From positions 1 through 64,000 of the forward strand of contig JAITQG010000003.1 in assembly GCA_031289015.1 (NCBI GenBank): a stretch of 64,000 nt of DNA. The letters run 5' to 3'. Under the pieces are notes generated by a model. That model was not told where the DNA came from and did no database searches. It saw nothing but the letters and a program-made list of their open reading frames with translations. A program made the translations under genes and the position numbers. Positions 1 to 64,000 of this stretch are shown one piece after another (positions within the stretch are counted from its first letter, which is position 1; the number at the start of each line of letters is the position of its first letter). Source of the DNA: Lactobacillaceae bacterium. GTDB lineage: Bacteria; Bacillota; Bacilli; Lactobacillales; Lactobacillaceae.

Positions 1-240
1 AAAGCGACTGGAGGTTGGTATTTGGGTTTGGTTTGGGGAAGGGCGGAGCATTGCTAGCGTAGTGGTGGAAAGAGCGAGGTAGCGGCACCAACGCGGTCTT
101 AGGGAGTTGGTTTTGCGCTCGCGCAAGGCCGAATCCCTTAGACTAGTGGGACCGTGTCGCCCACCTCTACGCCACCAATGCGGAGCCCTTCCCCAAACCA
201 AACCCAAACGCCGTGGCCCAAAGGGACACAAAACCCCACA
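1..240 (+). repeat. Structured intergenic element, copy A (type I apical module), truncated at its 5' end by the window edge
   Basis: Long inverted arms tttgggtttggtttggggaagggcGGAgcattg / caatgcGGAgcccttccccaaaccaaaccc; apical GGTCTTAGGGAGTTGG..CCGAATCCCTTAGAC; 3' hairpin GTGGCCC-AAA-GGGACAC (213-229). Confidence 0.85.
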
Positions 241-280
241 AAACAAAAAGCCATCCACCAAACTGGCAGATGACCCAAAT

Positions 281-943
281 CTATGCAATCGTGTGAAACC
301 CACGATTCCGAAGCTCAATAGTAACATCAGCTTCCTTAGCAGTCTCCCGATCATGCGTAATCATAATCACAGTCTTGCCGTACGTATGCGCCAATTCCTT
401 AAACAACTCAACAATCCGTTTAGAATTCTCATGATCCAAATTCCCAGTCGGTTCATCAGCTGCCACCACCGGTGCATCCACCAACAAGGCCCGCACAATC
501 GCCACACGTTGTTGTTCACCACCAGATAACTTCTGCACATTTTTATTAGCTAACTCCGCATCAATCCCAATATTGGCCAACGCCGCTAAAATATAGGTTT
601 TGTCACCCTTATGCGATGAATTAGTCACCGCCAGCGCCGTTTCAATGTTTTGATAGGCCGTCATGGTGCTCAATAAATTATACGCTTGGAAAATCGTGGC
701 GACATTTTTTTGCCGATACTTCGTCAACCCAATCTTTCGAATCGACTCACCATTAACCTCGATTTCACCTTCCCTGGGAATGTCCAAACCAGCCAAGAAT
801 GATAACATGGTCGTCTTTCCTGAGCCTGATTCACCCACAATTGCGTAAAACTTGCCATCCTCAAATTCCAAGTTGACATTTTCGTACAACTTTTGTGAGG
901 CATCCGTATACCAGTGGGTTAAATTTGTAATTTTTAAAGTCAT
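281..943 (-). CDS. ABC transporter ATP-binding protein (MacB/LolD-like)
   Basis: Walker A GESGSGKTT, signature LSGGEQQR, Walker B VVAADEPT. Confidence 0.93.
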   Translation of the reverse strand: MTLKITNLTHWYTDASQKLYENVNLEFEDGKFYAIVGESGSGKTTMLSFLAGLDIPREGEIEVNGESIRKIGLTKYRQKNVATIFQAYNLLSTMTAYQNIETALAVTNSSHKGDKTYILAALANIGIDAELANKNVQKLSGGEQQRVAIVRALLVDAPVVAADEPTGNLDHENSKRIVELFKELAHTYGKTVIMITHDRETAKEADVTIELRNRGFHTIA

Positions 944-980
944 ATTGCTCTCCTTCTTCTGCGGGATGAATTCGCATTAC

Positions 981-2456
981 TTAGTCAGCTTGCATGATTT
1001 GCTTAGGCCGCATCCGCAAAATCGTGATTCCGGCTCCTGAAACTGACAGCAAGGCAATCAAGAATGCTACCCCACCTAATTGGGCAACCGCAGCGGGTGT
1101 CAAAACAGGCTTAATGTTGGTGGTTTCAGCTGCCGCTTGGGCTGCTCCACCACCACGGCCTGGCATGCCACCAGTTGGAGCATTACCAGTTTGACCACCG
1201 CCTTGACCAGGCATACCGCCACCAGCAGCTCCAGTGCGGGCTGTTTGTTGTTGCGCGCTTTGTTGTTGTGCAACCAACGTCTCACTAACGGCGCCTGACA
1301 CAGCAGTTCCAGCAGCCGTCGCTACACCAAGCGCGATAATTAATACCGCTAATAATTCAACGAACAATTGGCCCACAACCTTGACCTTTGATTCGCCCAA
1401 TGAAACCAAAATACCAATTTCACGACGGCGTTCGCGGGTCATCAATAAGATTATCAACCCAAGAATTAAGATTCCCGCAATTGCAACCAACCACACTATC
1501 TTTGACGCAAATGAGGCCACGCCCTTCATGTTGCTGGCGGCTTGCTTGTAAGCAGACTCATCAGTCGTCAATGTCAACTTGCTTGAATTCAAAATCGTCT
1601 TTGCGGCTTTAGTAAACGTCTTAGTTTTGGCTGGGTCAGCCATCGTGAAGGTCACGTTTGAAACCTTTCCCACGGTGCCAGCCAAAGTGTTGGCTAATGT
1701 ATATGAACCATAAATCGTATTTGATGGGTCTTGGCGTGAAAAGCCATCTGTTGAAGTCTTAACCTTGTAAATACCAACGATTTTCAAACTTGTTTTTTTA
1801 CTAGTATCGGCAGGGTCAGTCACCTTGATCGTTTGGCCCACCTTCAAATTGTTTGAAGTGGCCAATTCAGATTCAACGATGACATTATTTGAATCAGCAT
1901 CACTCGCTTTAATGGCCCGCCCACTAGTGATTTTAGCCGTCCCATCCGTAAATGCGCTAACCGCACTTGAGGCTGAAACACCATTAATACTGATATCGCC
2001 TTGATTGGCACTCTCACCACCAGGTCCACCGCCCATACCACCACCAAAGCCCCCTTGTTCAGATGACGTGGTCGTAGTAACCGCCGTGAAGCCAGACGCA
2101 TTCACTGAGGCCGTATTAGAAATGTTGTAAGTGGCCACATTACTCAATGCCGCAATCTTTTTAACTTTTGCCACCGTAGTCGTTGGTTGGACAATCGTTG
2201 GTCGCGTGGTGGTGGTTGAAGAGTCACTTGAACTCATTTGACTCTTCATTTCCGCAAACATCTTTTCACGATCAGCTGATAGCGTCACCGTCGAACCAAT
2301 TGAATTAGTCGCTGTCTTGGCTGCAGTGAGCGCGGCGTTTTGAATAATCAACCCCGCCATGACAAAGACCAAAATCACACTTGACGTGATCATCAACAAG
2401 ATTGTTCTTCCTTTGCGGGCCCACAGTGTAATCCCCGCGCGTTTAATAAAATTCAT
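981..2456 (-). CDS. ABC transporter permease (FtsX/MacB-type), Gly/Gln-rich extracytoplasmic segments
   Basis: N-terminal TM, large extracytoplasmic domain, C-terminal TMs with TRERRREIGILVSLG motif; adjacent to the ATPase. Confidence 0.88.
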   Translation of the reverse strand: MNFIKRAGITLWARKGRTILLMITSSVILVFVMAGLIIQNAALTAAKTATNSIGSTVTLSADREKMFAEMKSQMSSSDSSTTTTRPTIVQPTTTVAKVKKIAALSNVATYNISNTASVNASGFTAVTTTTSSEQGGFGGGMGGGPGGESANQGDISINGVSASSAVSAFTDGTAKITSGRAIKASDADSNNVIVESELATSNNLKVGQTIKVTDPADTSKKTSLKIVGIYKVKTSTDGFSRQDPSNTIYGSYTLANTLAGTVGKVSNVTFTMADPAKTKTFTKAAKTILNSSKLTLTTDESAYKQAASNMKGVASFASKIVWLVAIAGILILGLIILLMTRERRREIGILVSLGESKVKVVGQLFVELLAVLIIALGVATAAGTAVSGAVSETLVAQQQSAQQQTARTGAAGGGMPGQGGGQTGNAPTGGMPGRGGGAAQAAAETTNIKPVLTPAAVAQLGGVAFLIALLSVSGAGITILRMRPKQIMQAD

Positions 2457-2557
2457 AGCTATTCTCTCCCATTCGTTTTGCGAATCTGTCGCTCTGTACT
2501 AATTAATATACGGGGTGAAGCTTAAATTCGGGTTAAGCAAAACTTTAGCGAACCTTA

Positions 2558-2593
2558 TTAAAAAAAGCGCGACCGGCATGGTCCACGCTTTTT
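2558..2593 (-). terminator. Rho-independent terminator
   Basis: aaaaaaagcgcgaccggcatggtccacgctttttgac hairpin downstream of the dehydrogenase. Confidence 0.7.
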
Positions 2594-2601
2594 GACAACC
2601 G

Positions 2602-3534
2602 TTATTTACTTAGCAACGCTTCAATCGCAGTGATATTTGTGCGAATACTGGCTGCTGATTTTGCAAATTTAGCCAGCTCTTCAGGCAACAAATTTAAATC
2701 TAGCAGTTCTACAATGCCAGCTCGCCCAACAATGGCAGGATAGGAAATAAATAAGTCATAAGTCGCCGAATAACTTGAGACCACTAATTCTTCGTGTGCA
2801 TCCGACAAGACTGCCTTGGCCAAGCGAATCCCCGCTGTCGCAATGCCATAAGAAGTAAAACCTTTCCCAAAGCCCACGACCATCCCGCCTGTGCGAACGC
2901 TTTGTTCAAGGGCCACCAAATCTAAGCCCCGTTGTTTTGCTAACTCGATAATTGGTTGATTATGCACCCGCACAGTCGACCATGCGGTTAATTGTGCATC
3001 CCCATGTTCACCCAAGACATAACCACTAACCGAGCGTGGATCAACTCCAAATAGTTCACCAACAATCCGTTTCATCCGCGCTGAATCCAGTAATGTCCCT
3101 GTGCCAATTACACGTTGGCTGGGCAAGCCAATGTACTTTTGATACAGACTGGCAATTGCATCAACGGGATTTGAAATGACAATTAGCGTCCCTTTAAAGC
3201 CAGCTTCCTTGATGCTTGTCCCAACCGTTGCCACCATTTTACCATTGATTTTAACTTCAGCATTGCGATCGCCCAGTTCAAGGCTGGCCGCCACATTCCC
3301 GATGGTCGAAAATACGACGTCTGCATCAGCCAATTGTTCATACCCTTGTAAGATTTTGGTGTGATTACTACCTAAATTGGCCGCGGCATCTTGTAAATCA
3401 ACCACCTCGGCCGTCAGTTTTTGTTCATTAGTATCAATCAACACTAATTCATCAGCCACACCTTCAACAACCAAAGCATGTGCAATCGCTGCCCCAACGT
3501 GCCCGACGCCAATTATTCCAATTTTACGTGTCAT
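2602..3534 (-). CDS. L-lactate / L-2-hydroxyisocaproate dehydrogenase family protein
   Basis: GVGHVGAAIAHAL NAD-binding motif, SNPVDA, GEHGD active-site motif; overall resembles L-HicDH of Lactobacillus (Weissella) confusus. Confidence 0.9.
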   Translation of the reverse strand: MTRKIGIIGVGHVGAAIAHALVVEGVADELVLIDTNEQKLTAEVVDLQDAAANLGSNHTKILQGYEQLADADVVFSTIGNVAASLELGDRNAEVKINGKMVATVGTSIKEAGFKGTLIVISNPVDAIASLYQKYIGLPSQRVIGTGTLLDSARMKRIVGELFGVDPRSVSGYVLGEHGDAQLTAWSTVRVHNQPIIELAKQRGLDLVALEQSVRTGGMVVGFGKGFTSYGIATAGIRLAKAVLSDAHEELVVSSYSATYDLFISYPAIVGRAGIVELLDLNLLPEELAKFAKSAASIRTNITAIEALLSK

Positions 3535-3639
3535 TTCCCACCCCGCTATTTATCTCTGCTACCAAAACGAACTTACTATCCTAATAATACTGCATCTTGT
3601 TACTGATTGCGCTAATCAAACTTACTCCAAGCCATAAAA

Positions 3640-3668
3640 AAAGAAGCAAACCTAAATTTGCTTCTTTC
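3640..3668 (-). terminator. Rho-independent terminator of the GWTFD peptide gene
   Basis: On minus strand: GAAAGAAGCAAATTTAGGTTTGCTTCTTTTTTT. Confidence 0.8.
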
Positions 3669-3687
3669 GATGTTAATTATCTAAAAA

Positions 3688-3915
3688 TTAGTCAAACGTC
3701 CAACCAAGGGGCGTAATTACAACTGCCTTATTCTGGCCATCAAAAGTCCAGCCAAATGAGATAGCACCATTCAAATCGTCCTTGCCATCAAAAGTCCAAC
3801 CATCATCTGCCTGTGCACCACTAGTTGTGATATCAGCTGAAGCGATGATAGGGGCAAAGACGACAAAAGAAATAATTGCTAAAACCAAACCTGAAATAAA
3901 TGTTGTTTTTTTCAT
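3688..3915 (-). CDS. 75-aa secreted peptide precursor with three GWTFD repeats; candidate Rgg pheromone precursor
   Basis: ATG at 3915 with RBS AGGAG; MKKTTFISGLVLAIISFVVFAPIIASAD signal peptide; GWTFDGKDDLNGAISF/GWTFDGQNKAVVITPL/GWTFD*; own terminator. The track's 102-aa start is too far upstream. Confidence 0.85.
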   Translation of the reverse strand: MKKTTFISGLVLAIISFVVFAPIIASADITTSGAQADDGWTFDGKDDLNGAISFGWTFDGQNKAVVITPLGWTFD

Positions 3916-3956
3916 GATAAATCTCCTAAATTCAATACTTATTAGCTGTGTAATCG

Positions 3957-4007
3957 AGTATAACAAAGTAATTGGCCCTTTGCTAAAAAGTATCATATAT
4001 TACCCGC
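3957..4007 (-). promoter_or_regulatory. Peptide-gene promoter with candidate Rgg box
   Basis: Box AAAGTATCATATATTACCCGC (3987-4007), -35-like TAGCAA (minus, 3980-3985), 17 bp, -10 TATACT (minus, 3957-3962). Confidence 0.65.
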
Positions 4008-4858
4008 TTTTTAAAATCATCAAGATACTCTTGGCGTACATCGGCAATCGTGGGTTCCCCTAACCGCCGGAAAATAAATATCGCATCACTTGTCATTTGA
4101 TTGCCATTAACTACATGCCCCTTAGCAATCTCAAGCATACCTTTGACAAATAAGGCATGCGTTTCAACGTAAAACATGCGCTTTTTCGCCAACAGTTGAT
4201 CAACCAATTGGAGGAAATCTTGCGCTAAACTGAGTTCTTGATTCTCAATCAAGGCGCGTACCAAATTCAAAATTGCGCGTGCCATGTTTTGTTGATCAGT
4301 TGTATCCAATTTGGCATTCAAAGCCTCTCTGGTTAACTCATCCCCAAATAATTTGATTGATTCAGGTTTTAAAAATTTTGAAATCAAACTCAAAATGAAA
4401 ATTTCATATTTGGTCCAAATCGAATTTTCAAACAAGGCGTTCAATACATAATCAACCGTCTCACTGGCGGCTTCCTCATTTTGCAAATCAGCGATAACAG
4501 CTTGCAAAACATAGGCATTGACTAGATTAGGCTTTAATTTATCTTGGGTATACAAAGCTAATTGCTCAGCTGCTAGTTCACCCAATTTAGTGAAATCAGA
4601 TTTTATAATCGCCTCATTCACCGTACTAGTCCATTTGGGAAAATCCCAATAAATTTCGTGGTCATTGGCAATCGATAAGAACTCCTCCACTCCAACATCC
4701 ATGCGATTGAGGATGTACAGTAAATTCGTAAATTCAATTTGACTGACACCGCGCTCAAACTTACCAATAAATGACTTGGTTAAGCGGTCGCCACCCAGAT
4801 GTTCAGCTGAAATTTTCTTATCGCGGCGCAATAACCGAAGTGCTTCGCCATATTTCAC
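3983..4858 (-). CDS. Rgg/GadR/MutR-family transcriptional regulator (RRNPP-like)
   Basis: N-terminal HTH KYGEALRLLRRDKKISAEHLGGDRLTKSFIGKFERGVSQIEFTNLLYILNRMDVGVEEF; helical C-terminus; GTG start at 4858 with AAGGAGG RBS. Confidence 0.9.
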   Translation of the reverse strand: MKYGEALRLLRRDKKISAEHLGGDRLTKSFIGKFERGVSQIEFTNLLYILNRMDVGVEEFLSIANDHEIYWDFPKWTSTVNEAIIKSDFTKLGELAAEQLALYTQDKLKPNLVNAYVLQAVIADLQNEEAASETVDYVLNALFENSIWTKYEIFILSLISKFLKPESIKLFGDELTREALNAKLDTTDQQNMARAILNLVRALIENQELSLAQDFLQLVDQLLAKKRMFYVETHALFVKGMLEIAKGHVVNGNQMTSDAIFIFRRLGEPTIADVRQEYLDDFKKRVIYDTF

Positions 4859-5017
4859 AAATACATCCTCCTTGCTTCGTTGTAACTCACATGATAGCAC
4901 ACTATCAAACAAGATTTCAAAGTCCTCTTAGTCCCCATGCGACGGGCTTTGACAAAGTAAGCGGATACTATTTTATTTAGTTTGGCTAGTCGATTTCATT
5001 AGTTCCCAATATCATCT

Positions 5018-5068
5018 AATATAAAGTATCTTTTTACGCTCCTGCTTAAAGTAGCATATATTCCCCGC
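5018..5068 (-). promoter_or_regulatory. rgg promoter with second copy of the candidate Rgg box
   Basis: Box AAAGTAGCATATATTCCCCGC (5048-5068); -10 TATATT (minus, 5018-5023); spacing identical to the peptide promoter. Confidence 0.6.
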
Positions 5069-5089
5069 CTACCCCAGTTATCCAAACTA

Positions 5090-5116
5090 AAAGCTCATCA
5101 GTTCAGACGAGCTTTC
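5090..5116 (-). terminator. Terminator between MFS gene and rgg
   Basis: AAAGCTC..GAGCTTT hairpin. Confidence 0.6.
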
Positions 5117-5123
5117 TTAATAA

Positions 5124-6620
5124 TTATTTTGTTGCTTGCTTCTTAGACTTATTAGTTAAGAACATAGCTGGAATCACAGTGACAAAGGTAACTACAATCG
5201 ATACCCAGAACGCTGTGTGATATGCATCCATTTGGAAGCCTGCCGCCATCTGCTTCATGAAACTTGGCATGTCAGTTTGTGAAACATGGTAGACACCCTT
5301 AGCTAACTTAACTTTGAAGTCAGTTGTTGAATTCAACAAACTATTAGCCATGACGGTTGCCAAGATAGCTGATCCAAATGAACCACCGATGTTTTGCGTG
5401 ATTCGCGTACCAATTGTAGCTTGGGCAATTTGGTCCTTCTCCAAACCTGTGTATGCATCGGTCATCAATGGCATGAAGACACCACCAACCCCGATTCCGC
5501 GAACAAGCAAAGCTGCGGCAATCCAAACCATACTTGTCTTACTATCAAAGTAGGCAAACGGAATCGTCCCAACGACTGTAAAGACCAAGCTGACCAAAGT
5601 GACATACCGCGCCCCGATTTGATCGATAAGCTTACCAATCATTGGCCGGGCAATCAACATTCCAATCCCTTGGGGAATCAAGGTCAAACCCGCAGCGATC
5701 ACGGACATATTTCGCCCATTTTGCAAATACAAAGGCAAAATCAACATGGGACCATTAATCATCAAGCCACCAAGCAATAACCCAATTGATGATGCGGCAA
5801 AGCTCTTGTGCTTAAATAAGTTAAGGGGCATCACGGCCTTGGTTTTGCGAACTAGTGCCCAGATGACATAGAGCGCTAACAAGCCAAAGCCAACACCACC
5901 GTATAACAAGGTGTCATGATTGAAGATATCGGCTGCTTTGGCTGCTTGGGTCACGCCGTACATGATAAATGATGAGGCCGATGCTAACAAGCCCACCCCT
6001 ATAAAATCCAACTTAGCCGCCTTGTTACGGGCTGGGAAGCTAGGCAACATCTTCATGATGATAATCACGGCGATAATCACAACTGGGATATTGACCCAGA
6101 AAATGTAACGCCATGACCAGTTTTGGATAATCACGGCACCGATGACAGGGCCTAAGATGGGTCCCAAAACCATTGGCAACCCGACCGTTGACATCAACTT
6201 ACCAGCATTCTTACCAGCCATCGTCATCAACAAGGTCGTCAACAATGGTATCACAATTCCTGACCCAAACCCTTGTAGCAACCGGGCTCCGATTAACCAA
6301 TTCAAATTTGGAGCCATGGCCGAACCCAATGAACCCAGCAAGAAAATTAATTCACCAGCAATATAAATGGTCTTACCATTAAAACGATCAATCAACCACC
6401 CTGAAAATGGCACTGCCACGGCCATGGCTAATACATAACCAGTGATAACCCATTGGATCAAGTCAACCCCAGATTTGAAATCAGTTGCTAAATGATTGAT
6501 GGCAATGTTAGCCATCGTTGCATCCAACATCGGTGCCAAAGCGCCTAAAACCAAGACCCAAGCAATTGCCTGGACACGCTTGTATGGCAATTCTTCTGAT
6601 GCCACTACCTCTTCAGCCAT
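5124..6620 (-). CDS. MFS drug:H+ antiporter, DHA2 (EmrB/QacA) family
   Basis: 498 aa, about 14 TM, DATMANIAINHLATDF and GxxxGPxxGG-like motif C. Confidence 0.9.
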   Translation of the reverse strand: MAEEVVASEELPYKRVQAIAWVLVLGALAPMLDATMANIAINHLATDFKSGVDLIQWVITGYVLAMAVAVPFSGWLIDRFNGKTIYIAGELIFLLGSLGSAMAPNLNWLIGARLLQGFGSGIVIPLLTTLLMTMAGKNAGKLMSTVGLPMVLGPILGPVIGAVIIQNWSWRYIFWVNIPVVIIAVIIIMKMLPSFPARNKAAKLDFIGVGLLASASSFIMYGVTQAAKAADIFNHDTLLYGGVGFGLLALYVIWALVRKTKAVMPLNLFKHKSFAASSIGLLLGGLMINGPMLILPLYLQNGRNMSVIAAGLTLIPQGIGMLIARPMIGKLIDQIGARYVTLVSLVFTVVGTIPFAYFDSKTSMVWIAAALLVRGIGVGGVFMPLMTDAYTGLEKDQIAQATIGTRITQNIGGSFGSAILATVMANSLLNSTTDFKVKLAKGVYHVSQTDMPSFMKQMAAGFQMDAYHTAFWVSIVVTFVTVIPAMFLTNKSKKQATK

Positions 6621-6676
6621 TTTTAAATACCTCGTGTTTGTTTATAAGATACACTTTGTACCTTTTGATAAATATA

Positions 6677-6728
6677 ACTATACGCCGATATTTTTAAAAG
6701 TCAATAAGAAACGCTTTGTATTTTATTT
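6677..6728 (-). promoter_or_regulatory. MFS promoter with candidate TetR operator
   Basis: Box AAGAAACGCTTTGTATTTTATTT (6706-6728) just upstream of -35 TTGACT and -10 TATAGT (minus). Confidence 0.5.
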
Positions 6729-6774
6729 TTTAAAAAGGCATCAAAAAAGAGGCCTGCCAGCCCCTTATTTAACA

Positions 6775-8838
6775 TTACAGATTCAAGAAGAAATACGATT
6801 CCTTATTGTCTCGAGAATCTTTGCTACTATCCCATTTACTACTATATACTCCAGATTCTTTGTGGAAGACTACGATATTCTTCTCATGTTGTGCGTCTAC
6901 CTCAAGGATTGTCGTCGTCCATTCTCTTTTCAGACGATAAAAGCCCCAGGTATAGTTTTGCAGATCGTTTGATTTTGCATCATTAAGGTTAAATGTATAT
7001 GTGCCTGACGTTAAATCAGCGGCTTTAACAGTTTTGTTCGTCCACGTAGATTTAAACCCGGCCGCCTCCAATTCTTCAAACAAGTTCGTATGCGCTGTCT
7101 TGGATCCAGGCCGAAAATACGTCAGAGCGGCGTCACGTAATTTGCGAATCTCGCCAGTCGCCATCCGCTTACTATAGTTAACATTATCAATGGTTTCATT
7201 ACTATGTTCTAGTGACATGAGCGCAAAATTAGAAATATTTTCAAAGCCAATTGCGCGATTAATTTGCCGGCCTAGACGATAAGCGTAAATCTTGCCATTC
7301 TTCCAATCATCTTGTTCATTATTTAACTTTTCTGTTGCCGCCTTATCATACTCAGTTGTGATTTTGGCATTGTTTAATAATATGATTGATTGCCCTGATA
7401 ATGATGACGTTGCCTCAATTTGGCTATCTGACAGCTCTGGTGCTCTTAATGCCTTACTGTTTTTATACCCAATGTAATCTTTGTCTTTTCTGATATTATC
7501 ACCAACATGGGTAATCCGCGTGCCAATTGCATCCAGTTGGGTTTTTACATTATCGTCATCCACGGGATCTAGATTTTCTTTTTTTAACTTTTCTAGTTCA
7601 GCTTGCCTTGCTTGGTACGTTTCTAACAAGCCTAAATTTTTATTCAAATCGTAATTAACCGCATACATTAATGGTGCCGAAACCAATTCATACCACGCCT
7701 CAATTTGGCCATTATAGTTTTTGCGGTCATTAAATGTTTCTGAATTGAAATTATGGCTCAAATTCTCAATGGCTTCTTCAACACTAAAAATATTCCCAGT
7801 TGATTGATCGCCGTATTCACCCGTCACTTGCAAAGCGAATTGTTTAAAGTCATTAATAAATGTGTAATTGCCTTCAATTAATTTACCGTTATCGTCCACC
7901 GAACCAGATGAATAGAGCTTCTGCAGGACTTGATCATTCAAATCGGCATCACTTTGTGAAAGCGTTTGTTTAGCATCTTGTTGCATGACAGCTGCCACAG
8001 CGTATAAACGATTGAGATTACTTTCAGAAAACATTTGTTCTTTGGCTTTGCTAAGCCCTGTTTTAGCAGCCTGCAATTCTTGCTTTTGTGCCTGGTCACT
8101 ACTTAATTCCATTGAAGTATTGAGTTGATCAGTCACTACATCTATTTGTTGACTAATCTGGTCTAGTTTTTCTTTGTACGGATCATGTTCTGGTTGCCCA
8201 CTGTTAATTAAATCCATAATCATGTTGACGGCTTGGAAAAAAGTGTCACCAAACACTAAACATTTCATGGCAGGACATTTAGCAAATTCCTTGCCAAACT
8301 CACCAATGTTTTTGGCCACTTCCGTCATGATCGCCCGGGCCATCGTCTTACCATCCGCCGCTAATAGGTTATTAGAAGTTGGCTGGGTGTTGTCACCAGT
8401 ATTGTCGTAAATGATTTTTGGAATAAAATCATCATGCAGCATTATTTTGACACCTTCATAATACTGTTGTCCATTTGCATCTAGTAAAGCTTGTTTGTTT
8501 ATTTTCAAATACCCATCTAAATCGCTACCTTTGATTTTAGCGGCATCCTTTTTAAAATGAACGATGACTTGTTGATCATCGATTTGCTGAATACTCGTGG
8601 TTACGGCTTTAGCAAATCCGTCTGTATACGTGATATCATCTTCTGAAATTTTACCCGCAAATTTACCATGGTTAACCTTGAATTCAATGGTGTAATTTGG
8701 TGTTTGCGCGTCTTGTGAATCTACAAGCGCACTGTTATTTACTCGGGTCAATGTCACATCGTCATAGGTGTCAGCATGTACAAACCCAACGTTTAATAAA
8801 ACTAATCCCGTTACAATGCTCGATAGAATTTTTTTCAT
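6775..8838 (-). CDS. Secreted 687-aa protein of unknown function, helix-rich
   Basis: Signal peptide MKKILSSIVTGLVLLNVGFVHA; N-terminal beta-like domain then long amphipathic helices; no family recognised. Confidence 0.75.
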   Translation of the reverse strand: MKKILSSIVTGLVLLNVGFVHADTYDDVTLTRVNNSALVDSQDAQTPNYTIEFKVNHGKFAGKISEDDITYTDGFAKAVTTSIQQIDDQQVIVHFKKDAAKIKGSDLDGYLKINKQALLDANGQQYYEGVKIMLHDDFIPKIIYDNTGDNTQPTSNNLLAADGKTMARAIMTEVAKNIGEFGKEFAKCPAMKCLVFGDTFFQAVNMIMDLINSGQPEHDPYKEKLDQISQQIDVVTDQLNTSMELSSDQAQKQELQAAKTGLSKAKEQMFSESNLNRLYAVAAVMQQDAKQTLSQSDADLNDQVLQKLYSSGSVDDNGKLIEGNYTFINDFKQFALQVTGEYGDQSTGNIFSVEEAIENLSHNFNSETFNDRKNYNGQIEAWYELVSAPLMYAVNYDLNKNLGLLETYQARQAELEKLKKENLDPVDDDNVKTQLDAIGTRITHVGDNIRKDKDYIGYKNSKALRAPELSDSQIEATSSLSGQSIILLNNAKITTEYDKAATEKLNNEQDDWKNGKIYAYRLGRQINRAIGFENISNFALMSLEHSNETIDNVNYSKRMATGEIRKLRDAALTYFRPGSKTAHTNLFEELEAAGFKSTWTNKTVKAADLTSGTYTFNLNDAKSNDLQNYTWGFYRLKREWTTTILEVDAQHEKNIVVFHKESGVYSSKWDSSKDSRDNKESYFFLNL

Positions 8839-9008
8839 TTTCTTCCTCCTTGTATATATCCAGAATAGCTAGTTTATTTAGATATTAGTTAGCCGTTTGG
8901 TAATACTTATTAGAGGTTTTGTAGTTTTTAGCACTATAATTTCCAAACCGTTTCAAATACTGGTCAACTTTTTATCACCGATGTGCTTTTTTCAATTATT
9001 CCATTCAA

Positions 9009-9072
9009 AAGAAACGCTTTGCACTTTATTTAAGTTCATTGCAACGCTTATTAAAAGGCGTTAAACTATACT
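9009..9072 (+). promoter_or_regulatory. tetR promoter/operator region
   Basis: AAGAAACGCTTTGCACTTTATTT (9009-9031), inverted repeat AACGC-N10-GCGTT (9043-9062), -10 TATACT (9067-9072). Confidence 0.5.
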
Positions 9073-9091
9073 TATGGACGGTGAATGAGAC

Positions 9092-9700
9092 ATGACAGAA
9101 AAACAATCAAGAAAACGCGGTGCCGAGCTGGAAACCGAAATTCTAATTTCAGCTATTCAACTGCTCGAAGAAATCGGCTATGACAATTTAACTTATGCTG
9201 CGATTGCCACACGTGCCCAAACGAGTCGCTCAGTCTTGTATCGGCGTTGGGATAGCATTATTGAGTTATTGCATGACGCCGTAACCCATCAAATCAAGCA
9301 AACCGGCAGCGGGAACTTTCTCGTTGACACGACGAATACTGGCAAGCTACGTGACGACATTTTATCAATCGTCTCGCATTTTTACCGGTCGGCAAGTACG
9401 GCTGGCGATGAATATATGAAGGCCACAATGTTAGAACTAGCCCGCCGTAATCCGTACATGCAACAGCTAGTCGGGCGTGCTCAAACTGCTAACAATAATG
9501 TAATGAACACAATTTACCTACGCGCCTTAGAACGTGGTGAAATTACGCAAGTGCCCAATGAATCAATCCGCACGTTGCCATTTGAATTACTTCGTTATCG
9601 CATGTTTGTAGTAAGTAATTTAAGTGAAATTGCCCCAACCGAAATAGAAGCCCTGATCGATGACATCGTGATGCCTGCTGTGAAAGCAGCCCAAAAATAA
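9092..9700 (+). CDS. TetR/AcrR-family regulator
   Basis: N-terminal HTH LLEEIGYDNLTYAAIATRAQTSRSVLYRRW. Confidence 0.92.
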   Translation: MTEKQSRKRGAELETEILISAIQLLEEIGYDNLTYAAIATRAQTSRSVLYRRWDSIIELLHDAVTHQIKQTGSGNFLVDTTNTGKLRDDILSIVSHFYRSASTAGDEYMKATMLELARRNPYMQQLVGRAQTANNNVMNTIYLRALERGEITQVPNESIRTLPFELLRYRMFVVSNLSEIAPTEIEALIDDIVMPAVKAAQK

Positions 9701-9732
9701 AGAGTCCCTGCAAGGGGACTCTTTATTTTGAC
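9697..9732 (+). terminator. Rho-independent terminator
   Basis: AATAAAGAGTCCCTGCAAGGGGACTCTTTATTTTG. Confidence 0.85.
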
Positions 9733-9749
9733 CATGTTTACGTCATATT

Positions 9750-10973
9750 CTAATTACGTAACTTAATTCTTTTTACACTTAACAAAGCAAAGGTGGACAT
9801 TAGAACAACTAATGCTCCATAACTAAGCAAAATGATCGTAATATTTTTGTCGCCGACAAGACTGACAAACAAAGTCGTTAATGCAATGCCGGTGGGATAG
9901 ATGGAAGCTGAAATTGAACCAACAAATGTTAACAAAAAACCTCGATTTACTTGATTAAACACGTCTTGATAAAAAGTAGCTTTATATACCAAGGCTGGCG
10001 AAGCAACAAGGCCAATCAGGATAAATAATGTGGCTGAAAAAATAACATCTTGGGATAATCCGATCAGCATGAAAAGAAAACCATGCCCCATAATTGAAAA
10101 TATCACATAGTGTACTAACGATACTTTTTTAGAAAACCTGCCAACCAGTAATGAACCTAATATAATCCCAACTGAAGTCATCGCTTCTAATAAGCCATAA
10201 ATTTCTGCATTATCACAGAAAATGTTGTGAACGATGATTGGCATCAAGACAGCAATGCCTGCCCATAAAAACATATTCCACATAAAATCCATCAGTAACA
10301 CCACGATTGTGTCTTTATCGCGCCAAATAACCTTTAATGTTGATAAACCGGTCATTGCTTGTCTAACATTAGTTTGGTTAGCATTGGTTAACTCGGTTAA
10401 TTTAAGCATTTTCAGCGCAACCGCTACACACAAATATAGTCCTGCAACAATTACATAGATTTTAACTCCATAGCCAATTGCCAATACTAACCCAGTTACC
10501 AACGATCCCATAATGTACGCTGTATCAAATGCAATGGTAACTAACGCATTAGCCACAATTCGCTGCGAACTACTAAAGATTTCCTGAATAACCATTGCAT
10601 CCCCACCACGTACAAGCGGAATCATTGCGCCGCTAAGTATAAGCAATAATAAAAACAAACCTAAATCAGCTAAATTGTTTAATGGTGTAATTATTAACAA
10701 CAAAAAGACTGCACTACGTACCAAGTTTGCAATAATCATCAGCCTGATTTTGTTAAACCGATCCAAAAGCCCACCAATAAACGGTCCTATAATAAACCCT
10801 GGAAACTGCATGGCTGCAATAACTAATGCAATTATCCAAGCAGACTTAAAATGATGATACGCAACCCAAACCAAGGATAGATTAGCAATACTGGACGCCA
10901 AATTGGTAATTATGATACTTAAAAATAACCAACCAAATTTTTTGTTTTTTAGAACCGGCAAATATTGGTTCAT
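9750..10973 (-). CDS. MFS transporter
   Basis: 407 aa, 12-TM pattern, GGLLDRFNKIRLM loop; ATGA overlap with upstream CDS. Confidence 0.85.
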   Translation of the reverse strand: MNQYLPVLKNKKFGWLFLSIIITNLASSIANLSLVWVAYHHFKSAWIIALVIAAMQFPGFIIGPFIGGLLDRFNKIRLMIIANLVRSAVFLLLIITPLNNLADLGLFLLLLILSGAMIPLVRGGDAMVIQEIFSSSQRIVANALVTIAFDTAYIMGSLVTGLVLAIGYGVKIYVIVAGLYLCVAVALKMLKLTELTNANQTNVRQAMTGLSTLKVIWRDKDTIVVLLMDFMWNMFLWAGIAVLMPIIVHNIFCDNAEIYGLLEAMTSVGIILGSLLVGRFSKKVSLVHYVIFSIMGHGFLFMLIGLSQDVIFSATLFILIGLVASPALVYKATFYQDVFNQVNRGFLLTFVGSISASIYPTGIALTTLFVSLVGDKNITIILLSYGALVVLMSTFALLSVKRIKLRN

Positions 10974-11977
10974 GCTCCAATTTTGCGCTGTTCATTTATA
11001 TTTAGGTTTGTTGAGAACTGTGTCATGGTATATTCAGTTTCAAAGATGTTGACACTACATGCTCCCAATCCAGTCGGCAAGTTACCAATTCGTTCTAGTT
11101 TATTAATATCAATAACTGTTAATTTGTCATCAAAATATGGTGACAGCGGTGTAGAAAATGTTCTTGTAAAATCAGAAATTAATAGGTGATTAGTATCAGG
11201 ATCAATTTGCATCCCTCGTGGAGTTCCACCAACTGGAATTCGTTTAAATTCTTTACGGGTTTCTCTATCAATAACACTCACTGCATTCGCCGCTTCAGAT
11301 GACACAAATAAGAATTTACCTGTTAAATCAGAAATTACCGCCCGTGGACCAGCGCCTACAATAATATTATCTACAACCCTTTGAGTTTTTAAATCAATTA
11401 CCGAAACACTCGAATTGAAAGTATTGGCCGTAAAAATGATGTTTTCGAATTTATCGATATACGCATGGTAAGGTTTTGCATCCTTAGATAACTCAATCTC
11501 ATTAAGTACCTGTGAATCCGTAATGTTTTCATAGTTAATCTCAATAAGTGAAATTGAGTCACTTCCAAAATTCGGTACACAAACTAGCCTTCCATCCAAA
11601 CTAATAGATAATTGTCGTGGATTTCGACCGACCAAAATGGTCTTAACAACTTGCTGATTTTCTAGATCAACAATTGACAATGAACCAGACCCTGAGTTTG
11701 ATACAAATAAATAATTGAAGTCAGGTGAAATATCAACGCCCCTTGGTGCCAAACCAACAGCAATCCTTCTCGTTTCTGTGTTGTGAACCAAGTCAATAAC
11801 AGAAATGGTCTCCCCTGCAGTATTAGACACATACCCAAGATTTCGCTTTTTATCAATCGCCATAGCCCCACGAGGACTATCTCCAATCCCTATTCGCCCC
11901 AACTCTTTTTCAGTCAACAAGTCCACTACTGAAATATCATTAGAATCAGTGTTTGTCACATAAGCTACTTTCGTCAT
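10970..11977 (-). CDS. YVTN/YncE-type beta-propeller protein, no signal peptide
   Basis: Repeats VAYVTNTDSNDISVVDLLTEKELGRIGIGDSPRGAMAID etc.; ATG at 11977 with GGGGG RBS. Confidence 0.87.
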   Translation of the reverse strand: MTKVAYVTNTDSNDISVVDLLTEKELGRIGIGDSPRGAMAIDKKRNLGYVSNTAGETISVIDLVHNTETRRIAVGLAPRGVDISPDFNYLFVSNSGSGSLSIVDLENQQVVKTILVGRNPRQLSISLDGRLVCVPNFGSDSISLIEINYENITDSQVLNEIELSKDAKPYHAYIDKFENIIFTANTFNSSVSVIDLKTQRVVDNIIVGAGPRAVISDLTGKFLFVSSEAANAVSVIDRETRKEFKRIPVGGTPRGMQIDPDTNHLLISDFTRTFSTPLSPYFDDKLTVIDINKLERIGNLPTGLGACSVNIFETEYTMTQFSTNLNINEQRKIGA

Positions 11978-12127
11978 TGTAAATCCCCCTATTAAATCAT
12001 GACTAATCCGCACACCAATTTTGAAAACAATAACTGTCCTCGTGATTAGATTATAATAATCTACAAACTAAAGCAAATTACAATTTAATTAGATTTAACA
12101 TGAATATATCATTATGCAATATGTCAT

Positions 12128-12165
12128 TTTTTATGAAAAAAAATCACACTCGATTTGAATGTGAT
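12128..12165 (-). terminator. Rho-independent terminator
   Basis: Minus strand CATCACATTCAAATCGAGTGTGATTTTTTTT. Confidence 0.75.
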
Positions 12166-12184
12166 GCTAGAAAAGTAAAAATTA

Positions 12185-12361
12185 TTACTGTTGATACTCA
12201 TCAATCTCTGGAATCTTGTTTGACTCTTTAAGATAGACAATATATGTCACAACAACATACGTGCCAATTACAAGACACTGTTGTAAAAAGCTGTGCGCTG
12301 CAATCATCGTTATGAGGAAAATGAATCCCGGCCCATATGGTTTGATAAAATTATTGTACAT
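12185..12361 (-). CDS. Small hydrophobic membrane protein (58 aa)
   Basis: MYNNFIKPYGPGFIFLITMIAAHSFLQQCLVIGTYVVVTYIVYLKESNKIPEIDEYQQ; GAGGTGG RBS; downstream terminator. Confidence 0.6.
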   Translation of the reverse strand: MYNNFIKPYGPGFIFLITMIAAHSFLQQCLVIGTYVVVTYIVYLKESNKIPEIDEYQQ

Positions 12362-12514
12362 CTCTGCCACCTCGCGTTAAATAAATTGATAAAGCACACA
12401 TGTTGATCTCGTTTTTGATTTTATAGAAACACTATAACACCTACTTTCAAAATTGTCCTAAATAAACTATTATTCTTATTTTAGCATTAGTTTATCATGA
12501 GAAGCCGAAGTTCA

Positions 12515-12560
12515 AAAAATAAAAGCACTGCATTCCAAATTGAATGCGGTGCTTTATTTG
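12515..12560 (-). terminator. Terminator of gpmA
   Basis: AAAGCACCGCATTCAATTTGGAATGCAGTGCTTTTATTTTTT (minus). Confidence 0.8.
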
Positions 12561-12574
12561 ATGACTAATTTAAA

Positions 12575-13288
12575 TTAATCAGCCAAGATATCCTTTGAAA
12601 CAACCTTCAATTCGGCGTCCAAATCATATACCCAAGGTTGTCCGTTGGCGATTTCAACATTCAAAATATCATCATCTGAGATATTTTCAATGTGCTTTAC
12701 CAACGCACGCAATGAGTTACCGTGGGCAGCGATGACAACGTTCTTGCCTGCCTTCAAATCCTTTGAGATCTTTTCATCCCAGAAAGGCAATACACGTTCC
12801 AAAGTAACCTTCAAGTTTTCACCCAATGGCAATTCAGCAGCTGGCACGTCATGGTAACGACGGTCGATGGCTGGATAAGTCACACCATTAACAGTTACTT
12901 CTGGTTCTGAACTTTCCAACATTGGTGGCAAAACATCGTATGAACGACGCCAGATGTGCACTTGATCAGCACCCCACTTTTCAGCTGCTTCAGCCTTGTT
13001 TTGACCTTGCAAAGCGCCGTAATGACGTTCGTTCAAACGCCATGACTTTTCTTCAGGTACCCACAATTGACCAGCTTCTTCCAAAGCATAGTGCAAAGTC
13101 GTGATGGCACGCGTCAAAACTGATGTATAAGCTTGATCAAATTCGAAACCAGCCGCAGCCAACTTCTTACCAGCGTTACGAGCTTGCTCGACCCCAGTTT
13201 CTGACAGCTTAGTGTCAACCCAACCATTAAACAAATTCAATGCGTTCCATTCTGATTGTCCGTGACGGATCAAAACCAACTTAGCCAT
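12575..13288 (-). CDS. gpmA: 2,3-bisphosphoglycerate-dependent phosphoglycerate mutase
   Basis: [36 protein letters not shown]. Confidence 0.97.
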
Positions 13289-13368
13289 TGGATAATTACC
13301 TCTTTTTTATAATTTTTTACTTAATCATTGTACCAAATTTAGCCTATCAATAACAGTTAGAATCATTA

Positions 13369-14376
13369 TTAATGCTTAATTTTGCCGTTTTCAATCACCA
13401 GTCCTGATGAATGCAAAACCGTCGCCCGGTCAGGATAAATCCGTCCCATGATGCTATTAATCGCGGTTGGTGCCTCACCAAAGCCGGTTGCGATTAATTC
13501 AGCCTTACCAGGATAACCGGCCACATCACCAATCGCAAACACCCCAGGTACCGACGTCTCCATGGTTTGGTCAACCACAAATTTTTGTCGCTCGACAGTC
13601 GGTTGAATGTCCCAACCAGCCACAATTTTATTTTCTGACAAAAAGCCATAATTAACCATAATGTCATCAACGATAATGTCCTGCTTCTCATCAGAACGCA
13701 CCAAGGCGAGGGTAACCTTGAGTGTCTCGTCATGTTGCAATTCGATGTTCTCAATCGTATATGGCGTTTGCAAAACAACATCTGATGCTGCCAATTCTGT
13801 AACCGCCCGCTCCATCGCCCGGAAATTTTCCCGCCGGTGTGTCAGATGGACTTCACTAGCAACCGTTGCCAACAAAGTCGCCATATCAACCGCCGAATCA
13901 CCACCACCAGCTACCAATACGCGCCGATCAGTAAAATCAGCTACGTCATTTAAGAAATAGTGAATATGCGGCGTGTCATTTTCAATCTCTGCTGGTAGGC
14001 GCCGCGGTTCAAATGCCCCTTTACCAGTGGCCACCAAGACTGCCTTGGCTTGCCAAGTACCATGATTGGTTTGCACTTCAAAGCCATCCGCATTTGCAAT
14101 GACATCCAAGACCGTGGTATTTAACTTAACCTCAGGCTGAAATTGATTCATTTGCATTTCTAAATTAGCGATCAATTCACGCCCATTCGTGCCCACGAAG
14201 CCAGCGATATCCAAAATTTGCTTTTGCGGATATAGGTTAGCAACTTGGCCACCCACACTCGCCAAACTTTCAATAACCGTCACATCAAGCTCACGAAGCC
14301 CCGCATAAAAAGCCGCAAACATCCCCACGGGACCCGCACCGACGATGATAATATCTGTTTGTTGTACTTCACTCAT
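13369..14376 (-). CDS. Ferredoxin-NADP+ reductase, thioredoxin-reductase-like
   Basis: GAGPVGMFAAFYAG, VAGGGDSAVD, AIGDVAGYPGKAELIATGFGEAPTAIN. Confidence 0.92.
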   Translation of the reverse strand: MSEVQQTDIIIVGAGPVGMFAAFYAGLRELDVTVIESLASVGGQVANLYPQKQILDIAGFVGTNGRELIANLEMQMNQFQPEVKLNTTVLDVIANADGFEVQTNHGTWQAKAVLVATGKGAFEPRRLPAEIENDTPHIHYFLNDVADFTDRRVLVAGGGDSAVDMATLLATVASEVHLTHRRENFRAMERAVTELAASDVVLQTPYTIENIELQHDETLKVTLALVRSDEKQDIIVDDIMVNYGFLSENKIVAGWDIQPTVERQKFVVDQTMETSVPGVFAIGDVAGYPGKAELIATGFGEAPTAINSIMGRIYPDRATVLHSSGLVIENGKIKH

Positions 14377-14522
14377 GTTTAATCACCTGATTTAGTTTGT
14401 AATTATTTGCTATTAGTTATTATAGTCAATTATACCAGTGGGCGTGGAATTAAAAGGAATTTAACGTTAAATTGCCAATAAAAAAGCCACCCCAAAGGAT
14501 AGCTTTTCGACTTAGTTAAAGT

Positions 14523-15398
14523 TTAACGGTCATACAATGTTTTGAAATCAGACAAATCCAACTCACCCAAACTTGCTCGTGGCATGATCGTAACCGTTTG
14601 TTGATCTTCAGGCAAGGTCTTCTTAAACGCATCAGCCAAAACTGGGAACAAATCATCAAAGGCAGCTTCATTTGGACCTTCAACCAACAAGAAGAAATTG
14701 TTGATATTTTGCTCTTCGTTTGACAACCACAACAACCACATCTTAGTGATATCACCAGGGTGATCATCAGCCACACCCATCAATTCATATTGAAGGGCCA
14801 CAGGAACGTCTTGGGGTTGTGAGATTTCCATTTCAGATTCGCCATCCACTTCGACTTGCTCAGTGGCATTGCTACCTGGTTGAGCAGCCGCTTCCAATTC
14901 AGCCTTCGCCGCTTGGATAATCGCGTGGGTAACTTCCTTCCCATCGGCCAATTGTGCTACCTTATCCACCAACATCAAATTAAAGCGGGTCAATTCCATC
15001 CCTGTATATGGGTTAAGGAATAGGGCACTCAAATTGGTGTCTTCTTTAAACATTTGGACAAAATGCATCAACGGAATTGGCCACAAATGCGTTTGTTCAG
15101 GATCAGGGAATTCGATTTCATCAAGCTTACCCATATCCGTAAAGACAGGGAAGACTGGCAATTTTGTCTCGGTATTTTCCCAAGTCAAAATCTTCATCTC
15201 AGTATCTTCAGGGATTTGAACCATGCCATCTTCAGTGATTTCAGGTTCGCCATCCAAGAGGACTGGTACCAAAAATGTTGCTTTGATCAGTGCATTTACA
15301 AAATTAGTTTCAGTTGTTGGCGTTTCTTCTTCGCGCAAGGCAGCCAAAGCATCTAGTAAGCCGTCGTTGTTAAATTCCACTTCTTGTTCTTCTGCCAT
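14523..15398 (-). CDS. SseB family protein
   Basis: SseB-like N-terminal pattern, FPVFTDMGKLDEIE and C-terminal domain; paralog at 16788-17564. Confidence 0.7.
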   Translation of the reverse strand: MAEEQEVEFNNDGLLDALAALREEETPTTETNFVNALIKATFLVPVLLDGEPEITEDGMVQIPEDTEMKILTWENTETKLPVFPVFTDMGKLDEIEFPDPEQTHLWPIPLMHFVQMFKEDTNLSALFLNPYTGMELTRFNLMLVDKVAQLADGKEVTHAIIQAAKAELEAAAQPGSNATEQVEVDGESEMEISQPQDVPVALQYELMGVADDHPGDITKMWLLWLSNEEQNINNFFLLVEGPNEAAFDDLFPVLADAFKKTLPEDQQTVTIMPRASLGELDLSDFKTLYDR

Positions 15399-15560
15399 TA
15401 TTAAATCTCATTTCTAAATTTGTCAGGTTAGTTTCATTAATACTCTTAGTTTACCTGAAATGCCGACAACAAAAAAGTACTAGGCCAAAATTAAAATAGT
15501 TATCGCGTGAGTCGCCTTGCTAGATTAGTTATAATAAGCAAAAAAGGATGGTAGCACCTG

Positions 15561-16028
15561 ATGAATAAATTCATGCGTTTAGCCGATTTAGAAGCTCAAA
15601 TGAACCTGCAAGAAAAAGCGGGCGGTCCGTTTGGATCGGTGATTGTCAATAAAGCTGGTGAAGTTGTTGGCAAGGGGCATAATCATGTGCTGGCCAACAA
15701 TGACCCAACTGCCCATGGTGAAGTGATGGCGATTCGGGATGCTGGGGCTAATTTAGGTACTTTTGACTTGAGCGGTTGCACTTTATACACCAATGCTTAT
15801 CCATGTCCGATGTGTTATGGCGCCATTATTTGGGCTAATTTAGATGCGATTTATTATGGTAATGACTTGGCGGATGCAGCGATGATTGGTTTTCGTGATC
15901 AGCCGATTTATGACTTTTTTCACGGTAAGGCGACTGATATGAAGGTGCCAACGCTTAGTCAGTTAGATCATGCCGAAACCATCAAAACCTTTGAGGCGTA
16001 TTTGGCTGGGCAGCATGATCATTATTAA
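15561..16028 (+). CDS. Nucleoside/guanine deaminase (CDA fold)
   Basis: HGEVMAI and PCPMCYGAIIWA zinc motifs. Confidence 0.9.
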   Translation: MNKFMRLADLEAQMNLQEKAGGPFGSVIVNKAGEVVGKGHNHVLANNDPTAHGEVMAIRDAGANLGTFDLSGCTLYTNAYPCPMCYGAIIWANLDAIYYGNDLADAAMIGFRDQPIYDFFHGKATDMKVPTLSQLDHAETIKTFEAYLAGQHDHY

Positions 16029-16044
16029 ATTATTGGTTTGACTT

Positions 16045-16355
16045 GGTTTTGTGTGCCTTTCAGGCACAAGGGATTTTGGTTTGGTGGGGGAAGTGACTCC
16101 GCTTTGCTGGGGTTGAAGTGGGCAAGCTCGTGTGTCTCGACACACGGGCGCATATCGAAACAGCCTTTGAAAGATTGGAAGTTTCGATAAACGAATCGAT
16201 ACGGCCAAAATTTTAAGGCCCAAGAGCGTGGGCCTCAAAATTGGTCTTAATCGTTTCGCTACCTCGCTTGACCCACTACAACCCCAGCAAAGCTCCGTCA
16301 CTTCCCCCACCAAACCAAAATCCCACCCTCCACTTCGTTCCGGGACTTAAAACTG
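16045..16355 (-). repeat. Structured intergenic element, copy E (type II apical module)
   Basis: 3' hairpin TGTGCCT-TTC-AGGCACA (16052-16068); arms ggaagtgaCGGAGctttgctggggttg..caaccccagcaaagCGGAGtcacttcc (minus); apical ggcccaagagcgtgggcc. Confidence 0.85.
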
Positions 16356-16412
16356 CTGCTATACATGTTTCTCAATGGTTGAAAATCAAACCAGACAGAA
16401 CTGCTACGAAAG

Positions 16413-16740
16413 CTGAAGTTCTTGTAACCAGAAGGAGCTAAAGCGACTGGCGGTTGGGATTTAGTTTGGTTGGGCCTGGGGCGGAGCATTGTTGCTATAG
16501 TGGTGGATTAAGCAAGGTAGGAGCACCAACGCGGTCTTAGGGAGTTGGTTTCGCGTTTACGCGGAGCCGAATCCCTTAGACTAGTGGGACTCTTTATCGA
16601 AACACCCAATCTTTCAAAGGTGGTTTCGATATGCGCCCGTGTGTCGAGACACACGAGCTTGCCCACCTCTATAGCAACAATGCGGAGCCCCAGGCCCAAC
16701 CAAACTAAATCCCGCGCCACGCAAGGGGCGCCAAAAACAA
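16413..16740 (+). repeat. Structured intergenic element, copy D (type I), head-to-head with copy E
   Basis: Leader AACCAGAAGGAGCTAAAGCGACTGGCGGTT; arms ggggCGGAGCattgttgctatag..ctatagcaacaatgCGGAGCccc; 3' hairpin GCGCC..GGCGC. Confidence 0.87.
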
Positions 16741-16747
16741 ACGATAA

Positions 16748-16784
16748 AGAAACCCGACCTCGTAAAATAACGAGACCGGGTTTT
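16748..16784. terminator. Bidirectional hairpin terminator
   Basis: aaacccgacctcgtaaaataacgagaccgggttttt. Confidence 0.8.
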
Positions 16785-16787
16785 TAA

Positions 16788-17564
16788 TTAGTTATTATAA
16801 ATCGGCGCAAATTCTGCAATCCGGGGATATCCAACCTGCCCCACCGTCATTACATTTGAAAAATCAGGTGCCACCCCACTAACTTGCGCATAAGCAAAGA
16901 ATTCAGCATTAGCCGCTTCATTGTCAGCATCCAATACATACACCAAACTCCGCTCAGCCCCACGCACCAAATCAACCGCCCAAACCGTTTTAATCGCTGG
17001 CAAATTATTTGGCAAATCTCGCGCCAACAAAGCCTTAAATTCAGCTTGCTCAGTCAACGTGTCTTCCAAATGAATCGATGCTTCTGAATTCATTTGAATA
17101 ACCATATCAGTGATATATTGCAGATTAGTCTTATCAAGTACCACGTTATCACCCAATGGATTAACCACAATCCCCTCGATTTGATCGTTTGGTAGGGTTA
17201 AAGCGCTAAATTGGTCGTATGACAATAATGATGTGACCAGCCCTTGTGCTTGTGAAGTGGCTGCCCACTTGTCATATTCTGCCTGGTTGGTGAAAGCTGG
17301 GAAAAACAACTTGCCAGTCCCATTTTTGATGACTTGATATTGAACTTCTACATTCTCAGCATACTCAATCGATTGTGATCCGTCTGCTTCAGCTTGCCAT
17401 GCTGCCCCAATCACTTGCACCGGTGCATATAATTTTGAGACAGCGAGCATATGAATAAAGTCATGCTCGGTATCTGGATTACTGTCTGCCATAAAAGTTG
17501 TTAAAGTCGTATCTAAATCTGCGTTATCGACTGGTTCATTAAAGTAAATGCGAATTGCGTCCAT
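16788..17564 (-). CDS. SseB-like family protein (paralog of 14523-15398)
   Basis: Similar layout to the neighbour (TEHDFIHMLAVSKLYAPVQVIG vs TETNFVNALIKATFLVPVLLDG). Confidence 0.6.
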   Translation of the reverse strand: MDAIRIYFNEPVDNADLDTTLTTFMADSNPDTEHDFIHMLAVSKLYAPVQVIGAAWQAEADGSQSIEYAENVEVQYQVIKNGTGKLFFPAFTNQAEYDKWAATSQAQGLVTSLLSYDQFSALTLPNDQIEGIVVNPLGDNVVLDKTNLQYITDMVIQMNSEASIHLEDTLTEQAEFKALLARDLPNNLPAIKTVWAVDLVRGAERSLVYVLDADNEAANAEFFAYAQVSGVAPDFSNVMTVGQVGYPRIAEFAPIYNN

Positions 17565-17684
17565 GGTTATTCCCCTTTAGAATTTACAAAAAGTATACCA
17601 ATTTTTAGGTTGATTACCGTATAAAAAGGGAAGCCAAAACAAAAAGAGCACCCCAAGAGTACTCTTTTTAGCAAATGGCGCGCT

Positions 17685-18017
17685 TTAAGCGTTCCACTTG
17701 TCTGACCAATGATGAATTGATGACATCATATCGCGCATTGATTCTCCGCGATCCGTCAAAGCATATTCAATCAATGATGAATCCTTGTACGTACGACGTT
17801 CAACGATGCCCTCTGACTCAAGCTCCTTCAAACGTTCAACCAAAACACGATCTGAACACTTAGTAACAGCTGTTGCCAAGTCCTTAAAACGCCGAGGTCC
17901 TTCGTTCAACAATACTTCGATAATCAAACCATTCCATTTGCGGCCCAATACATCAAACGTTGCCATGAATTTCTCACAGATTCGCCCAGTCGTCGTTTGT
18001 GTGTGTGACAATGACAT
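17685..18017 (-). CDS. HxlR-family winged-helix regulator
   Basis: LGRKWNGLIIEVLLNEGPRRFKDLATAVTKCSDRVLVERLKELESEGIVERR. Confidence 0.92.
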   Translation of the reverse strand: MSLSHTQTTTGRICEKFMATFDVLGRKWNGLIIEVLLNEGPRRFKDLATAVTKCSDRVLVERLKELESEGIVERRTYKDSSLIEYALTDRGESMRDMMSSIHHWSDKWNA

Positions 18018-18305
18018 AAAAGATATTCTCCTTATAAAGTTTTAACCAATTCCTTACTAAAACTCTTAACCAAATAGAACCATAATCTAAGGATACATCC
18101 AAAATGGATTTATCCGTCCATTTTTTCGAATCCGACACATTCTTTTTGGTCTTTCTCTCTCTTTTAATACTTACAATTATACACCGAATTCACCCGATGC
18201 TTATGAAAAGAATGTGGAGAAACAACCGTTTTGTCGTCCGAAAATTAGGATTTTATGAAGATTTAACATTAACCTATAAGCAGTATTTTATCGGCACTCG
18301 TTAAA

Positions 18306-18346
18306 ACACAAAAAAGGGTAAAATACTCCGCGTATTTTACCCTTTG
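18306..18346. terminator. Terminator hairpin
   Basis: aaaaaagggtaaaatactccgcgtattttaccctttgg. Confidence 0.75.
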
Positions 18347-18349
18347 GTG

Positions 18350-18856
18350 CTATTTTTGAAAATTTCCTAACAACACATTCTTACGTTGCTTGAGTACATT
18401 CCACTTTTGTTGAAGTGGAGTAAAGAATTCAGCAATTGCAAGATAATCATCCACCATATCCAACAACAGGCTTTCGCGATATTGCGGTAATGAAATCGTC
18501 GCCCCCCACATATGCTTAAGGATAATATCCTTTTCCATTGGTGATAACGGGGTTAACTTTTCAGCATTACGCAAAGCCACACGTGGATGGATGAATGCGT
18601 GAGACCCTAATTCAAACTTGGTTTCACGCCAATCATAGTAGAACATGTCATGCAGGATGCCAGCGCGCGCGACAGCAGTTGCATTCAAACCCAACCGGAG
18701 CGCCCAACGAAAGCTAGTGTATGACACTGCAATCGAATGCGTTAGCCGATCAGAATGATGATGTTGCGTATAATTAGCGAGCGCCTGTATCTTTTCACTT
18801 GCCAACAAATCTTCGACAATAGCCAGATACATTTGATCATCTTGCCACTTTTGCAT
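18350..18856 (-). CDS. HD-domain phosphohydrolase
   Basis: HHHSDRLTHSIAVSY..ILHDMFYYDW. Confidence 0.85.
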   Translation of the reverse strand: MQKWQDDQMYLAIVEDLLASEKIQALANYTQHHHSDRLTHSIAVSYTSFRWALRLGLNATAVARAGILHDMFYYDWRETKFELGSHAFIHPRVALRNAEKLTPLSPMEKDIILKHMWGATISLPQYRESLLLDMVDDYLAIAEFFTPLQQKWNVLKQRKNVLLGNFQK

Positions 18857-18899
18857 TCACTACCTCCATAGATAGTTACGAAATCTTAAATCATTCAGG

Positions 18900-19670
18900 T
18901 TAACGCGCACGTAAGGCGAACATTGCAATCCCAGCAGCCACACCCACATTCAACGATTCAGCTTCACCAGCCAATGGAATGTAGAGATTTTGTGTGGTCA
19001 TACCAGCCAAATCAGGTTGCATCCCTTGACCTTCGTTCCCCATGATAATCGCAAATTGCGTTTGGGGTTCGATTGTAAAGAGGTCTGCAGCAGATGGATC
19101 AAGTTGGGTTCCATACACATTCAACCCGTTTTGCGTAAAGGCGGTTGTCCAGTCTTCAAGCTTACCAACGGTTGTTTGCACATGGAATTGTGAACCTTGC
19201 ATAGCCCGCAAAGCTTTTGGTGAATACAAGTCAACTGACCCCTCACCAAAGACCACCCCAGTAAAGCCAGCAGCATCTGCCGTCCGTACCATTGTGCCCA
19301 CATTACCTGGATCTTGAATCGCATCTAAGAACAACCAAGCACCATCGTGAATAAAATGTGGATCACGAGTAGCAGTTGGCAAAGAAACCTCAGCAAAAAT
19401 CCCTTGTGGCGTCTTCAAATCTGATAACTTCTTAGCGATGTCATCAAAAATCTCAAAGACTGGGACTCCTTGTGGGAATTCTTCTTCGTGTTCAGCGATT
19501 TGTTGCGCTGTTGCCATAATGGCGTGTAATTTACCATCATGATTAATAGCTTCTTGAACGAGATGCCAACCATCCAACAAATAAGTTGAAGTAGCTAGAC
19601 GTCCCTTGCGAGTTTGTAATTTGGCCCAGTTTTTAACCCGAGCGTTTTGCACTGATGTAATAGTTTCCAT
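18900..19670 (-). CDS. TrmH/SpoU-family RNA 2'-O-methyltransferase
   Basis: ITSVQNARVKNWAKL, LDAIQDPGNVGTMVRTADAAGF, IMGNEGQGM, IPLAGEAESLNVGVAAGIAMF. Confidence 0.93.
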   Translation of the reverse strand: METITSVQNARVKNWAKLQTRKGRLATSTYLLDGWHLVQEAINHDGKLHAIMATAQQIAEHEEEFPQGVPVFEIFDDIAKKLSDLKTPQGIFAEVSLPTATRDPHFIHDGAWLFLDAIQDPGNVGTMVRTADAAGFTGVVFGEGSVDLYSPKALRAMQGSQFHVQTTVGKLEDWTTAFTQNGLNVYGTQLDPSAADLFTIEPQTQFAIIMGNEGQGMQPDLAGMTTQNLYIPLAGEAESLNVGVAAGIAMFALRAR

Positions 19671-19723
19671 ACATTTATTATAACCTCTTTGCGGTTCAAA
19701 TGCTTGTGTTTTTGGTCAACTGA

Positions 19724-20728
19724 CTATTTAAATATACTCTTAACCCAGCTAACCAACGGATTCCAAATATTTTGTACAAACCAATTGGCGGCCTTTTTAG
19801 CATCTTGTGAATTGGCAAAATCTTTCGCCTTGGCCATAATATCGCCCGCCGAATTCTTCAAAGTGTCGGCTACACCCTTAGCATTATCAACGAATTCCTT
19901 ACTATCAGAAATCGGCGCTGCATTGACCGCTTGTAAACTCGTCACAATTGCTGACTTAGCCGCTTCAGACGTTTGATTTGCAATCCCTTGCTTGGTTAAA
20001 TTTGTGTTAAACGTATTGCCAATCACATTGATTGTAATATTAGTCCCAGCTTGTTTTTTTTCAGCCAATTCAGCCGCTGAATCAGTCACTGCAGCCGTTA
20101 ACTTACCTGGATAATCTGCATCATCTTTATTTTCTTGAATCGCAGTTGAAGTTGATGACAATAATGAATTTGCGGCCGTGGTATTCTCCTGGTCTAATTG
20201 GATGCCATCTGTAGCCAAGGCCTTATATACACCAGCCAAGGCGGCTTCTCCGGTCACGGGTTGATTAGCCGTCACATTAATAATGATGTCTTTGACCCCC
20301 GCCATGGTTGCGGCCATCGCATATTGTTGTGAAGTGACTTGGGTAATTGTATTTTGCCCATTGTATTTGTAAATATTCACCAATGTCCCTGTGCCTGCTT
20401 TGGCCGGGGCTAGTGAAACTGAACTAATCATGGCACTATCACTAACACCCGACAGCCCCAGGTAACTGCCATCACTACCAGTCGTCGTTAACTCGGTATA
20501 ATCTGTGGTAGCCCCTAGGATTTTGCCAACTTCGCTCCGATCACTTGAACCCGCGCCATAGACCACATACGCTTTTGAAAGTGCCTTAGTTTGGACAGTC
20601 GTTGAACTCGAATCTGTCGTATCAGCGCTTACCAAAGTTGGTTGAAACATGGCGGTAGTGACTGCCGTACTGGCCGTGGTCAAAGTCGCCGCTGCTAAAA
20701 TGGTTAATAAAATCGTTGTCTTCTTCAT
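19724..20728 (-). CDS. Secreted DUF1002-like protein
   Basis: Signal peptide; AYVVYGAGSSDRSEV.. and VTANQPVTGEAALAGVYKA pattern. Confidence 0.75.
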   Translation of the reverse strand: MKKTTILLTILAAATLTTASTAVTTAMFQPTLVSADTTDSSSTTVQTKALSKAYVVYGAGSSDRSEVGKILGATTDYTELTTTGSDGSYLGLSGVSDSAMISSVSLAPAKAGTGTLVNIYKYNGQNTITQVTSQQYAMAATMAGVKDIIINVTANQPVTGEAALAGVYKALATDGIQLDQENTTAANSLLSSTSTAIQENKDDADYPGKLTAAVTDSAAELAEKKQAGTNITINVIGNTFNTNLTKQGIANQTSEAAKSAIVTSLQAVNAAPISDSKEFVDNAKGVADTLKNSAGDIMAKAKDFANSQDAKKAANWFVQNIWNPLVSWVKSIFK

Positions 20729-20908
20729 GATATCCCTCCAAAGTTTAAATCATGCATCAATAATAAAGCTATTCACGCCATATTACCATCTTAGCTGATG
20801 AAACTTTAGCAAAGGTTATATTTATTAGCCTAGCGCTCACGTTGGTTTTTTATCACCGGTGGGTTTGTTATAATGTGATATAAACATTGAATAAGAAAAG
20901 AGAACGAG

Positions 20909-21928
20909 ATGCCATTATTGGATATGCACAACGAAAATGATGTAGCACGTTATCAAAATTTTGTCCGAACCTCTAAATTCGGCCAAGTGACCCAAGATTT
21001 AGGCTGGGCCACGGTTAAAAACAATTGGGAACCAAAGCACGTCTACGTAGAAAATGCAGCTGGTGATATCATCGCGGCCATGTCGATGTTGTTGACCAAC
21101 ACGCCGAGTGGGAAAAAATTCGCCTATGCGTCAAAAGGCCCGGTCATGGACATGCAAGATTTGACCTTGCTTGATCAATTGGTGGCTGAAGCAAAATTGG
21201 CTTTAGCTGACGACAATGCTTATCTACTCCGCTTTGATCCAGAAGTCTTGTACTCAGATGCCTATAATGCTGAGTTGCAAGCCCATGGCTATGAGACGCG
21301 TAATCGCAACGTGGCTGACGCAGGTATGCATGCCACGATTCAACCCCGCCTCAACATGGTGTTAGATTTGACGGAAAAGCCTGACGCCAAAGAAACCTTT
21401 GATCTATATCCTTCAAAGACAAAATCTAAGCTGAAACGGCCCATTCGCGATGGTGTCCAAGTCCATTGGGGGGCCGATCAAGCCGCCATTGATGCTTTCT
21501 TTAAGACCTATGCTGATATGGCTTTGCGGCATGGGATTAGCCACCGGCCCAAAGAATATTTCGACCGCATGTTGACAGCCTTTGGTACCGATGGCGAAAT
21601 TTTACGCGTCTACATCGCCACCAAAGACGATGCAGTCCTGTCAACCGGTATGGGCTTTAAGTACGGCGACAAAATCTGGTACATGTATGCTGGCTCAGAA
21701 GATGGTAATATTTTCTACGCCCCATACGCCGTCCAAACCAGCATGATTCAATGGGCCATTGATAGTGGCGTGGCACTCTATGATATGGGTGGTATTGAGG
21801 CAGTTGATGAGCATGATGGCTTGTACATCTTCAAACACACCTTCATCAAAGCCGAACCACGCGAATACATTGGCGAAATCGACGTTGTGTTAGATGAACC
21901 CACCTATGCTAAATTAGTCCGAAAATAA
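20909..21928 (+). CDS. FemX/FemAB-like peptidoglycan interpeptide-bridge aminoacyltransferase
   Basis: FGQVTQDLGWATVKNNWEPKHVYV; DLYPSKTKSKLKRPIRDGVQVH; ALYDMGGIEAVDEHDGLYIFKHTF. Confidence 0.9.
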   Translation: MPLLDMHNENDVARYQNFVRTSKFGQVTQDLGWATVKNNWEPKHVYVENAAGDIIAAMSMLLTNTPSGKKFAYASKGPVMDMQDLTLLDQLVAEAKLALADDNAYLLRFDPEVLYSDAYNAELQAHGYETRNRNVADAGMHATIQPRLNMVLDLTEKPDAKETFDLYPSKTKSKLKRPIRDGVQVHWGADQAAIDAFFKTYADMALRHGISHRPKEYFDRMLTAFGTDGEILRVYIATKDDAVLSTGMGFKYGDKIWYMYAGSEDGNIFYAPYAVQTSMIQWAIDSGVALYDMGGIEAVDEHDGLYIFKHTFIKAEPREYIGEIDVVLDEPTYAKLVRK

Positions 21929-21966
21929 ACAAATCAGCCCACACAAATTTGTGTGGGCTTTTTTTA
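21928..21966 (+). terminator. Rho-independent terminator
   Basis: AGCCCACACAAATTTGTGTGGGCTTTTTTT. Confidence 0.9.
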
Positions 21967-23577
21967 TGTATGGTCAGATGCATGGGTCGAAATTGTAAAG
22001 GTAACAATGTCAGACCACGTTCCCGCATATTTAAACTTGGGTGGCGTACCACTCGGGAATGCTGCATACACCTTTTTTATGTCTGGTGTATTGCGTTCTC
22101 CATCGGCAACAAACGTCAGCCCATCTGGGTGATCCTTTGAAAAATCATCTCCACCCGGCGTCAAGCCTAATTGATACGCGACCCCAGGTGTATCAGGATC
22201 AGCTGGGGTTGTTAGCTGCCATGCGATCGAATGGGCACAGACATTAATATAATGCGCCGCGGCTGGCAATTTGGGATTTGCGCTCAATACAATGTCGGCC
22301 TCACCTGTTTTAGTAGTTGAATCAAGCATAATGCTAGCCGGAATCGTCACGCTATAAGTTGATTGGACAGTATATTCGGCAAGTGAGCCACTTGAATGAC
22401 TTTGCCAGACATATGTATGCGTAATACCTTGACTATTATGATCATCGGCGATTTGATTACTAGCGACTTGATTGCCCAGGGGATCTTCTACATCGCCACT
22501 TACACCAACCTCACGCCACAAGGTTGAGCCAAGTTCACGACCATTATCAAATGATTTCCCTAGGTCACTGGCTGTAAGTTCTGGCAAATCGGCATCGCCA
22601 GGTAAGTTGAAATTGCCGCCTAATTTGATTTGCCACAGGCTGGTACATCCCAGCAAAAATGCATGTGTCTTGTCGACATGCGGTCCTGTTGACCATAATG
22701 ATAAGTCCAATTTTTGCAATGCGCTACACCCACGAAACATTTCTGACAAATCTCGCAATTTCGGGGTTTGCAAATTTGTTAAGTCAACGCTAATTAATGC
22801 TGAACAATTATAAAACATAAATTCGGTGTATTTCACATTATCAAACGTCCAGGCCGATAAATCCACTTGTGTTAAATTTATATCATTGGCAAAAACACCT
22901 CTGGCTATTTGTAAATAGGGCGTATGCAAATTGGATACATCTATGGTGGTGATTAAGGGCAAATCACAAAAAGTGAATGATAAGTCGACTACCGATTGCA
23001 GATTCCAATTTGCAATATCCAACTCAGACAAGGCGTGACAACTCGTAAAAGTGGCATACATCCGCTGCATATTTTGCGTATCCCAATTAGCTACATCAAG
23101 CTGCGATAATTGTTCATCACCACAAAACATATAGTCGGCATCTTCAACGTGTGCAACATCCCAAGCACTAACATCCAGCGTGGTTAGTTTGGGACAATTT
23201 GTAAATAAAGCATGCGCGTTAATCACCTGGGACATATCTAGGTTACTACCACCAATGACAGTCGTTAAATTGGCTAACGCTTGGAATAAACCTTCCGAAT
23301 CAGCATTCGCAATCACGCCTGGTTTAATTTCAATTTGCGTAATGTCATCAGCATCCCGTTTCCAGTCACCACTGGCCCCACTAATCCCTAGTTCACCAGC
23401 TTCAATAGTTAGTAAGCCAGCATTCAATGTCCAGTGGCACGTTCCAAAATCATCAGCATCATTACTAGCCGCATACACCGTTGTTGGTGCTCCAAGGCTA
23501 ATGTTTAATGCAGCCGGAGTGATAGCACCACTAATAATTATCACTAATAACATTAGCGCTTTAACAAATTTAGTCAT
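21964..23577 (-). CDS. Secreted BspA/DUF285 leucine-rich repeat protein
   Basis: Signal peptide; repeats LTTLDVSAWDVAHVEDADYMFCG / LSQLDVANWDTQNMQRMYATFTSC; no LPXTG motif. Confidence 0.85.
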   Translation of the reverse strand: MTKFVKALMLLVIIISGAITPAALNISLGAPTTVYAASNDADDFGTCHWTLNAGLLTIEAGELGISGASGDWKRDADDITQIEIKPGVIANADSEGLFQALANLTTVIGGSNLDMSQVINAHALFTNCPKLTTLDVSAWDVAHVEDADYMFCGDEQLSQLDVANWDTQNMQRMYATFTSCHALSELDIANWNLQSVVDLSFTFCDLPLITTIDVSNLHTPYLQIARGVFANDINLTQVDLSAWTFDNVKYTEFMFYNCSALISVDLTNLQTPKLRDLSEMFRGCSALQKLDLSLWSTGPHVDKTHAFLLGCTSLWQIKLGGNFNLPGDADLPELTASDLGKSFDNGRELGSTLWREVGVSGDVEDPLGNQVASNQIADDHNSQGITHTYVWQSHSSGSLAEYTVQSTYSVTIPASIMLDSTTKTGEADIVLSANPKLPAAAHYINVCAHSIAWQLTTPADPDTPGVAYQLGLTPGGDDFSKDHPDGLTFVADGERNTPDIKKVYAAFPSGTPPKFKYAGTWSDIVTFTISTHASDHT

Positions 23578-23724
23578 CCTATCCTCCGATCTGAAATTTT
23601 GTCTCCGAGTACAGTTTAAACACTATTAATTAACTATCCATGCCAACATTATGCGGCAATCCAGAATACATCGTGAATCTATGAGCAACCGCCAATATAT
23701 TGGATATTATAGGTCCCAAAACAC

Positions 23725-23762
23725 ATAAAAAGACTGAGTATTTCTGCACTCAGTCTTTCAAG
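23725..23762 (-). terminator. Terminator downstream of doxX-like gene
   Basis: AAAGACTGAGTATTTCTGCACTCAGTCTTT. Confidence 0.7.
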
Positions 23763-23766
23763 GACT

Positions 23767-24291
23767 TTATTTTAGCTCAATATCATTTTGCAAAAACGGT
23801 AACCATGCTCGTAACTTTGGTGTCACCCAATAATCCAACCCGATTTTAGCTGAATTATACCCACCAATCAAAATCAAAGCTTCGATAAAGATATAAGTTG
23901 GATTAACTGACACAATACCGGACCCCAGATATGAGAAATTCATAACTAGCCCAAAGAAAGCGGCTCCTAGCGTCAATGTACCAAAAACCAAGCCAAGCCC
24001 AACCAACAATTCGCCCCATGACACGGCAAATGAAAAGGCATGAAATGCAGCGGCTGACTTACCATCACTAGTCACGGTTTTCAAAAATGCGTCATACCAA
24101 GGAAAGGCTAGTGCCCCATGTGGATCAGTGACTGGCTTGCTAATGGCCATTTGCAACACTGAATCGGCGCGGAAACCACCTTGCATGGTCAATTTTGCCC
24201 AGCCATCCAACGTCCATTGAATTCCTAAATACACGCGCAAGACTGTCAAAATCCACATTGCAATTTTGTTAGTGCGTAAAAACTTAATCAT
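23767..24291 (-). CDS. DoxX-family membrane protein
   Basis: MIKFLRTNKIAMWILTVLRVYLGIQWTLDGWAKL; internal ATG avoids overlap with prfB. Confidence 0.8.
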   Translation of the reverse strand: MIKFLRTNKIAMWILTVLRVYLGIQWTLDGWAKLTMQGGFRADSVLQMAISKPVTDPHGALAFPWYDAFLKTVTSDGKSAAAFHAFSFAVSWGELLVGLGLVFGTLTLGAAFFGLVMNFSYLGSGIVSVNPTYIFIEALILIGGYNSAKIGLDYWVTPKLRAWLPFLQNDIELK

Positions 24292-24310
24292 GTTAATGCC
24301 CTCTTTTATC

Positions 24311-25426
24311 TTAATCCGGATTTTGTTCAGCCAGTTTCCATTGCAAATATGCATTGATAAATCCGTCTAAATCACCATCCATAACACCTTGTGGATTGCC
24401 AGACTCAAAATTAGTCCGGTGATCTTTGACCATCCGATATGGTTGGAACACGTACGACCGAATTTGTGAGCCCCAGCCATTTTCCATTTGATCACCCGAA
24501 ATCTTGGCCCGTTCAGCTTCTTTCTTGTCCACTTCAAGTTGATACAGCTTGGCTTTTAGCATGCCATAAGCTGTATCCTTATTTTGAAATTGTGAACGTT
24601 GTTGCTGTGACGCCACGACAATCCCCGTGGGAAGGTGGGTCAAGCGCACCGCTGAAGAAGTTTTGTTAATATGTTGTCCACCAGCCCCAGATGCCCGGTA
24701 AACGTCCATCTTCACGTCAGCTGGATTGATATCAATTTCCACAGAATCATCCAATTCAGGCATGACATCAATCGACACGAATGATGTATGGCGTCGACCA
24801 GCCGAATCAAACGGTGAAATCCGCACAAACCGATGCACCCCACGTTCAGAGCGCAAGTAACCATATGCATTGTGTCCCGTAATCATCAACGTGGCTGAAT
24901 CAATCCCCGCCACATCACCCGGGTGATAGTCCATGATTTCAACTTTAAAGCCGTGTTGCTCAGCCCAACGCGTATACATGCGTTGTAAATTAGCACCCCA
25001 GTCAGCTGATTCAGTCCCACCAGAACCGGGATGAATTTCGACGATCGCATTGTTCTTGTCATATGGCTCGTTTAACAATTGCGCCAACCGATATGATTCT
25101 AGATTATGCTCTAACCCAGTCAAATCAGCTTCCAGTTCCGCCATCATATCTTCATCATCCATTTCAGACAATAATTCAATGGCCGTTTCAACCGTTTCAA
25201 CCCCGTCTGATAATACCAAATAATCATCACGGCGATTTTTCAATTCATTATTGGCATCAATCACTTTTTGAGCGGCCACATTGTCCGTCCAAAAATCAGG
25301 GTGACTCATTTCATCTTCATTGGCCGCAATTTGATCCGTTAATGCATCTAAATCAAGGGATTCACCAAGGTGAACGACTTCTTCTTTGGCCTCCGCCAAC
25401 CGGTTTCTGGCTTCTGCTAATTCCAT
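24311..25426 (-). CDS. prfB: Peptide chain release factor 2 in a single frame
   Basis: GSGGTESADWGANLQRMY, GAGGQHINKTSSAVRLTHLPTGIVV; N-terminus continuous through SLDLD. Confidence 0.96.
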   Translation of the reverse strand: MELAEARNRLAEAKEEVVHLGESLDLDALTDQIAANEDEMSHPDFWTDNVAAQKVIDANNELKNRRDDYLVLSDGVETVETAIELLSEMDDEDMMAELEADLTGLEHNLESYRLAQLLNEPYDKNNAIVEIHPGSGGTESADWGANLQRMYTRWAEQHGFKVEIMDYHPGDVAGIDSATLMITGHNAYGYLRSERGVHRFVRISPFDSAGRRHTSFVSIDVMPELDDSVEIDINPADVKMDVYRASGAGGQHINKTSSAVRLTHLPTGIVVASQQQRSQFQNKDTAYGMLKAKLYQLEVDKKEAERAKISGDQMENGWGSQIRSYVFQPYRMVKDHRTNFESGNPQGVMDGDLDGFINAYLQWKLAEQNPD

Positions 25427-25505
25427 TATCAGTTCCTTTCATTTTGGCATGATAAAAAGTAAAAAAGAAAGTCAAAGTGCGACTTCCTTAATCAACTTTT
25501 TTGAA

Positions 25506-27875
25506 CTAGGCACGCAGGTTTTGACGAATTTCTGACTTCATGAACAAACGTGTTGAATCATATTCGATCCCAGCGATCATTTCATCAAACATCCGGAATC
25601 CTTCGTTTTGGTACTCGATCAATGGGTTCAATTGACCATAACCACGCAATTGAATTGCATCACGCAATTGGTTCATGGCTTCCATGTGATCAGTCCAGTG
25701 TGAATCAACCACACGCAAGATTACGACCCGCGTAAATTGCAAAACTTGATCAGCATCAACCAAGGCATCAACCTTATCCGCATAAACCGCTTGCGCACGT
25801 TCATACAAGTAAGCCTTGATTTCATCGGCTGTCTTTTCATTCAAATCTTTAATTGAGATTGACGCATCAGGCACCAATGCAGCCCCAGCGAAGTCAACAA
25901 CTGGAGTCAAATCCCATTCCTTACTTTCTTTACCTTCAGTATGGGCATCAACAACGCGATCAATGGTACGTTGAACCATTGGCATGATAACATCTTCCAA
26001 TGAATCCTCGGCATCAATCACGTGATTACGATTATCGTAGAAGACTTCTCGTTGTTGTGACATAACGTCATCGTATTGCAAAACGTTCTTACGTGAATCG
26101 TAATTGTTTCCTTCGACACGCTTTTGTGCAGATTCAACTGAACGCGTAATCAAACGATTCTTGATGACGGCATCTTCATCGCTCAAATTCATGCGATCCA
26201 TCATGGCTTTGATCTTTTCACCACCAAAACGAATCATCAAATCATCTTCAAGTGACAGGAAGAATTGTGAGAAACCACGGTCACCTTGACGACCGGCACG
26301 GCCACGCAATTGATTATCAATACGACGTGATTCGTGACGTTCAGTACCGACCACGGCCAACCCACCCAAGTCAGAAACTCCAGGGCCAAGCTTGATGTCG
26401 GTTCCACGACCAGCCATGTTGGTGGCGATCGTAACGGCCCCACGTTGACCGGCGTTGGCAACGATTTCCGCTTCACGGGCGTGATTCTTGGCATTCAAGA
26501 CGTTGTGAGGAATCCCAACACGGTCAAGCAATTCAGCCAAAACTTCTGATGTTTCAACAGCGACAGTACCAATCAAGATTGGTTGTCCCTTAGCATGTAA
26601 TTGTTGAACCAATTCAACCACGGCCTTAAACTTGGCACGCAATGAAGGATACAATAAATCAGGTGCATCTTCTCGTTGGATTGGCTTATTAGTAGGGATC
26701 GTGACGATTTCCATGTTATAAATCTCACGGAATTCTTCAGCTTCAGTCTTGGCCGTTCCAGTCATACCCGACAACTTCTTGTAACGACGGAACAAGTTTT
26801 GGTACGTGATTGAAGCCATCGCACGGTTATCTTCTTGAATTTGCACTTGTTCTTTGGCTTCCAAAGCTTGGTGCAAACCATCAGAGAACCGACGACCTTC
26901 TTGAATACGACCTGAGAACGCATCAACCAAGACCACTTCGCCATCACGGACAACGTAATCTTTGTTGTTATGCATTGTGTAATTAGCACGCAAGGCTTGG
27001 TCGATGTGGTGAGTCAAAGCCGTATTGGCTGAGCTATACAAGTTTTGCAAGTTGAAATACTTTTCAGCCTTCGCAATACCTTCGTCATCGATCATAACGG
27101 TCTTTGATTCTTCGTCGACCTTAAAATCAGTGTCGCGGGTCAATGACTTAGCGAAACGATCAGCACGAATGTACAATTGCGTACTTTCTTGACCAGGGGC
27201 ACCAGAAATAATCAATGGTGTACGAGCTTCGTCAATCAAGATTGAGTCAGTTTCGTCGACCAAAGCGAAATTCAATGGGCGTTGAACACGGTCTTCTTTA
27301 CGGGCAACCATGTTGTCACGCAAATAATCGAAGCCAATTTCTGAGTTTGTTGAATACGTGATATCGGCCAAATAGGCTTCACGCTTTTCTTCAGGTGACT
27401 TTTCAGACAAGTTGATACCAACTGTCAACCCAAGCCATGAGTACAACTCACCCATTTCAGTTCCATCTCGTTGCGTCAAGTATTCATTGACCGTAACAAC
27501 GTGGACCCCTTGTTGAGGCAAGGCATTCAAATAAACCGCCATCGTGGCTGTCAAAGTCTTACCTTCACCGGTCTTCATTTCGGCGATGTTACCACCATGC
27601 AAAACTTCAGAACCCATCATTTGCACGATAAATGGATACAAGCCTAAGACACGCTTAGCAGCTTCACGCACAACGGCGAAAGCTTCAGGCAAGATTTCAT
27701 CTAGGGTCTTACCTTGTTGCAAAAGTTCACGGAAATAAGGTGTTTTTGCTTGCAGTTCAGCATCTGACAAAGCTGCCATTTGGTCTGCATAAGTTGCCGC
27801 TTTGTTTGCGGTTGCTTCTAGGCGCCGTAGTGTTCCACGGTCGCTTTCAATAATTTTTCGTAATGGATTAGCCAT
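25506..27875 (-). CDS. secA: Preprotein translocase ATPase SecA
   Basis: [38 protein letters not shown]; full-length SecA. Confidence 0.98.
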
Positions 27876-28044
27876 GTTATATCTTCCCTCTTAAATCTTG
27901 TCATAGTCCACACTGGGGCTATAATACTAAAGTCTATCTTACCATATCCCGCAAGACTTTTGATAGTGGGTATTTAAGGCAATTTTGTGAAGGTTTTTTC
28001 AGTCTCGTTACAAGGTTTGAATTTATTGCTTATTATATCTAGTT

Positions 28045-28080
28045 TTGTGGGTTTCTTAGCCGTTGCACGGCTAGGAATAT
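28045..28080 (-). repeat. Remnant (copy G): solitary 3' hairpin module of the intergenic element
   Basis: Minus strand ATTCCTAGCCGT-GCA-ACGGCTAAGAAACCCAC matches the 3' end of copy F (CACCTAGCCGTGCAACGGCTAAAATACCCGC). Confidence 0.65.
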
Positions 28081-28162
28081 TGGTCACTTGGGATTACAAA
28101 TTGATACATTCATAATAGCAATAGCCCACGATCACAAAAAAAGTGATTAAGAGGTAGTAAAA

Positions 28163-28430
28163 CTGAAGCTTTAGGGTTGGAAGGAGCTAGAGCGACTGGA
28201 AACCGGGATTTTGGTTTGGTTGGGGGAATGGCGGAGCATTGGGGCTGTTGTAGGGGAATCAGCGAGGTAGGAGCACTAGCGCGGTCTTAGTTCGTCGGTT
28301 TTGCGCCAGCAAGGCCGAGGGACTTAGACTAGCAGGACTCTGTCGCCCCCTTCAACAGCCCCAATGCGGAGCCATTCCCCCAACCAGACCAAAATCCCTA
28401 GCCGTGAAACGGCTAAACAAACCCCACCAA
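28163..28430 (+). repeat. Structured intergenic element, copy B (type I)
   Basis: Leader GGTTGGAAGGAGCTAGAGCGACTGGAAACC; arms ttggtttggttgggggaatggcGGAgcattggggctgttg..caacagccccaatgcGGAgccattcccccaacc; 3' hairpin TAGCCGT-GAA-ACGGCTA (28399-28415). Confidence 0.9.
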
Positions 28431-28479
28431 CAAAAAAGAAAAAAGCCAAACCCCAAGGCCTGACTTCAAAAATGTTAAA

Positions 28480-29898
28480 TTACTTAGCGTCAGCATCTGT
28501 ATTCGCATCCGCATCGTCAACAGGAGCTGCATTGGCTTGTTCTTGTGCCAACAACATCTTGTCGTACTTAATCGCAAATGGGAAATACATAGCTGTCGAA
28601 ATCACAAGCACAACCGCTTGCCAAAGCATCATCTTCCAACCACCGATCAAGAATCCTGAGATAATTGGTGGCGTTGTCCAAGGCGCTGCCACACCATTAA
28701 GTGGTGGCACAAGCCCAATGGCAATCACGATATAAGTCGAAGCAGCAACCACAACCGGTGTCAAGAAGAATGGAATTGCCAACATAGGGTTCAAAACCAA
28801 TGGCAAACCAAACAAGAATGGCTCGTTGATATTGAACAATGCTGGAACGGCTTCAATCTTACCCAATGAGCGCAATTGCACCGAACGGGCCCGCCAAAGC
28901 GTAAAGACAACCAATCCAATCGTAATTCCTGATCCTGTCAAGTTGATGAAGTTGTTGTAGAACTCGTTGGTAACGATGTGTGCACCGTTATCCAACGTCA
29001 ACTTACCAGCCTTATACAAAGCGGCATTGTCAAATGTGTTTGGAATCAACAAACCTGACGTGATGGCTCCCATAATCAACCCACCGTGCACCCCAAAGAA
29101 CCAGAAGAATGGTACCAAGAAGGCAATTACCAAGGCACCACCGAATGAATCAGAAATTCCTTGCAATGGCGTTTGAATTAGTTTGTAAATTTCTGACAAC
29201 AAATCAGTATGCACAACCTTGTCAAAGAAGGCGTAGATCAACATCGTGGCCGTCAAAATAATTCCTGATGGAATCATGGCTGTAAATTGGTTGGCAACGT
29301 TAGCCGGCACTTGTTCTGGCAACGTAATCTTCCAACCTGCACGCAACATTGCTGAATATGCCCATCCAACAAAGATTCCACACAAGATGGCAGCGATCAT
29401 TCCTTGACCACCCAACCATGATGTATTAATTACACCAGTCACTGGATTGTTGAAGAAAGCCGTCACTGCATGTGGTAATGAGTCAGCATACTTGCTCAAA
29501 TCGCCACCCTTAGCTAAAGCCGCTTTGGCAGGATTATCAACGCTCAAATATTGCAAAAGCAAAAATGCAGCAAATGATGTCAAACCAGCTGGCAATGGCT
29601 CAAAACCTTCATCACGTACGTAGACATACGCAATTCCGATGGCTGCCCAAACTGCTAAGATTCCAAATGAAACCGTGTAAGCTTGTGAGAATACAGCTGA
29701 CCACCCTGAGGCAGCCAATGCATCTGAAACAGCAGGGATAGGGATATTAGACAAAATCAAAAAGATTGATCCAATAATAATAAATGGTAGTGCGTAGACC
29801 ATCCCGTTTTTCAGGGCGTTCATTGGCTTTGTGTTAACAACCTTCATGATTGGTCCAAGCAAGTGGGTACTAACCCAACTTTCTTGTGCGTTTTCCAT
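28480..29898 (-). CDS. PTS EIIC, cellobiose/beta-glucoside (Lac family)
   Basis: MENAQESWVSTHLLGPIMKVVNTKPMNALKNGMVYALPFIIIGSIFLI; FNINEPFLFGLPLVLNPMLAIPF; AAGGAG RBS. Confidence 0.9.
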   Translation of the reverse strand: MENAQESWVSTHLLGPIMKVVNTKPMNALKNGMVYALPFIIIGSIFLILSNIPIPAVSDALAASGWSAVFSQAYTVSFGILAVWAAIGIAYVYVRDEGFEPLPAGLTSFAAFLLLQYLSVDNPAKAALAKGGDLSKYADSLPHAVTAFFNNPVTGVINTSWLGGQGMIAAILCGIFVGWAYSAMLRAGWKITLPEQVPANVANQFTAMIPSGIILTATMLIYAFFDKVVHTDLLSEIYKLIQTPLQGISDSFGGALVIAFLVPFFWFFGVHGGLIMGAITSGLLIPNTFDNAALYKAGKLTLDNGAHIVTNEFYNNFINLTGSGITIGLVVFTLWRARSVQLRSLGKIEAVPALFNINEPFLFGLPLVLNPMLAIPFFLTPVVVAASTYIVIAIGLVPPLNGVAAPWTTPPIISGFLIGGWKMMLWQAVVLVISTAMYFPFAIKYDKMLLAQEQANAAPVDDADANTDADAK

Positions 29899-29988
29899 AA
29901 CGTTCTCCTTCGTATGGTGAAATAAAAATTGCATAAAAATAATCTATATATGCGTTACAAATTTAATTATCTTTAAGTTATAACTATA

Positions 29989-30003
29989 TTGCAAACGTTT
30001 CTA
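29989..30003 (-). promoter_or_regulatory. Candidate cre (CcpA) site upstream of the PTS gene
   Basis: TTGCAAACGTTTCTA, near-consensus cre. Confidence 0.45.
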
Positions 30004-30105
30004 TAAGTTTTCACAATTGTTTTACATTGCCATCACATGAAATATAAGGAGCTTAATTTTTATTAAAGAACACGCCTAATAAAGTACTATTTATTGCAAC
30101 TTACT

Positions 30106-31488
30106 TTATGACAAATCGCCCCCATTTGAACCATATGCTTGTTTGAACCACTCAAATGACTTCTTTGGTACTCGGCGCATGTCTTTTAAATCGTGGTTGC
30201 TCCGATTGACATACACAGCCCCGTAGCGCTTTTCCATATCCGCATGTGAGCTAGGAATGTCGATCAAGCCCCAACCTAAGTACCCAATCACTTCGGCACC
30301 ATCAATAAACATGGCATCCTGCATGGCTTGAATATGTTCACGATGATAGGCAATTCGATAATCATCGGCGATTGGGTTTGTCCCGTCCCAGTCTTCACGC
30401 CAACCAATGCCGTTTTCGATTGGGAAAACTGGCACATGATAACGCGCATACATAGTTGAAATCATGGTCCTAAAGCCCAGCGGGTCAATCGTCCAATCCC
30501 ATTCATTGGCTTGCAAGAAGCGATTTTTTTCATTACCAGTATTCAAATAACGATTAGGTGCTTCGCCTACCGGAATCAAATCAGCATTAATTGTATCCGT
30601 CCGGTAATAACTAAATGACAAGAAATCAGCATGCATCTTGGCTAAAATTTCTGCATCGCCAACTTGGAAATCCCAATCAATATTATTGTTTGCCACATAC
30701 GTCAAAACTTCGCGTGAGTAATGCCCATGCACAAAAGCATCATTTAGATTATTATTTAAAAATTCATCAATTTGGCGGTTTGCAAAGACATCTTCAGGCT
30801 TTGAAGTCGCTGGATAACAAGCTGCGACAGCCAACATACCACCGATTTTAACGTCGCGATAATTTTCATGCACGAGCGCATCAACTTGGGCGTGGGCCAA
30901 CATGGTGTGATGGAAAATTCGATACATATCCTCCAATGTGCGTGCGCCACTATGGTAGCCTGAAATTTCAAATACTTCGTCGGTGAAATACAGATTGTGT
31001 TCGTTAAACGTAATCCAGTATTTTACCCGATCCGAAAAGCGCGCCAACATCTCTTTGCTATACGCCACAAACGCATCAACCGTATGGCGTGCCATGAACC
31101 CGTTATACCCCTTGGCCAGATGGAGTGGCATATCAAAGTGGTACAAACAAATCATTGGCTCAATGCCCCGCGCCAACATGGCATCAATCAAGTCACTATA
31201 ATATGCAATGCCTTCTTCATTCCACTCGCCATCACCCTTTGGATTGACCCGTGACCATGAAATTTGAATGCGATACATGTTCATGTTCATTTGTTGCATC
31301 AAATCTAAATCTTCGGCATAACGATGGTATTCGTCAATTGCATCATGCCAATCCATCGTTTTTTCAGTGGCTTCACGGACGTCATAAACTGATAGGCCCT
31401 TGCCACCTTCATCCCAAGCACCCTCGGTTTGCATTGAAGACACAGAGTTACCCCAAAAGAAACTAGGCGGCATTATTGATTTTGACAT
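30106..31488 (-). CDS. GH1 6-phospho-beta-glucosidase
   Basis: FFWGNSVSSMQTEGAWDEGGKG, YWITFNEHN, FPIENGIGWRED. Confidence 0.93.
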   Translation of the reverse strand: MSKSIMPPSFFWGNSVSSMQTEGAWDEGGKGLSVYDVREATEKTMDWHDAIDEYHRYAEDLDLMQQMNMNMYRIQISWSRVNPKGDGEWNEEGIAYYSDLIDAMLARGIEPMICLYHFDMPLHLAKGYNGFMARHTVDAFVAYSKEMLARFSDRVKYWITFNEHNLYFTDEVFEISGYHSGARTLEDMYRIFHHTMLAHAQVDALVHENYRDVKIGGMLAVAACYPATSKPEDVFANRQIDEFLNNNLNDAFVHGHYSREVLTYVANNNIDWDFQVGDAEILAKMHADFLSFSYYRTDTINADLIPVGEAPNRYLNTGNEKNRFLQANEWDWTIDPLGFRTMISTMYARYHVPVFPIENGIGWREDWDGTNPIADDYRIAYHREHIQAMQDAMFIDGAEVIGYLGWGLIDIPSSHADMEKRYGAVYVNRSNHDLKDMRRVPKKSFEWFKQAYGSNGGDLS

Positions 31489-31646
31489 TTTTCAATCCTC
31501 CAAACTTAATGTTGAGTTACTCCATTTTTAATGAAATTGTGCTCAAAACGTGGCATAATATAAGGCAGTAACTAGTACACATTTCACTGCTCATGATGAG
31601 ATTTATCACCTTGCAGATAAGTATAATGAATAAATTGGGAGTTTTT

Positions 31647-32531
31647 ATGATTACCGAATTAAAATCAGATATTTTGCATGAAGTTATTCAAAAGCGCCCC
31701 GTCGACAGCAACAAGACCAACTTCGGCCGTGTTTTGTTGATCGGTGGTAATAAGTCCTTGGGCGGCGCTATTTTACTTGCTGCCGCTGCGACCGTGAACG
31801 CTGGGGCCGGTTTAACCACAGTGGCGACTGATCCGACTAATATTGCTGCGCTTCATGTCCGCACGCCAGAAGCCATGGCGATTGATTGGAACGATGCGCA
31901 ACAACTTGGTGAGCAACTCGAAAAAAGTGATGTAATCTTAATCGGGCCTGGTTTAGGCCGTGATGATTTAGCCTTACAACTCTTGCAAACCGTTATTTTT
32001 GGGGTTCACAAGAATCAAAAGTTGATTGTTGATGGTGACGGGTTGACCTTGATGGCTCAAAACAACATCTTCTTCCCAACAAATACGTATAGTATCGCTA
32101 CACCACATCAAGGTGAATGGGAAAGCCTTTCAAACATCATGGTCAAGTATCAAAGCAACATGATGGAAATGAATGAATTACAACGTCAAAACCTCAACCT
32201 TGATGTTTTGGTGATCAAGCAACATCACACGCTCATCATGAGTGAAGATCGGCAAATGCAATTACAAATTGGTGGTCCTTACCAAGCAACTGGTGGCATG
32301 GGGGATACTCTCGCTGGCATGGTTGCTGGCTTCGTCGCCCAATTTGCTGAACCACGCCGCGCTACCGAAGCTGCCGTTTATGCACATACGGCGATTGCTG
32401 AACAATTAGCAGCGCATAACTGGGTTGTTAAGCCTTCGTTAGTAGCCGATTTCTTGCCAAATTATATGAGTTCAATCCAAACTAATTTGGTTGGTAATCC
32501 TGGGGCTGATGACAAAATGGTTCAATTTTAA
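31647..32531 (+). CDS. ADP/ATP-dependent NAD(P)H-hydrate dehydratase (CARKD)
   Basis: KTNFGRVLLIGGNKSLGGAILLAAAATVNAGAGLTTVAT; GGMGDTLAGMVAGFVAQ. Confidence 0.9.
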   Translation: MITELKSDILHEVIQKRPVDSNKTNFGRVLLIGGNKSLGGAILLAAAATVNAGAGLTTVATDPTNIAALHVRTPEAMAIDWNDAQQLGEQLEKSDVILIGPGLGRDDLALQLLQTVIFGVHKNQKLIVDGDGLTLMAQNNIFFPTNTYSIATPHQGEWESLSNIMVKYQSNMMEMNELQRQNLNLDVLVIKQHHTLIMSEDRQMQLQIGGPYQATGGMGDTLAGMVAGFVAQFAEPRRATEAAVYAHTAIAEQLAAHNWVVKPSLVADFLPNYMSSIQTNLVGNPGADDKMVQF

Positions 32532-32603
32532 ATAACTATTTTTCATTTCAAAAAGCATCGTCATTGGATTGACGATGCTTTTTATGTGCGCTGTTATGTT
32601 TAT

Positions 32604-33788
32604 TTACGGTTTGGCATACCCATTGCCCCGCAAGCCCCGCCGATATCCGTGGTTAAGTGCGTCGGCTTCAGACATATAGGTGAAATTATCTGGAAATGTG
32701 ACTTGTGAATAATAGATGCCACTCTTTGCGACAAAGACTTGCCCTTGGGCTGCCACATACCACTTGCCATCAGCTGTATAATCACCACCTGTAGCAGGTG
32801 TTGTGACGGCAGGGGCTGGTGTGGTCGGTGTTAGTGCGGGTTCAGTAACTGCCTTAGTCGCCGAAAAATTACCCGCTTCATAATTAATCGCAATGCCTTC
32901 AGCTGAATTGATTACGATAATTTCTGTATTCAAACTATTATCTGATGATTGGATATCCACAATGGAACCGCGCGGAATATGTTCATCGCCTTTATATACC
33001 GGCGTGGTTTGGTATCTAATCGTGTTGGTTGTATTGGGATGTGACGCCCAATAGTTTTCGGCCAATTCTTCGGCCGCTCGCATCCCACCATTTTGATTTG
33101 CGCCGACATTTTGACTACGCGTACCTGTGGTGAAATTATATGGCGAACTATACGAAGCGGCACCTAATAAACTGTCGGCAATCGAGTGACTACGGTTATA
33201 CAGATACCCATGATAAATCCGCCCCGTCAAAGCAAATGAAATTGCCACCATTTCATTTTCTGGCCAGGCTGGTGGGTCCAGTGGACTCCCTTGGCGCGAA
33301 CCTTTGGAAGCTTCCCATTGACTCTGCGTGAGGACAGCCCTAGCCGTACTTGAGCGCCCATTGGCATCAGCTGTAAATTTATAGCTACCAGCGGTCAGAG
33401 TATCAAATTCGGTAAACTGCGCGGACCCATTATCCCAATAATAATTTTTATTCTCGCCTGGCGCTTGCTGATCCGTTAAAGTTACTAATTCTGATAGAAT
33501 TTGTGCATCTGATGCCGGCGCAGTACTAACCGGGGTATTAATCTTTTCATCAACTGGGGCGACTTCACTAGTTGATTTTGCACTTGCACTACTCGTACTT
33601 TTTGCTGAACTAGCTTTAGGTTTTGTCGAGCTGCTAGATGCGACCGCACTAGTCGGTTCGGTCTGTGCTTCGTCCTTGCTATCGCTAGTAGCGCCCACCA
33701 ATGTGAATACCGCACCAATGATTAATACGGTGTAGGCGATCGGATGGCGTTTGAACCCCGACTTATGCATGTTAGATTTCATAATCAA
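32604..33788 (-). CDS. Membrane-anchored DNA/RNA non-specific endonuclease (EndA/NucA-like)
   Basis: YNRSHSIADSLLG catalytic-type motif; NFTTGTRSQNVGANQNGGMRAAEELAENY; N-terminal TM; Ser-rich linker. Confidence 0.85.
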   Translation of the reverse strand: MIMKSNMHKSGFKRHPIAYTVLIIGAVFTLVGATSDSKDEAQTEPTSAVASSSSTKPKASSAKSTSSASAKSTSEVAPVDEKINTPVSTAPASDAQILSELVTLTDQQAPGENKNYYWDNGSAQFTEFDTLTAGSYKFTADANGRSSTARAVLTQSQWEASKGSRQGSPLDPPAWPENEMVAISFALTGRIYHGYLYNRSHSIADSLLGAASYSSPYNFTTGTRSQNVGANQNGGMRAAEELAENYWASHPNTTNTIRYQTTPVYKGDEHIPRGSIVDIQSSDNSLNTEIIVINSAEGIAINYEAGNFSATKAVTEPALTPTTPAPAVTTPATGGDYTADGKWYVAAQGQVFVAKSGIYYSQVTFPDNFTYMSEADALNHGYRRGLRGNGYAKP

Positions 33789-33902
33789 GTGCCCCTTTAT
33801 TTACTGTGGTAACTAAAGGATAACCCAATAGTGTTACTCACCGCCGAAAATTCCATGCTATTTATCCTTTTAAAGTGTGATATTTATTTTATAACCCAAC
33901 AA

Positions 33903-33955
33903 AAGACCCATCAGCGCATTGGCCAATGGGTTAATCTTTAGTTGGGCTTTTCTAC
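33903..33955 (-). terminator. Long hairpin terminator
   Basis: Minus strand AACCCATTGGCCAATGCGCTGATGGGTCTTTT nested in AGCCCAAC..GTTGGGTT. Confidence 0.7.
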
Positions 33956-34412
33956 ACCTCAACAAGGGGCGCGCTAATTCGCTACCCTGTATTCAATTGT
34001 CATTCATCGCGTCTAGAGGTTTAATCTGCAGTTTTAAACGTCTGTCACTAGACTTGATCTTAACCAGTTCATTTCAACTTACTACCTGAATCTGCGTTAC
34101 CCGTTTGATAAGCGGACCATGTCAGGAGCAGTTCATTATCACTAGCATCGATTTACATCACTTGCTCGTGCCTATGGAAACTCTGATTCACATCAGTGCC
34201 GGTCTGAGTAGTTTGACTATTATGCTATGTAACGAATCTGATTGCTAATGACGTAAGAGATGGCCAGCTCATGACCGATGTTTATCTTTTAACGATACTC
34301 TATTTATATCCTACGTCACTACTGCGACATGCCCACACAGAATTTGGTGTTTGTTGTAACATCATGGTTGAAATTGTAATTTCGTCCAAGCTTATTACCA
34401 CCTTTCTTTGGA
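33903..34412 (-). ncRNA. Candidate CcpA-controlled long non-coding (or small-peptide) transcript
   Basis: No ORF >=60 aa on minus strand; promoter TTGTAA-17-TATTAT under a perfect cre; hairpins at 34011-34053 and 33967-33987; terminator at the end. Confidence 0.5.
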
Positions 34413-34420
34413 ACAACTTT

Positions 34421-34449
34421 ATAATAACACCTAATGTAAGCGCTTACAA
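34421..34449 (-). promoter_or_regulatory. Promoter with overlapping perfect cre palindrome
   Basis: TGTAAGCGCTTACA (34435-34448) overlaps -35 TTGTAA; 17-bp spacer; -10 TATTAT (34421-34426). Confidence 0.75.
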
Positions 34450-34468
34450 GTATTATCTATATTTCCCT

Positions 34469-35518
34469 TTATAATTCCTTAACATGTGGTCCATTATTCG
34501 GATAACCACCGGCTAGAATCGTGATAACCGCGCGGATTTGTTCATCACTAACTAATTTAGGTTGATCATGGGCAATGCTCTCAAACACCGTATCATAGAC
34601 CATCCCGTAGTCGCCTGGCACAGTTGGAATAACTTTTTCCAACCGATCCCCATTTTGATTATAGTAAACAACTTGGCCATAATCTTGTGGGGCATCTGCA
34701 CCGAACCCTTGGTCACCAGGCATGATTCCCGTCTTCAAGTCATACTCTTGTTGATCAATGTTGTATTTGATGTACGTCCCCTTCGTCCCGTGCAACAACC
34801 ACTTTGGATAATGGGTTGCAGCGAGCTCAGTGGCTTGCACAGTTGCTTTGAAGGCATCTGGGTAGAACATCCCCACTTCAAATTGATCATCAATTTCAGC
34901 CACTTTCAATCGAGTAGCGCGTAAATCATAACTAACCTTTTGGGGTGTGCCAAACAAAGCCACGATTTGATCAACCAAGTGCACGCCATGGCCATACCAA
35001 GCCCCATCGATCGGTGTCCCAGTGGCTTGGCCGGCTTCTGGCCGATAATGGTCCATGTGTAATTCCAATTCAACTGGACGTCCAACGTAACCAGCCTTTA
35101 AAACATGTTGGATGGTCAAATAGTCTGAGTCAAAGCGGCGATTTTGAAATGGCATCAACAAAAGCTTTTGCGCATTTGCCAAGGCAATCAATTCATCGGC
35201 TTCTGCTAGCGACGTGACCATCGGCTTATCCACCATCACGTTTTTGCCCGCCGTTAATAAAGTTTTGACCGTGGCAAAATGCGATGGCGCCGGCGTGACT
35301 ACGACCACCAAGTCGATAGTGTCATCATCAATGATTGTAGCTAAATCAGTTGAAAAAACGGTTCCCAGCGCTTCCCACTCGGCTTGTTGGTCAGGTCGCT
35401 TACCAAGGTGTGGTGTGACAATTCGAGTGACTTTAAACTTATCTAGGCGTTGTTTGATATATGGCAAATGGTAGCGATTAGTGCTCTTCCCAAAGCCGAC
35501 GTAGGCAATATTTAGCAT
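34469..35518 (-). CDS. Gfo/Idh/MocA-family oxidoreductase
   Basis: NIAYVGFGKSTNRYHLPY; VVVTPAPSHFATVKTLLTAGKNVMVDKPM. Confidence 0.92.
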   Translation of the reverse strand: MLNIAYVGFGKSTNRYHLPYIKQRLDKFKVTRIVTPHLGKRPDQQAEWEALGTVFSTDLATIIDDDTIDLVVVVTPAPSHFATVKTLLTAGKNVMVDKPMVTSLAEADELIALANAQKLLLMPFQNRRFDSDYLTIQHVLKAGYVGRPVELELHMDHYRPEAGQATGTPIDGAWYGHGVHLVDQIVALFGTPQKVSYDLRATRLKVAEIDDQFEVGMFYPDAFKATVQATELAATHYPKWLLHGTKGTYIKYNIDQQEYDLKTGIMPGDQGFGADAPQDYGQVVYYNQNGDRLEKVIPTVPGDYGMVYDTVFESIAHDQPKLVSDEQIRAVITILAGGYPNNGPHVKEL

Positions 35519-35648
35519 GGTGTTGTTCCTTTCATGTTACGCATTACTGTTAAGTTGCAAAATTATCTAGTGATTGCTTTTAATTATACTGTATCTCCTT
35601 AAAATCGCGGTAAATAAAAAATGCTAGACCGTAGCCCAGCATATTTGG

Positions 35649-36593
35649 TTAATCGTCAGCGTTACTTAAACGATATTCTTGTAAAATTCCTTCGCGGACA
35701 CCGGAAGCCGAAAAAATCACCTTTGGCGCATTTGTACTCTTGATTAAATTAATCAATGGTAACAAGCCCGACAAAATAATGTCGGCTCGATTGGCTTCAG
35801 CACCCATGATCTCAGCACGCTGAGCCAATGTCATCTTTGACATCGCTTCAAACGTCGCTAAGACATCTGCAGTCGTCATTTCATAACCATGAAAGTTTGA
35901 ATCCGCTGGCAAGCCATGCTTCAAGCGATCTAAGCGCGCTAATGAGCGGTTTGCGCCACCAAGTAAAATGATTGGTAATGAATCATCATCCCCATCACCA
36001 AGCCATGGCATATGCAAATATTGCTCAGAAACATATTTGTCAGCTTTGGCAAGTGCTTCTGGCGCTAAGACACCATCGGCATTAAGTCCAAATTTTTCTG
36101 ACAAATTAACTGCTCCAAACGGCAAACTAATAAAATTAGCGGCCATGCGATCTTCAATCCCAACCAGTTCCACGCTCGCCCCACCCGTATCAAGGAGCCA
36201 AGCGTCTGAGATATCAAGCGCTGAAACGGCACCAAGGTAGTCATAGTAGGCTTCTTGATCACCAGACAAGACGCGTAGTTCGACTTCGACAGCATCATAG
36301 ACTCGATCAACGAATTCGGCTTGATTGGTAGCTTCACGTACGGCAGCCGTGGCAATACCCATTACATCGATATTTTCATAAACCAAATAATCATTTCTGA
36401 ATTCAAGCAACGCATCAATTACACGTTGCATGGCCGTTTCCGTTAATTCGCCACCATTGGCGTCCATACCTTCAGCCAAGCGTGTATCTAACTTGCGGCG
36501 GACTAATTCAGTTGTTGTCCCATCCGGGTTGAATTCCTCGACAACCATCCGAGTTGAATTTGAACCCAGGTCAATCACTGCTAATTTTTGCAT
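35649..36593 (-). CDS. Ppx/GppA phosphatase family
   Basis: AVIDLGSNSTRMVV; LLDTGGASVELV; ASGVREG; start at 36593 with GGAGA RBS. Confidence 0.92.
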   Translation of the reverse strand: MQKLAVIDLGSNSTRMVVEEFNPDGTTTELVRRKLDTRLAEGMDANGGELTETAMQRVIDALLEFRNDYLVYENIDVMGIATAAVREATNQAEFVDRVYDAVEVELRVLSGDQEAYYDYLGAVSALDISDAWLLDTGGASVELVGIEDRMAANFISLPFGAVNLSEKFGLNADGVLAPEALAKADKYVSEQYLHMPWLGDGDDDSLPIILLGGANRSLARLDRLKHGLPADSNFHGYEMTTADVLATFEAMSKMTLAQRAEIMGAEANRADIILSGLLPLINLIKSTNAPKVIFSASGVREGILQEYRLSNADD

Positions 36594-36641
36594 AATTATC
36601 TCCATGCTTATTTCGCGAACGTAGCTTTCAACCAGCGCGCC

Positions 36642-37679
<1,038 letters not shown>

Positions 37680-37804
37680 CTAGCTGATTAATTGATTGAT
37701 AATTTTTATTTGTCTGTTCTATTTTAAGAGTTTTCAAGCATTTGTTCAACCAAAGCATTCAATCTGGCCAACATTAGTTTGCACGAAGTCAGCAAAACGA
37801 CTAA

Positions 37805-37850
37805 TAAATAAAACAAAAAACGGCGTTCATAAATTATTACAAACGCCGTT
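37805..37850 (-). terminator. Terminator downstream of APC permease
   Basis: AACGGCGTT..AAACGCCGTT hairpin. Confidence 0.75.
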
Positions 37851-37854
37851 AAAT

Positions 37855-39687
37855 TTATTGTTTAAGGTGGAAATAATAAGTCGCCACCGTAACATCGCGG
37901 CTAGCCAAGGCTGTGCGCAATCGCAAACTATTTTGATTATGCAAAGCTTGTTGCCATGGATAACGTGGCACAAATTGGGGAATCAAAATCGTTAAGCTAT
38001 GATTACGTTCCTTAGCACCTTTAGAAATTTCATCCACAAAGCGCAAGGCTGGTTCAGTGATTGAACGATATGACGAATGAATATCTACATAGCGGACATC
38101 TGGGAATTCGCGTTTGAATTCAACCCCCAAGCGATGTTCGCGTTCTGGGTTAGAATCAAAGGAAACGTGCATCGCAATGACTTTGTCCCCAATTGATTGT
38201 GAATAATCAACCGCTTCAGCCGTCACTCGCGTCAAATTGGAAACCAAAATAATGACGGTTGATCCATCATAACGATGCCGCTTGATTGGCTCTTGGGAAA
38301 TCACCTTCAACTGTTTGGCGATTAACCGATAGTGTTTGTTAATCATCAAAAACATCCGCAACAAAATCGGCATGATGATTAAATATGGCCAAACTGATGG
38401 GAAGTGTAACAAGAACAGCGTGACAACTAAGACGGCCGAAATTAAAGCCCCCACTAAATTGATAAACGCTTTACCCAACCAAATCCCATCACGGGTCCTA
38501 AACCAGTGAATAATCATGCCTGATTGAGACAACGTAAATGGCACAAAGACCCCGACCGCATACAAAGGAATCAAAGCTTCCGTTGAACCATGGAAAATCA
38601 AAATTAAAATAATTGACCCAATCGCCAATGATAAGATTCCATTTGAATAACCCAGCCGGTCACCCTTATCCATATAGATATGGGGCATGAATTTGTCTTT
38701 GGCCAAGTTAAAAGCTAGTTGTGGGAAGGCAGAGAACCCAGTATTAGCTGCAACCGCCAAAATCAAGGCCGTGGCTAATTGCAACAGGTAAAAGAAGACG
38801 CCGTGCCCAAATGTCATCATCCCAATTTGGGCTAAGACCGTGGTATGTTCGTTGGGTTTAATGCCATACCAATATGACAAGAAGGTAATCCCAGCAAAGA
38901 AGGCACCCAAAATCAAGGCCATGATGACCAAGGTTCCCGCGGCATTCTTAGGCTTGGGCTCTTTAAAATTAGGGACGGCATTAGAAATCGCCTCAACCCC
39001 AGTCAATGATGACGATCCACTTGAGAAGGCCTTCATGAAGAGCAACAAGGTCATGCCCTGGAATCCAGTCCCAACAGCCGCCGTGGCATGATATTCAACC
39101 TGCCCAGTCAAAATATTGTACAAGCCATACATAATCATCACTGAAATCATGATGATAAATGAATACACCGGAATCGTTAAGAAACTAGCTGACTCACGCA
39201 CGCCACGTAAATTAATGGCCATTAAAACCAAAACGATCACAATCGCTACTGGAATCGCATACGGCCGCCACGCCGGCACAGCAGACGTAATGGCTGATGT
39301 CCCAGCGGTGACTGATACGGCCACGGTCAGCATATAATCAACCAACAACGAGCCACCAGCCACTAAGCCAGGCATCTGACCCCAATTTGTCGTGGTCACA
39401 ACGTAGGCGCCACCACCCGATGGATACGCGTTAATAATTTGGCGATACGAAAGCGTTATCGCACCCAAAAGGACCAACACCAAGATGGCAATTGGCAATT
39501 GGAGCCACAAGGCTAATGAGCCCGCCATAATTAAGGCTGTTGTAATTTGTTCAGTTCCATACGCAACAGATGAGAGTGCATCAGACGACAACAGCGCCAA
39601 TGCTTTGCCCTTACTCAAATGTTGTGAACCTTCATCAAGGGTCTTGAGAGGCTTACCAATCAAAGCTCGCTTAAAATTGCGAAACAT
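37855..39687 (-). CDS. APC-superfamily permease
   Basis: LALLSSDALSSVAYGTEQ; 12-TM core with cytoplasmic C-terminus. Confidence 0.9.
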   Translation of the reverse strand: MFRNFKRALIGKPLKTLDEGSQHLSKGKALALLSSDALSSVAYGTEQITTALIMAGSLALWLQLPIAILVLVLLGAITLSYRQIINAYPSGGGAYVVTTTNWGQMPGLVAGGSLLVDYMLTVAVSVTAGTSAITSAVPAWRPYAIPVAIVIVLVLMAINLRGVRESASFLTIPVYSFIIMISVMIMYGLYNILTGQVEYHATAAVGTGFQGMTLLLFMKAFSSGSSSLTGVEAISNAVPNFKEPKPKNAAGTLVIMALILGAFFAGITFLSYWYGIKPNEHTTVLAQIGMMTFGHGVFFYLLQLATALILAVAANTGFSAFPQLAFNLAKDKFMPHIYMDKGDRLGYSNGILSLAIGSIILILIFHGSTEALIPLYAVGVFVPFTLSQSGMIIHWFRTRDGIWLGKAFINLVGALISAVLVVTLFLLHFPSVWPYLIIMPILLRMFLMINKHYRLIAKQLKVISQEPIKRHRYDGSTVIILVSNLTRVTAEAVDYSQSIGDKVIAMHVSFDSNPEREHRLGVEFKREFPDVRYVDIHSSYRSITEPALRFVDEISKGAKERNHSLTILIPQFVPRYPWQQALHNQNSLRLRTALASRDVTVATYYFHLKQ

Positions 39688-39876
39688 AATTTTACTCCTA
39701 ATTGATGTAAATAATTTAGCTCTACTACAGCATAATTTACAATCGTTTGCTACAAAGTGTAATTTTAGTCTCTTTAATCGTATTTGTCTATTTTCATTAT
39801 TTCAAAATTTTTAAATTAATTAAATACAGCAAAAAACGGTAGCACCATTTACTGATGCTACCGTTATGTTTATTGC

Positions 39877-39999
39877 TTACTTCTTGTTACCCATTGCCTT
39901 GCGAGCATCGTGCAAAGCCTTTAACGCGCGCTTACGGGTCTTGATATTAGGGCTAGTCATCTTCCGACGAGCTGAAGCCACATCCATACGTTCTGCCAT
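39877..39999 (-). CDS. 40-aa basic protein (missed by the ORF track)
   Basis: MAERMDVASARRKMTSPNIKTRKRALKALHDARKAMGNKK; AGAGG RBS; terminator downstream (39826-39865). Confidence 0.75.
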   Translation of the reverse strand: MAERMDVASARRKMTSPNIKTRKRALKALHDARKAMGNKK

Positions 40000-40088
40000 G
40001 GTTGGATACCTCTTTATAATTTTTTGATTACTTACAAGAGATTAGTATACTCAACTCCATTCATGTGCACAAGCAAAAAGGGTGCGCC

Positions 40089-42938
40089 TTATTTGGCAGC
40101 CTTAGCACGCGCCTTATCACGTTTGATAATCGGCGCTAAATACTGCCCCGTATATGACTTTTTGACCTTGGCAATCGCTTCTGGTGTCCCTGTTGCAATG
40201 ACAGTTCCACCAGCTTGCCCACCTTCTGGCCCCATATCAATCACCCAGTCTGCAGTTTTGATAACGTCCAAATTGTGTTCGATCACCAAAACAGTATTGC
40301 CACCATCCACGAGGCGTTGCAAAACTTCTAACAAGCGTGAAATATCATCTGTGTGTAAACCAGTCGTTGGTTCATCCAAAATATAGAACGTCTTACCCGT
40401 CGAGCGGCGTTGGAGTTCAGAAGCCAGCTTCATCCGTTGGGCTTCTCCACCAGACAAAGTTGTCGCTGCTTGACCCAAGGTTACATACCCCAGCCCAACA
40501 TCGACAATCGTTTGTAACTTACGGCGGATTTTAGGCATGGCTGCAAAGTACTCAAGCGCCTTATCAGCTGTGAGCTCCAACACTTGGGAAATATTCAAGC
40601 CACGATACGTAACTTCCAGGGTTTCTGTATTAAAACGCGTCCCCCCACAGACCTCACACTTGACGTACACATCAGGCAAGAAGTTCATCTCAATCTTTAA
40701 TACGCCATCACCCTTACAAGCCTCACAACGGCCACCCTTAGTATTAAACGAGAACCGGCCCTTCTTATACCCACGTAACTTGGCTTCGTTAGTTTGGGCA
40801 AACAATTCACGAATATCGTCAAAGACGCCAGTATAAGTTGCTGGATTTGAACGGGGCGTCCGACCGATGGGGCTTTGGTCAATATCGATCAACTTATCGA
40901 TGTTTTCTAAGCCGGTCAAAGTCTTGTATTTACCAGGCTTTTCGGAATTACCGTTCATTTCATGCTTAATCGCCCGCTTTAAAATCGTATTGATTAACGT
41001 TGACTTACCAGAACCCGACACCCCAGTAACAGCGATGAATTTGGCTAATGGAAAATCAACATCGACATTCTTTAGATTATTTTCGGTTGCGCCTGTCAAT
41101 GAAAGTTGTAAATCATTGCCAGCCCGTCGTTTAGTTGGCACCGGAATAAACCGTTGCCCGGTTAAATATTGACCCGTCAACGAATTAGGATTAGCTTCAA
41201 TCTCAGCAGGTGTTCCCACGGCCATGATTTCACCACCTAAATCACCAGCCCCCGGTCCAACATCGACAATGAAATCAGCCGCGCGCATCGTATCTTCATC
41301 GTGTTCAACCACAATTAAAGTATTCCCTAAATCACGCATCGCCTTCAATGACGAAATTAACCGATCATTATCGCGTTGGTGCAAGCCAATTGATGGTTCG
41401 TCTAAGACATACATCACACCCGATAGATTTGAGCCAATTTGCGTGGCCAACCGAATCCGTTGTGCTTCACCACCCGAAAGTGTTCGTGCTGAACGTGATA
41501 GCGTGAGATAATTTAAGCCCACATTTTGTAAAAACGTCAGCCGATCTTTAATTTCTTTGACAATCGGCCGCGCAATTTCAGCATCTTGTTCACCAAACGT
41601 CACTTGTTCAAAAAAGGTCAACTCTTCATCAATTGGCATTTCTGAAATTTGACCAATATGCTTATCGTTAACCTTAACGGACAAAGCACCTGGGTTCAAA
41701 CGGTATCCATGACAATCCGGACATTGTAACTCGTTCATATACATCCGCATTTGCTCGCGCGTGAAGTCGGAATTTGACTCCCTAAACCGGCGATCAATAT
41801 TGTTGATGACTCCTTCAAATTCGACATCGACATCCCGAACCCCACCAAAGTCATTTTCGTAATGAAAATGAAATTTCTTAAGTCGTGAGCCATACAAAAC
41901 CATGTCTTCTTGTTCAGCCGTCAAATCAGCAAAAGCAATATCCATTGGAATGCCGTTTTGTTCGCAAAATTGGCGCAACATCTCTGGATAATAACTCGAT
42001 GAAATGGGGTTCCAAGCAGCCAATGCGCCTTCTTGGAGGGTTTTAGTCTTATCAGGGATTACCAAGTCCAAATCGACTTCAAGCTTAAGCCCTAGGCCAC
42101 CACACCCCGGACACGCTCCCAACGGGGCATTGAACGAAAATAGCGCTGGTTCTAACTTACCCACCCCAAAGTTTTTTAATTCCCCGGTGTAATGGTCAGA
42201 GAATTTGATTTGTTCACCATCGATGACATCAGCAATGACGACCCCATCGGCCATGCGTAGAGCCGATTCAAATGATTCAAATAATCGAGCATGCGCACCG
42301 TCACGCAAAACTATCCGGTCAACGACAATGGCCACATCGTGATATTTATTTTTTTCCAAATCAAAAGTTTCAGCGATATCGTGCATTTCGCCATCTACCA
42401 ACACGCGCACAAAACCTTCTTTTTTAATCTTCTCAAACACGGTCGCATGTGAACCACGTTTGTGTTCAATAATCGGCGACAAAACTTGCAACCGCGTGCC
42501 TTCAGCAAGGTGTGTGTTCAAGTAATTCAACATTTGATCAATTGAAACTTTAACAATCGTGCCGTCAGCTGCGGCGTCAGGCTTACCAACTCGCGCAAAT
42601 AACAACCGATAGTAGTCATTAATTTCCGTCACGGTTCCCACTGTTGACCGTGGATTTTTTGACGTCGTTTTTTGGTCAATCGAAATCGCTGGACTCAAGC
42701 CGTCAATCGAATCAACGTCTGGCTTATCCATTTGGCCCAAAAATTGACGCGCATAGGCTGACAAGCTCTCAACATAGCGCCGTTGACCTTCAGCATAGAG
42801 CGTATCAAAGGCGAGCGAACTTTTCCCAGAGCCCGACAAACCGGTCATAACCACGAACTTATCACGTGGAATGGTAACGTCTACATTTTTTAAATTATGT
42901 GCTCGTGCACCGTGAATGGTGATAAAATCATTTGCCAT
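40089..42938 (-). CDS. uvrA: Excinuclease ABC subunit A
   Basis: Full-length UvrA with two ATPase domains and CxxC zinc motifs. Confidence 0.98.
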
Positions 42939-43017
42939 AATATCCCCTTTTCTGTGTTTCCAATTACTATTTATTATATACGAAATAGGGCTTACAAGAT
43001 ATTCCCCATACTTGTGC

Positions 43018-43863
43018 TTAGTTTAGCTGTACCGCGGCCCAATATGTGTCTAAGGCTTTAGTTGGCCCGGTCATCAATCCAATTTGCGTCAATAATAACT
43101 GCTTAGTTTTAGCATCCAAATCTGTGGTGGCTAAATTTTTTGGCGTAATAAAATATTTTGCACCACCAACTTCCCAATTTCCATCTTGCATATCTTCAGC
43201 ATCAAAACTAGCTTGCCGGATAATTGTGGCGGGCAAATTGGCAACCATGTTCGCAAAATCAAATTTACTAATCAGCGTGCGGATATTGGCCTGTTGATTA
43301 GTTTGAAAAGCGCCAAATTGAGCTTGGACCGTGGCTGCTAGATAGTGGTTAAATTGGGCGGGTTCTGAAAGCTCCAAATCCCATTCGGCATAATACAAAT
43401 AGTCAGCCATGGGCTTGAGCAAGCTCAACATCGCCTGAAATTGCGCTTGTGAAGCAAAATACCACGAACTATGGGCAAATACAATCGCATCAAAATGACG
43501 CCCTGCTAAGACCTGGGCATCGACTAATAAATCAGTATTAAAATACGCCGTGATGTTGGCTCCAATGGCTGATTGTTGTAGATAATGCATCCCCTGCCCG
43601 ATCGTAAACGGTGCCCCATAGACTTCTGGTGCAATATCAATGGCCGTTACTGAACCAGTTGCCCCCACTGTATAAGCCAAAGCCGCTGTCATATCACCTT
43701 GGCCCGACCCGATTTCTAAAATATGCATGCCTGGTTTAATTTGCCAAGCATCGATTAATTTAACGCGATGTTTCGTTTGAATTAATTGAATATCATCAGC
43801 AGCCTCATGCGCACCGTGAAACATGTGCGCCGTGATTGCTGCAACGCGGTTTTGTGTTGTCAT
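43018..43863 (-). CDS. SAM-dependent methyltransferase
   Basis: GMHILEIGSGQGDMTAALAYTVG motif I. Confidence 0.85.
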   Translation of the reverse strand: MTTQNRVAAITAHMFHGAHEAADDIQLIQTKHRVKLIDAWQIKPGMHILEIGSGQGDMTAALAYTVGATGSVTAIDIAPEVYGAPFTIGQGMHYLQQSAIGANITAYFNTDLLVDAQVLAGRHFDAIVFAHSSWYFASQAQFQAMLSLLKPMADYLYYAEWDLELSEPAQFNHYLAATVQAQFGAFQTNQQANIRTLISKFDFANMVANLPATIIRQASFDAEDMQDGNWEVGGAKYFITPKNLATTDLDAKTKQLLLTQIGLMTGPTKALDTYWAAVQLN

Positions 43864-43877
43864 CTTAAATCTCCAAA

Positions 43878-44309
43878 TTATAAGGCTTGCAAAGTTTTTA
43901 CGTCGGCCTGGCCTGCAAAGTACTTATCAAGCCCGGCAGTATATAAATCAGCTGGATTGGCAACTGCCTCAAATAACGTCCATGAAGAACGTAATTTTTC
44001 AGCATCAACAGCACCCATCACAGCAACCGGATCATTGGTTGGTAATGCGAGCAAGACTTTAGTGGCTTCTTCTAGGCGGGCCGCTAAATTATCATCAGCC
44101 AAATAGCGCGCAGCCTCCATGCGGTTTTTGATACCATAGTACTTAGCCCGCTCGGATTTACCTAAACTAGCCAACTGCGGAAAAACCCACCACATCCAAT
44201 GTGTGGCCTTTTGGCCCAGCTTTAGTTCCGAAATCGCCGTTAAATAACTATCATCGGCATCTTGTGCATCAAGAAACCGCCTAACTTCATGTATTGCCTT
44301 GGGATTCAT
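43878..44309 (-). CDS. DUF1810-family protein
   Basis: ATHWMWWVFPQLASLGKSERAKYYGI. Confidence 0.85.
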   Translation of the reverse strand: MNPKAIHEVRRFLDAQDADDSYLTAISELKLGQKATHWMWWVFPQLASLGKSERAKYYGIKNRMEAARYLADDNLAARLEEATKVLLALPTNDPVAVMGAVDAEKLRSSWTLFEAVANPADLYTAGLDKYFAGQADVKTLQAL

Positions 44310-44427
44310 TTTAATGCTCCATTTCTATTATTTGACTAAGGATTGTTAAGTAATCACAGCTGGAATTTCATATCGGCCGTTTTTTTGGTACAATTAATGA
44401 CATAAACTCAACAGAAAGTGTGCGACC

Positions 44428-44751
44428 ATGACAAAATCAAAGGTCATCGACACAATTAAATATATCTCAACCCATCTTGCGTCAATTATCTTAATGATCT
44501 TTGGCGTAATTTTTGCTGGCATCGCGTTGACTGCGCTGATTGTCTTTGTTGAAGAAGTGGTCGTCTTTATTTGGAAAGGCCGCCTGATTAACAGTTATAC
44601 CAACACCTATGGTAATGCCGTGTACGTTTTATTTTGGCATTGGCTATTAATTTTCTTGTTCATCTCGTATTGGGCCGCCCTAGATGTCTTTTTACCAAAA
44701 AATAAAGATCGTGTGGCTTTGAATATTGATTTTAACACACCTCAGAAATAA
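44428..44751 (+). CDS. Small integral membrane protein, unknown
   Basis: 107 aa, two or three TM segments, followed by a terminator. Confidence 0.6.
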   Translation: MTKSKVIDTIKYISTHLASIILMIFGVIFAGIALTALIVFVEEVVVFIWKGRLINSYTNTYGNAVYVLFWHWLLIFLFISYWAALDVFLPKNKDRVALNIDFNTPQK

Positions 44752-44769
44752 ACATGTCATCAATCACAA

Positions 44770-44807
44770 AAATAGGCCGGGACTTTTGTCCCAGCCTATT
44801 TTTTTAA
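44770..44807. terminator. Bidirectional terminator
   Basis: AAATAGGCCGGGACTTTTGTCCCAGCCTATTTTTT. Confidence 0.85.
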
Positions 44808-45122
44808 TTAAATTGTGTGCACATCAACTCCAGTGACCGACGCGTTTTCATCAAACGCTGAGACAGTCACATATTCGACGTCCGTTAAGCCTAATTCATC
44901 TGCTAAATGATTGCGCAATTTTGCGACTTCTTGCTTAACTGATTCCATTGATGACTTGGCGTCAAAATCTAAGGTTGCTTTCAAAAATGGATAGCTACCC
45001 TCTTTGTAAAAAGTTGCTGATGAACAATCGCTGGCAATTGTGCTACCAGAAATCGCTTGGGCTTCAGGGGCGGCTGATTTGAAAATAGCTTGGGCCTTAT
45101 TGTACTTAAGTTCTTCATTCAT
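44808..45122 (-). CDS. Conserved-looking hypothetical protein
   Basis: 104-aa ORF with RBS and downstream terminator. Confidence 0.6.
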   Translation of the reverse strand: MNEELKYNKAQAIFKSAAPEAQAISGSTIASDCSSATFYKEGSYPFLKATLDFDAKSSMESVKQEVAKLRNHLADELGLTDVEYVTVSAFDENASVTGVDVHTI

Positions 45123-45252
45123 AATATGGGTCTCCTTTCGAGATCATGGTTCAACTTACAAATAGTTACTGTTTTTAGAGTATGAACGTTATGATATTCG
45201 CGAAATATGCCTTTTTTATGAATCGCTGTTTTGTCTTATCAACTTCTTAATT

Positions 45253-46620
45253 TTATTTTTGGCGGTTTTGTGGCAGGTTTGACCCACTAAAATAGAAGCC
45301 TAAATCAGACCCTAACGATGGGTAGGCGTACATATTTTGTTTAAGATCGGCCTTGGTCTGCCTTTGATTGATGGCCACCGTGAAATAGTTTAGCATTTCA
45401 TCCGCGCTGCCTGACAGAATGGTTGCCCCGACAATGACCCCATCCGCATCAAAGATAACTTTAGCTTGGGCCACAGGTTCTTTGAGTCGCCAATATTCTA
45501 ACCAATTGGTCATATCAAAGCGCTCAATTTGATACCCGAGCTGTTGAGCTTGAAGTGGTGTTACGCCGACTTGACCTAGCTTTGGCGACCCAAAAACAAT
45601 CACGGGGACAGCCGGATATTGAATGGCGGCTAACTCAGTCCCTAAGATATGATTAGCGACATAGCGCGCTTCATACGCACCCGTCGAAGTTAATTTAGGG
45701 ACATTGGTGTCAGCCACATCCCCCACGGCATAAATGTGCTTGATATTAGTCGCCAAATTTGTGTCGACCTTAACCCCATTGTCACCCAGTTCAACACCAG
45801 TGACCGACAAATTAATTTGATCGACATTACCAATTCGACCAGTCGCCACAAACGCCATTTCAGTTTGGATCCGGCGCCCATCAGTAGCCACAAGGGTTAC
45901 CCCAGTCGCGTTTTTTTCGACGGCACGCGTCTCAAAATCCCAATTAAAGCGGATTCCTTTACGTTCCATTTGAGCAATCATCGTTTGCGTCAAATCTTGA
46001 TCAAATTCACGTAAAATATGGTGCTGATGAGCAATGACTTGCACTTTTGCGCCTGCAGCTGCCGCAATATTAGCAAATTCAATGGCTATGAAGCCCGTCC
46101 CAATGATGGCAACCTCAGCTGGCATTGCAGGCAAATTCAAAAAAGCCTCATTGTCAGCCAAGTACTCATCCCCCGGTACATTTAACCGAGCCGGGCGAGC
46201 ACCCGTTGCGATGATCCAAGTATCCGCTGTGATGCGTTCACCATTAACTTCAACCGTATGCGCATCCAAAAATTGACCATGCCCATAGACATGCGTCACG
46301 CCAGTTGCATCTAAAGCCGCAATTTTACGCGCCGGCACAGGATCCGTGTACGCCATTTTATGCGCCATTAACTTTGGCCAATCAAGCCAAGTATTCCCTG
46401 CTAAGCCGTCATTTTTGAGCCATTCAGCCCGCTCTTTGGCTTCCACTGCGGCAATCAAAACTTTCTTGGGATCACAACCATAGTTAGGACAGGTGCCGCC
46501 CCATAGATATTCTTCAATAATCACCGTTGCTTGCCCGGCTGCTTGTAAAGGGTGGGCCGCTGATAAGCCAGCAGGACCAGAACCGATTACGCCAACATCA
46601 AAATGTTTCACCATCATCAA
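45253..46620 (-). CDS. NAD(P)/FAD-dependent disulfide-type oxidoreductase (glutathione-reductase-like)
   Basis: GSGPAGLSAAHPLQAAG; GGTCPNYGCDPKK redox motif; AVGDVADTNVPKLT. Confidence 0.92.
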   Translation of the reverse strand: MMMVKHFDVGVIGSGPAGLSAAHPLQAAGQATVIIEEYLWGGTCPNYGCDPKKVLIAAVEAKERAEWLKNDGLAGNTWLDWPKLMAHKMAYTDPVPARKIAALDATGVTHVYGHGQFLDAHTVEVNGERITADTWIIATGARPARLNVPGDEYLADNEAFLNLPAMPAEVAIIGTGFIAIEFANIAAAAGAKVQVIAHQHHILREFDQDLTQTMIAQMERKGIRFNWDFETRAVEKNATGVTLVATDGRRIQTEMAFVATGRIGNVDQINLSVTGVELGDNGVKVDTNLATNIKHIYAVGDVADTNVPKLTSTGAYEARYVANHILGTELAAIQYPAVPVIVFGSPKLGQVGVTPLQAQQLGYQIERFDMTNWLEYWRLKEPVAQAKVIFDADGVIVGATILSGSADEMLNYFTVAINQRQTKADLKQNMYAYPSLGSDLGFYFSGSNLPQNRQK

Positions 46621-46641
46621 GCCTCCTGATTACAAAGCGCT

Positions 46642-47004
46642 TTAAACCAAGCCCAAGCTAATCACTAAGGCTTGATCAATTTTTGCTAACACATTGCCCG
46701 GTACTTTGCCAATTCGATCTTGGATCCGGGTTTTATCAATTGTGCGGACTTGTTCAGCTAAAATAACTGAATCCCGTAGAATCCCAGTTTCTTTAATGCT
46801 AGCCAATAGTCCAACGTGGGTCGGTAGTTTTGGTTTAGCTAATTTAGCGGTGATAGGTACGACAATGGTTGTTGGTGAATATAAATTACCCACATCATTT
46901 TGCACAATTACCACCGGTCGTTGGCCACCTTGTTCAGAACCCGTCACTGGCGATAGGTCAGCAAAGAAGATATCGCCTCGTAGTACTTTCGGTCTTTTTT
47001 CCAT
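46642..47004 (-). CDS. mazF: MazF/PemK (NdoA)-type mRNA interferase
   Basis: RGDIFFADLSPVTGSEQGGQRPVVIVQNDVGN; PTTIVVPITA. Confidence 0.92.
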   Translation of the reverse strand: MEKRPKVLRGDIFFADLSPVTGSEQGGQRPVVIVQNDVGNLYSPTTIVVPITAKLAKPKLPTHVGLLASIKETGILRDSVILAEQVRTIDKTRIQDRIGKVPGNVLAKIDQALVISLGLV

Positions 47005-47052
47005 AGTTATGTATATGCCCGCTCATCAACGAGCTACTCTTTTCTTAATGTC

Positions 47053-48540
47053 TTAGTTAATTAAATTTCGTGGTAATCTCGTCGCGAGGCCAGTGGCGAT
47101 TTCATATGGAATCGTCCCTACCCGTTGTGCTAAATCAACCAGGGTAATTGTTTCAGCACCCACTTGGCCAATTAACGTAATCGTCGTGCCCACCGGATAC
47201 TCATGTGGTAAGGCCACCATTAGTTGATCCATGGCAATGCGTCCAACGATTTCAACGTGTTCTCCGGTTGGTAATAATCCATACATGCCTTGTAGCGCCC
47301 GCGGATATCCATCCGCATACCCAATTGGTAACGTCCCAATCCAAGTCGGTTGGGTGGCGGTATACGTTGCCCCATACGAGACAGAGTCCCCCGGTGCAAT
47401 TTGTTTAACGGCCACCAGGTCAGCTTTTAAACTCAAAACTGGTTGCAAGTCAGTTGCTGGCATGGCCCCATTCGATGCATCAAAGCCATACATCCCAGCC
47501 CCAACCCGGATCACGTCCGTGGCTGGATTAGAATGCCATAAACTCGTTGCTGAATTGGCCACATGCAACCAAACATCAGCCGGCAAGTCTAAATCATCAA
47601 TCAATGTATGCCAACGCTGTAATTGTTGCTCAAAATAGTGGTTATCTTTTTCATCGGCCGTTGCAAAATGCATGCCGATACTTTGTAATTGAATTTGCTC
47701 AGCATGGGTTTTAATCAAGGCCAAGGTCGCTTTAATTTCGGCTTGGTCGCGCATCCCAATCCGCCCCATGCCAGTATCCACTCCAATAGCAACGGATAAC
47801 TGTTGGTTGACCGTTAAATGGTCCACCAAGGCTTGTAAACTAGCTAAACTCGTCACCACGGGGGTTAATTGGTTGCTAGCTAATTCGTTGGCATATTCAG
47901 GAGCCGTAATTCCCAAAATCAAAATTGGTTGCTTAACACCAAAACTACGCACCCAGAGCGCTTCGTCCATCGTTGCCACGGCAAATCCTTCAACTCCCAC
48001 CTCTAATGCAGCGGTAATAACTTGTGGCAACCCGTGCCCATATGCGTTGGCCTTAACAACCGCAAAGAACCGCTCAGCCTGGGCTTTGGTTTTAATATAT
48101 TGAATATTGTGCTTTAACGCCGCTGCCGAAATTTCAATCCAAGCTGGTCGATGTGTGCTAACTGGTTGGGTAAGTGTAGGTAAATCCTCTAAAATAACTG
48201 AAGTATGTACTGAGTCACCGGTATGCGAAATTGAAACATGGGCCAATAATGTGGCTTGTTTGGGGTGCTTGGTCATCAACGGGGCACCCTTGGCATCGTA
48301 TAAAATTTCTAAGTCATGCCATGATACAGCTTTCCCAATCCCTGTACCAATCGCTTTACTATACGCTTCTTTCAAAGAAAACCGCCCCGCCAAAAACTCC
48401 CATTGATGCTTGCCTTTTCGTGAATCAAAAATAGCGCGTTCATTGGCAGTTAAAATTGTATCAATAAATCTAGGTTGACGACTAGCTGTTCCCTCAACAG
48501 CTGATATTTCTTGGGCATCAATCCCATTGCCATAAATCAT
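47053..48540 (-). CDS. Holo-ACP synthase - alanine racemase fusion
   Basis: AcpS: GNGIDAQEIS..FLAGRFSLKEAYSKAIGTGIG..HVSISHTGDSV; Alr: RPAWIEISAAALKHNI, VVKANAYGHGLPQV, GMGRIGM; one continuous frame. Confidence 0.88.
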   Translation of the reverse strand: MIYGNGIDAQEISAVEGTASRQPRFIDTILTANERAIFDSRKGKHQWEFLAGRFSLKEAYSKAIGTGIGKAVSWHDLEILYDAKGAPLMTKHPKQATLLAHVSISHTGDSVHTSVILEDLPTLTQPVSTHRPAWIEISAAALKHNIQYIKTKAQAERFFAVVKANAYGHGLPQVITAALEVGVEGFAVATMDEALWVRSFGVKQPILILGITAPEYANELASNQLTPVVTSLASLQALVDHLTVNQQLSVAIGVDTGMGRIGMRDQAEIKATLALIKTHAEQIQLQSIGMHFATADEKDNHYFEQQLQRWHTLIDDLDLPADVWLHVANSATSLWHSNPATDVIRVGAGMYGFDASNGAMPATDLQPVLSLKADLVAVKQIAPGDSVSYGATYTATQPTWIGTLPIGYADGYPRALQGMYGLLPTGEHVEIVGRIAMDQLMVALPHEYPVGTTITLIGQVGAETITLVDLAQRVGTIPYEIATGLATRLPRNLIN

Positions 48541-48649
48541 AAATTCATCCTCCCCCTTATTTTTTATAATAATATCATTATACATGGAATACGCTAAAAA
48601 GTAGTCCGGAAAATCTGACAAATGCAAATTACTTTACTTTTTGCAGCAA

Positions 48650-48692
48650 AAAACACCGATTAAGCCATAATAGCCTAACCGGTGATGCATTA
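48650..48692 (-). terminator. Terminator of the DEAD-box helicase gene
   Basis: CACCGGTTAGGCTATTATGGCTTAATCGGTGTTTTTT (minus). Confidence 0.75.
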
Positions 48693-50252
48693 TTAATCTT
48701 TATTGTCTTTAATCACGAATGAACGACGTGCGCGAGGTGCGCTGGTCTTTCCACGTTGTGAACGATCCCCAGAACCAGTCCGTGAACCACGATCAAATGA
48801 CTTACGACGACGTGCATCGCCACCTTCGCCACGACCATCACGTCCGCCTTCACGACGACCACGATAGCCACCGCCACCATTACCACCTTGACGGCTACCG
48901 CTCCGGTTGCCACCGAATGAGCCGCGCTTCTTTGGCAATGGACGTTCATGTGACAATTCAAACGGAATATCCATTTGCGCCACATTGGCAACTGAAGCAA
49001 GCACTGCGGCAGCCAATGTCTTAGCATCGTACTTTTCAACCAAAAGATCAGCCGCATCAGCAACGCCTTCTAAGTTCAAGCCAGAAATTACGGCATCAAC
49101 ATCATCAGTGGCGTTCTTCAAGCGGGCATCGATTGCTTCTTGACGAGTGAAAGGCTTCAATGACAACATGCGCTTCTTCGTCAACTTCTCGATTTCTTTC
49201 AAGTAATCCAATTCAGCATTAGTAATGAAAGTTACAGAAGTTCCATGGGCCCCGGCACGACCAGTACGGCCAATCCGGTGCACATATGATTCAGCTTCTT
49301 GTGGAATATCAAAGTTGTAAACATAGTCCACACCAGAAACGTCCAAGCCACGAGCAGCAACGTCGGTAGCAACCAAAATCTTAACATCACCTTTTTTGAA
49401 TGACTTCAAAACGGCAGAACGCTTTTGTTGGGTCAAATCACCGTGAATTCCGTCGGCGTTAAAGCCACGAACTTTCAAACCACGGGTCAATTCGTCAACA
49501 CGACGCTTAGTCCGACCAAACAAGATGGCCAATTTAGGTTGTTGCACGTCCAAGATCCGCGTCAAAGTATCAAACTTCTCAAAATCCTTTACGCGAACAT
49601 AGTATTGATCAACCAAATCAGTGGTCAATTCCTTAGCAGCAACTTGAATGTGCTCAGGATTTGACATGAATTGCACACCAATTCGCTTGATAGCTGGTGG
49701 CATAGTAGCTGAGAACAACAAAGTTTGACGTTCATCAGGGACGGCCTTCAAAATTGATTCGATATCTTCTAAGAAGCCCATGTTCAACATTTCATCCGCT
49801 TCGTCCAAAACCAAAGTCTTAACGTTTGAAAGGTCAACAGTTCCACGCTTAATGTGGTCTAACAAACGACCAGGCGTTCCGACAACAATGTCAGCGCCAC
49901 GCTTCAACCCGTCGATTTGACGACGAATATCAGCTCCACCAAAGACAGCTTGCACTTTAACGTGCTTATCGCGTCCCAACTTGAACAACTCATCTTGAGT
50001 TTGGATGGCCAGTTCACGTGTTGGTGAGACGACAAGCGCATGTACTTTATGGCTGTCTGTTTGAATCATCTCTAGGATTGGCAATCCAAATGCGGCCGTC
50101 TTACCTGTTCCGGTTTGAGCTTGGCCAATTACATCTTTTCCTGCTAACGTCAATGGAATCGTTTGTTCCTGGATTGGCGTTGCATCTACATAGCCATGCT
50201 TTTCAATGGCCGTCAAAAGGTCTTCTGTGAGACCCAATTCTGAAAACTTCAA
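48693..50252 (-). CDS. DEAD-box ATP-dependent RNA helicase (CshA-like), RG-rich C-terminus
   Basis: AQTGTGKTAAFGLP, VLDEADEMLNMGF, HRIGRTGRAG; TTG start after GGAGG. Confidence 0.93.
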   Translation of the reverse strand: MKFSELGLTEDLLTAIEKHGYVDATPIQEQTIPLTLAGKDVIGQAQTGTGKTAAFGLPILEMIQTDSHKVHALVVSPTRELAIQTQDELFKLGRDKHVKVQAVFGGADIRRQIDGLKRGADIVVGTPGRLLDHIKRGTVDLSNVKTLVLDEADEMLNMGFLEDIESILKAVPDERQTLLFSATMPPAIKRIGVQFMSNPEHIQVAAKELTTDLVDQYYVRVKDFEKFDTLTRILDVQQPKLAILFGRTKRRVDELTRGLKVRGFNADGIHGDLTQQKRSAVLKSFKKGDVKILVATDVAARGLDVSGVDYVYNFDIPQEAESYVHRIGRTGRAGAHGTSVTFITNAELDYLKEIEKLTKKRMLSLKPFTRQEAIDARLKNATDDVDAVISGLNLEGVADAADLLVEKYDAKTLAAAVLASVANVAQMDIPFELSHERPLPKKRGSFGGNRSGSRQGGNGGGGYRGRREGGRDGRGEGGDARRRKSFDRGSRTGSGDRSQRGKTSAPRARRSFVIKDNKD

Positions 50253-50454
50253 AATATTCCTCCAATGGTGCAACTCTGTGAGCTGCTTTCAAAAACGAAA
50301 GATTACTGAACGAATTACCAACCTGAGCACAATCCGGTGCCTTTATAGCGAATTGATATTCGGCAACAATCTTTTTAACAACCTATCTATCTTACCTTGA
50401 TTACATACAAAACACAAGTTAATTTGTCATGAGGACGCTTGCTGGGTAGGTTTT

Positions 50455-50713
50455 TTTGCCCCTTTCAGGCGCAAGGATTTTTGGTTGGTTGGGGAAATGG
50501 CTCCGCATTGCTGACATAGAAGTGGGCGACAGAGTCCTGCTAGTCTAAGGGATTCGGCTTTGCGCAAGCGCAAAACCAACTCCCTAAGACCGCGCTAGTG
50601 CTCCTACCTCGCTGATTCCACTACTATGTCAGCAATGCTCCGCCATTTCCCCAACCAACTCAAAATCCCAACCTCCAGTCGCTCTAGCTCCTTCCGGTTA
50701 CTAGAACTTCACC
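50455..50713 (-). repeat. Structured intergenic element, copy C (type I)
   Basis: Minus-strand leader AACCGGAAGGAGCTAGAGCGACTGGAGGTT; arms ggcGGAgcattgctgacatag..ctatgtcagcaatgcGGAgcc; 3' hairpin at 50457-50475. Confidence 0.9.
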
Positions 50714-50916
50714 TGTAGTTTTTCGCTCTGGGTGTCATTTATTAATTGGTTTTGTTGGGAGTGAGGGAGGATGTGATTCCAAAAATTTAGTAGTTACCTC
50801 GATATTTATTAATGAAATTTAACATGCATGTAGGCGTACTTATTCAGTTTGACAAGTGCATTTACTGGCAAAGAAGTTTAAGGGGAAGTAAGTAAATAAA
50901 TAATTGTTGATCTAAG

Positions 50917-51180
50917 GCTGAAGTTTTAGGGCTGGAAGGAGCTAAAGCGAGTGGAAGCCGGTGTTTTGGGGTTTGGGTTGGGAAGGGCGGAGTTTGGCTG
51001 CTGTTGTAGGGGGTTAAGCGAGGTAGCGAAACAATTAAGACCCATTTTTTGGCCCATGCTCTTGGGCCGAAAAATTCTGGTCGTATTGGTTCGTGTCGCC
51101 CCCTTCAACAGTAGCCAAACGGAGCCCTTCCCAACCCGAACTCCAAAACACCTAGCCGTGCAACGGCTAAAATACCCGCA
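50917..51180 (+). repeat. Structured intergenic element, copy F (type II), head-to-head with copy C
   Basis: Leader GGCTGGAAGGAGCTAAAGCGAGTGGAAGCC; arms gggcGGAgtttggctgctgttg..caacagtagccaaacGGAgccc; apical ggcccatgctcttgggcc; 3' hairpin TAGCCGT-GCA-ACGGCTA (51153-51169). Confidence 0.88.
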
Positions 51181-51242
51181 AACAAAAAAAGATCCACCAC
51201 GCAAGAAGAAACGCAGTGAATCCAATATTTAAAAATGCCTGT

Positions 51243-52580
51243 TTAAAGCTTAGTATTAACAGCCTCCAAAGCCGTAGCCCCAACGAAATTAATGGGCTGC
51301 GTGAAATTAGGTTGGAAGAAAAAGTCCGCCATAGCTAAATCATCAATCGTCATCTGATTTTGAATCGCCAATGACACCACATTCGCCGCCTGACTAATAT
51401 CATGTTGTGACATAAAGGCCGCCCCCAGAATGCGTCGGCTGTGCTTATCCCAAGTCAATGTCGACAACACCTTGGTTGTTGTTAACATAAAGTCGGGCCG
51501 ATAATCTTCTTCATACACCGTTTCCACGGCATCAATGTTTGCGGCTTTGGCACTGGCTAAATTCAGCCCGGTTGCCGCCATTGCATTCCCGTATAATTCA
51601 ACGGCCGAAGTGGCTTGTGTACCTTTATAAGCAAGTTGATGGCCACACAAATTCTTGGCAACCAACATTCCTTGGCGAATCGCATTAGTGGCCAAGGGAA
51701 TATATGCGTTTTCTTGCGTTGGTGTGTAATAAATCGTGGTCGCATCCCCAGCAGCAAAGACATCTGGTTGGCTAGTTTCCATGTATTCATTGGTCAAAAT
51801 CGCCCCATTTGGCATCATGGCAAGTTGGCCCGCAAATAAATCGGTGTTAGGCAAAAAACCAATTCCAAGCATGACCACGTCGGCTTCATAAGTGCCTTTG
51901 TCAGTTGTGACCGTAATTCCGTCTGCAGTGTCAGTAAAGCTTTGCACCATTTGACCCAAGGCTAATTGGACATTGTGTTGCGTATAAGCAGCTTCAATCC
52001 GCTCAGTCATCACTGGGCTGAAGTTTTTAGGCAAGACCCGATCCATCCCGTCAATTAAAGTGACTTGCTTGTCATTGAGTGAAAATTGTTCGGCGATTTC
52101 AGCTCCGATGTAACCAGCGCCAATGACGATGACGCGCTTGACTTGGTCGGCGACGGCTTTAATCCGATTGGCGTCTTCCCATGATTTAACCAGATAAATT
52201 TTATCGCTGTTGATACCAGGAATATTTGGAATAATCGGCTTTGAGCCAGTCGTGAGCACAATTTTGTCAAAGATGGCGGTCTCAAGTTGCTCCGTCAATA
52301 AATTCTTGTAGCGAATAGTTTTATTAGTCAAATCCGCACTAATTACTTCGTGTTGCATTTTGACATTGATGCCTTGTGCAGTTAACGATTCTGGTGTCGC
52401 ATAAAACATGCGTTGCGCATCCGAGACGTGATGACCCACCCACAGGGCAATCCCACACGACAAAAATGAGACGGTCGTGTTTTTTTCGAAAATGGTGATA
52501 GTGGCATCTGGATATTCAGCCTTAATCTGTGTGGCCGCAATCGTACCGGCGTGTGTACTTCCAATAATAGCAACGTTCAT
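51243..52580 (-). CDS. nox: NADH oxidase / CoA-disulfide reductase family
   Basis: IIGSTHAGTIAATQI; SFLSCGIALWVG; AAGDATTIYYTPT; start at 52580. Confidence 0.9.
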   Translation of the reverse strand: MNVAIIGSTHAGTIAATQIKAEYPDATITIFEKNTTVSFLSCGIALWVGHHVSDAQRMFYATPESLTAQGINVKMQHEVISADLTNKTIRYKNLLTEQLETAIFDKIVLTTGSKPIIPNIPGINSDKIYLVKSWEDANRIKAVADQVKRVIVIGAGYIGAEIAEQFSLNDKQVTLIDGMDRVLPKNFSPVMTERIEAAYTQHNVQLALGQMVQSFTDTADGITVTTDKGTYEADVVMLGIGFLPNTDLFAGQLAMMPNGAILTNEYMETSQPDVFAAGDATTIYYTPTQENAYIPLATNAIRQGMLVAKNLCGHQLAYKGTQATSAVELYGNAMAATGLNLASAKAANIDAVETVYEEDYRPDFMLTTTKVLSTLTWDKHSRRILGAAFMSQHDISQAANVVSLAIQNQMTIDDLAMADFFFQPNFTQPINFVGATALEAVNTKL

Positions 52581-52816
52581 TATAAAATCCCCCCAAGATT
52601 CTTTGAAATGTGATTTTAGTTGGTATATAAATTTGTATACGGTGTAAACAAAGTTCATAATATTTCAGCTAAAATCACATAGTTAATTATTTCACAAAAT
52701 ATAGCTTAGCACATTTTATTAACTATTTGTACATGGAATTTGAATTTGGGATTGTTGAGAACAAATGGAGCTTAATTTGGTATAGTGGAGTTAGAAATAT
52801 TTTATGGAGAAAGCTT

Positions 52817-53401
52817 ATGACTAATAATTCAATGATTCATAAAATTACCAATAAATTCAAACACGTCAAGCATAAATTTAAGCGGCCGTACGTGCCGACA
52901 ACCACGCCTGATGAAGTCAAAGCAGCGAATGAATTAAAAAGTTTAGTGGCGACTGATTTAGCTGATTACATTTATGTTGATGCTAATTATGATGTTAATT
53001 CTGGGTTGGGCGTTGGTGCGTATGTTAGTTTGGCGGCAACTGGACCGGCCCAACAAAATGTGCATGTGGCCACTGGCTATAGTTCACAATTAGAAATTAG
53101 CTTGTTGACCTTGATTGATGCTTTGAATTCAGTGCCATTAGAAGTGCGGCAAGCTAAAAATGTTGCGGTGGTCTTAACGAATGTCGATGTGGTTAAGGCA
53201 TTTAATGATTTTTCAATGCTGGCTAAGCGGGTCGAAACTTTGGATGAACGGGTCTCAACTGATCGGTTACAAGCGCAATTAGTGGAACTGACCATCACGT
53301 TTAGGTCATTACGTATGTCAGTTGCCATGCCACACGAAGCCGCATTTACGCAATTATTACAAACTAAAATTACGCGCATTAAAAAGGCGCATAAAGAATA
53401 G
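52817..53401 (+). CDS. Hypothetical protein, possibly a divergent RNase H-fold protein
   Basis: YIYVDANYDVNSGLGVGAYVSL..QLEISLLTLIDAL..VLTNVDVVKAF spacing; basic N-terminus. Confidence 0.5.
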   Translation: MTNNSMIHKITNKFKHVKHKFKRPYVPTTTPDEVKAANELKSLVATDLADYIYVDANYDVNSGLGVGAYVSLAATGPAQQNVHVATGYSSQLEISLLTLIDALNSVPLEVRQAKNVAVVLTNVDVVKAFNDFSMLAKRVETLDERVSTDRLQAQLVELTITFRSLRMSVAMPHEAAFTQLLQTKITRIKKAHKE

Positions 53402-53410
53402 GAAGCAGTT

Positions 53411-53908
53411 ATGTGGAAGCATTTCATCTGGATTAGTATCTTGCTCATCATTATTATTTTTATCATTGTGATGACCATTATTCGCCGGATCGGTCGGCGA
53501 CAAACGGAAAAACGCATCATCGCTTCACAACAAGTTGTTAATCACGCGATGCAAACCGTGATGCCGGATTTACAAGCAAATTTGCGACTATTACCGATTG
53601 AGCGGGTGAATTCAACTTTAGTCGCGAATATTTGGGGGCATGATGTGATGGCGTTTGAATTTCAATTTGATTACGTTGATAAAATTGAGGTGGCCAAAAT
53701 CACTGAACAATTGAGCGGTGCGCTGACTAGGTATGCTGATCAACAGCACTTGGTTAGTACGTCAACTGAAGATGCCGCACTGATGCCGACTGATGTTTGG
53801 TACGATGCGATTAAACCGATTGTGCATTTTGATATTGCCTATTTAGTCAATGCACAAACGGCGGCTTATATTCGTGATTTACGCCTGTTAAACCAACCAA
53901 TTCAATAA
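53411..53908 (+). CDS. Hypothetical membrane-anchored protein
   Basis: Single N-terminal TM; close behind previous gene. Confidence 0.6.
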   Translation: MWKHFIWISILLIIIIFIIVMTIIRRIGRRQTEKRIIASQQVVNHAMQTVMPDLQANLRLLPIERVNSTLVANIWGHDVMAFEFQFDYVDKIEVAKITEQLSGALTRYADQQHLVSTSTEDAALMPTDVWYDAIKPIVHFDIAYLVNAQTAAYIRDLRLLNQPIQ

Positions 53909-53964
53909 GGCTTAAATTTGCTATACTAGTATGTAATCAATAACCTTAACAGTTAGGAGTTAAA

Positions 53965-54567
53965 ATGATGTATTTAATGAAAGATATTGTGCGGGATCCA
54001 GATGCGGTTTTACGTGCTCAAGCCGCAAAAGTTGAATTTCCATTGACTGAAGATGACAAAAAAGCCATGGCCAGCATGATGGAATATTTGGTGATTAGCC
54101 AAGATGAAGAAGAAAACGAAAAATATGGGTTACGACCTGGCGTTGGTCTTGCAGCGCCGCAAGTTGGGATTTCAAAGCAATATTCTGCCGTGTTAATTCC
54201 AAATGACGATGTTGAAGAACTCGATGATGCGGCTTATGAGGCCTTAGAAGAAGATGATTTATATTTCTTTAAAGGGGTAATTATCAATCCTGTCATCACG
54301 CGCCAATCGGTTAAACAGACCGCGTTAACGATGGGCGAAGGGTGCTTGTCAGTTGATGAGGATCAACCTGGTTATGTTCCACGCGCATACCGCATTACGG
54401 TTAAATATCAAGATGAAACCGGGGCAAGCCACGAATTGAAGCTTGAGGGTTACCCAGCGATTGTGTTCCAACATGAAATTGATCACTTGCATGGTTCGCT
54501 ATATTACGACCACATCAACCATGCCGAGCCTTGGACACAAACTGATAACACACACTATATTGGGTAG
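53965..54567 (+). CDS. def: Peptide deformylase
   Basis: GVGLAAPQVG, EGCLSV, QHEIDHLHG. Confidence 0.97.
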   Translation: MMYLMKDIVRDPDAVLRAQAAKVEFPLTEDDKKAMASMMEYLVISQDEEENEKYGLRPGVGLAAPQVGISKQYSAVLIPNDDVEELDDAAYEALEEDDLYFFKGVIINPVITRQSVKQTALTMGEGCLSVDEDQPGYVPRAYRITVKYQDETGASHELKLEGYPAIVFQHEIDHLHGSLYYDHINHAEPWTQTDNTHYIG

Positions 54568-54572
54568 GGTTA

Positions 54573-54857
54573 ATGGCAGCAGATAAAAATTTTAATTATC
54601 CCTTGCTTGACGGCTGGGATACCAATGATATTACCAAGGTGAGTGCCTTGTACTCGGCAGTAGCAAGCGCATATGAAACTGGGATCGAAGTTCAAAGCTT
54701 ATTGGATATCTACCAGGCGTTTTTGCTAGTCGTGCCAAGTAAAGGTGAGCAAAAACAGCTCGATCGCGTCTTTCAAGCTGAATCAGGGTATAGCATTTAC
54801 AAAACAATCCAAGCTGCCAAAGCCACGACCAGTAGAAAGTTGACCATGGTGAATTAA
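54573..54857 (+). CDS. UPF0223 family protein
   Basis: NFNYPLLDGWDTNDITKVSALYSAV.. Confidence 0.85.
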   Translation: MAADKNFNYPLLDGWDTNDITKVSALYSAVASAYETGIEVQSLLDIYQAFLLVVPSKGEQKQLDRVFQAESGYSIYKTIQAAKATTSRKLTMVN

Positions 54858-55636
54858 TGGATGCAGTAAAATTAGCACGCTTAGATCAAACGGTGATGGA
54901 CTGGTTAGCCGAGATGCAAGCCAATGTGATGACACGCATTGACCAACGCATGTCGATTGAAACCAAGGCCAATGAACGTGATTTAGTCACCAACGTCGAT
55001 CGTGAAACCGAACAGTTTTACGTAAAAATGATTCGTCGGTTTGACCCACAAGCCAAAATTTTAGGTGAAGAGGGCTTTGGTGATAGTGTCAAAAATATGG
55101 ATGGGCACGTTTGGTTTGTCGATCCGATTGACGGCACGATGAATTTTGTTAAACAACATGCCGAATTTGCGAGCATGTTAGCTTATTTTGAAGATGGGCA
55201 ACCAGTGATGGCATGGATTATGGATGTGGCTAGCTCAGAAATTGTGCATGGTGGGCCTGAATATGGCGTCTTTTTGAACGACAAGCAAATTACCACGCCA
55301 CCCAATTTAGGATTGGCAGATGGGTTATTGAATTTATCGGGGGCCCGCTTATTATATGAAGAACACGGTTTTCCTGAATTAGCGAAAGCCGCGTTAGGGT
55401 ATCGGGTGTATGGTTCAGCTGGCATTTCATTCCTGCGTGTTTTAACGGGGCGGGCCGTTGGATACGCGAGCTATATGAAACCGTGGGATTTTGCCGCGGG
55501 GGTCGTCTTGAGTTCGGCGTTAGGATTAATGACCGGTACCATTGACGGGAAGCCTATAAATATGTTATCATCTTCGGTAGTTCTAGCTGCAACAAATAAT
55601 GCATATAACGACATTATGGCAATTGAGCTTCGGTAA
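54857..55636 (+). CDS. Inositol monophosphatase family protein
   Basis: ILGEEGFGD, VDPIDGTMNFV, KPWDFAAGVVLSS. Confidence 0.95.
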   Translation: MDAVKLARLDQTVMDWLAEMQANVMTRIDQRMSIETKANERDLVTNVDRETEQFYVKMIRRFDPQAKILGEEGFGDSVKNMDGHVWFVDPIDGTMNFVKQHAEFASMLAYFEDGQPVMAWIMDVASSEIVHGGPEYGVFLNDKQITTPPNLGLADGLLNLSGARLLYEEHGFPELAKAALGYRVYGSAGISFLRVLTGRAVGYASYMKPWDFAAGVVLSSALGLMTGTIDGKPINMLSSSVVLAATNNAYNDIMAIELR

Positions 55637-55743
55637 AATTGTCGATGTCATCGGCGGGTCGAATTTTCGACTCGTTTTTATACGTTGAAGAGTAGAGAAA
55701 ACGAGATTATAAGTGACGAGTTACGTCTTAAGGAGAAAGAATT

Positions 55744-57588
55744 TTGGCAAAGCGCGAAGATATCCGCAACATTGCAATCATTGCCCACGTCGACCATGGT
55801 AAGACTACATTGGTGAACGAATTGTTGAAGCAATCAGACACATTGGACAACCGAGTTGAATTGGGCGATCGTGCCATGGACACGAACGAAATTGAAAAGG
55901 AACGTGGAATCACGATCCTTTCAAAGAACACGGCTGTTAAGATTGGCGACAAGCAAATTAACATCTTGGACACCCCTGGCCACGCGGACTTCGGTGGTGA
56001 AGTTGAACGTATCATGGGCATGGTTGACGGAGTTTTGTTGGTTGTTGATGCCTTTGAAGGTACCATGCCACAAACGCGTTTCGTGTTGAAGAAGGCCTTT
56101 GAACAAGACTTGACACCAATCGTGGTGGTTAACAAGATTGACCGTCCTGGTGCCCGTCCTCAAGAAGTTGTGGATGAAGTGCTTGATTTGTTCATCGAAC
56201 TTGGGGCTGATGAAGAACAATTGGAATTCCCAGTTATCTTCGCATCAGCTATGAACGGAACTTCATCATTGGATCCTGACATTGCAACGCAAGAACACAC
56301 AATGGCCCCAATCTTTGATGCCGTGTTCAAGACTATTCCAGCTCCTGAAGATAATTCTGATGAACCTTTGCAATTCCAAGTTGCGTTGTTGGATTACAAC
56401 GACTTCGTGGGACGTATCGGAATCGGGCGTGTCTTCCGTGGTAAGATCAAGATTGGTGACAATGTTACGGTTTTGAAGTTGGATGGTAAGAAGCAAAACT
56501 TCCGTGTCACTAAGTTGTTTGGTTTCATTGGTATCGACCGAGTTGAAATGGAAGAAGCCCAAGCCGGTGATTTGATTGCCATTTCTGGAATGGAAGACAT
56601 CACGGTTGGTGAAACCGTTACTGATACGGCACATCCTGATGCTTTGCCAGTTTTGCACATTGACGAACCTACTTTGCAAATGACATTCCGTCAAAACGAC
56701 TCGCCCTTTGCTGGTCGTGAAGGAAAGTTTGTTACGGCCCGTCAAATTGAAGATCGTTTGATGCGTCAATTGCATACTGATGTTTCTTTGCGGGTTGACC
56801 AAACTGATCAAGCTGGAGCCTGGTTGGTTTCAGGCCGTGGAGAATTGCACTTGTCAATCTTGATTGAAACGATGCGTCGTGAAGGATTCGAATTGCAAGC
56901 TTCACGTCCCGAAGTTATCTATCGTGATATCGACGGTGTAACTTCAGAACCTTTCGAAGAAGTTTTGATTGACACTCCTGACGAATATACTGGTTCAGTT
57001 ATCGATTCACTTTCACAACGTAAGGGTGAAATGGTTAACATGGAATCAGTTGGGAATGGTCAAACACGTTTGACATTCTTGGCACCTTCACGTGGTTTGA
57101 TTGGCTATGCGACTGAATTCTTGTCAATGACGCGTGGATACGGTATCTACAACCACACGTATGCACAATACAAGGCTGTGATCCGTAACTGGACGCCTGG
57201 TCGTCACAACGGTGCGTTGGTATCAATCACACAAGGGCCTACGACTAACTATGCCATCATGGGTGTTGAAGATCGTGGAACTATGTTCGTTGGTGCCGGT
57301 GTCGAAGTGTATGAAGGTATGATCGTTGGAATGAACTCACGTGACAATGACATCTCAGTCAACGTTACAAAGATGAAGCCACAATCAAACGTGCGTTCAT
57401 CAAACAAGGACCAAACTGCATCAATCAAGACGCCACGGACGATGACGCTTGAAGATTCAATGGAATTCTTGAATGATGACGAATACGTCGAAGTAACGCC
57501 AGAAAACGTCCGGATCCGTAAGCAAATCTTGGTTACGGCCGAACGTGAAAAGGCTGCTAAGCGTCGTAAGGCATCACAAACTGATTAA
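55744..57588 (+). CDS. typA: Ribosome-associated GTPase TypA/BipA
   Basis: AIIAHVDHGKTTLVNELL; DTPGHADFGGEVERIM; TTG start. Confidence 0.97.
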   Translation: MAKREDIRNIAIIAHVDHGKTTLVNELLKQSDTLDNRVELGDRAMDTNEIEKERGITILSKNTAVKIGDKQINILDTPGHADFGGEVERIMGMVDGVLLVVDAFEGTMPQTRFVLKKAFEQDLTPIVVVNKIDRPGARPQEVVDEVLDLFIELGADEEQLEFPVIFASAMNGTSSLDPDIATQEHTMAPIFDAVFKTIPAPEDNSDEPLQFQVALLDYNDFVGRIGIGRVFRGKIKIGDNVTVLKLDGKKQNFRVTKLFGFIGIDRVEMEEAQAGDLIAISGMEDITVGETVTDTAHPDALPVLHIDEPTLQMTFRQNDSPFAGREGKFVTARQIEDRLMRQLHTDVSLRVDQTDQAGAWLVSGRGELHLSILIETMRREGFELQASRPEVIYRDIDGVTSEPFEEVLIDTPDEYTGSVIDSLSQRKGEMVNMESVGNGQTRLTFLAPSRGLIGYATEFLSMTRGYGIYNHTYAQYKAVIRNWTPGRHNGALVSITQGPTTNYAIMGVEDRGTMFVGAGVEVYEGMIVGMNSRDNDISVNVTKMKPQSNVRSSNKDQTASIKTPRTMTLEDSMEFLNDDEYVEVTPENVRIRKQILVTAEREKAAKRRKASQTD

Positions 57589-57685
57589 TCTTAATAAAAC
57601 TTTAAAAGACAACAGCGATTCAGGTGTTGTCTTTTTTTCGTGGTAAACTTAATTAAGCTATTATTTTTTGAAAGTAGGCGTTAAA

Positions 57686-58852
57686 ATGCAAGCCCAACCA
57701 AGATACAACAAAGCTAGTCAGGCAAATGGCTGGCGAAATATTGCCAGTAAATTTCGCAACCTTGATATGGTTGTTTTTTGGCTTGTGTTGGCGCTGATGA
57801 CCGTTGGCGTGGTTGCCGTATATTCTGCCTCGGCTGATATGGCAGGGTCCTCTTTGGGTAAAGTGTTTAAACAGGTTGTGTTTGATGGTGTCGCCATGGT
57901 GACGCTGCTAATGGCCTTTAATCTAAATATTCAGTGGAACAAATCGAATGGCTCAGCCCAACGTTGGTTCTTGTGGATTAGTTTAGGTCTCATGGTGATT
58001 GCGGCCTTTTTCCAACCTATCAATGGTGCCAAAGGCTGGATATCTGCAGGCTGGATTAGTTTTCAACCCGTTGAACTGTTTAAAATCACAAATGTATTGT
58101 GGTTTGCACGCGTTTTATCATTACCTAAAGCCAAAATATTTTCCTTAAAAAATTTAGCTTGGCCACTTTTAGGGTTGGCAATCTTAATTATTTATCCAGA
58201 CTTTGGTGGCATACTCATTAATCTTGGAATCATGAGTATCGTAATCTTAACATCTGGGCTAGCACCAGCAATGGCCACGGTTGTGATATTAACTTCTATG
58301 GGCGTGATATGGTACTTGTTGCCACTTTTGGCCCCCTTTCTACGTGAATTCGGGGGGTATCAAATTGCCCGTTTCTTGGCGTATATCAATCCGTGGGAAT
58401 ACATTCAAACATCGGGTGGTCAAGTTATTAATTCTTATTATGCGATTAGTAATGGTGGGTTATTTGGGCGTGGCTTGGGACAAAGTTTGCAAAAAAATGG
58501 TAATCTACCCGAACCAAATACGGATTTTATTATGGCTGTGGTTGGTGAAGAAGTTGGGGCGATTGTGGTCTTATTGATCGTGTTGGCTGTGTTTGTGATT
58601 ATGTATCGCTTCTGGCGCTTTGGAATGCAAACTAGAAATATGCAATATCGCATGATTTTGTTTGGCATGATGACGTATTTATTTATGCAGGTGATGGTCA
58701 ATCTCGGTGGGGTCGATGGCGCGTTACCAATTACTGGGGTGACGTTCCCCTTTATATCAGCCGGTGGAACCTCGGTGGTCTCGTTGGGACTAGCGTTAGG
58801 AATTGGTTTGAATATTATTCGCTTGATTAAGCAAGAACAACAAAATCAGTAA
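57686..58852 (+). CDS. ftsW: FtsW/RodA/SpoVE-family glycosyltransferase
   Basis: GGLFGRGLGQSLQKNGNLPEPNTDFIMAVVGEE; GVTFPFISAGGTSVVSL. Confidence 0.92.
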   Translation: MQAQPRYNKASQANGWRNIASKFRNLDMVVFWLVLALMTVGVVAVYSASADMAGSSLGKVFKQVVFDGVAMVTLLMAFNLNIQWNKSNGSAQRWFLWISLGLMVIAAFFQPINGAKGWISAGWISFQPVELFKITNVLWFARVLSLPKAKIFSLKNLAWPLLGLAILIIYPDFGGILINLGIMSIVILTSGLAPAMATVVILTSMGVIWYLLPLLAPFLREFGGYQIARFLAYINPWEYIQTSGGQVINSYYAISNGGLFGRGLGQSLQKNGNLPEPNTDFIMAVVGEEVGAIVVLLIVLAVFVIMYRFWRFGMQTRNMQYRMILFGMMTYLFMQVMVNLGGVDGALPITGVTFPFISAGGTSVVSLGLALGIGLNIIRLIKQEQQNQ

Positions 58853-58867
58853 TCAAAAGGAGTTAAC

Positions 58868-59182
58868 ATGACATTTGAATTAATCCCCCGGCGCAGTTTG
58901 TTGGTATACTTACACAATACGCGCCAAGCTCGGCAATTACGGCGCTTTGGCGTGGTTAAATATATTTCTGAAAAAGCCAAGTATGCCGTAATTTATATGA
59001 ATGAAGAAGACATTGAAGTGAAAAAGGCCTTGATTGAACGCTTAGGCTTTGTCGATAAAGTTGTAATTTCAAATTGGCCGGAAGTCGATTCAACCGTTGG
59101 TAGCGATAATGAAACGCTTGAATATGTGGTTGACGCACTTGATTTGCCTGACGAAGAAATTATTTCAGAAGAAGAATTGTAA
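58868..59182 (+). CDS. YlbG-like (DUF2129) protein
   Basis: LIPRRSLLVYLHNTRQARQLRRFGVVKYISEKAKYAVIYMN; ylb cluster synteny. Confidence 0.85.
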   Translation: MTFELIPRRSLLVYLHNTRQARQLRRFGVVKYISEKAKYAVIYMNEEDIEVKKALIERLGFVDKVVISNWPEVDSTVGSDNETLEYVVDALDLPDEEIISEEEL

Positions 59183-59203
59183 AACGCTAGTGAGGGATTT
59201 GGG

Positions 59204-59767
59204 ATGCGGATTGTAAGTGGTGAATATGGTGGTCGACCGCTCAAGGCGGTGCCAGGCGATGCGACGAGGCCAACGACTGATAAGGTTAAGGAAGCGATTT
59301 TTAGCATGATCGGTCCGTATTTTGATGGCGGTAATTCACTTGATTTATACGCCGGTTCAGGGGGCTTGAGCATTGAAGGGGTGTCTAGAGGCCTCGAGCA
59401 TGCTGTCTTGGTGGACCGTCAATTTGCGGCCATAAAAACCATTAATGACAACATTGCGATTACAAAGGATCCTACTAAATTTACCGTAATCAAAGCGACA
59501 GCGGACAATGCGATTCAACGATTGATTGGACATGTCCCCTTTGACGTTTTGTATTTCGATCCACCTTATGCCAAACAGACCATTGTGGCGGATTTAGCTA
59601 AGTTGGCAACGGCTAATTTAATTGCACCAGACGCCTTAATTGTCGCTGAGACGGATCAAAATGCTAATTTACCAGCTGATTTAGCTGGTTATACCTTATT
59701 AAAACAAAAAGATTATGGCATTACCGTTGTCACGATCTATCAATACGGAGGTCCACATCATGAGTAA
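59204..59767 (+). CDS. rsmD: 16S rRNA (guanine966-N2)-methyltransferase
   Basis: MRIVSGEYGGRPLKAV; YAGSGGLSIEGVSRG; FDPPYA. Confidence 0.95.
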   Translation: MRIVSGEYGGRPLKAVPGDATRPTTDKVKEAIFSMIGPYFDGGNSLDLYAGSGGLSIEGVSRGLEHAVLVDRQFAAIKTINDNIAITKDPTKFTVIKATADNAIQRLIGHVPFDVLYFDPPYAKQTIVADLAKLATANLIAPDALIVAETDQNANLPADLAGYTLLKQKDYGITVVTIYQYGGPHHE

Positions 59768-60254
59768 AGTTTTATTCCCAGGTAGTTTTGATCCATTTAC
59801 AAATGGGCATTTAGATATTGTGCGCCGGGCAGCCTTACTTTTTGATGAAGTGATTGTCGGGGTCGGGACCAATACGTTCAAAAAATACTTATTTTCAACG
59901 CCTGAAAAAATTGAGTTAATCAATGCGGCGGTTAAAGAAGCACAAATTAATAATGTGTCGGTGCAAGCATTAACCGGCTTAACAATTGATTTTGCAAATG
60001 AAGTGGGCGCTAAGACGATTGTGCGTGGCTTACGAAATGAAGCTGACTATCTCTATGAACGTGATATTGCCGATATGAATGCGCGGTTGGGCCAAGTCGA
60101 AACGATTTTTTTGATGGCCAATCCGGCTAATCAAAATATTTCGAGTTCGATGCTCAAAGAATATGCGACATTTGGCGCTGATATTTCTGCTTTGGTGCCC
60201 GCCCCAGTCTATGCGGCGATTCATGCAAAATTTACCGATGATCATAAAAATTAG
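59760..60254 (+). CDS. coaD: Phosphopantetheine adenylyltransferase
   Basis: LFPGSFDPFTNGHLDIVRRAA. Confidence 0.97.
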   Translation: MSKVLFPGSFDPFTNGHLDIVRRAALLFDEVIVGVGTNTFKKYLFSTPEKIELINAAVKEAQINNVSVQALTGLTIDFANEVGAKTIVRGLRNEADYLYERDIADMNARLGQVETIFLMANPANQNISSSMLKEYATFGADISALVPAPVYAAIHAKFTDDHKN

Positions 60255-60268
60255 CCACGAAAGGTCAG

Positions 60269-61336
60269 ATGAAAATGAAGCCAAATAAAATGCCCTTAAC
60301 AAAACGAATTTTAAAAACGACGGGCATTGTGTTCTTGCTTGCTTTCGTGTTGAGTTTAATTGTGCCCTTACCCGTGTATGTTGAAGCACCAGGCATGGCT
60401 GCGGGCTTGCAAAAATACATTAAAATTGATGGTAAAAAGCCTAAAATTGATGGGCAGTTTATGATTACTTCCGTCTATATTTGGAAGGTGAATGGCATGG
60501 GCGCTATCATGGCGGCTTTGAATCCGACGCAAGATTTATTGACCGCAAGTGAAGCAAACGGCGGTACCACTAGTGAAAATAGTGCCCGCTTGAATCAAGT
60601 GTATATGGAAACGGCGGTTAATGAAGCCAAAGCGGTGGCATTTAAGAAAGCCAATGTGCCATTTGAACGTGATTTTAAAGGCATCTATGTCATGGGGATT
60701 CAGGATAATTCGAATTTCAAAAAATATCTACATTTAGGTGATACAGTGACCAAAATTGATGGCAAACAACTTGAAAGTGCTGCTAAGATGCAAAAGTATA
60801 TACGTAAGCACAAAGTTGGCGCCAAATTAACGCTGGATTACACACATGACGATCAACAACATCAAGCGACCGCTAAAACGGTTGGGTTACTTGGCTTGCA
60901 TGATACAGCCGGCATCGGGATTGCATTGACTGACAATGTGGATATGAAATCAGACATCCATGTCATTGCTAATATGGGTGATATGGGTGGCCCATCAGGG
61001 GGCTTGATGTTCTCATTGGAAATGTATGATGCATTGGCGCCGATTAATTTGGCGAATGGCCGCAAAATAGCTGGGACAGGCACAATTGATGCAAAAGGCA
61101 ATGTTGGTGAAATTGGCGGGATTGATAAAAAAATCCTGGCTGCCAAAAACAGTGGCGCCCAAATATTCTTTGCACCGTATGTCAAGCCAACTAAAAAGAT
61201 TTTGAAATACGAAGAAAAGCATATGACTAATTATCAATTAGCTAAAGCCACGGCCAAAAAATATGCGCCAAATTTGAAGGTTGTGCCAGTGAAAACGTTT
61301 AATGAAGCGGTCAAATATTTAGAAACACATCGTTAA
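60269..61336 (+). CDS. YlbL/SepM-like PDZ and Lon-type S16 protease
   Basis: PDZ region; GGPSGGLMFSLEMYDAL; AGTGTIDAKGNVGEIGGIDKKI. Confidence 0.93.
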   Translation: MKMKPNKMPLTKRILKTTGIVFLLAFVLSLIVPLPVYVEAPGMAAGLQKYIKIDGKKPKIDGQFMITSVYIWKVNGMGAIMAALNPTQDLLTASEANGGTTSENSARLNQVYMETAVNEAKAVAFKKANVPFERDFKGIYVMGIQDNSNFKKYLHLGDTVTKIDGKQLESAAKMQKYIRKHKVGAKLTLDYTHDDQQHQATAKTVGLLGLHDTAGIGIALTDNVDMKSDIHVIANMGDMGGPSGGLMFSLEMYDALAPINLANGRKIAGTGTIDAKGNVGEIGGIDKKILAAKNSGAQIFFAPYVKPTKKILKYEEKHMTNYQLAKATAKKYAPNLKVVPVKTFNEAVKYLETHR

Positions 61337-61361
61337 TTTGTTGAAAGTGAGGTGGGTACAC

Positions 61362-61940
61362 ATGACCAAAAGTCGCTTAGAAGCCTTTAGTGATGGCGTA
61401 TTTGCCATTATTATCACAATTATGGTGTTAGATATTAAGCTCCCTGCCACAGGTGATCTATCAGCCGTTTTTACGCCTGAATGGTTAGCTGCTTTCTTCG
61501 CTTATATTACGAGTTATATTCTAGTGACTAGTTTTTGGGTTAGTCACCATAAAATTATTTATCATCTTGAAAAAGTTGATACTGGGATTTTATGGTTAAA
61601 TTCATTTACCTTGTTTCCAATCTCATTAATTCCATTTGCTGCTGACTGGTTTGGTAATTTTCCAAACAAAATGGCCCCCAGCATGACGTACGGATTATTG
61701 TATGTTTTGACGGTCTTTGCGTTGTTTATGTTGAATCGTGGGGTCATGCAACGGATGCCAATTGAGCGTGCAAAAAAACTCAAACCTTATAACGCCCGAC
61801 GCGGTGGGATGATTGTGATGGGGCTAATTGGCACTGGCTTAGCATATTTTTGGCCACCGATTACAGGATTTATGATTCTCGGCTTTACGGGGCTGTGGAT
61901 TGTCTGGGCGTTAATCACCCACAAATTTAGCGAGCAATAA
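61362..61940 (+). CDS. TMEM175/DUF1211-family integral membrane protein
   Basis: MTKSRLEAFSDGVFAIIITIMVLDIKLP (FSDGVFAI filter motif). Confidence 0.9.
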   Translation: MTKSRLEAFSDGVFAIIITIMVLDIKLPATGDLSAVFTPEWLAAFFAYITSYILVTSFWVSHHKIIYHLEKVDTGILWLNSFTLFPISLIPFAADWFGNFPNKMAPSMTYGLLYVLTVFALFMLNRGVMQRMPIERAKKLKPYNARRGGMIVMGLIGTGLAYFWPPITGFMILGFTGLWIVWALITHKFSEQ

Positions 61941-61941
61941 G

Positions 61942-62214
61942 ATGAATTGGAAAGAATTTACAGAAGCCACAACCGGGATGGATAGTGATTACCAATTGGC
62001 CATCAAAATTCAAGGCGCCATTAAATGGATTACACAAGTTGAAGTCAAAGCCGATCAAGTGCTCTTTAGCACTGATGCGGGTGAACCATTAACCCTCGGA
62101 CCGGTGTTGTTGGAAGCCTTTGATGCCAATCAACAAGTCTTAATTCAAGAAGATGGCATCATGCAATTAGTTTTTGGCTATCACATCCAAGGTGAAACGT
62201 TAGTATTGGGGTAG
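61942..62214 (+). CDS. Hypothetical protein
   Basis: Co-directional 90-aa ORF tightly linked to neighbours. Confidence 0.5.
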   Translation: MNWKEFTEATTGMDSDYQLAIKIQGAIKWITQVEVKADQVLFSTDAGEPLTLGPVLLEAFDANQQVLIQEDGIMQLVFGYHIQGETLVLG

Positions 62215-62223
62215 AATAAAAAT

Positions 62224-63003
62224 ATGAAAAAGAAGCGTATTATATTTAGCATAAGTATTGTTTTGCTAGTGGTGGCGGCCGTTTTGGTTCAGTACTTGCA
62301 ATTCAAGCCAACTGCGGCACATAAGCCAGCAACTGTTGCCTCATCAGCTGCATCTTCATCATCTGCGGCAAAGAAAAGTGTTAAACCTTTGCAGGGGAAT
62401 GTTACTGACAAAGATTTAGAGAACAAAAAAACGTATGAAGTACCTCAAACCGATGAAGAAACCGATAAATATGTGGAGTCGGGGCCAGCTGAAAAAGTCG
62501 GTGAATATACGATTAGTCCCCAGGGTAATAAAGCTGAATTAGGGCAAACAACCGAGAATAAACAAACCCTCACAAATGGGGCGTTTACCTATGAAGTGAC
62601 GCAAATTAAAGTTTTCCATAATGATCCGCGGACGGATGAAGCGATTCAAATGGCGCAAACCGCGTTGAATAGTCGTGATATCAACGGACCATATACGACA
62701 TTGTCAATTCAATATAAGCTTAAAAACAATGGCGCCAAGGCTGCCGTTACAGACGGGGTGGAATCTGCGACGTTTTCAACAGGTGATGTCAGAAGCCCCA
62801 TCAATGGCCTAGATAACGACGCTACGTTGGCCACCAAGGTATTAGCGGCAAATTCTACAACGTCGTCATTTGTAACAATCTTGGTGCCAAGTAGTATCGC
62901 CAAAACTGTTAAAACCGTTGATATTTCGTTTGCCGGTTTGCTTGATCAAAATCACAGCAATCAGCTCGCTAAGCCATCACAGAAATTGCAGTTAACATTT
63001 TAA
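62224..63003 (+). CDS. Exported protein with Ser/Ala linker and DUF5067/DUF4352-like C-terminal domain
   Basis: N-terminal TM; SSAASSSSAAKK linker; FTYEVTQIKVFHND.. Confidence 0.65.
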   Translation: MKKKRIIFSISIVLLVVAAVLVQYLQFKPTAAHKPATVASSAASSSSAAKKSVKPLQGNVTDKDLENKKTYEVPQTDEETDKYVESGPAEKVGEYTISPQGNKAELGQTTENKQTLTNGAFTYEVTQIKVFHNDPRTDEAIQMAQTALNSRDINGPYTTLSIQYKLKNNGAKAAVTDGVESATFSTGDVRSPINGLDNDATLATKVLAANSTTSSFVTILVPSSIAKTVKTVDISFAGLLDQNHSNQLAKPSQKLQLTF

Positions 63004-63056
63004 TGTGCTAACGTAAATTGGATACACAAACTAAATTAGAAAGGAGGGAGACCCAG

Positions 63057-63689
63057 ATGCTTAAAAATGCCAACTACACATTTTCAAAACGCTTCGTTGA
63101 TATTTCAGCGGCCCTGTTTGCATTAATTATGTTTTCACCAATCTTTGCGATGATTATCCCGTTTTATTGGTTTGGTGCCAATAAAGGCCCAATCTTTTAT
63201 AAACAACGTCGGATTGGTGAAAATGGGCATCCCTTCGATATTTATAAATTCAGATCAATGGTCGTGGGGGCTGAAAAAAAGTTATATAGTAATCCGGCGT
63301 TATATCAAAAATTTGTTGATAATGGGTACAAACTGCCAACTAAAGAGGATCCGCGCATTACCAAGTTTGGGGCGTTTATACGCAAAACCTCCCTTGATGA
63401 ATTACCACAATTTCTAAATATTTTGATTGGCGACATGACGGTGATTGGCCCACGCCCAGTCGTTGAATCAGAGCTAAAAGAATATGGCACCCCTGAACGC
63501 ATTAACAAATTCTTGTCAGTGCGCCCAGGGGCCATGGGACTCTGGCAAGGGTCTGGGCGGAGTGAAGTTCCATATCCAAAACGCGCTGATATTGAATTGG
63601 TGTATGTCGACCATGCAAGTATGTGGTTTGATTTTAAAGTGCTGTTTAAAAACGTGCTGGCTATCTTTGCCGGGACAGGTGCCGAATAA
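63057..63689 (+). CDS. Bacterial sugar transferase (undecaprenyl-phosphate hexose-1-P transferase)
   Basis: KRFVDISAALFALIMFSPIFAMI; FYKQRRIGENGHPFDIYKFRSM; GRSEVPYPKRADIELVYVDHAS. Confidence 0.93.
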   Translation: MLKNANYTFSKRFVDISAALFALIMFSPIFAMIIPFYWFGANKGPIFYKQRRIGENGHPFDIYKFRSMVVGAEKKLYSNPALYQKFVDNGYKLPTKEDPRITKFGAFIRKTSLDELPQFLNILIGDMTVIGPRPVVESELKEYGTPERINKFLSVRPGAMGLWQGSGRSEVPYPKRADIELVYVDHASMWFDFKVLFKNVLAIFAGTGAE

Positions 63690-63699
63690 TAAGTAATAC

Positions 63700-63735
63700 T
63701 GACTGGGCAAATGAATTGTCCAGTTTTTAATTACT
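63700..63735 (+). terminator. Terminator hairpin
   Basis: ACTGGGCAAATGAATTGTCCAGTTTTT. Confidence 0.75.
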
Positions 63736-63784
63736 CAAATTCGCTTATTTACGCGCATAAAATGTTAAAATTATATGTATTACC

Positions 63785-63852
63785 TTACTTTTGTAGTTCA
63801 ATCGGTAGAACAGTTTTTTAACTGATGTTGGTTCGAATCCAACCAAAGTAAT
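63785..63852 (+). ncRNA. tRNA-like structure in the leader of rnz (not a canonical tRNA)
   Basis: Acceptor TTACTTT(T)G/CAAAGTAA, TA, D arm GTTC-AATCGGTA-GAAC, short arm AGTT-TTTT-AACT, T arm GTTGG-TTCGAAT-CCAAC, no CCA. Confidence 0.7.
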
Positions 63853-63877
63853 TATTTTGAAAGTGAGACTCATATAC

Positions 63878-64000
63878 ATGCAGTTGGAATTTTTAGGCAC
63901 TGGCGCTGGTGTACCGGCCCGTTATCGCAATGTCACTAGTATTGCGTTGCGCCTCTTAGAAGAGTTGAATTCAGTTTGGCTATTTGATGCAGGTGAAGGC
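63878..64000 (+). CDS. rnz: Ribonuclease Z, 5' part, truncated by window end
   Basis: [41 protein letters not shown]. Confidence 0.93.

What the first reader, a model, noticed from the sequence alone, without database searches (positions are those of the whole stretch)
3688..5068. Candidate Rgg quorum-sensing locus with a repeat-bearing secreted peptide precursor
Seen directly: a 75-aa ORF immediately downstream of an Rgg-type gene has a Sec-type signal peptide and carries GWTFD three times, at exact 16-residue period (GWTFDGKDDLNGAISF / GWTFDGQNKAVVITPL / GWTFD-stop). The residues between repeats have diverged while the core is kept, suggesting selection on the core. Known: Rgg/RRNPP regulators are controlled by short peptides made as small exported precursors encoded next door. 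Inference: GWTFD(G) or the C-terminal LGWTFD is a pheromone, possibly released in several copies per precursor, unlike the usual single C-terminal SHP-type peptide.
Basis: partly seen in the sequence, partly recalled or inferred. Interest (0 to 1): 0.87.

Follow-up and report, generated by a model that had tools for sequence, protein, structure and literature searches.

The report
Rgg locus with repeated-peptide precursor
A lactic acid bacterium carries two Rgg-type peptide-sensing regulators, each followed by a small secreted protein that repeats a short peptide core, which suggests a multi-copy bacterial signalling peptide of a kind not previously reported for this regulator family; this rests on sequence only, with no experiment yet.

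Summary
In detail: a 75-aa ORF (3688-3915, -) with a Sec-type signal peptide carries GWTFD three times at an exact 16-residue period, 67 nt downstream of an Rgg regulator gene. Four new facts support the pheromone reading. (1) Between repeats the core is about 94% identical in DNA with only synonymous changes, while the spacers have diverged to 37%. (2) A 21-nt motif occurs exactly twice in the 2.08 Mb genome, upstream of the peptide gene and upstream of rgg, both times 24 nt before a -10 box. (3) The same genome has a second, very divergent rgg followed by another small Sec-type ORF with a repeated core (SAGIGD/SEGIGD), again with only synonymous GIGD changes. (4) In 1.34 Mb of this genome these are the only 2 repeat-bearing small Sec-type ORFs among 27. 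A published survey found no Sec-type precursor next to Rgg and no repeats in 658 Rgg precursors. Best reading: an Rgg quorum-sensing circuit with a Sec-exported, multi-copy precursor, so a new variant of a known kind. Signalling is inferred, not shown; no homologue of either pair was found elsewhere.

The parts
3688..3915 (-). 75-aa precursor gene: Sec signal peptide (residues 1-27, IASA|D) plus 48-residue part with GWTFD x3
   Evidence: AGGAGA RBS at 3927-3922
3787..3801 (-). repeat core 1, GWTFD (GGT TGG ACT TTT GAT)
3739..3753 (-). repeat core 2, GWTFD (GGC TGG ACT TTT GAT)
3691..3705 (-). repeat core 3, C-terminal GWTFD (GGT TGG ACG TTT GAC) then TAA
3636..3668 (-). terminator-like hairpin plus T-run after the precursor gene (GAAAGAAGCAAA / TTTGCTTCTTTT)
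   Evidence: read by eye; not listed by the consensus scan
3957..3962 (-). -10 box TATACT (TG at 3965-3964) of the precursor promoter
3987..4007 (-). copy 1 of 21-nt motif GCGGGTAATATATGATACTTT, candidate Rgg operator; overlaps the last codons of rgg; ends 24 nt before the -10
3983..4858 (-). rgg regulator gene (GTG start, AAGGAGG RBS 4873-4867), 291 aa
4891..4920 (-). proximal rgg promoter-like site TTGAAA-18-TATCAT
5018..5023 (-). -10-like TATATT of a distal rgg promoter
5048..5068 (-). copy 2 of 21-nt motif GCGGGGAATATATGCTACTTT, ends 24 nt before the distal -10

Best explanation
This is a self-contained Rgg-type quorum-sensing circuit whose pheromone precursor is exported by the Sec pathway and carries several copies of the signal core. 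Proposed steps: Rgg binds the 21-nt box upstream of the precursor promoter and of its own distal promoter; the precursor is exported and cut by signal peptidase I after IASA; outer-surface proteases trim the 48-residue part and free peptides ending in GWTFD from up to three sites; an Opp-type importer returns them; bound Rgg changes transcription from the box promoters, closing a feedback loop. Seen directly: gene order, repeat, synonymous-only core changes, two-copy box with identical spacing, and a second rgg/repeat-precursor pair in the same genome. Inferred from family knowledge: export, trimming, import, binding and feedback. The exact mature peptide is unknown; LGWTFD or GWTFD is the first guess because the C-terminal copy needs only one cut.
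For: Rgg identity and nearest solved relatives are the pheromone-binding Rgg2 (4yv6, 4yv9, 6w1a; E 9.8e-20) and Rgg3 (7ji0). Repeat is far beyond chance and conserved at peptide level only: core 94% vs spacer 37% nt identity, 3 of 3 core differences synonymous where about 18% of random changes would be. Box GCGGGNAATATATGNTACTTT occurs only twice in 2.08 Mb even with 3 mismatches, each 24 nt before TATA[CT]T. Second own rgg (G000:C55, L197 2420-3286 -), only 22% identical over half its length, has 98 nt downstream a 48-aa Sec-type ORF MKKFIAVIITFAFVGALAVNVFATGQISAGIGDSTIIHSEGIGDAFQD; its GIGD copies differ by three synonymous changes and a 6-mer repeat of that quality arises in 0.25% of shuffles. 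Across 1.34 Mb of this genome 27 small Sec-type ORFs were found; only these two have a repeated 4-mer, about 0.003 if placed at random (1 in 351). Six SBP_bac_5 oligopeptide-binding proteins exist for import. Precedent: tandem Phr propeptides are cut into several active pheromones (PMC11343458); repeats are common in NprR, AimR, PlcR precursors (PMC9765709).
Against: No expression, processing or binding data. No homologous pair in other species, so conservation of the partnership is untested. Known Rgg precursors are short SHP or ComS types exported by PptAB, and the survey found none with Sec export or repeats, so this departs from the family norm. The 21-nt motif is not a clear palindrome and could bind another regulator. 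The second locus lacks a shared box upstream of its rgg; it has its own palindromes instead.
Confidence: 0.66

Rival explanations
1. The 75-aa ORF is an Rgg-regulated secreted effector (a small antimicrobial, adhesive or wall-binding protein) and the repeats are its functional units, not a signal returning to Rgg.
For: Rgg regulators often control neighbouring secreted products (family knowledge). The box in front of the precursor fits simple regulation. Trp-containing repeats could bind membranes or glycans.
Against: The second precursor has only about 25 residues after the signal peptide and a Gly-rich repeat unlike the first, which does not suit a shared structural role. No family match above cut-off in Pfam or NCBIfam. 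The single-sequence model shows no confident fold after the signal helix (mean pLDDT 55), which is weak evidence. Both occur directly after rgg and nowhere else sampled.
Confidence: 0.2
2. The ORF encodes the pheromone, but the active peptide comes from elsewhere, for example from the signal peptide cut by an Eep/RseP-type protease (as in enterococcal sex pheromones), or only from the C-terminal copy; the inner copies are not released.
For: Eep is discussed as the processing protease for Rgg, ComR and PrgX peptides (PMC9765709). The C-terminal copy needs a single cut.
Against: The cores, not the residues between them, are kept at peptide level in both precursors, which argues that inner copies matter. 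In the second precursor the last core is followed by AFQD, so it is not exactly C-terminal.
Confidence: 0.09
3. Rgg and the small secreted ORF are unrelated neighbours and the repeat is a chance or neutral tandem duplication.
For: No homologous pair was found elsewhere to show linkage.
Against: Private two-copy box shared by the two promoters with identical spacing; second independent case in the same genome; synonymous-only core changes with spacers at background identity.
Confidence: 0.05

Closest known systems
Rgg2/SHP2 and Rgg3/SHP3 (streptococci; PDB 4yv6, 6w1a, 7ji0)
   Same: Receptor of the same family and nearest solved structures; small exported ORF beside the receptor gene.
   Different: SHPs are short (about 22-23 aa in the control loci), divergently encoded, exported by PptAB, one C-terminal copy; the same scan recovered such ORFs next to homologues elsewhere in the order (e.g. 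MKKNLKFILMFLLVMDIIVIVGG). Here the precursor is 75 aa, downstream on the same strand, Sec-type, with three copies.
Phr3T and Phr105 tandem propeptides of Rap systems (PMC11343458)
   Same: Exported propeptide beside the receptor gene with several pheromone copies, shown there to be cut into several active peptides.
   Different: Receptor is Rap (no DNA-binding HTH), host Bacillus phages; here the receptor is an Rgg regulator in a lactic acid bacterium.
NprR/NprX, PlcR/PapR, AimR/AimP multi-copy precursors (PMC9765709)
   Same: Repeated mature peptide in a Sec precursor downstream of the receptor gene.
   Different: Bacillales receptors; the survey reports 0 of 658 Rgg and 0 of 394 ComR precursors with repeats.

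Membership tests
Rgg regulator family (RRNPPA) | Rgg C-terminal domain with N-terminal HTH, about 290 aa | tested here: met
   PF21259 1.3e-24, TIGR01716 1.8e-25; full-length phmmer match to Rgg2, E 9.8e-20
RRNPPA quorum-sensing pair | Small exported propeptide gene adjacent to the receptor gene | tested here: met
   75-aa ORF 67 nt downstream with signal-peptide features; hydrophobic core and IASA site judged by eye and a hydropathy script, no SignalP available
RRNPPA quorum-sensing pair | Mature peptide binds receptor and alters transcription | not testable with these tools
   needs binding and reporter assays
RRNPPA quorum-sensing pair | Oligopeptide importer present | tested here: met
   six SBP_bac_5 genes in the genome
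Rgg/SHP subtype | Short hydrophobic peptide gene (20-35 aa), usually divergent, without Sec-type cleavage site | tested here: not met
   no SHP-like ORF beside this rgg; MFS transporter gene lies upstream
Multi-copy propeptide (Rap, NprR, PlcR, AimR type) | Repeated core within the mature part of a Sec precursor | tested here: met
   GWTFD x3, period 16, synonymous-only variation
Multi-copy propeptide (Rap, NprR, PlcR, AimR type) | Receptor is Rap, NprR, PlcR or AimR | tested here: not met
   receptor is Rgg

The most novel reading that the evidence does not exclude
This lineage has a separate branch of Rgg quorum sensing in which the pheromone is made as a Sec-exported, multi-copy precursor encoded downstream of the receptor, present at least twice in one genome (GWTFD and GIGD systems) with very divergent receptors, contrary to the published suggestion that Rgg export routes are incompatible with peptide duplication.
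Probability: 0.52. Interest if true: 0.72.

Novelty: new variant of a known kind. Interest (0 to 1): 0.66.

Why it matters
A large survey found no Sec-type precursors beside Rgg and no repeated precursors among 658 Rgg systems, and proposed that Rgg export may be incompatible with duplication (PMC9765709). Two cases in one genome would overturn that, show that Rgg receptors can use the Bacillus-style export and trimming route, and mean that detection tools tuned to SHPs miss Rgg systems in Lactobacillaceae. It also gives a concrete peptide, operator and receptor to test in a lactic acid bacterium.

Tried and rejected
Relatives of the peptide: none among 61 relatives (only hits with E above 0.02), plasmids, or a pattern scan of all GTDB species representatives for two WTFD cores. 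The loci examined from that scan were out-of-frame low-complexity repeats or proteins from unrelated phyla. Relatives of the Rgg: none by pattern in genome contigs or viral contigs, none above 29% in the genus, at most about 28-29% in 400 genomes of the order. Repeat-bearing precursors beside 136 Rgg-type genes in Lactobacillaceae loci: only the two own-genome cases plus one 97-aa secreted protein with HWSK twice (L133), not pursued; two other flagged ORFs had no ribosome site and look like chance frames. Palindrome GTGGAANNNNTTCCAC of the second locus: exact only there in the genome, but the control pattern gives more near matches, so uninformative beyond uniqueness. A 27-aa ORF overlapping the rgg start (MGTKRTLKSCLIVCYHVSYNEARRMYL) was rejected as a precursor for lack of a ribosome site. 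Synteny through the MFS gene: nearest genus copies are 55% identical or less, so not usable as orthologues. Single-sequence structure models were too poor to use.

Full report
What is there. The window belongs to a 2.08 Mb, 73-contig genome. Family and genome sizes suggest a Lactobacillaceae genus such as Weissella, but no tool named it, so this is a guess. On the - strand the order is an MFS transporter (6620-5124), rgg (4858-3983), the 75-aa ORF (3915-3688), then an L-lactate dehydrogenase-like gene (3534-2602). The 75-aa product has a lysine pair, a hydrophobic stretch, an IASA|D signal-peptidase I-like site and a 48-residue remainder with GWTFD three times at exactly 16 residues, the last copy at the stop codon.

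Is the repeat more than chance? None of 200,000 shuffles of the 48 residues gives a 5-mer three times. The DNA shows that the peptide is conserved, not merely duplicated: units 1 and 2 are 94% identical over GWTFDG but 37% over the ten spacer codons, and the three core positions that vary among copies are all synonymous. About 18% of random single changes in that core would be synonymous, so three of three has a chance near 0.006 (0.178 cubed; simple independent-change estimate).

The regulator. The upstream gene is a full-length Rgg (PF21259, TIGR01716). Its nearest solved relatives are Rgg2 of Streptococcus dysgalactiae (4yv6 set) and Rgg3; species names come from PMC9765709. As a positive control, scanning the neighbourhood of its relatives in the order recovered SHP-like ORFs such as MKKNLKFILMFLLVMDIIVIVGG (L261) and MKKYYQIFLLLLFDIIIIIGLYQ (L242), divergent from rgg. 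No such ORF lies beside the window's rgg.

A private operator candidate. The motif GCGGGNAATATATGNTACTTT lies at 3987-4007, just upstream of the precursor promoter and overlapping the last rgg codons, and at 5048-5068, upstream of rgg. A whole-genome search allowing three mismatches finds these two and no other. Both copies end exactly 24 nt before a -10 box, TATACT or TATATT. A shared motif with fixed geometry is what a regulator controlling both its own gene and the precursor would leave. That the regulator is this Rgg is inferred from position.

A second case in the same genome. Searching the Rgg domain in the own genome gives two strong hits, a weaker tandem pair on contig 31 and one below the cut-off. 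The second strong one, on contig 55, is followed after 98 nt by a 48-aa ORF with a signal peptide and SAGIGD ... SEGIGD at 11-residue spacing. Its GIGD copies differ at three nucleotides, all synonymous. Its promoter region carries the perfect inverted repeat GTGGAATTTTTTCCAC and the palindrome ATGAGCGCTCAT; the first is found once in the genome without mismatch. The two receptors align only at 22% over half their length, so this is not a recent copy of the same locus.

Background. In 1.34 Mb of the same genome (64%), a fixed filter for small ORFs with a ribosome site and signal-peptide-like start gave 8 strict and 27 relaxed candidates; exactly two carry a repeated 4-mer, the two after rgg. 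Both rgg loci were included on purpose; the rest was taken without selection. If repeats were placed at random among the 27, the chance of hitting just those two is 1 in 351.

Distribution. Neither pair was found elsewhere: the peptide is absent from 61 relatives and from plasmids, Rgg homologues reach only about 25-29% identity, the second Rgg has no match at E 1e-15 in 250 other family genomes, and an 85,000-species scan for paired WTFD cores gave no candidate among the loci examined. Records very near the window's genome may be left out of that scan, and only 80 of 97 hits were listed. Among 136 Rgg-type genes in 117 loci, mostly Lactobacillaceae, no other repeat-bearing Sec precursor of this type appeared.

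How it probably works. The anatomy fits the Bacillus-style route (receptor, then downstream Sec precursor, repeated cores, trimming, Opp import) applied to an Rgg receptor. Steps seen: gene order, signal-peptide features, repeat, box, importer genes. Steps inferred: cleavage, import, binding, feedback. Tandem precursors yielding several active pheromones are shown for Rap/Phr systems (PMC11343458).

What is new. PMC9765709 reports no Sec-type propeptides next to Rgg, and repeats in 0 of 658 Rgg and 0 of 394 ComR precursors, and suggests export incompatibility. A 2026 Rgg/SHP review and a 2025 repertoire paper, checked by term search only, show no such case. Subscription papers were not searchable. 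I rate it a new variant of a known kind: receptor family and precursor logic are each known, their combination is not.

Limits. No functional data; signal peptides were judged by hydropathy, not SignalP; the mature peptide is unknown; AlphaFold without alignment was uninformative.

Noticed in passing
L197 2176-3286 (-), genome contig 55: Second rgg (288 aa) with a 48-aa Sec-type ORF repeating S[AE]GIGD, plus palindromes GTGGAATTTTTTCCAC and ATGAGCGCTCAT in the precursor promoter; CRISPR Cas1/Cas2-like ORFs (292 and 91 aa, 367-1521) lie next door, named by eye only.
   Followed up: partly
L133 974-1267 (-): 97-aa secreted-type ORF downstream of an rgg in another Lactobacillaceae genome, with HWSK twice and many Trp/Tyr; possibly a bacteriocin-like product.
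   Followed up: no
window 6775-8838 (-): 687-aa secreted-type protein with no Pfam or NCBIfam family above cut-off.
   Followed up: no
window 21964-23577 (-): Secreted DUF285/BspA-type leucine-rich repeat protein, a possible surface adhesin; contains one AWTFD, probably by chance.
   Followed up: no
window 4893-4906: Small inverted repeat GATAG-TGTG-CTATC inside the proximal rgg promoter, read by eye.
   Followed up: no
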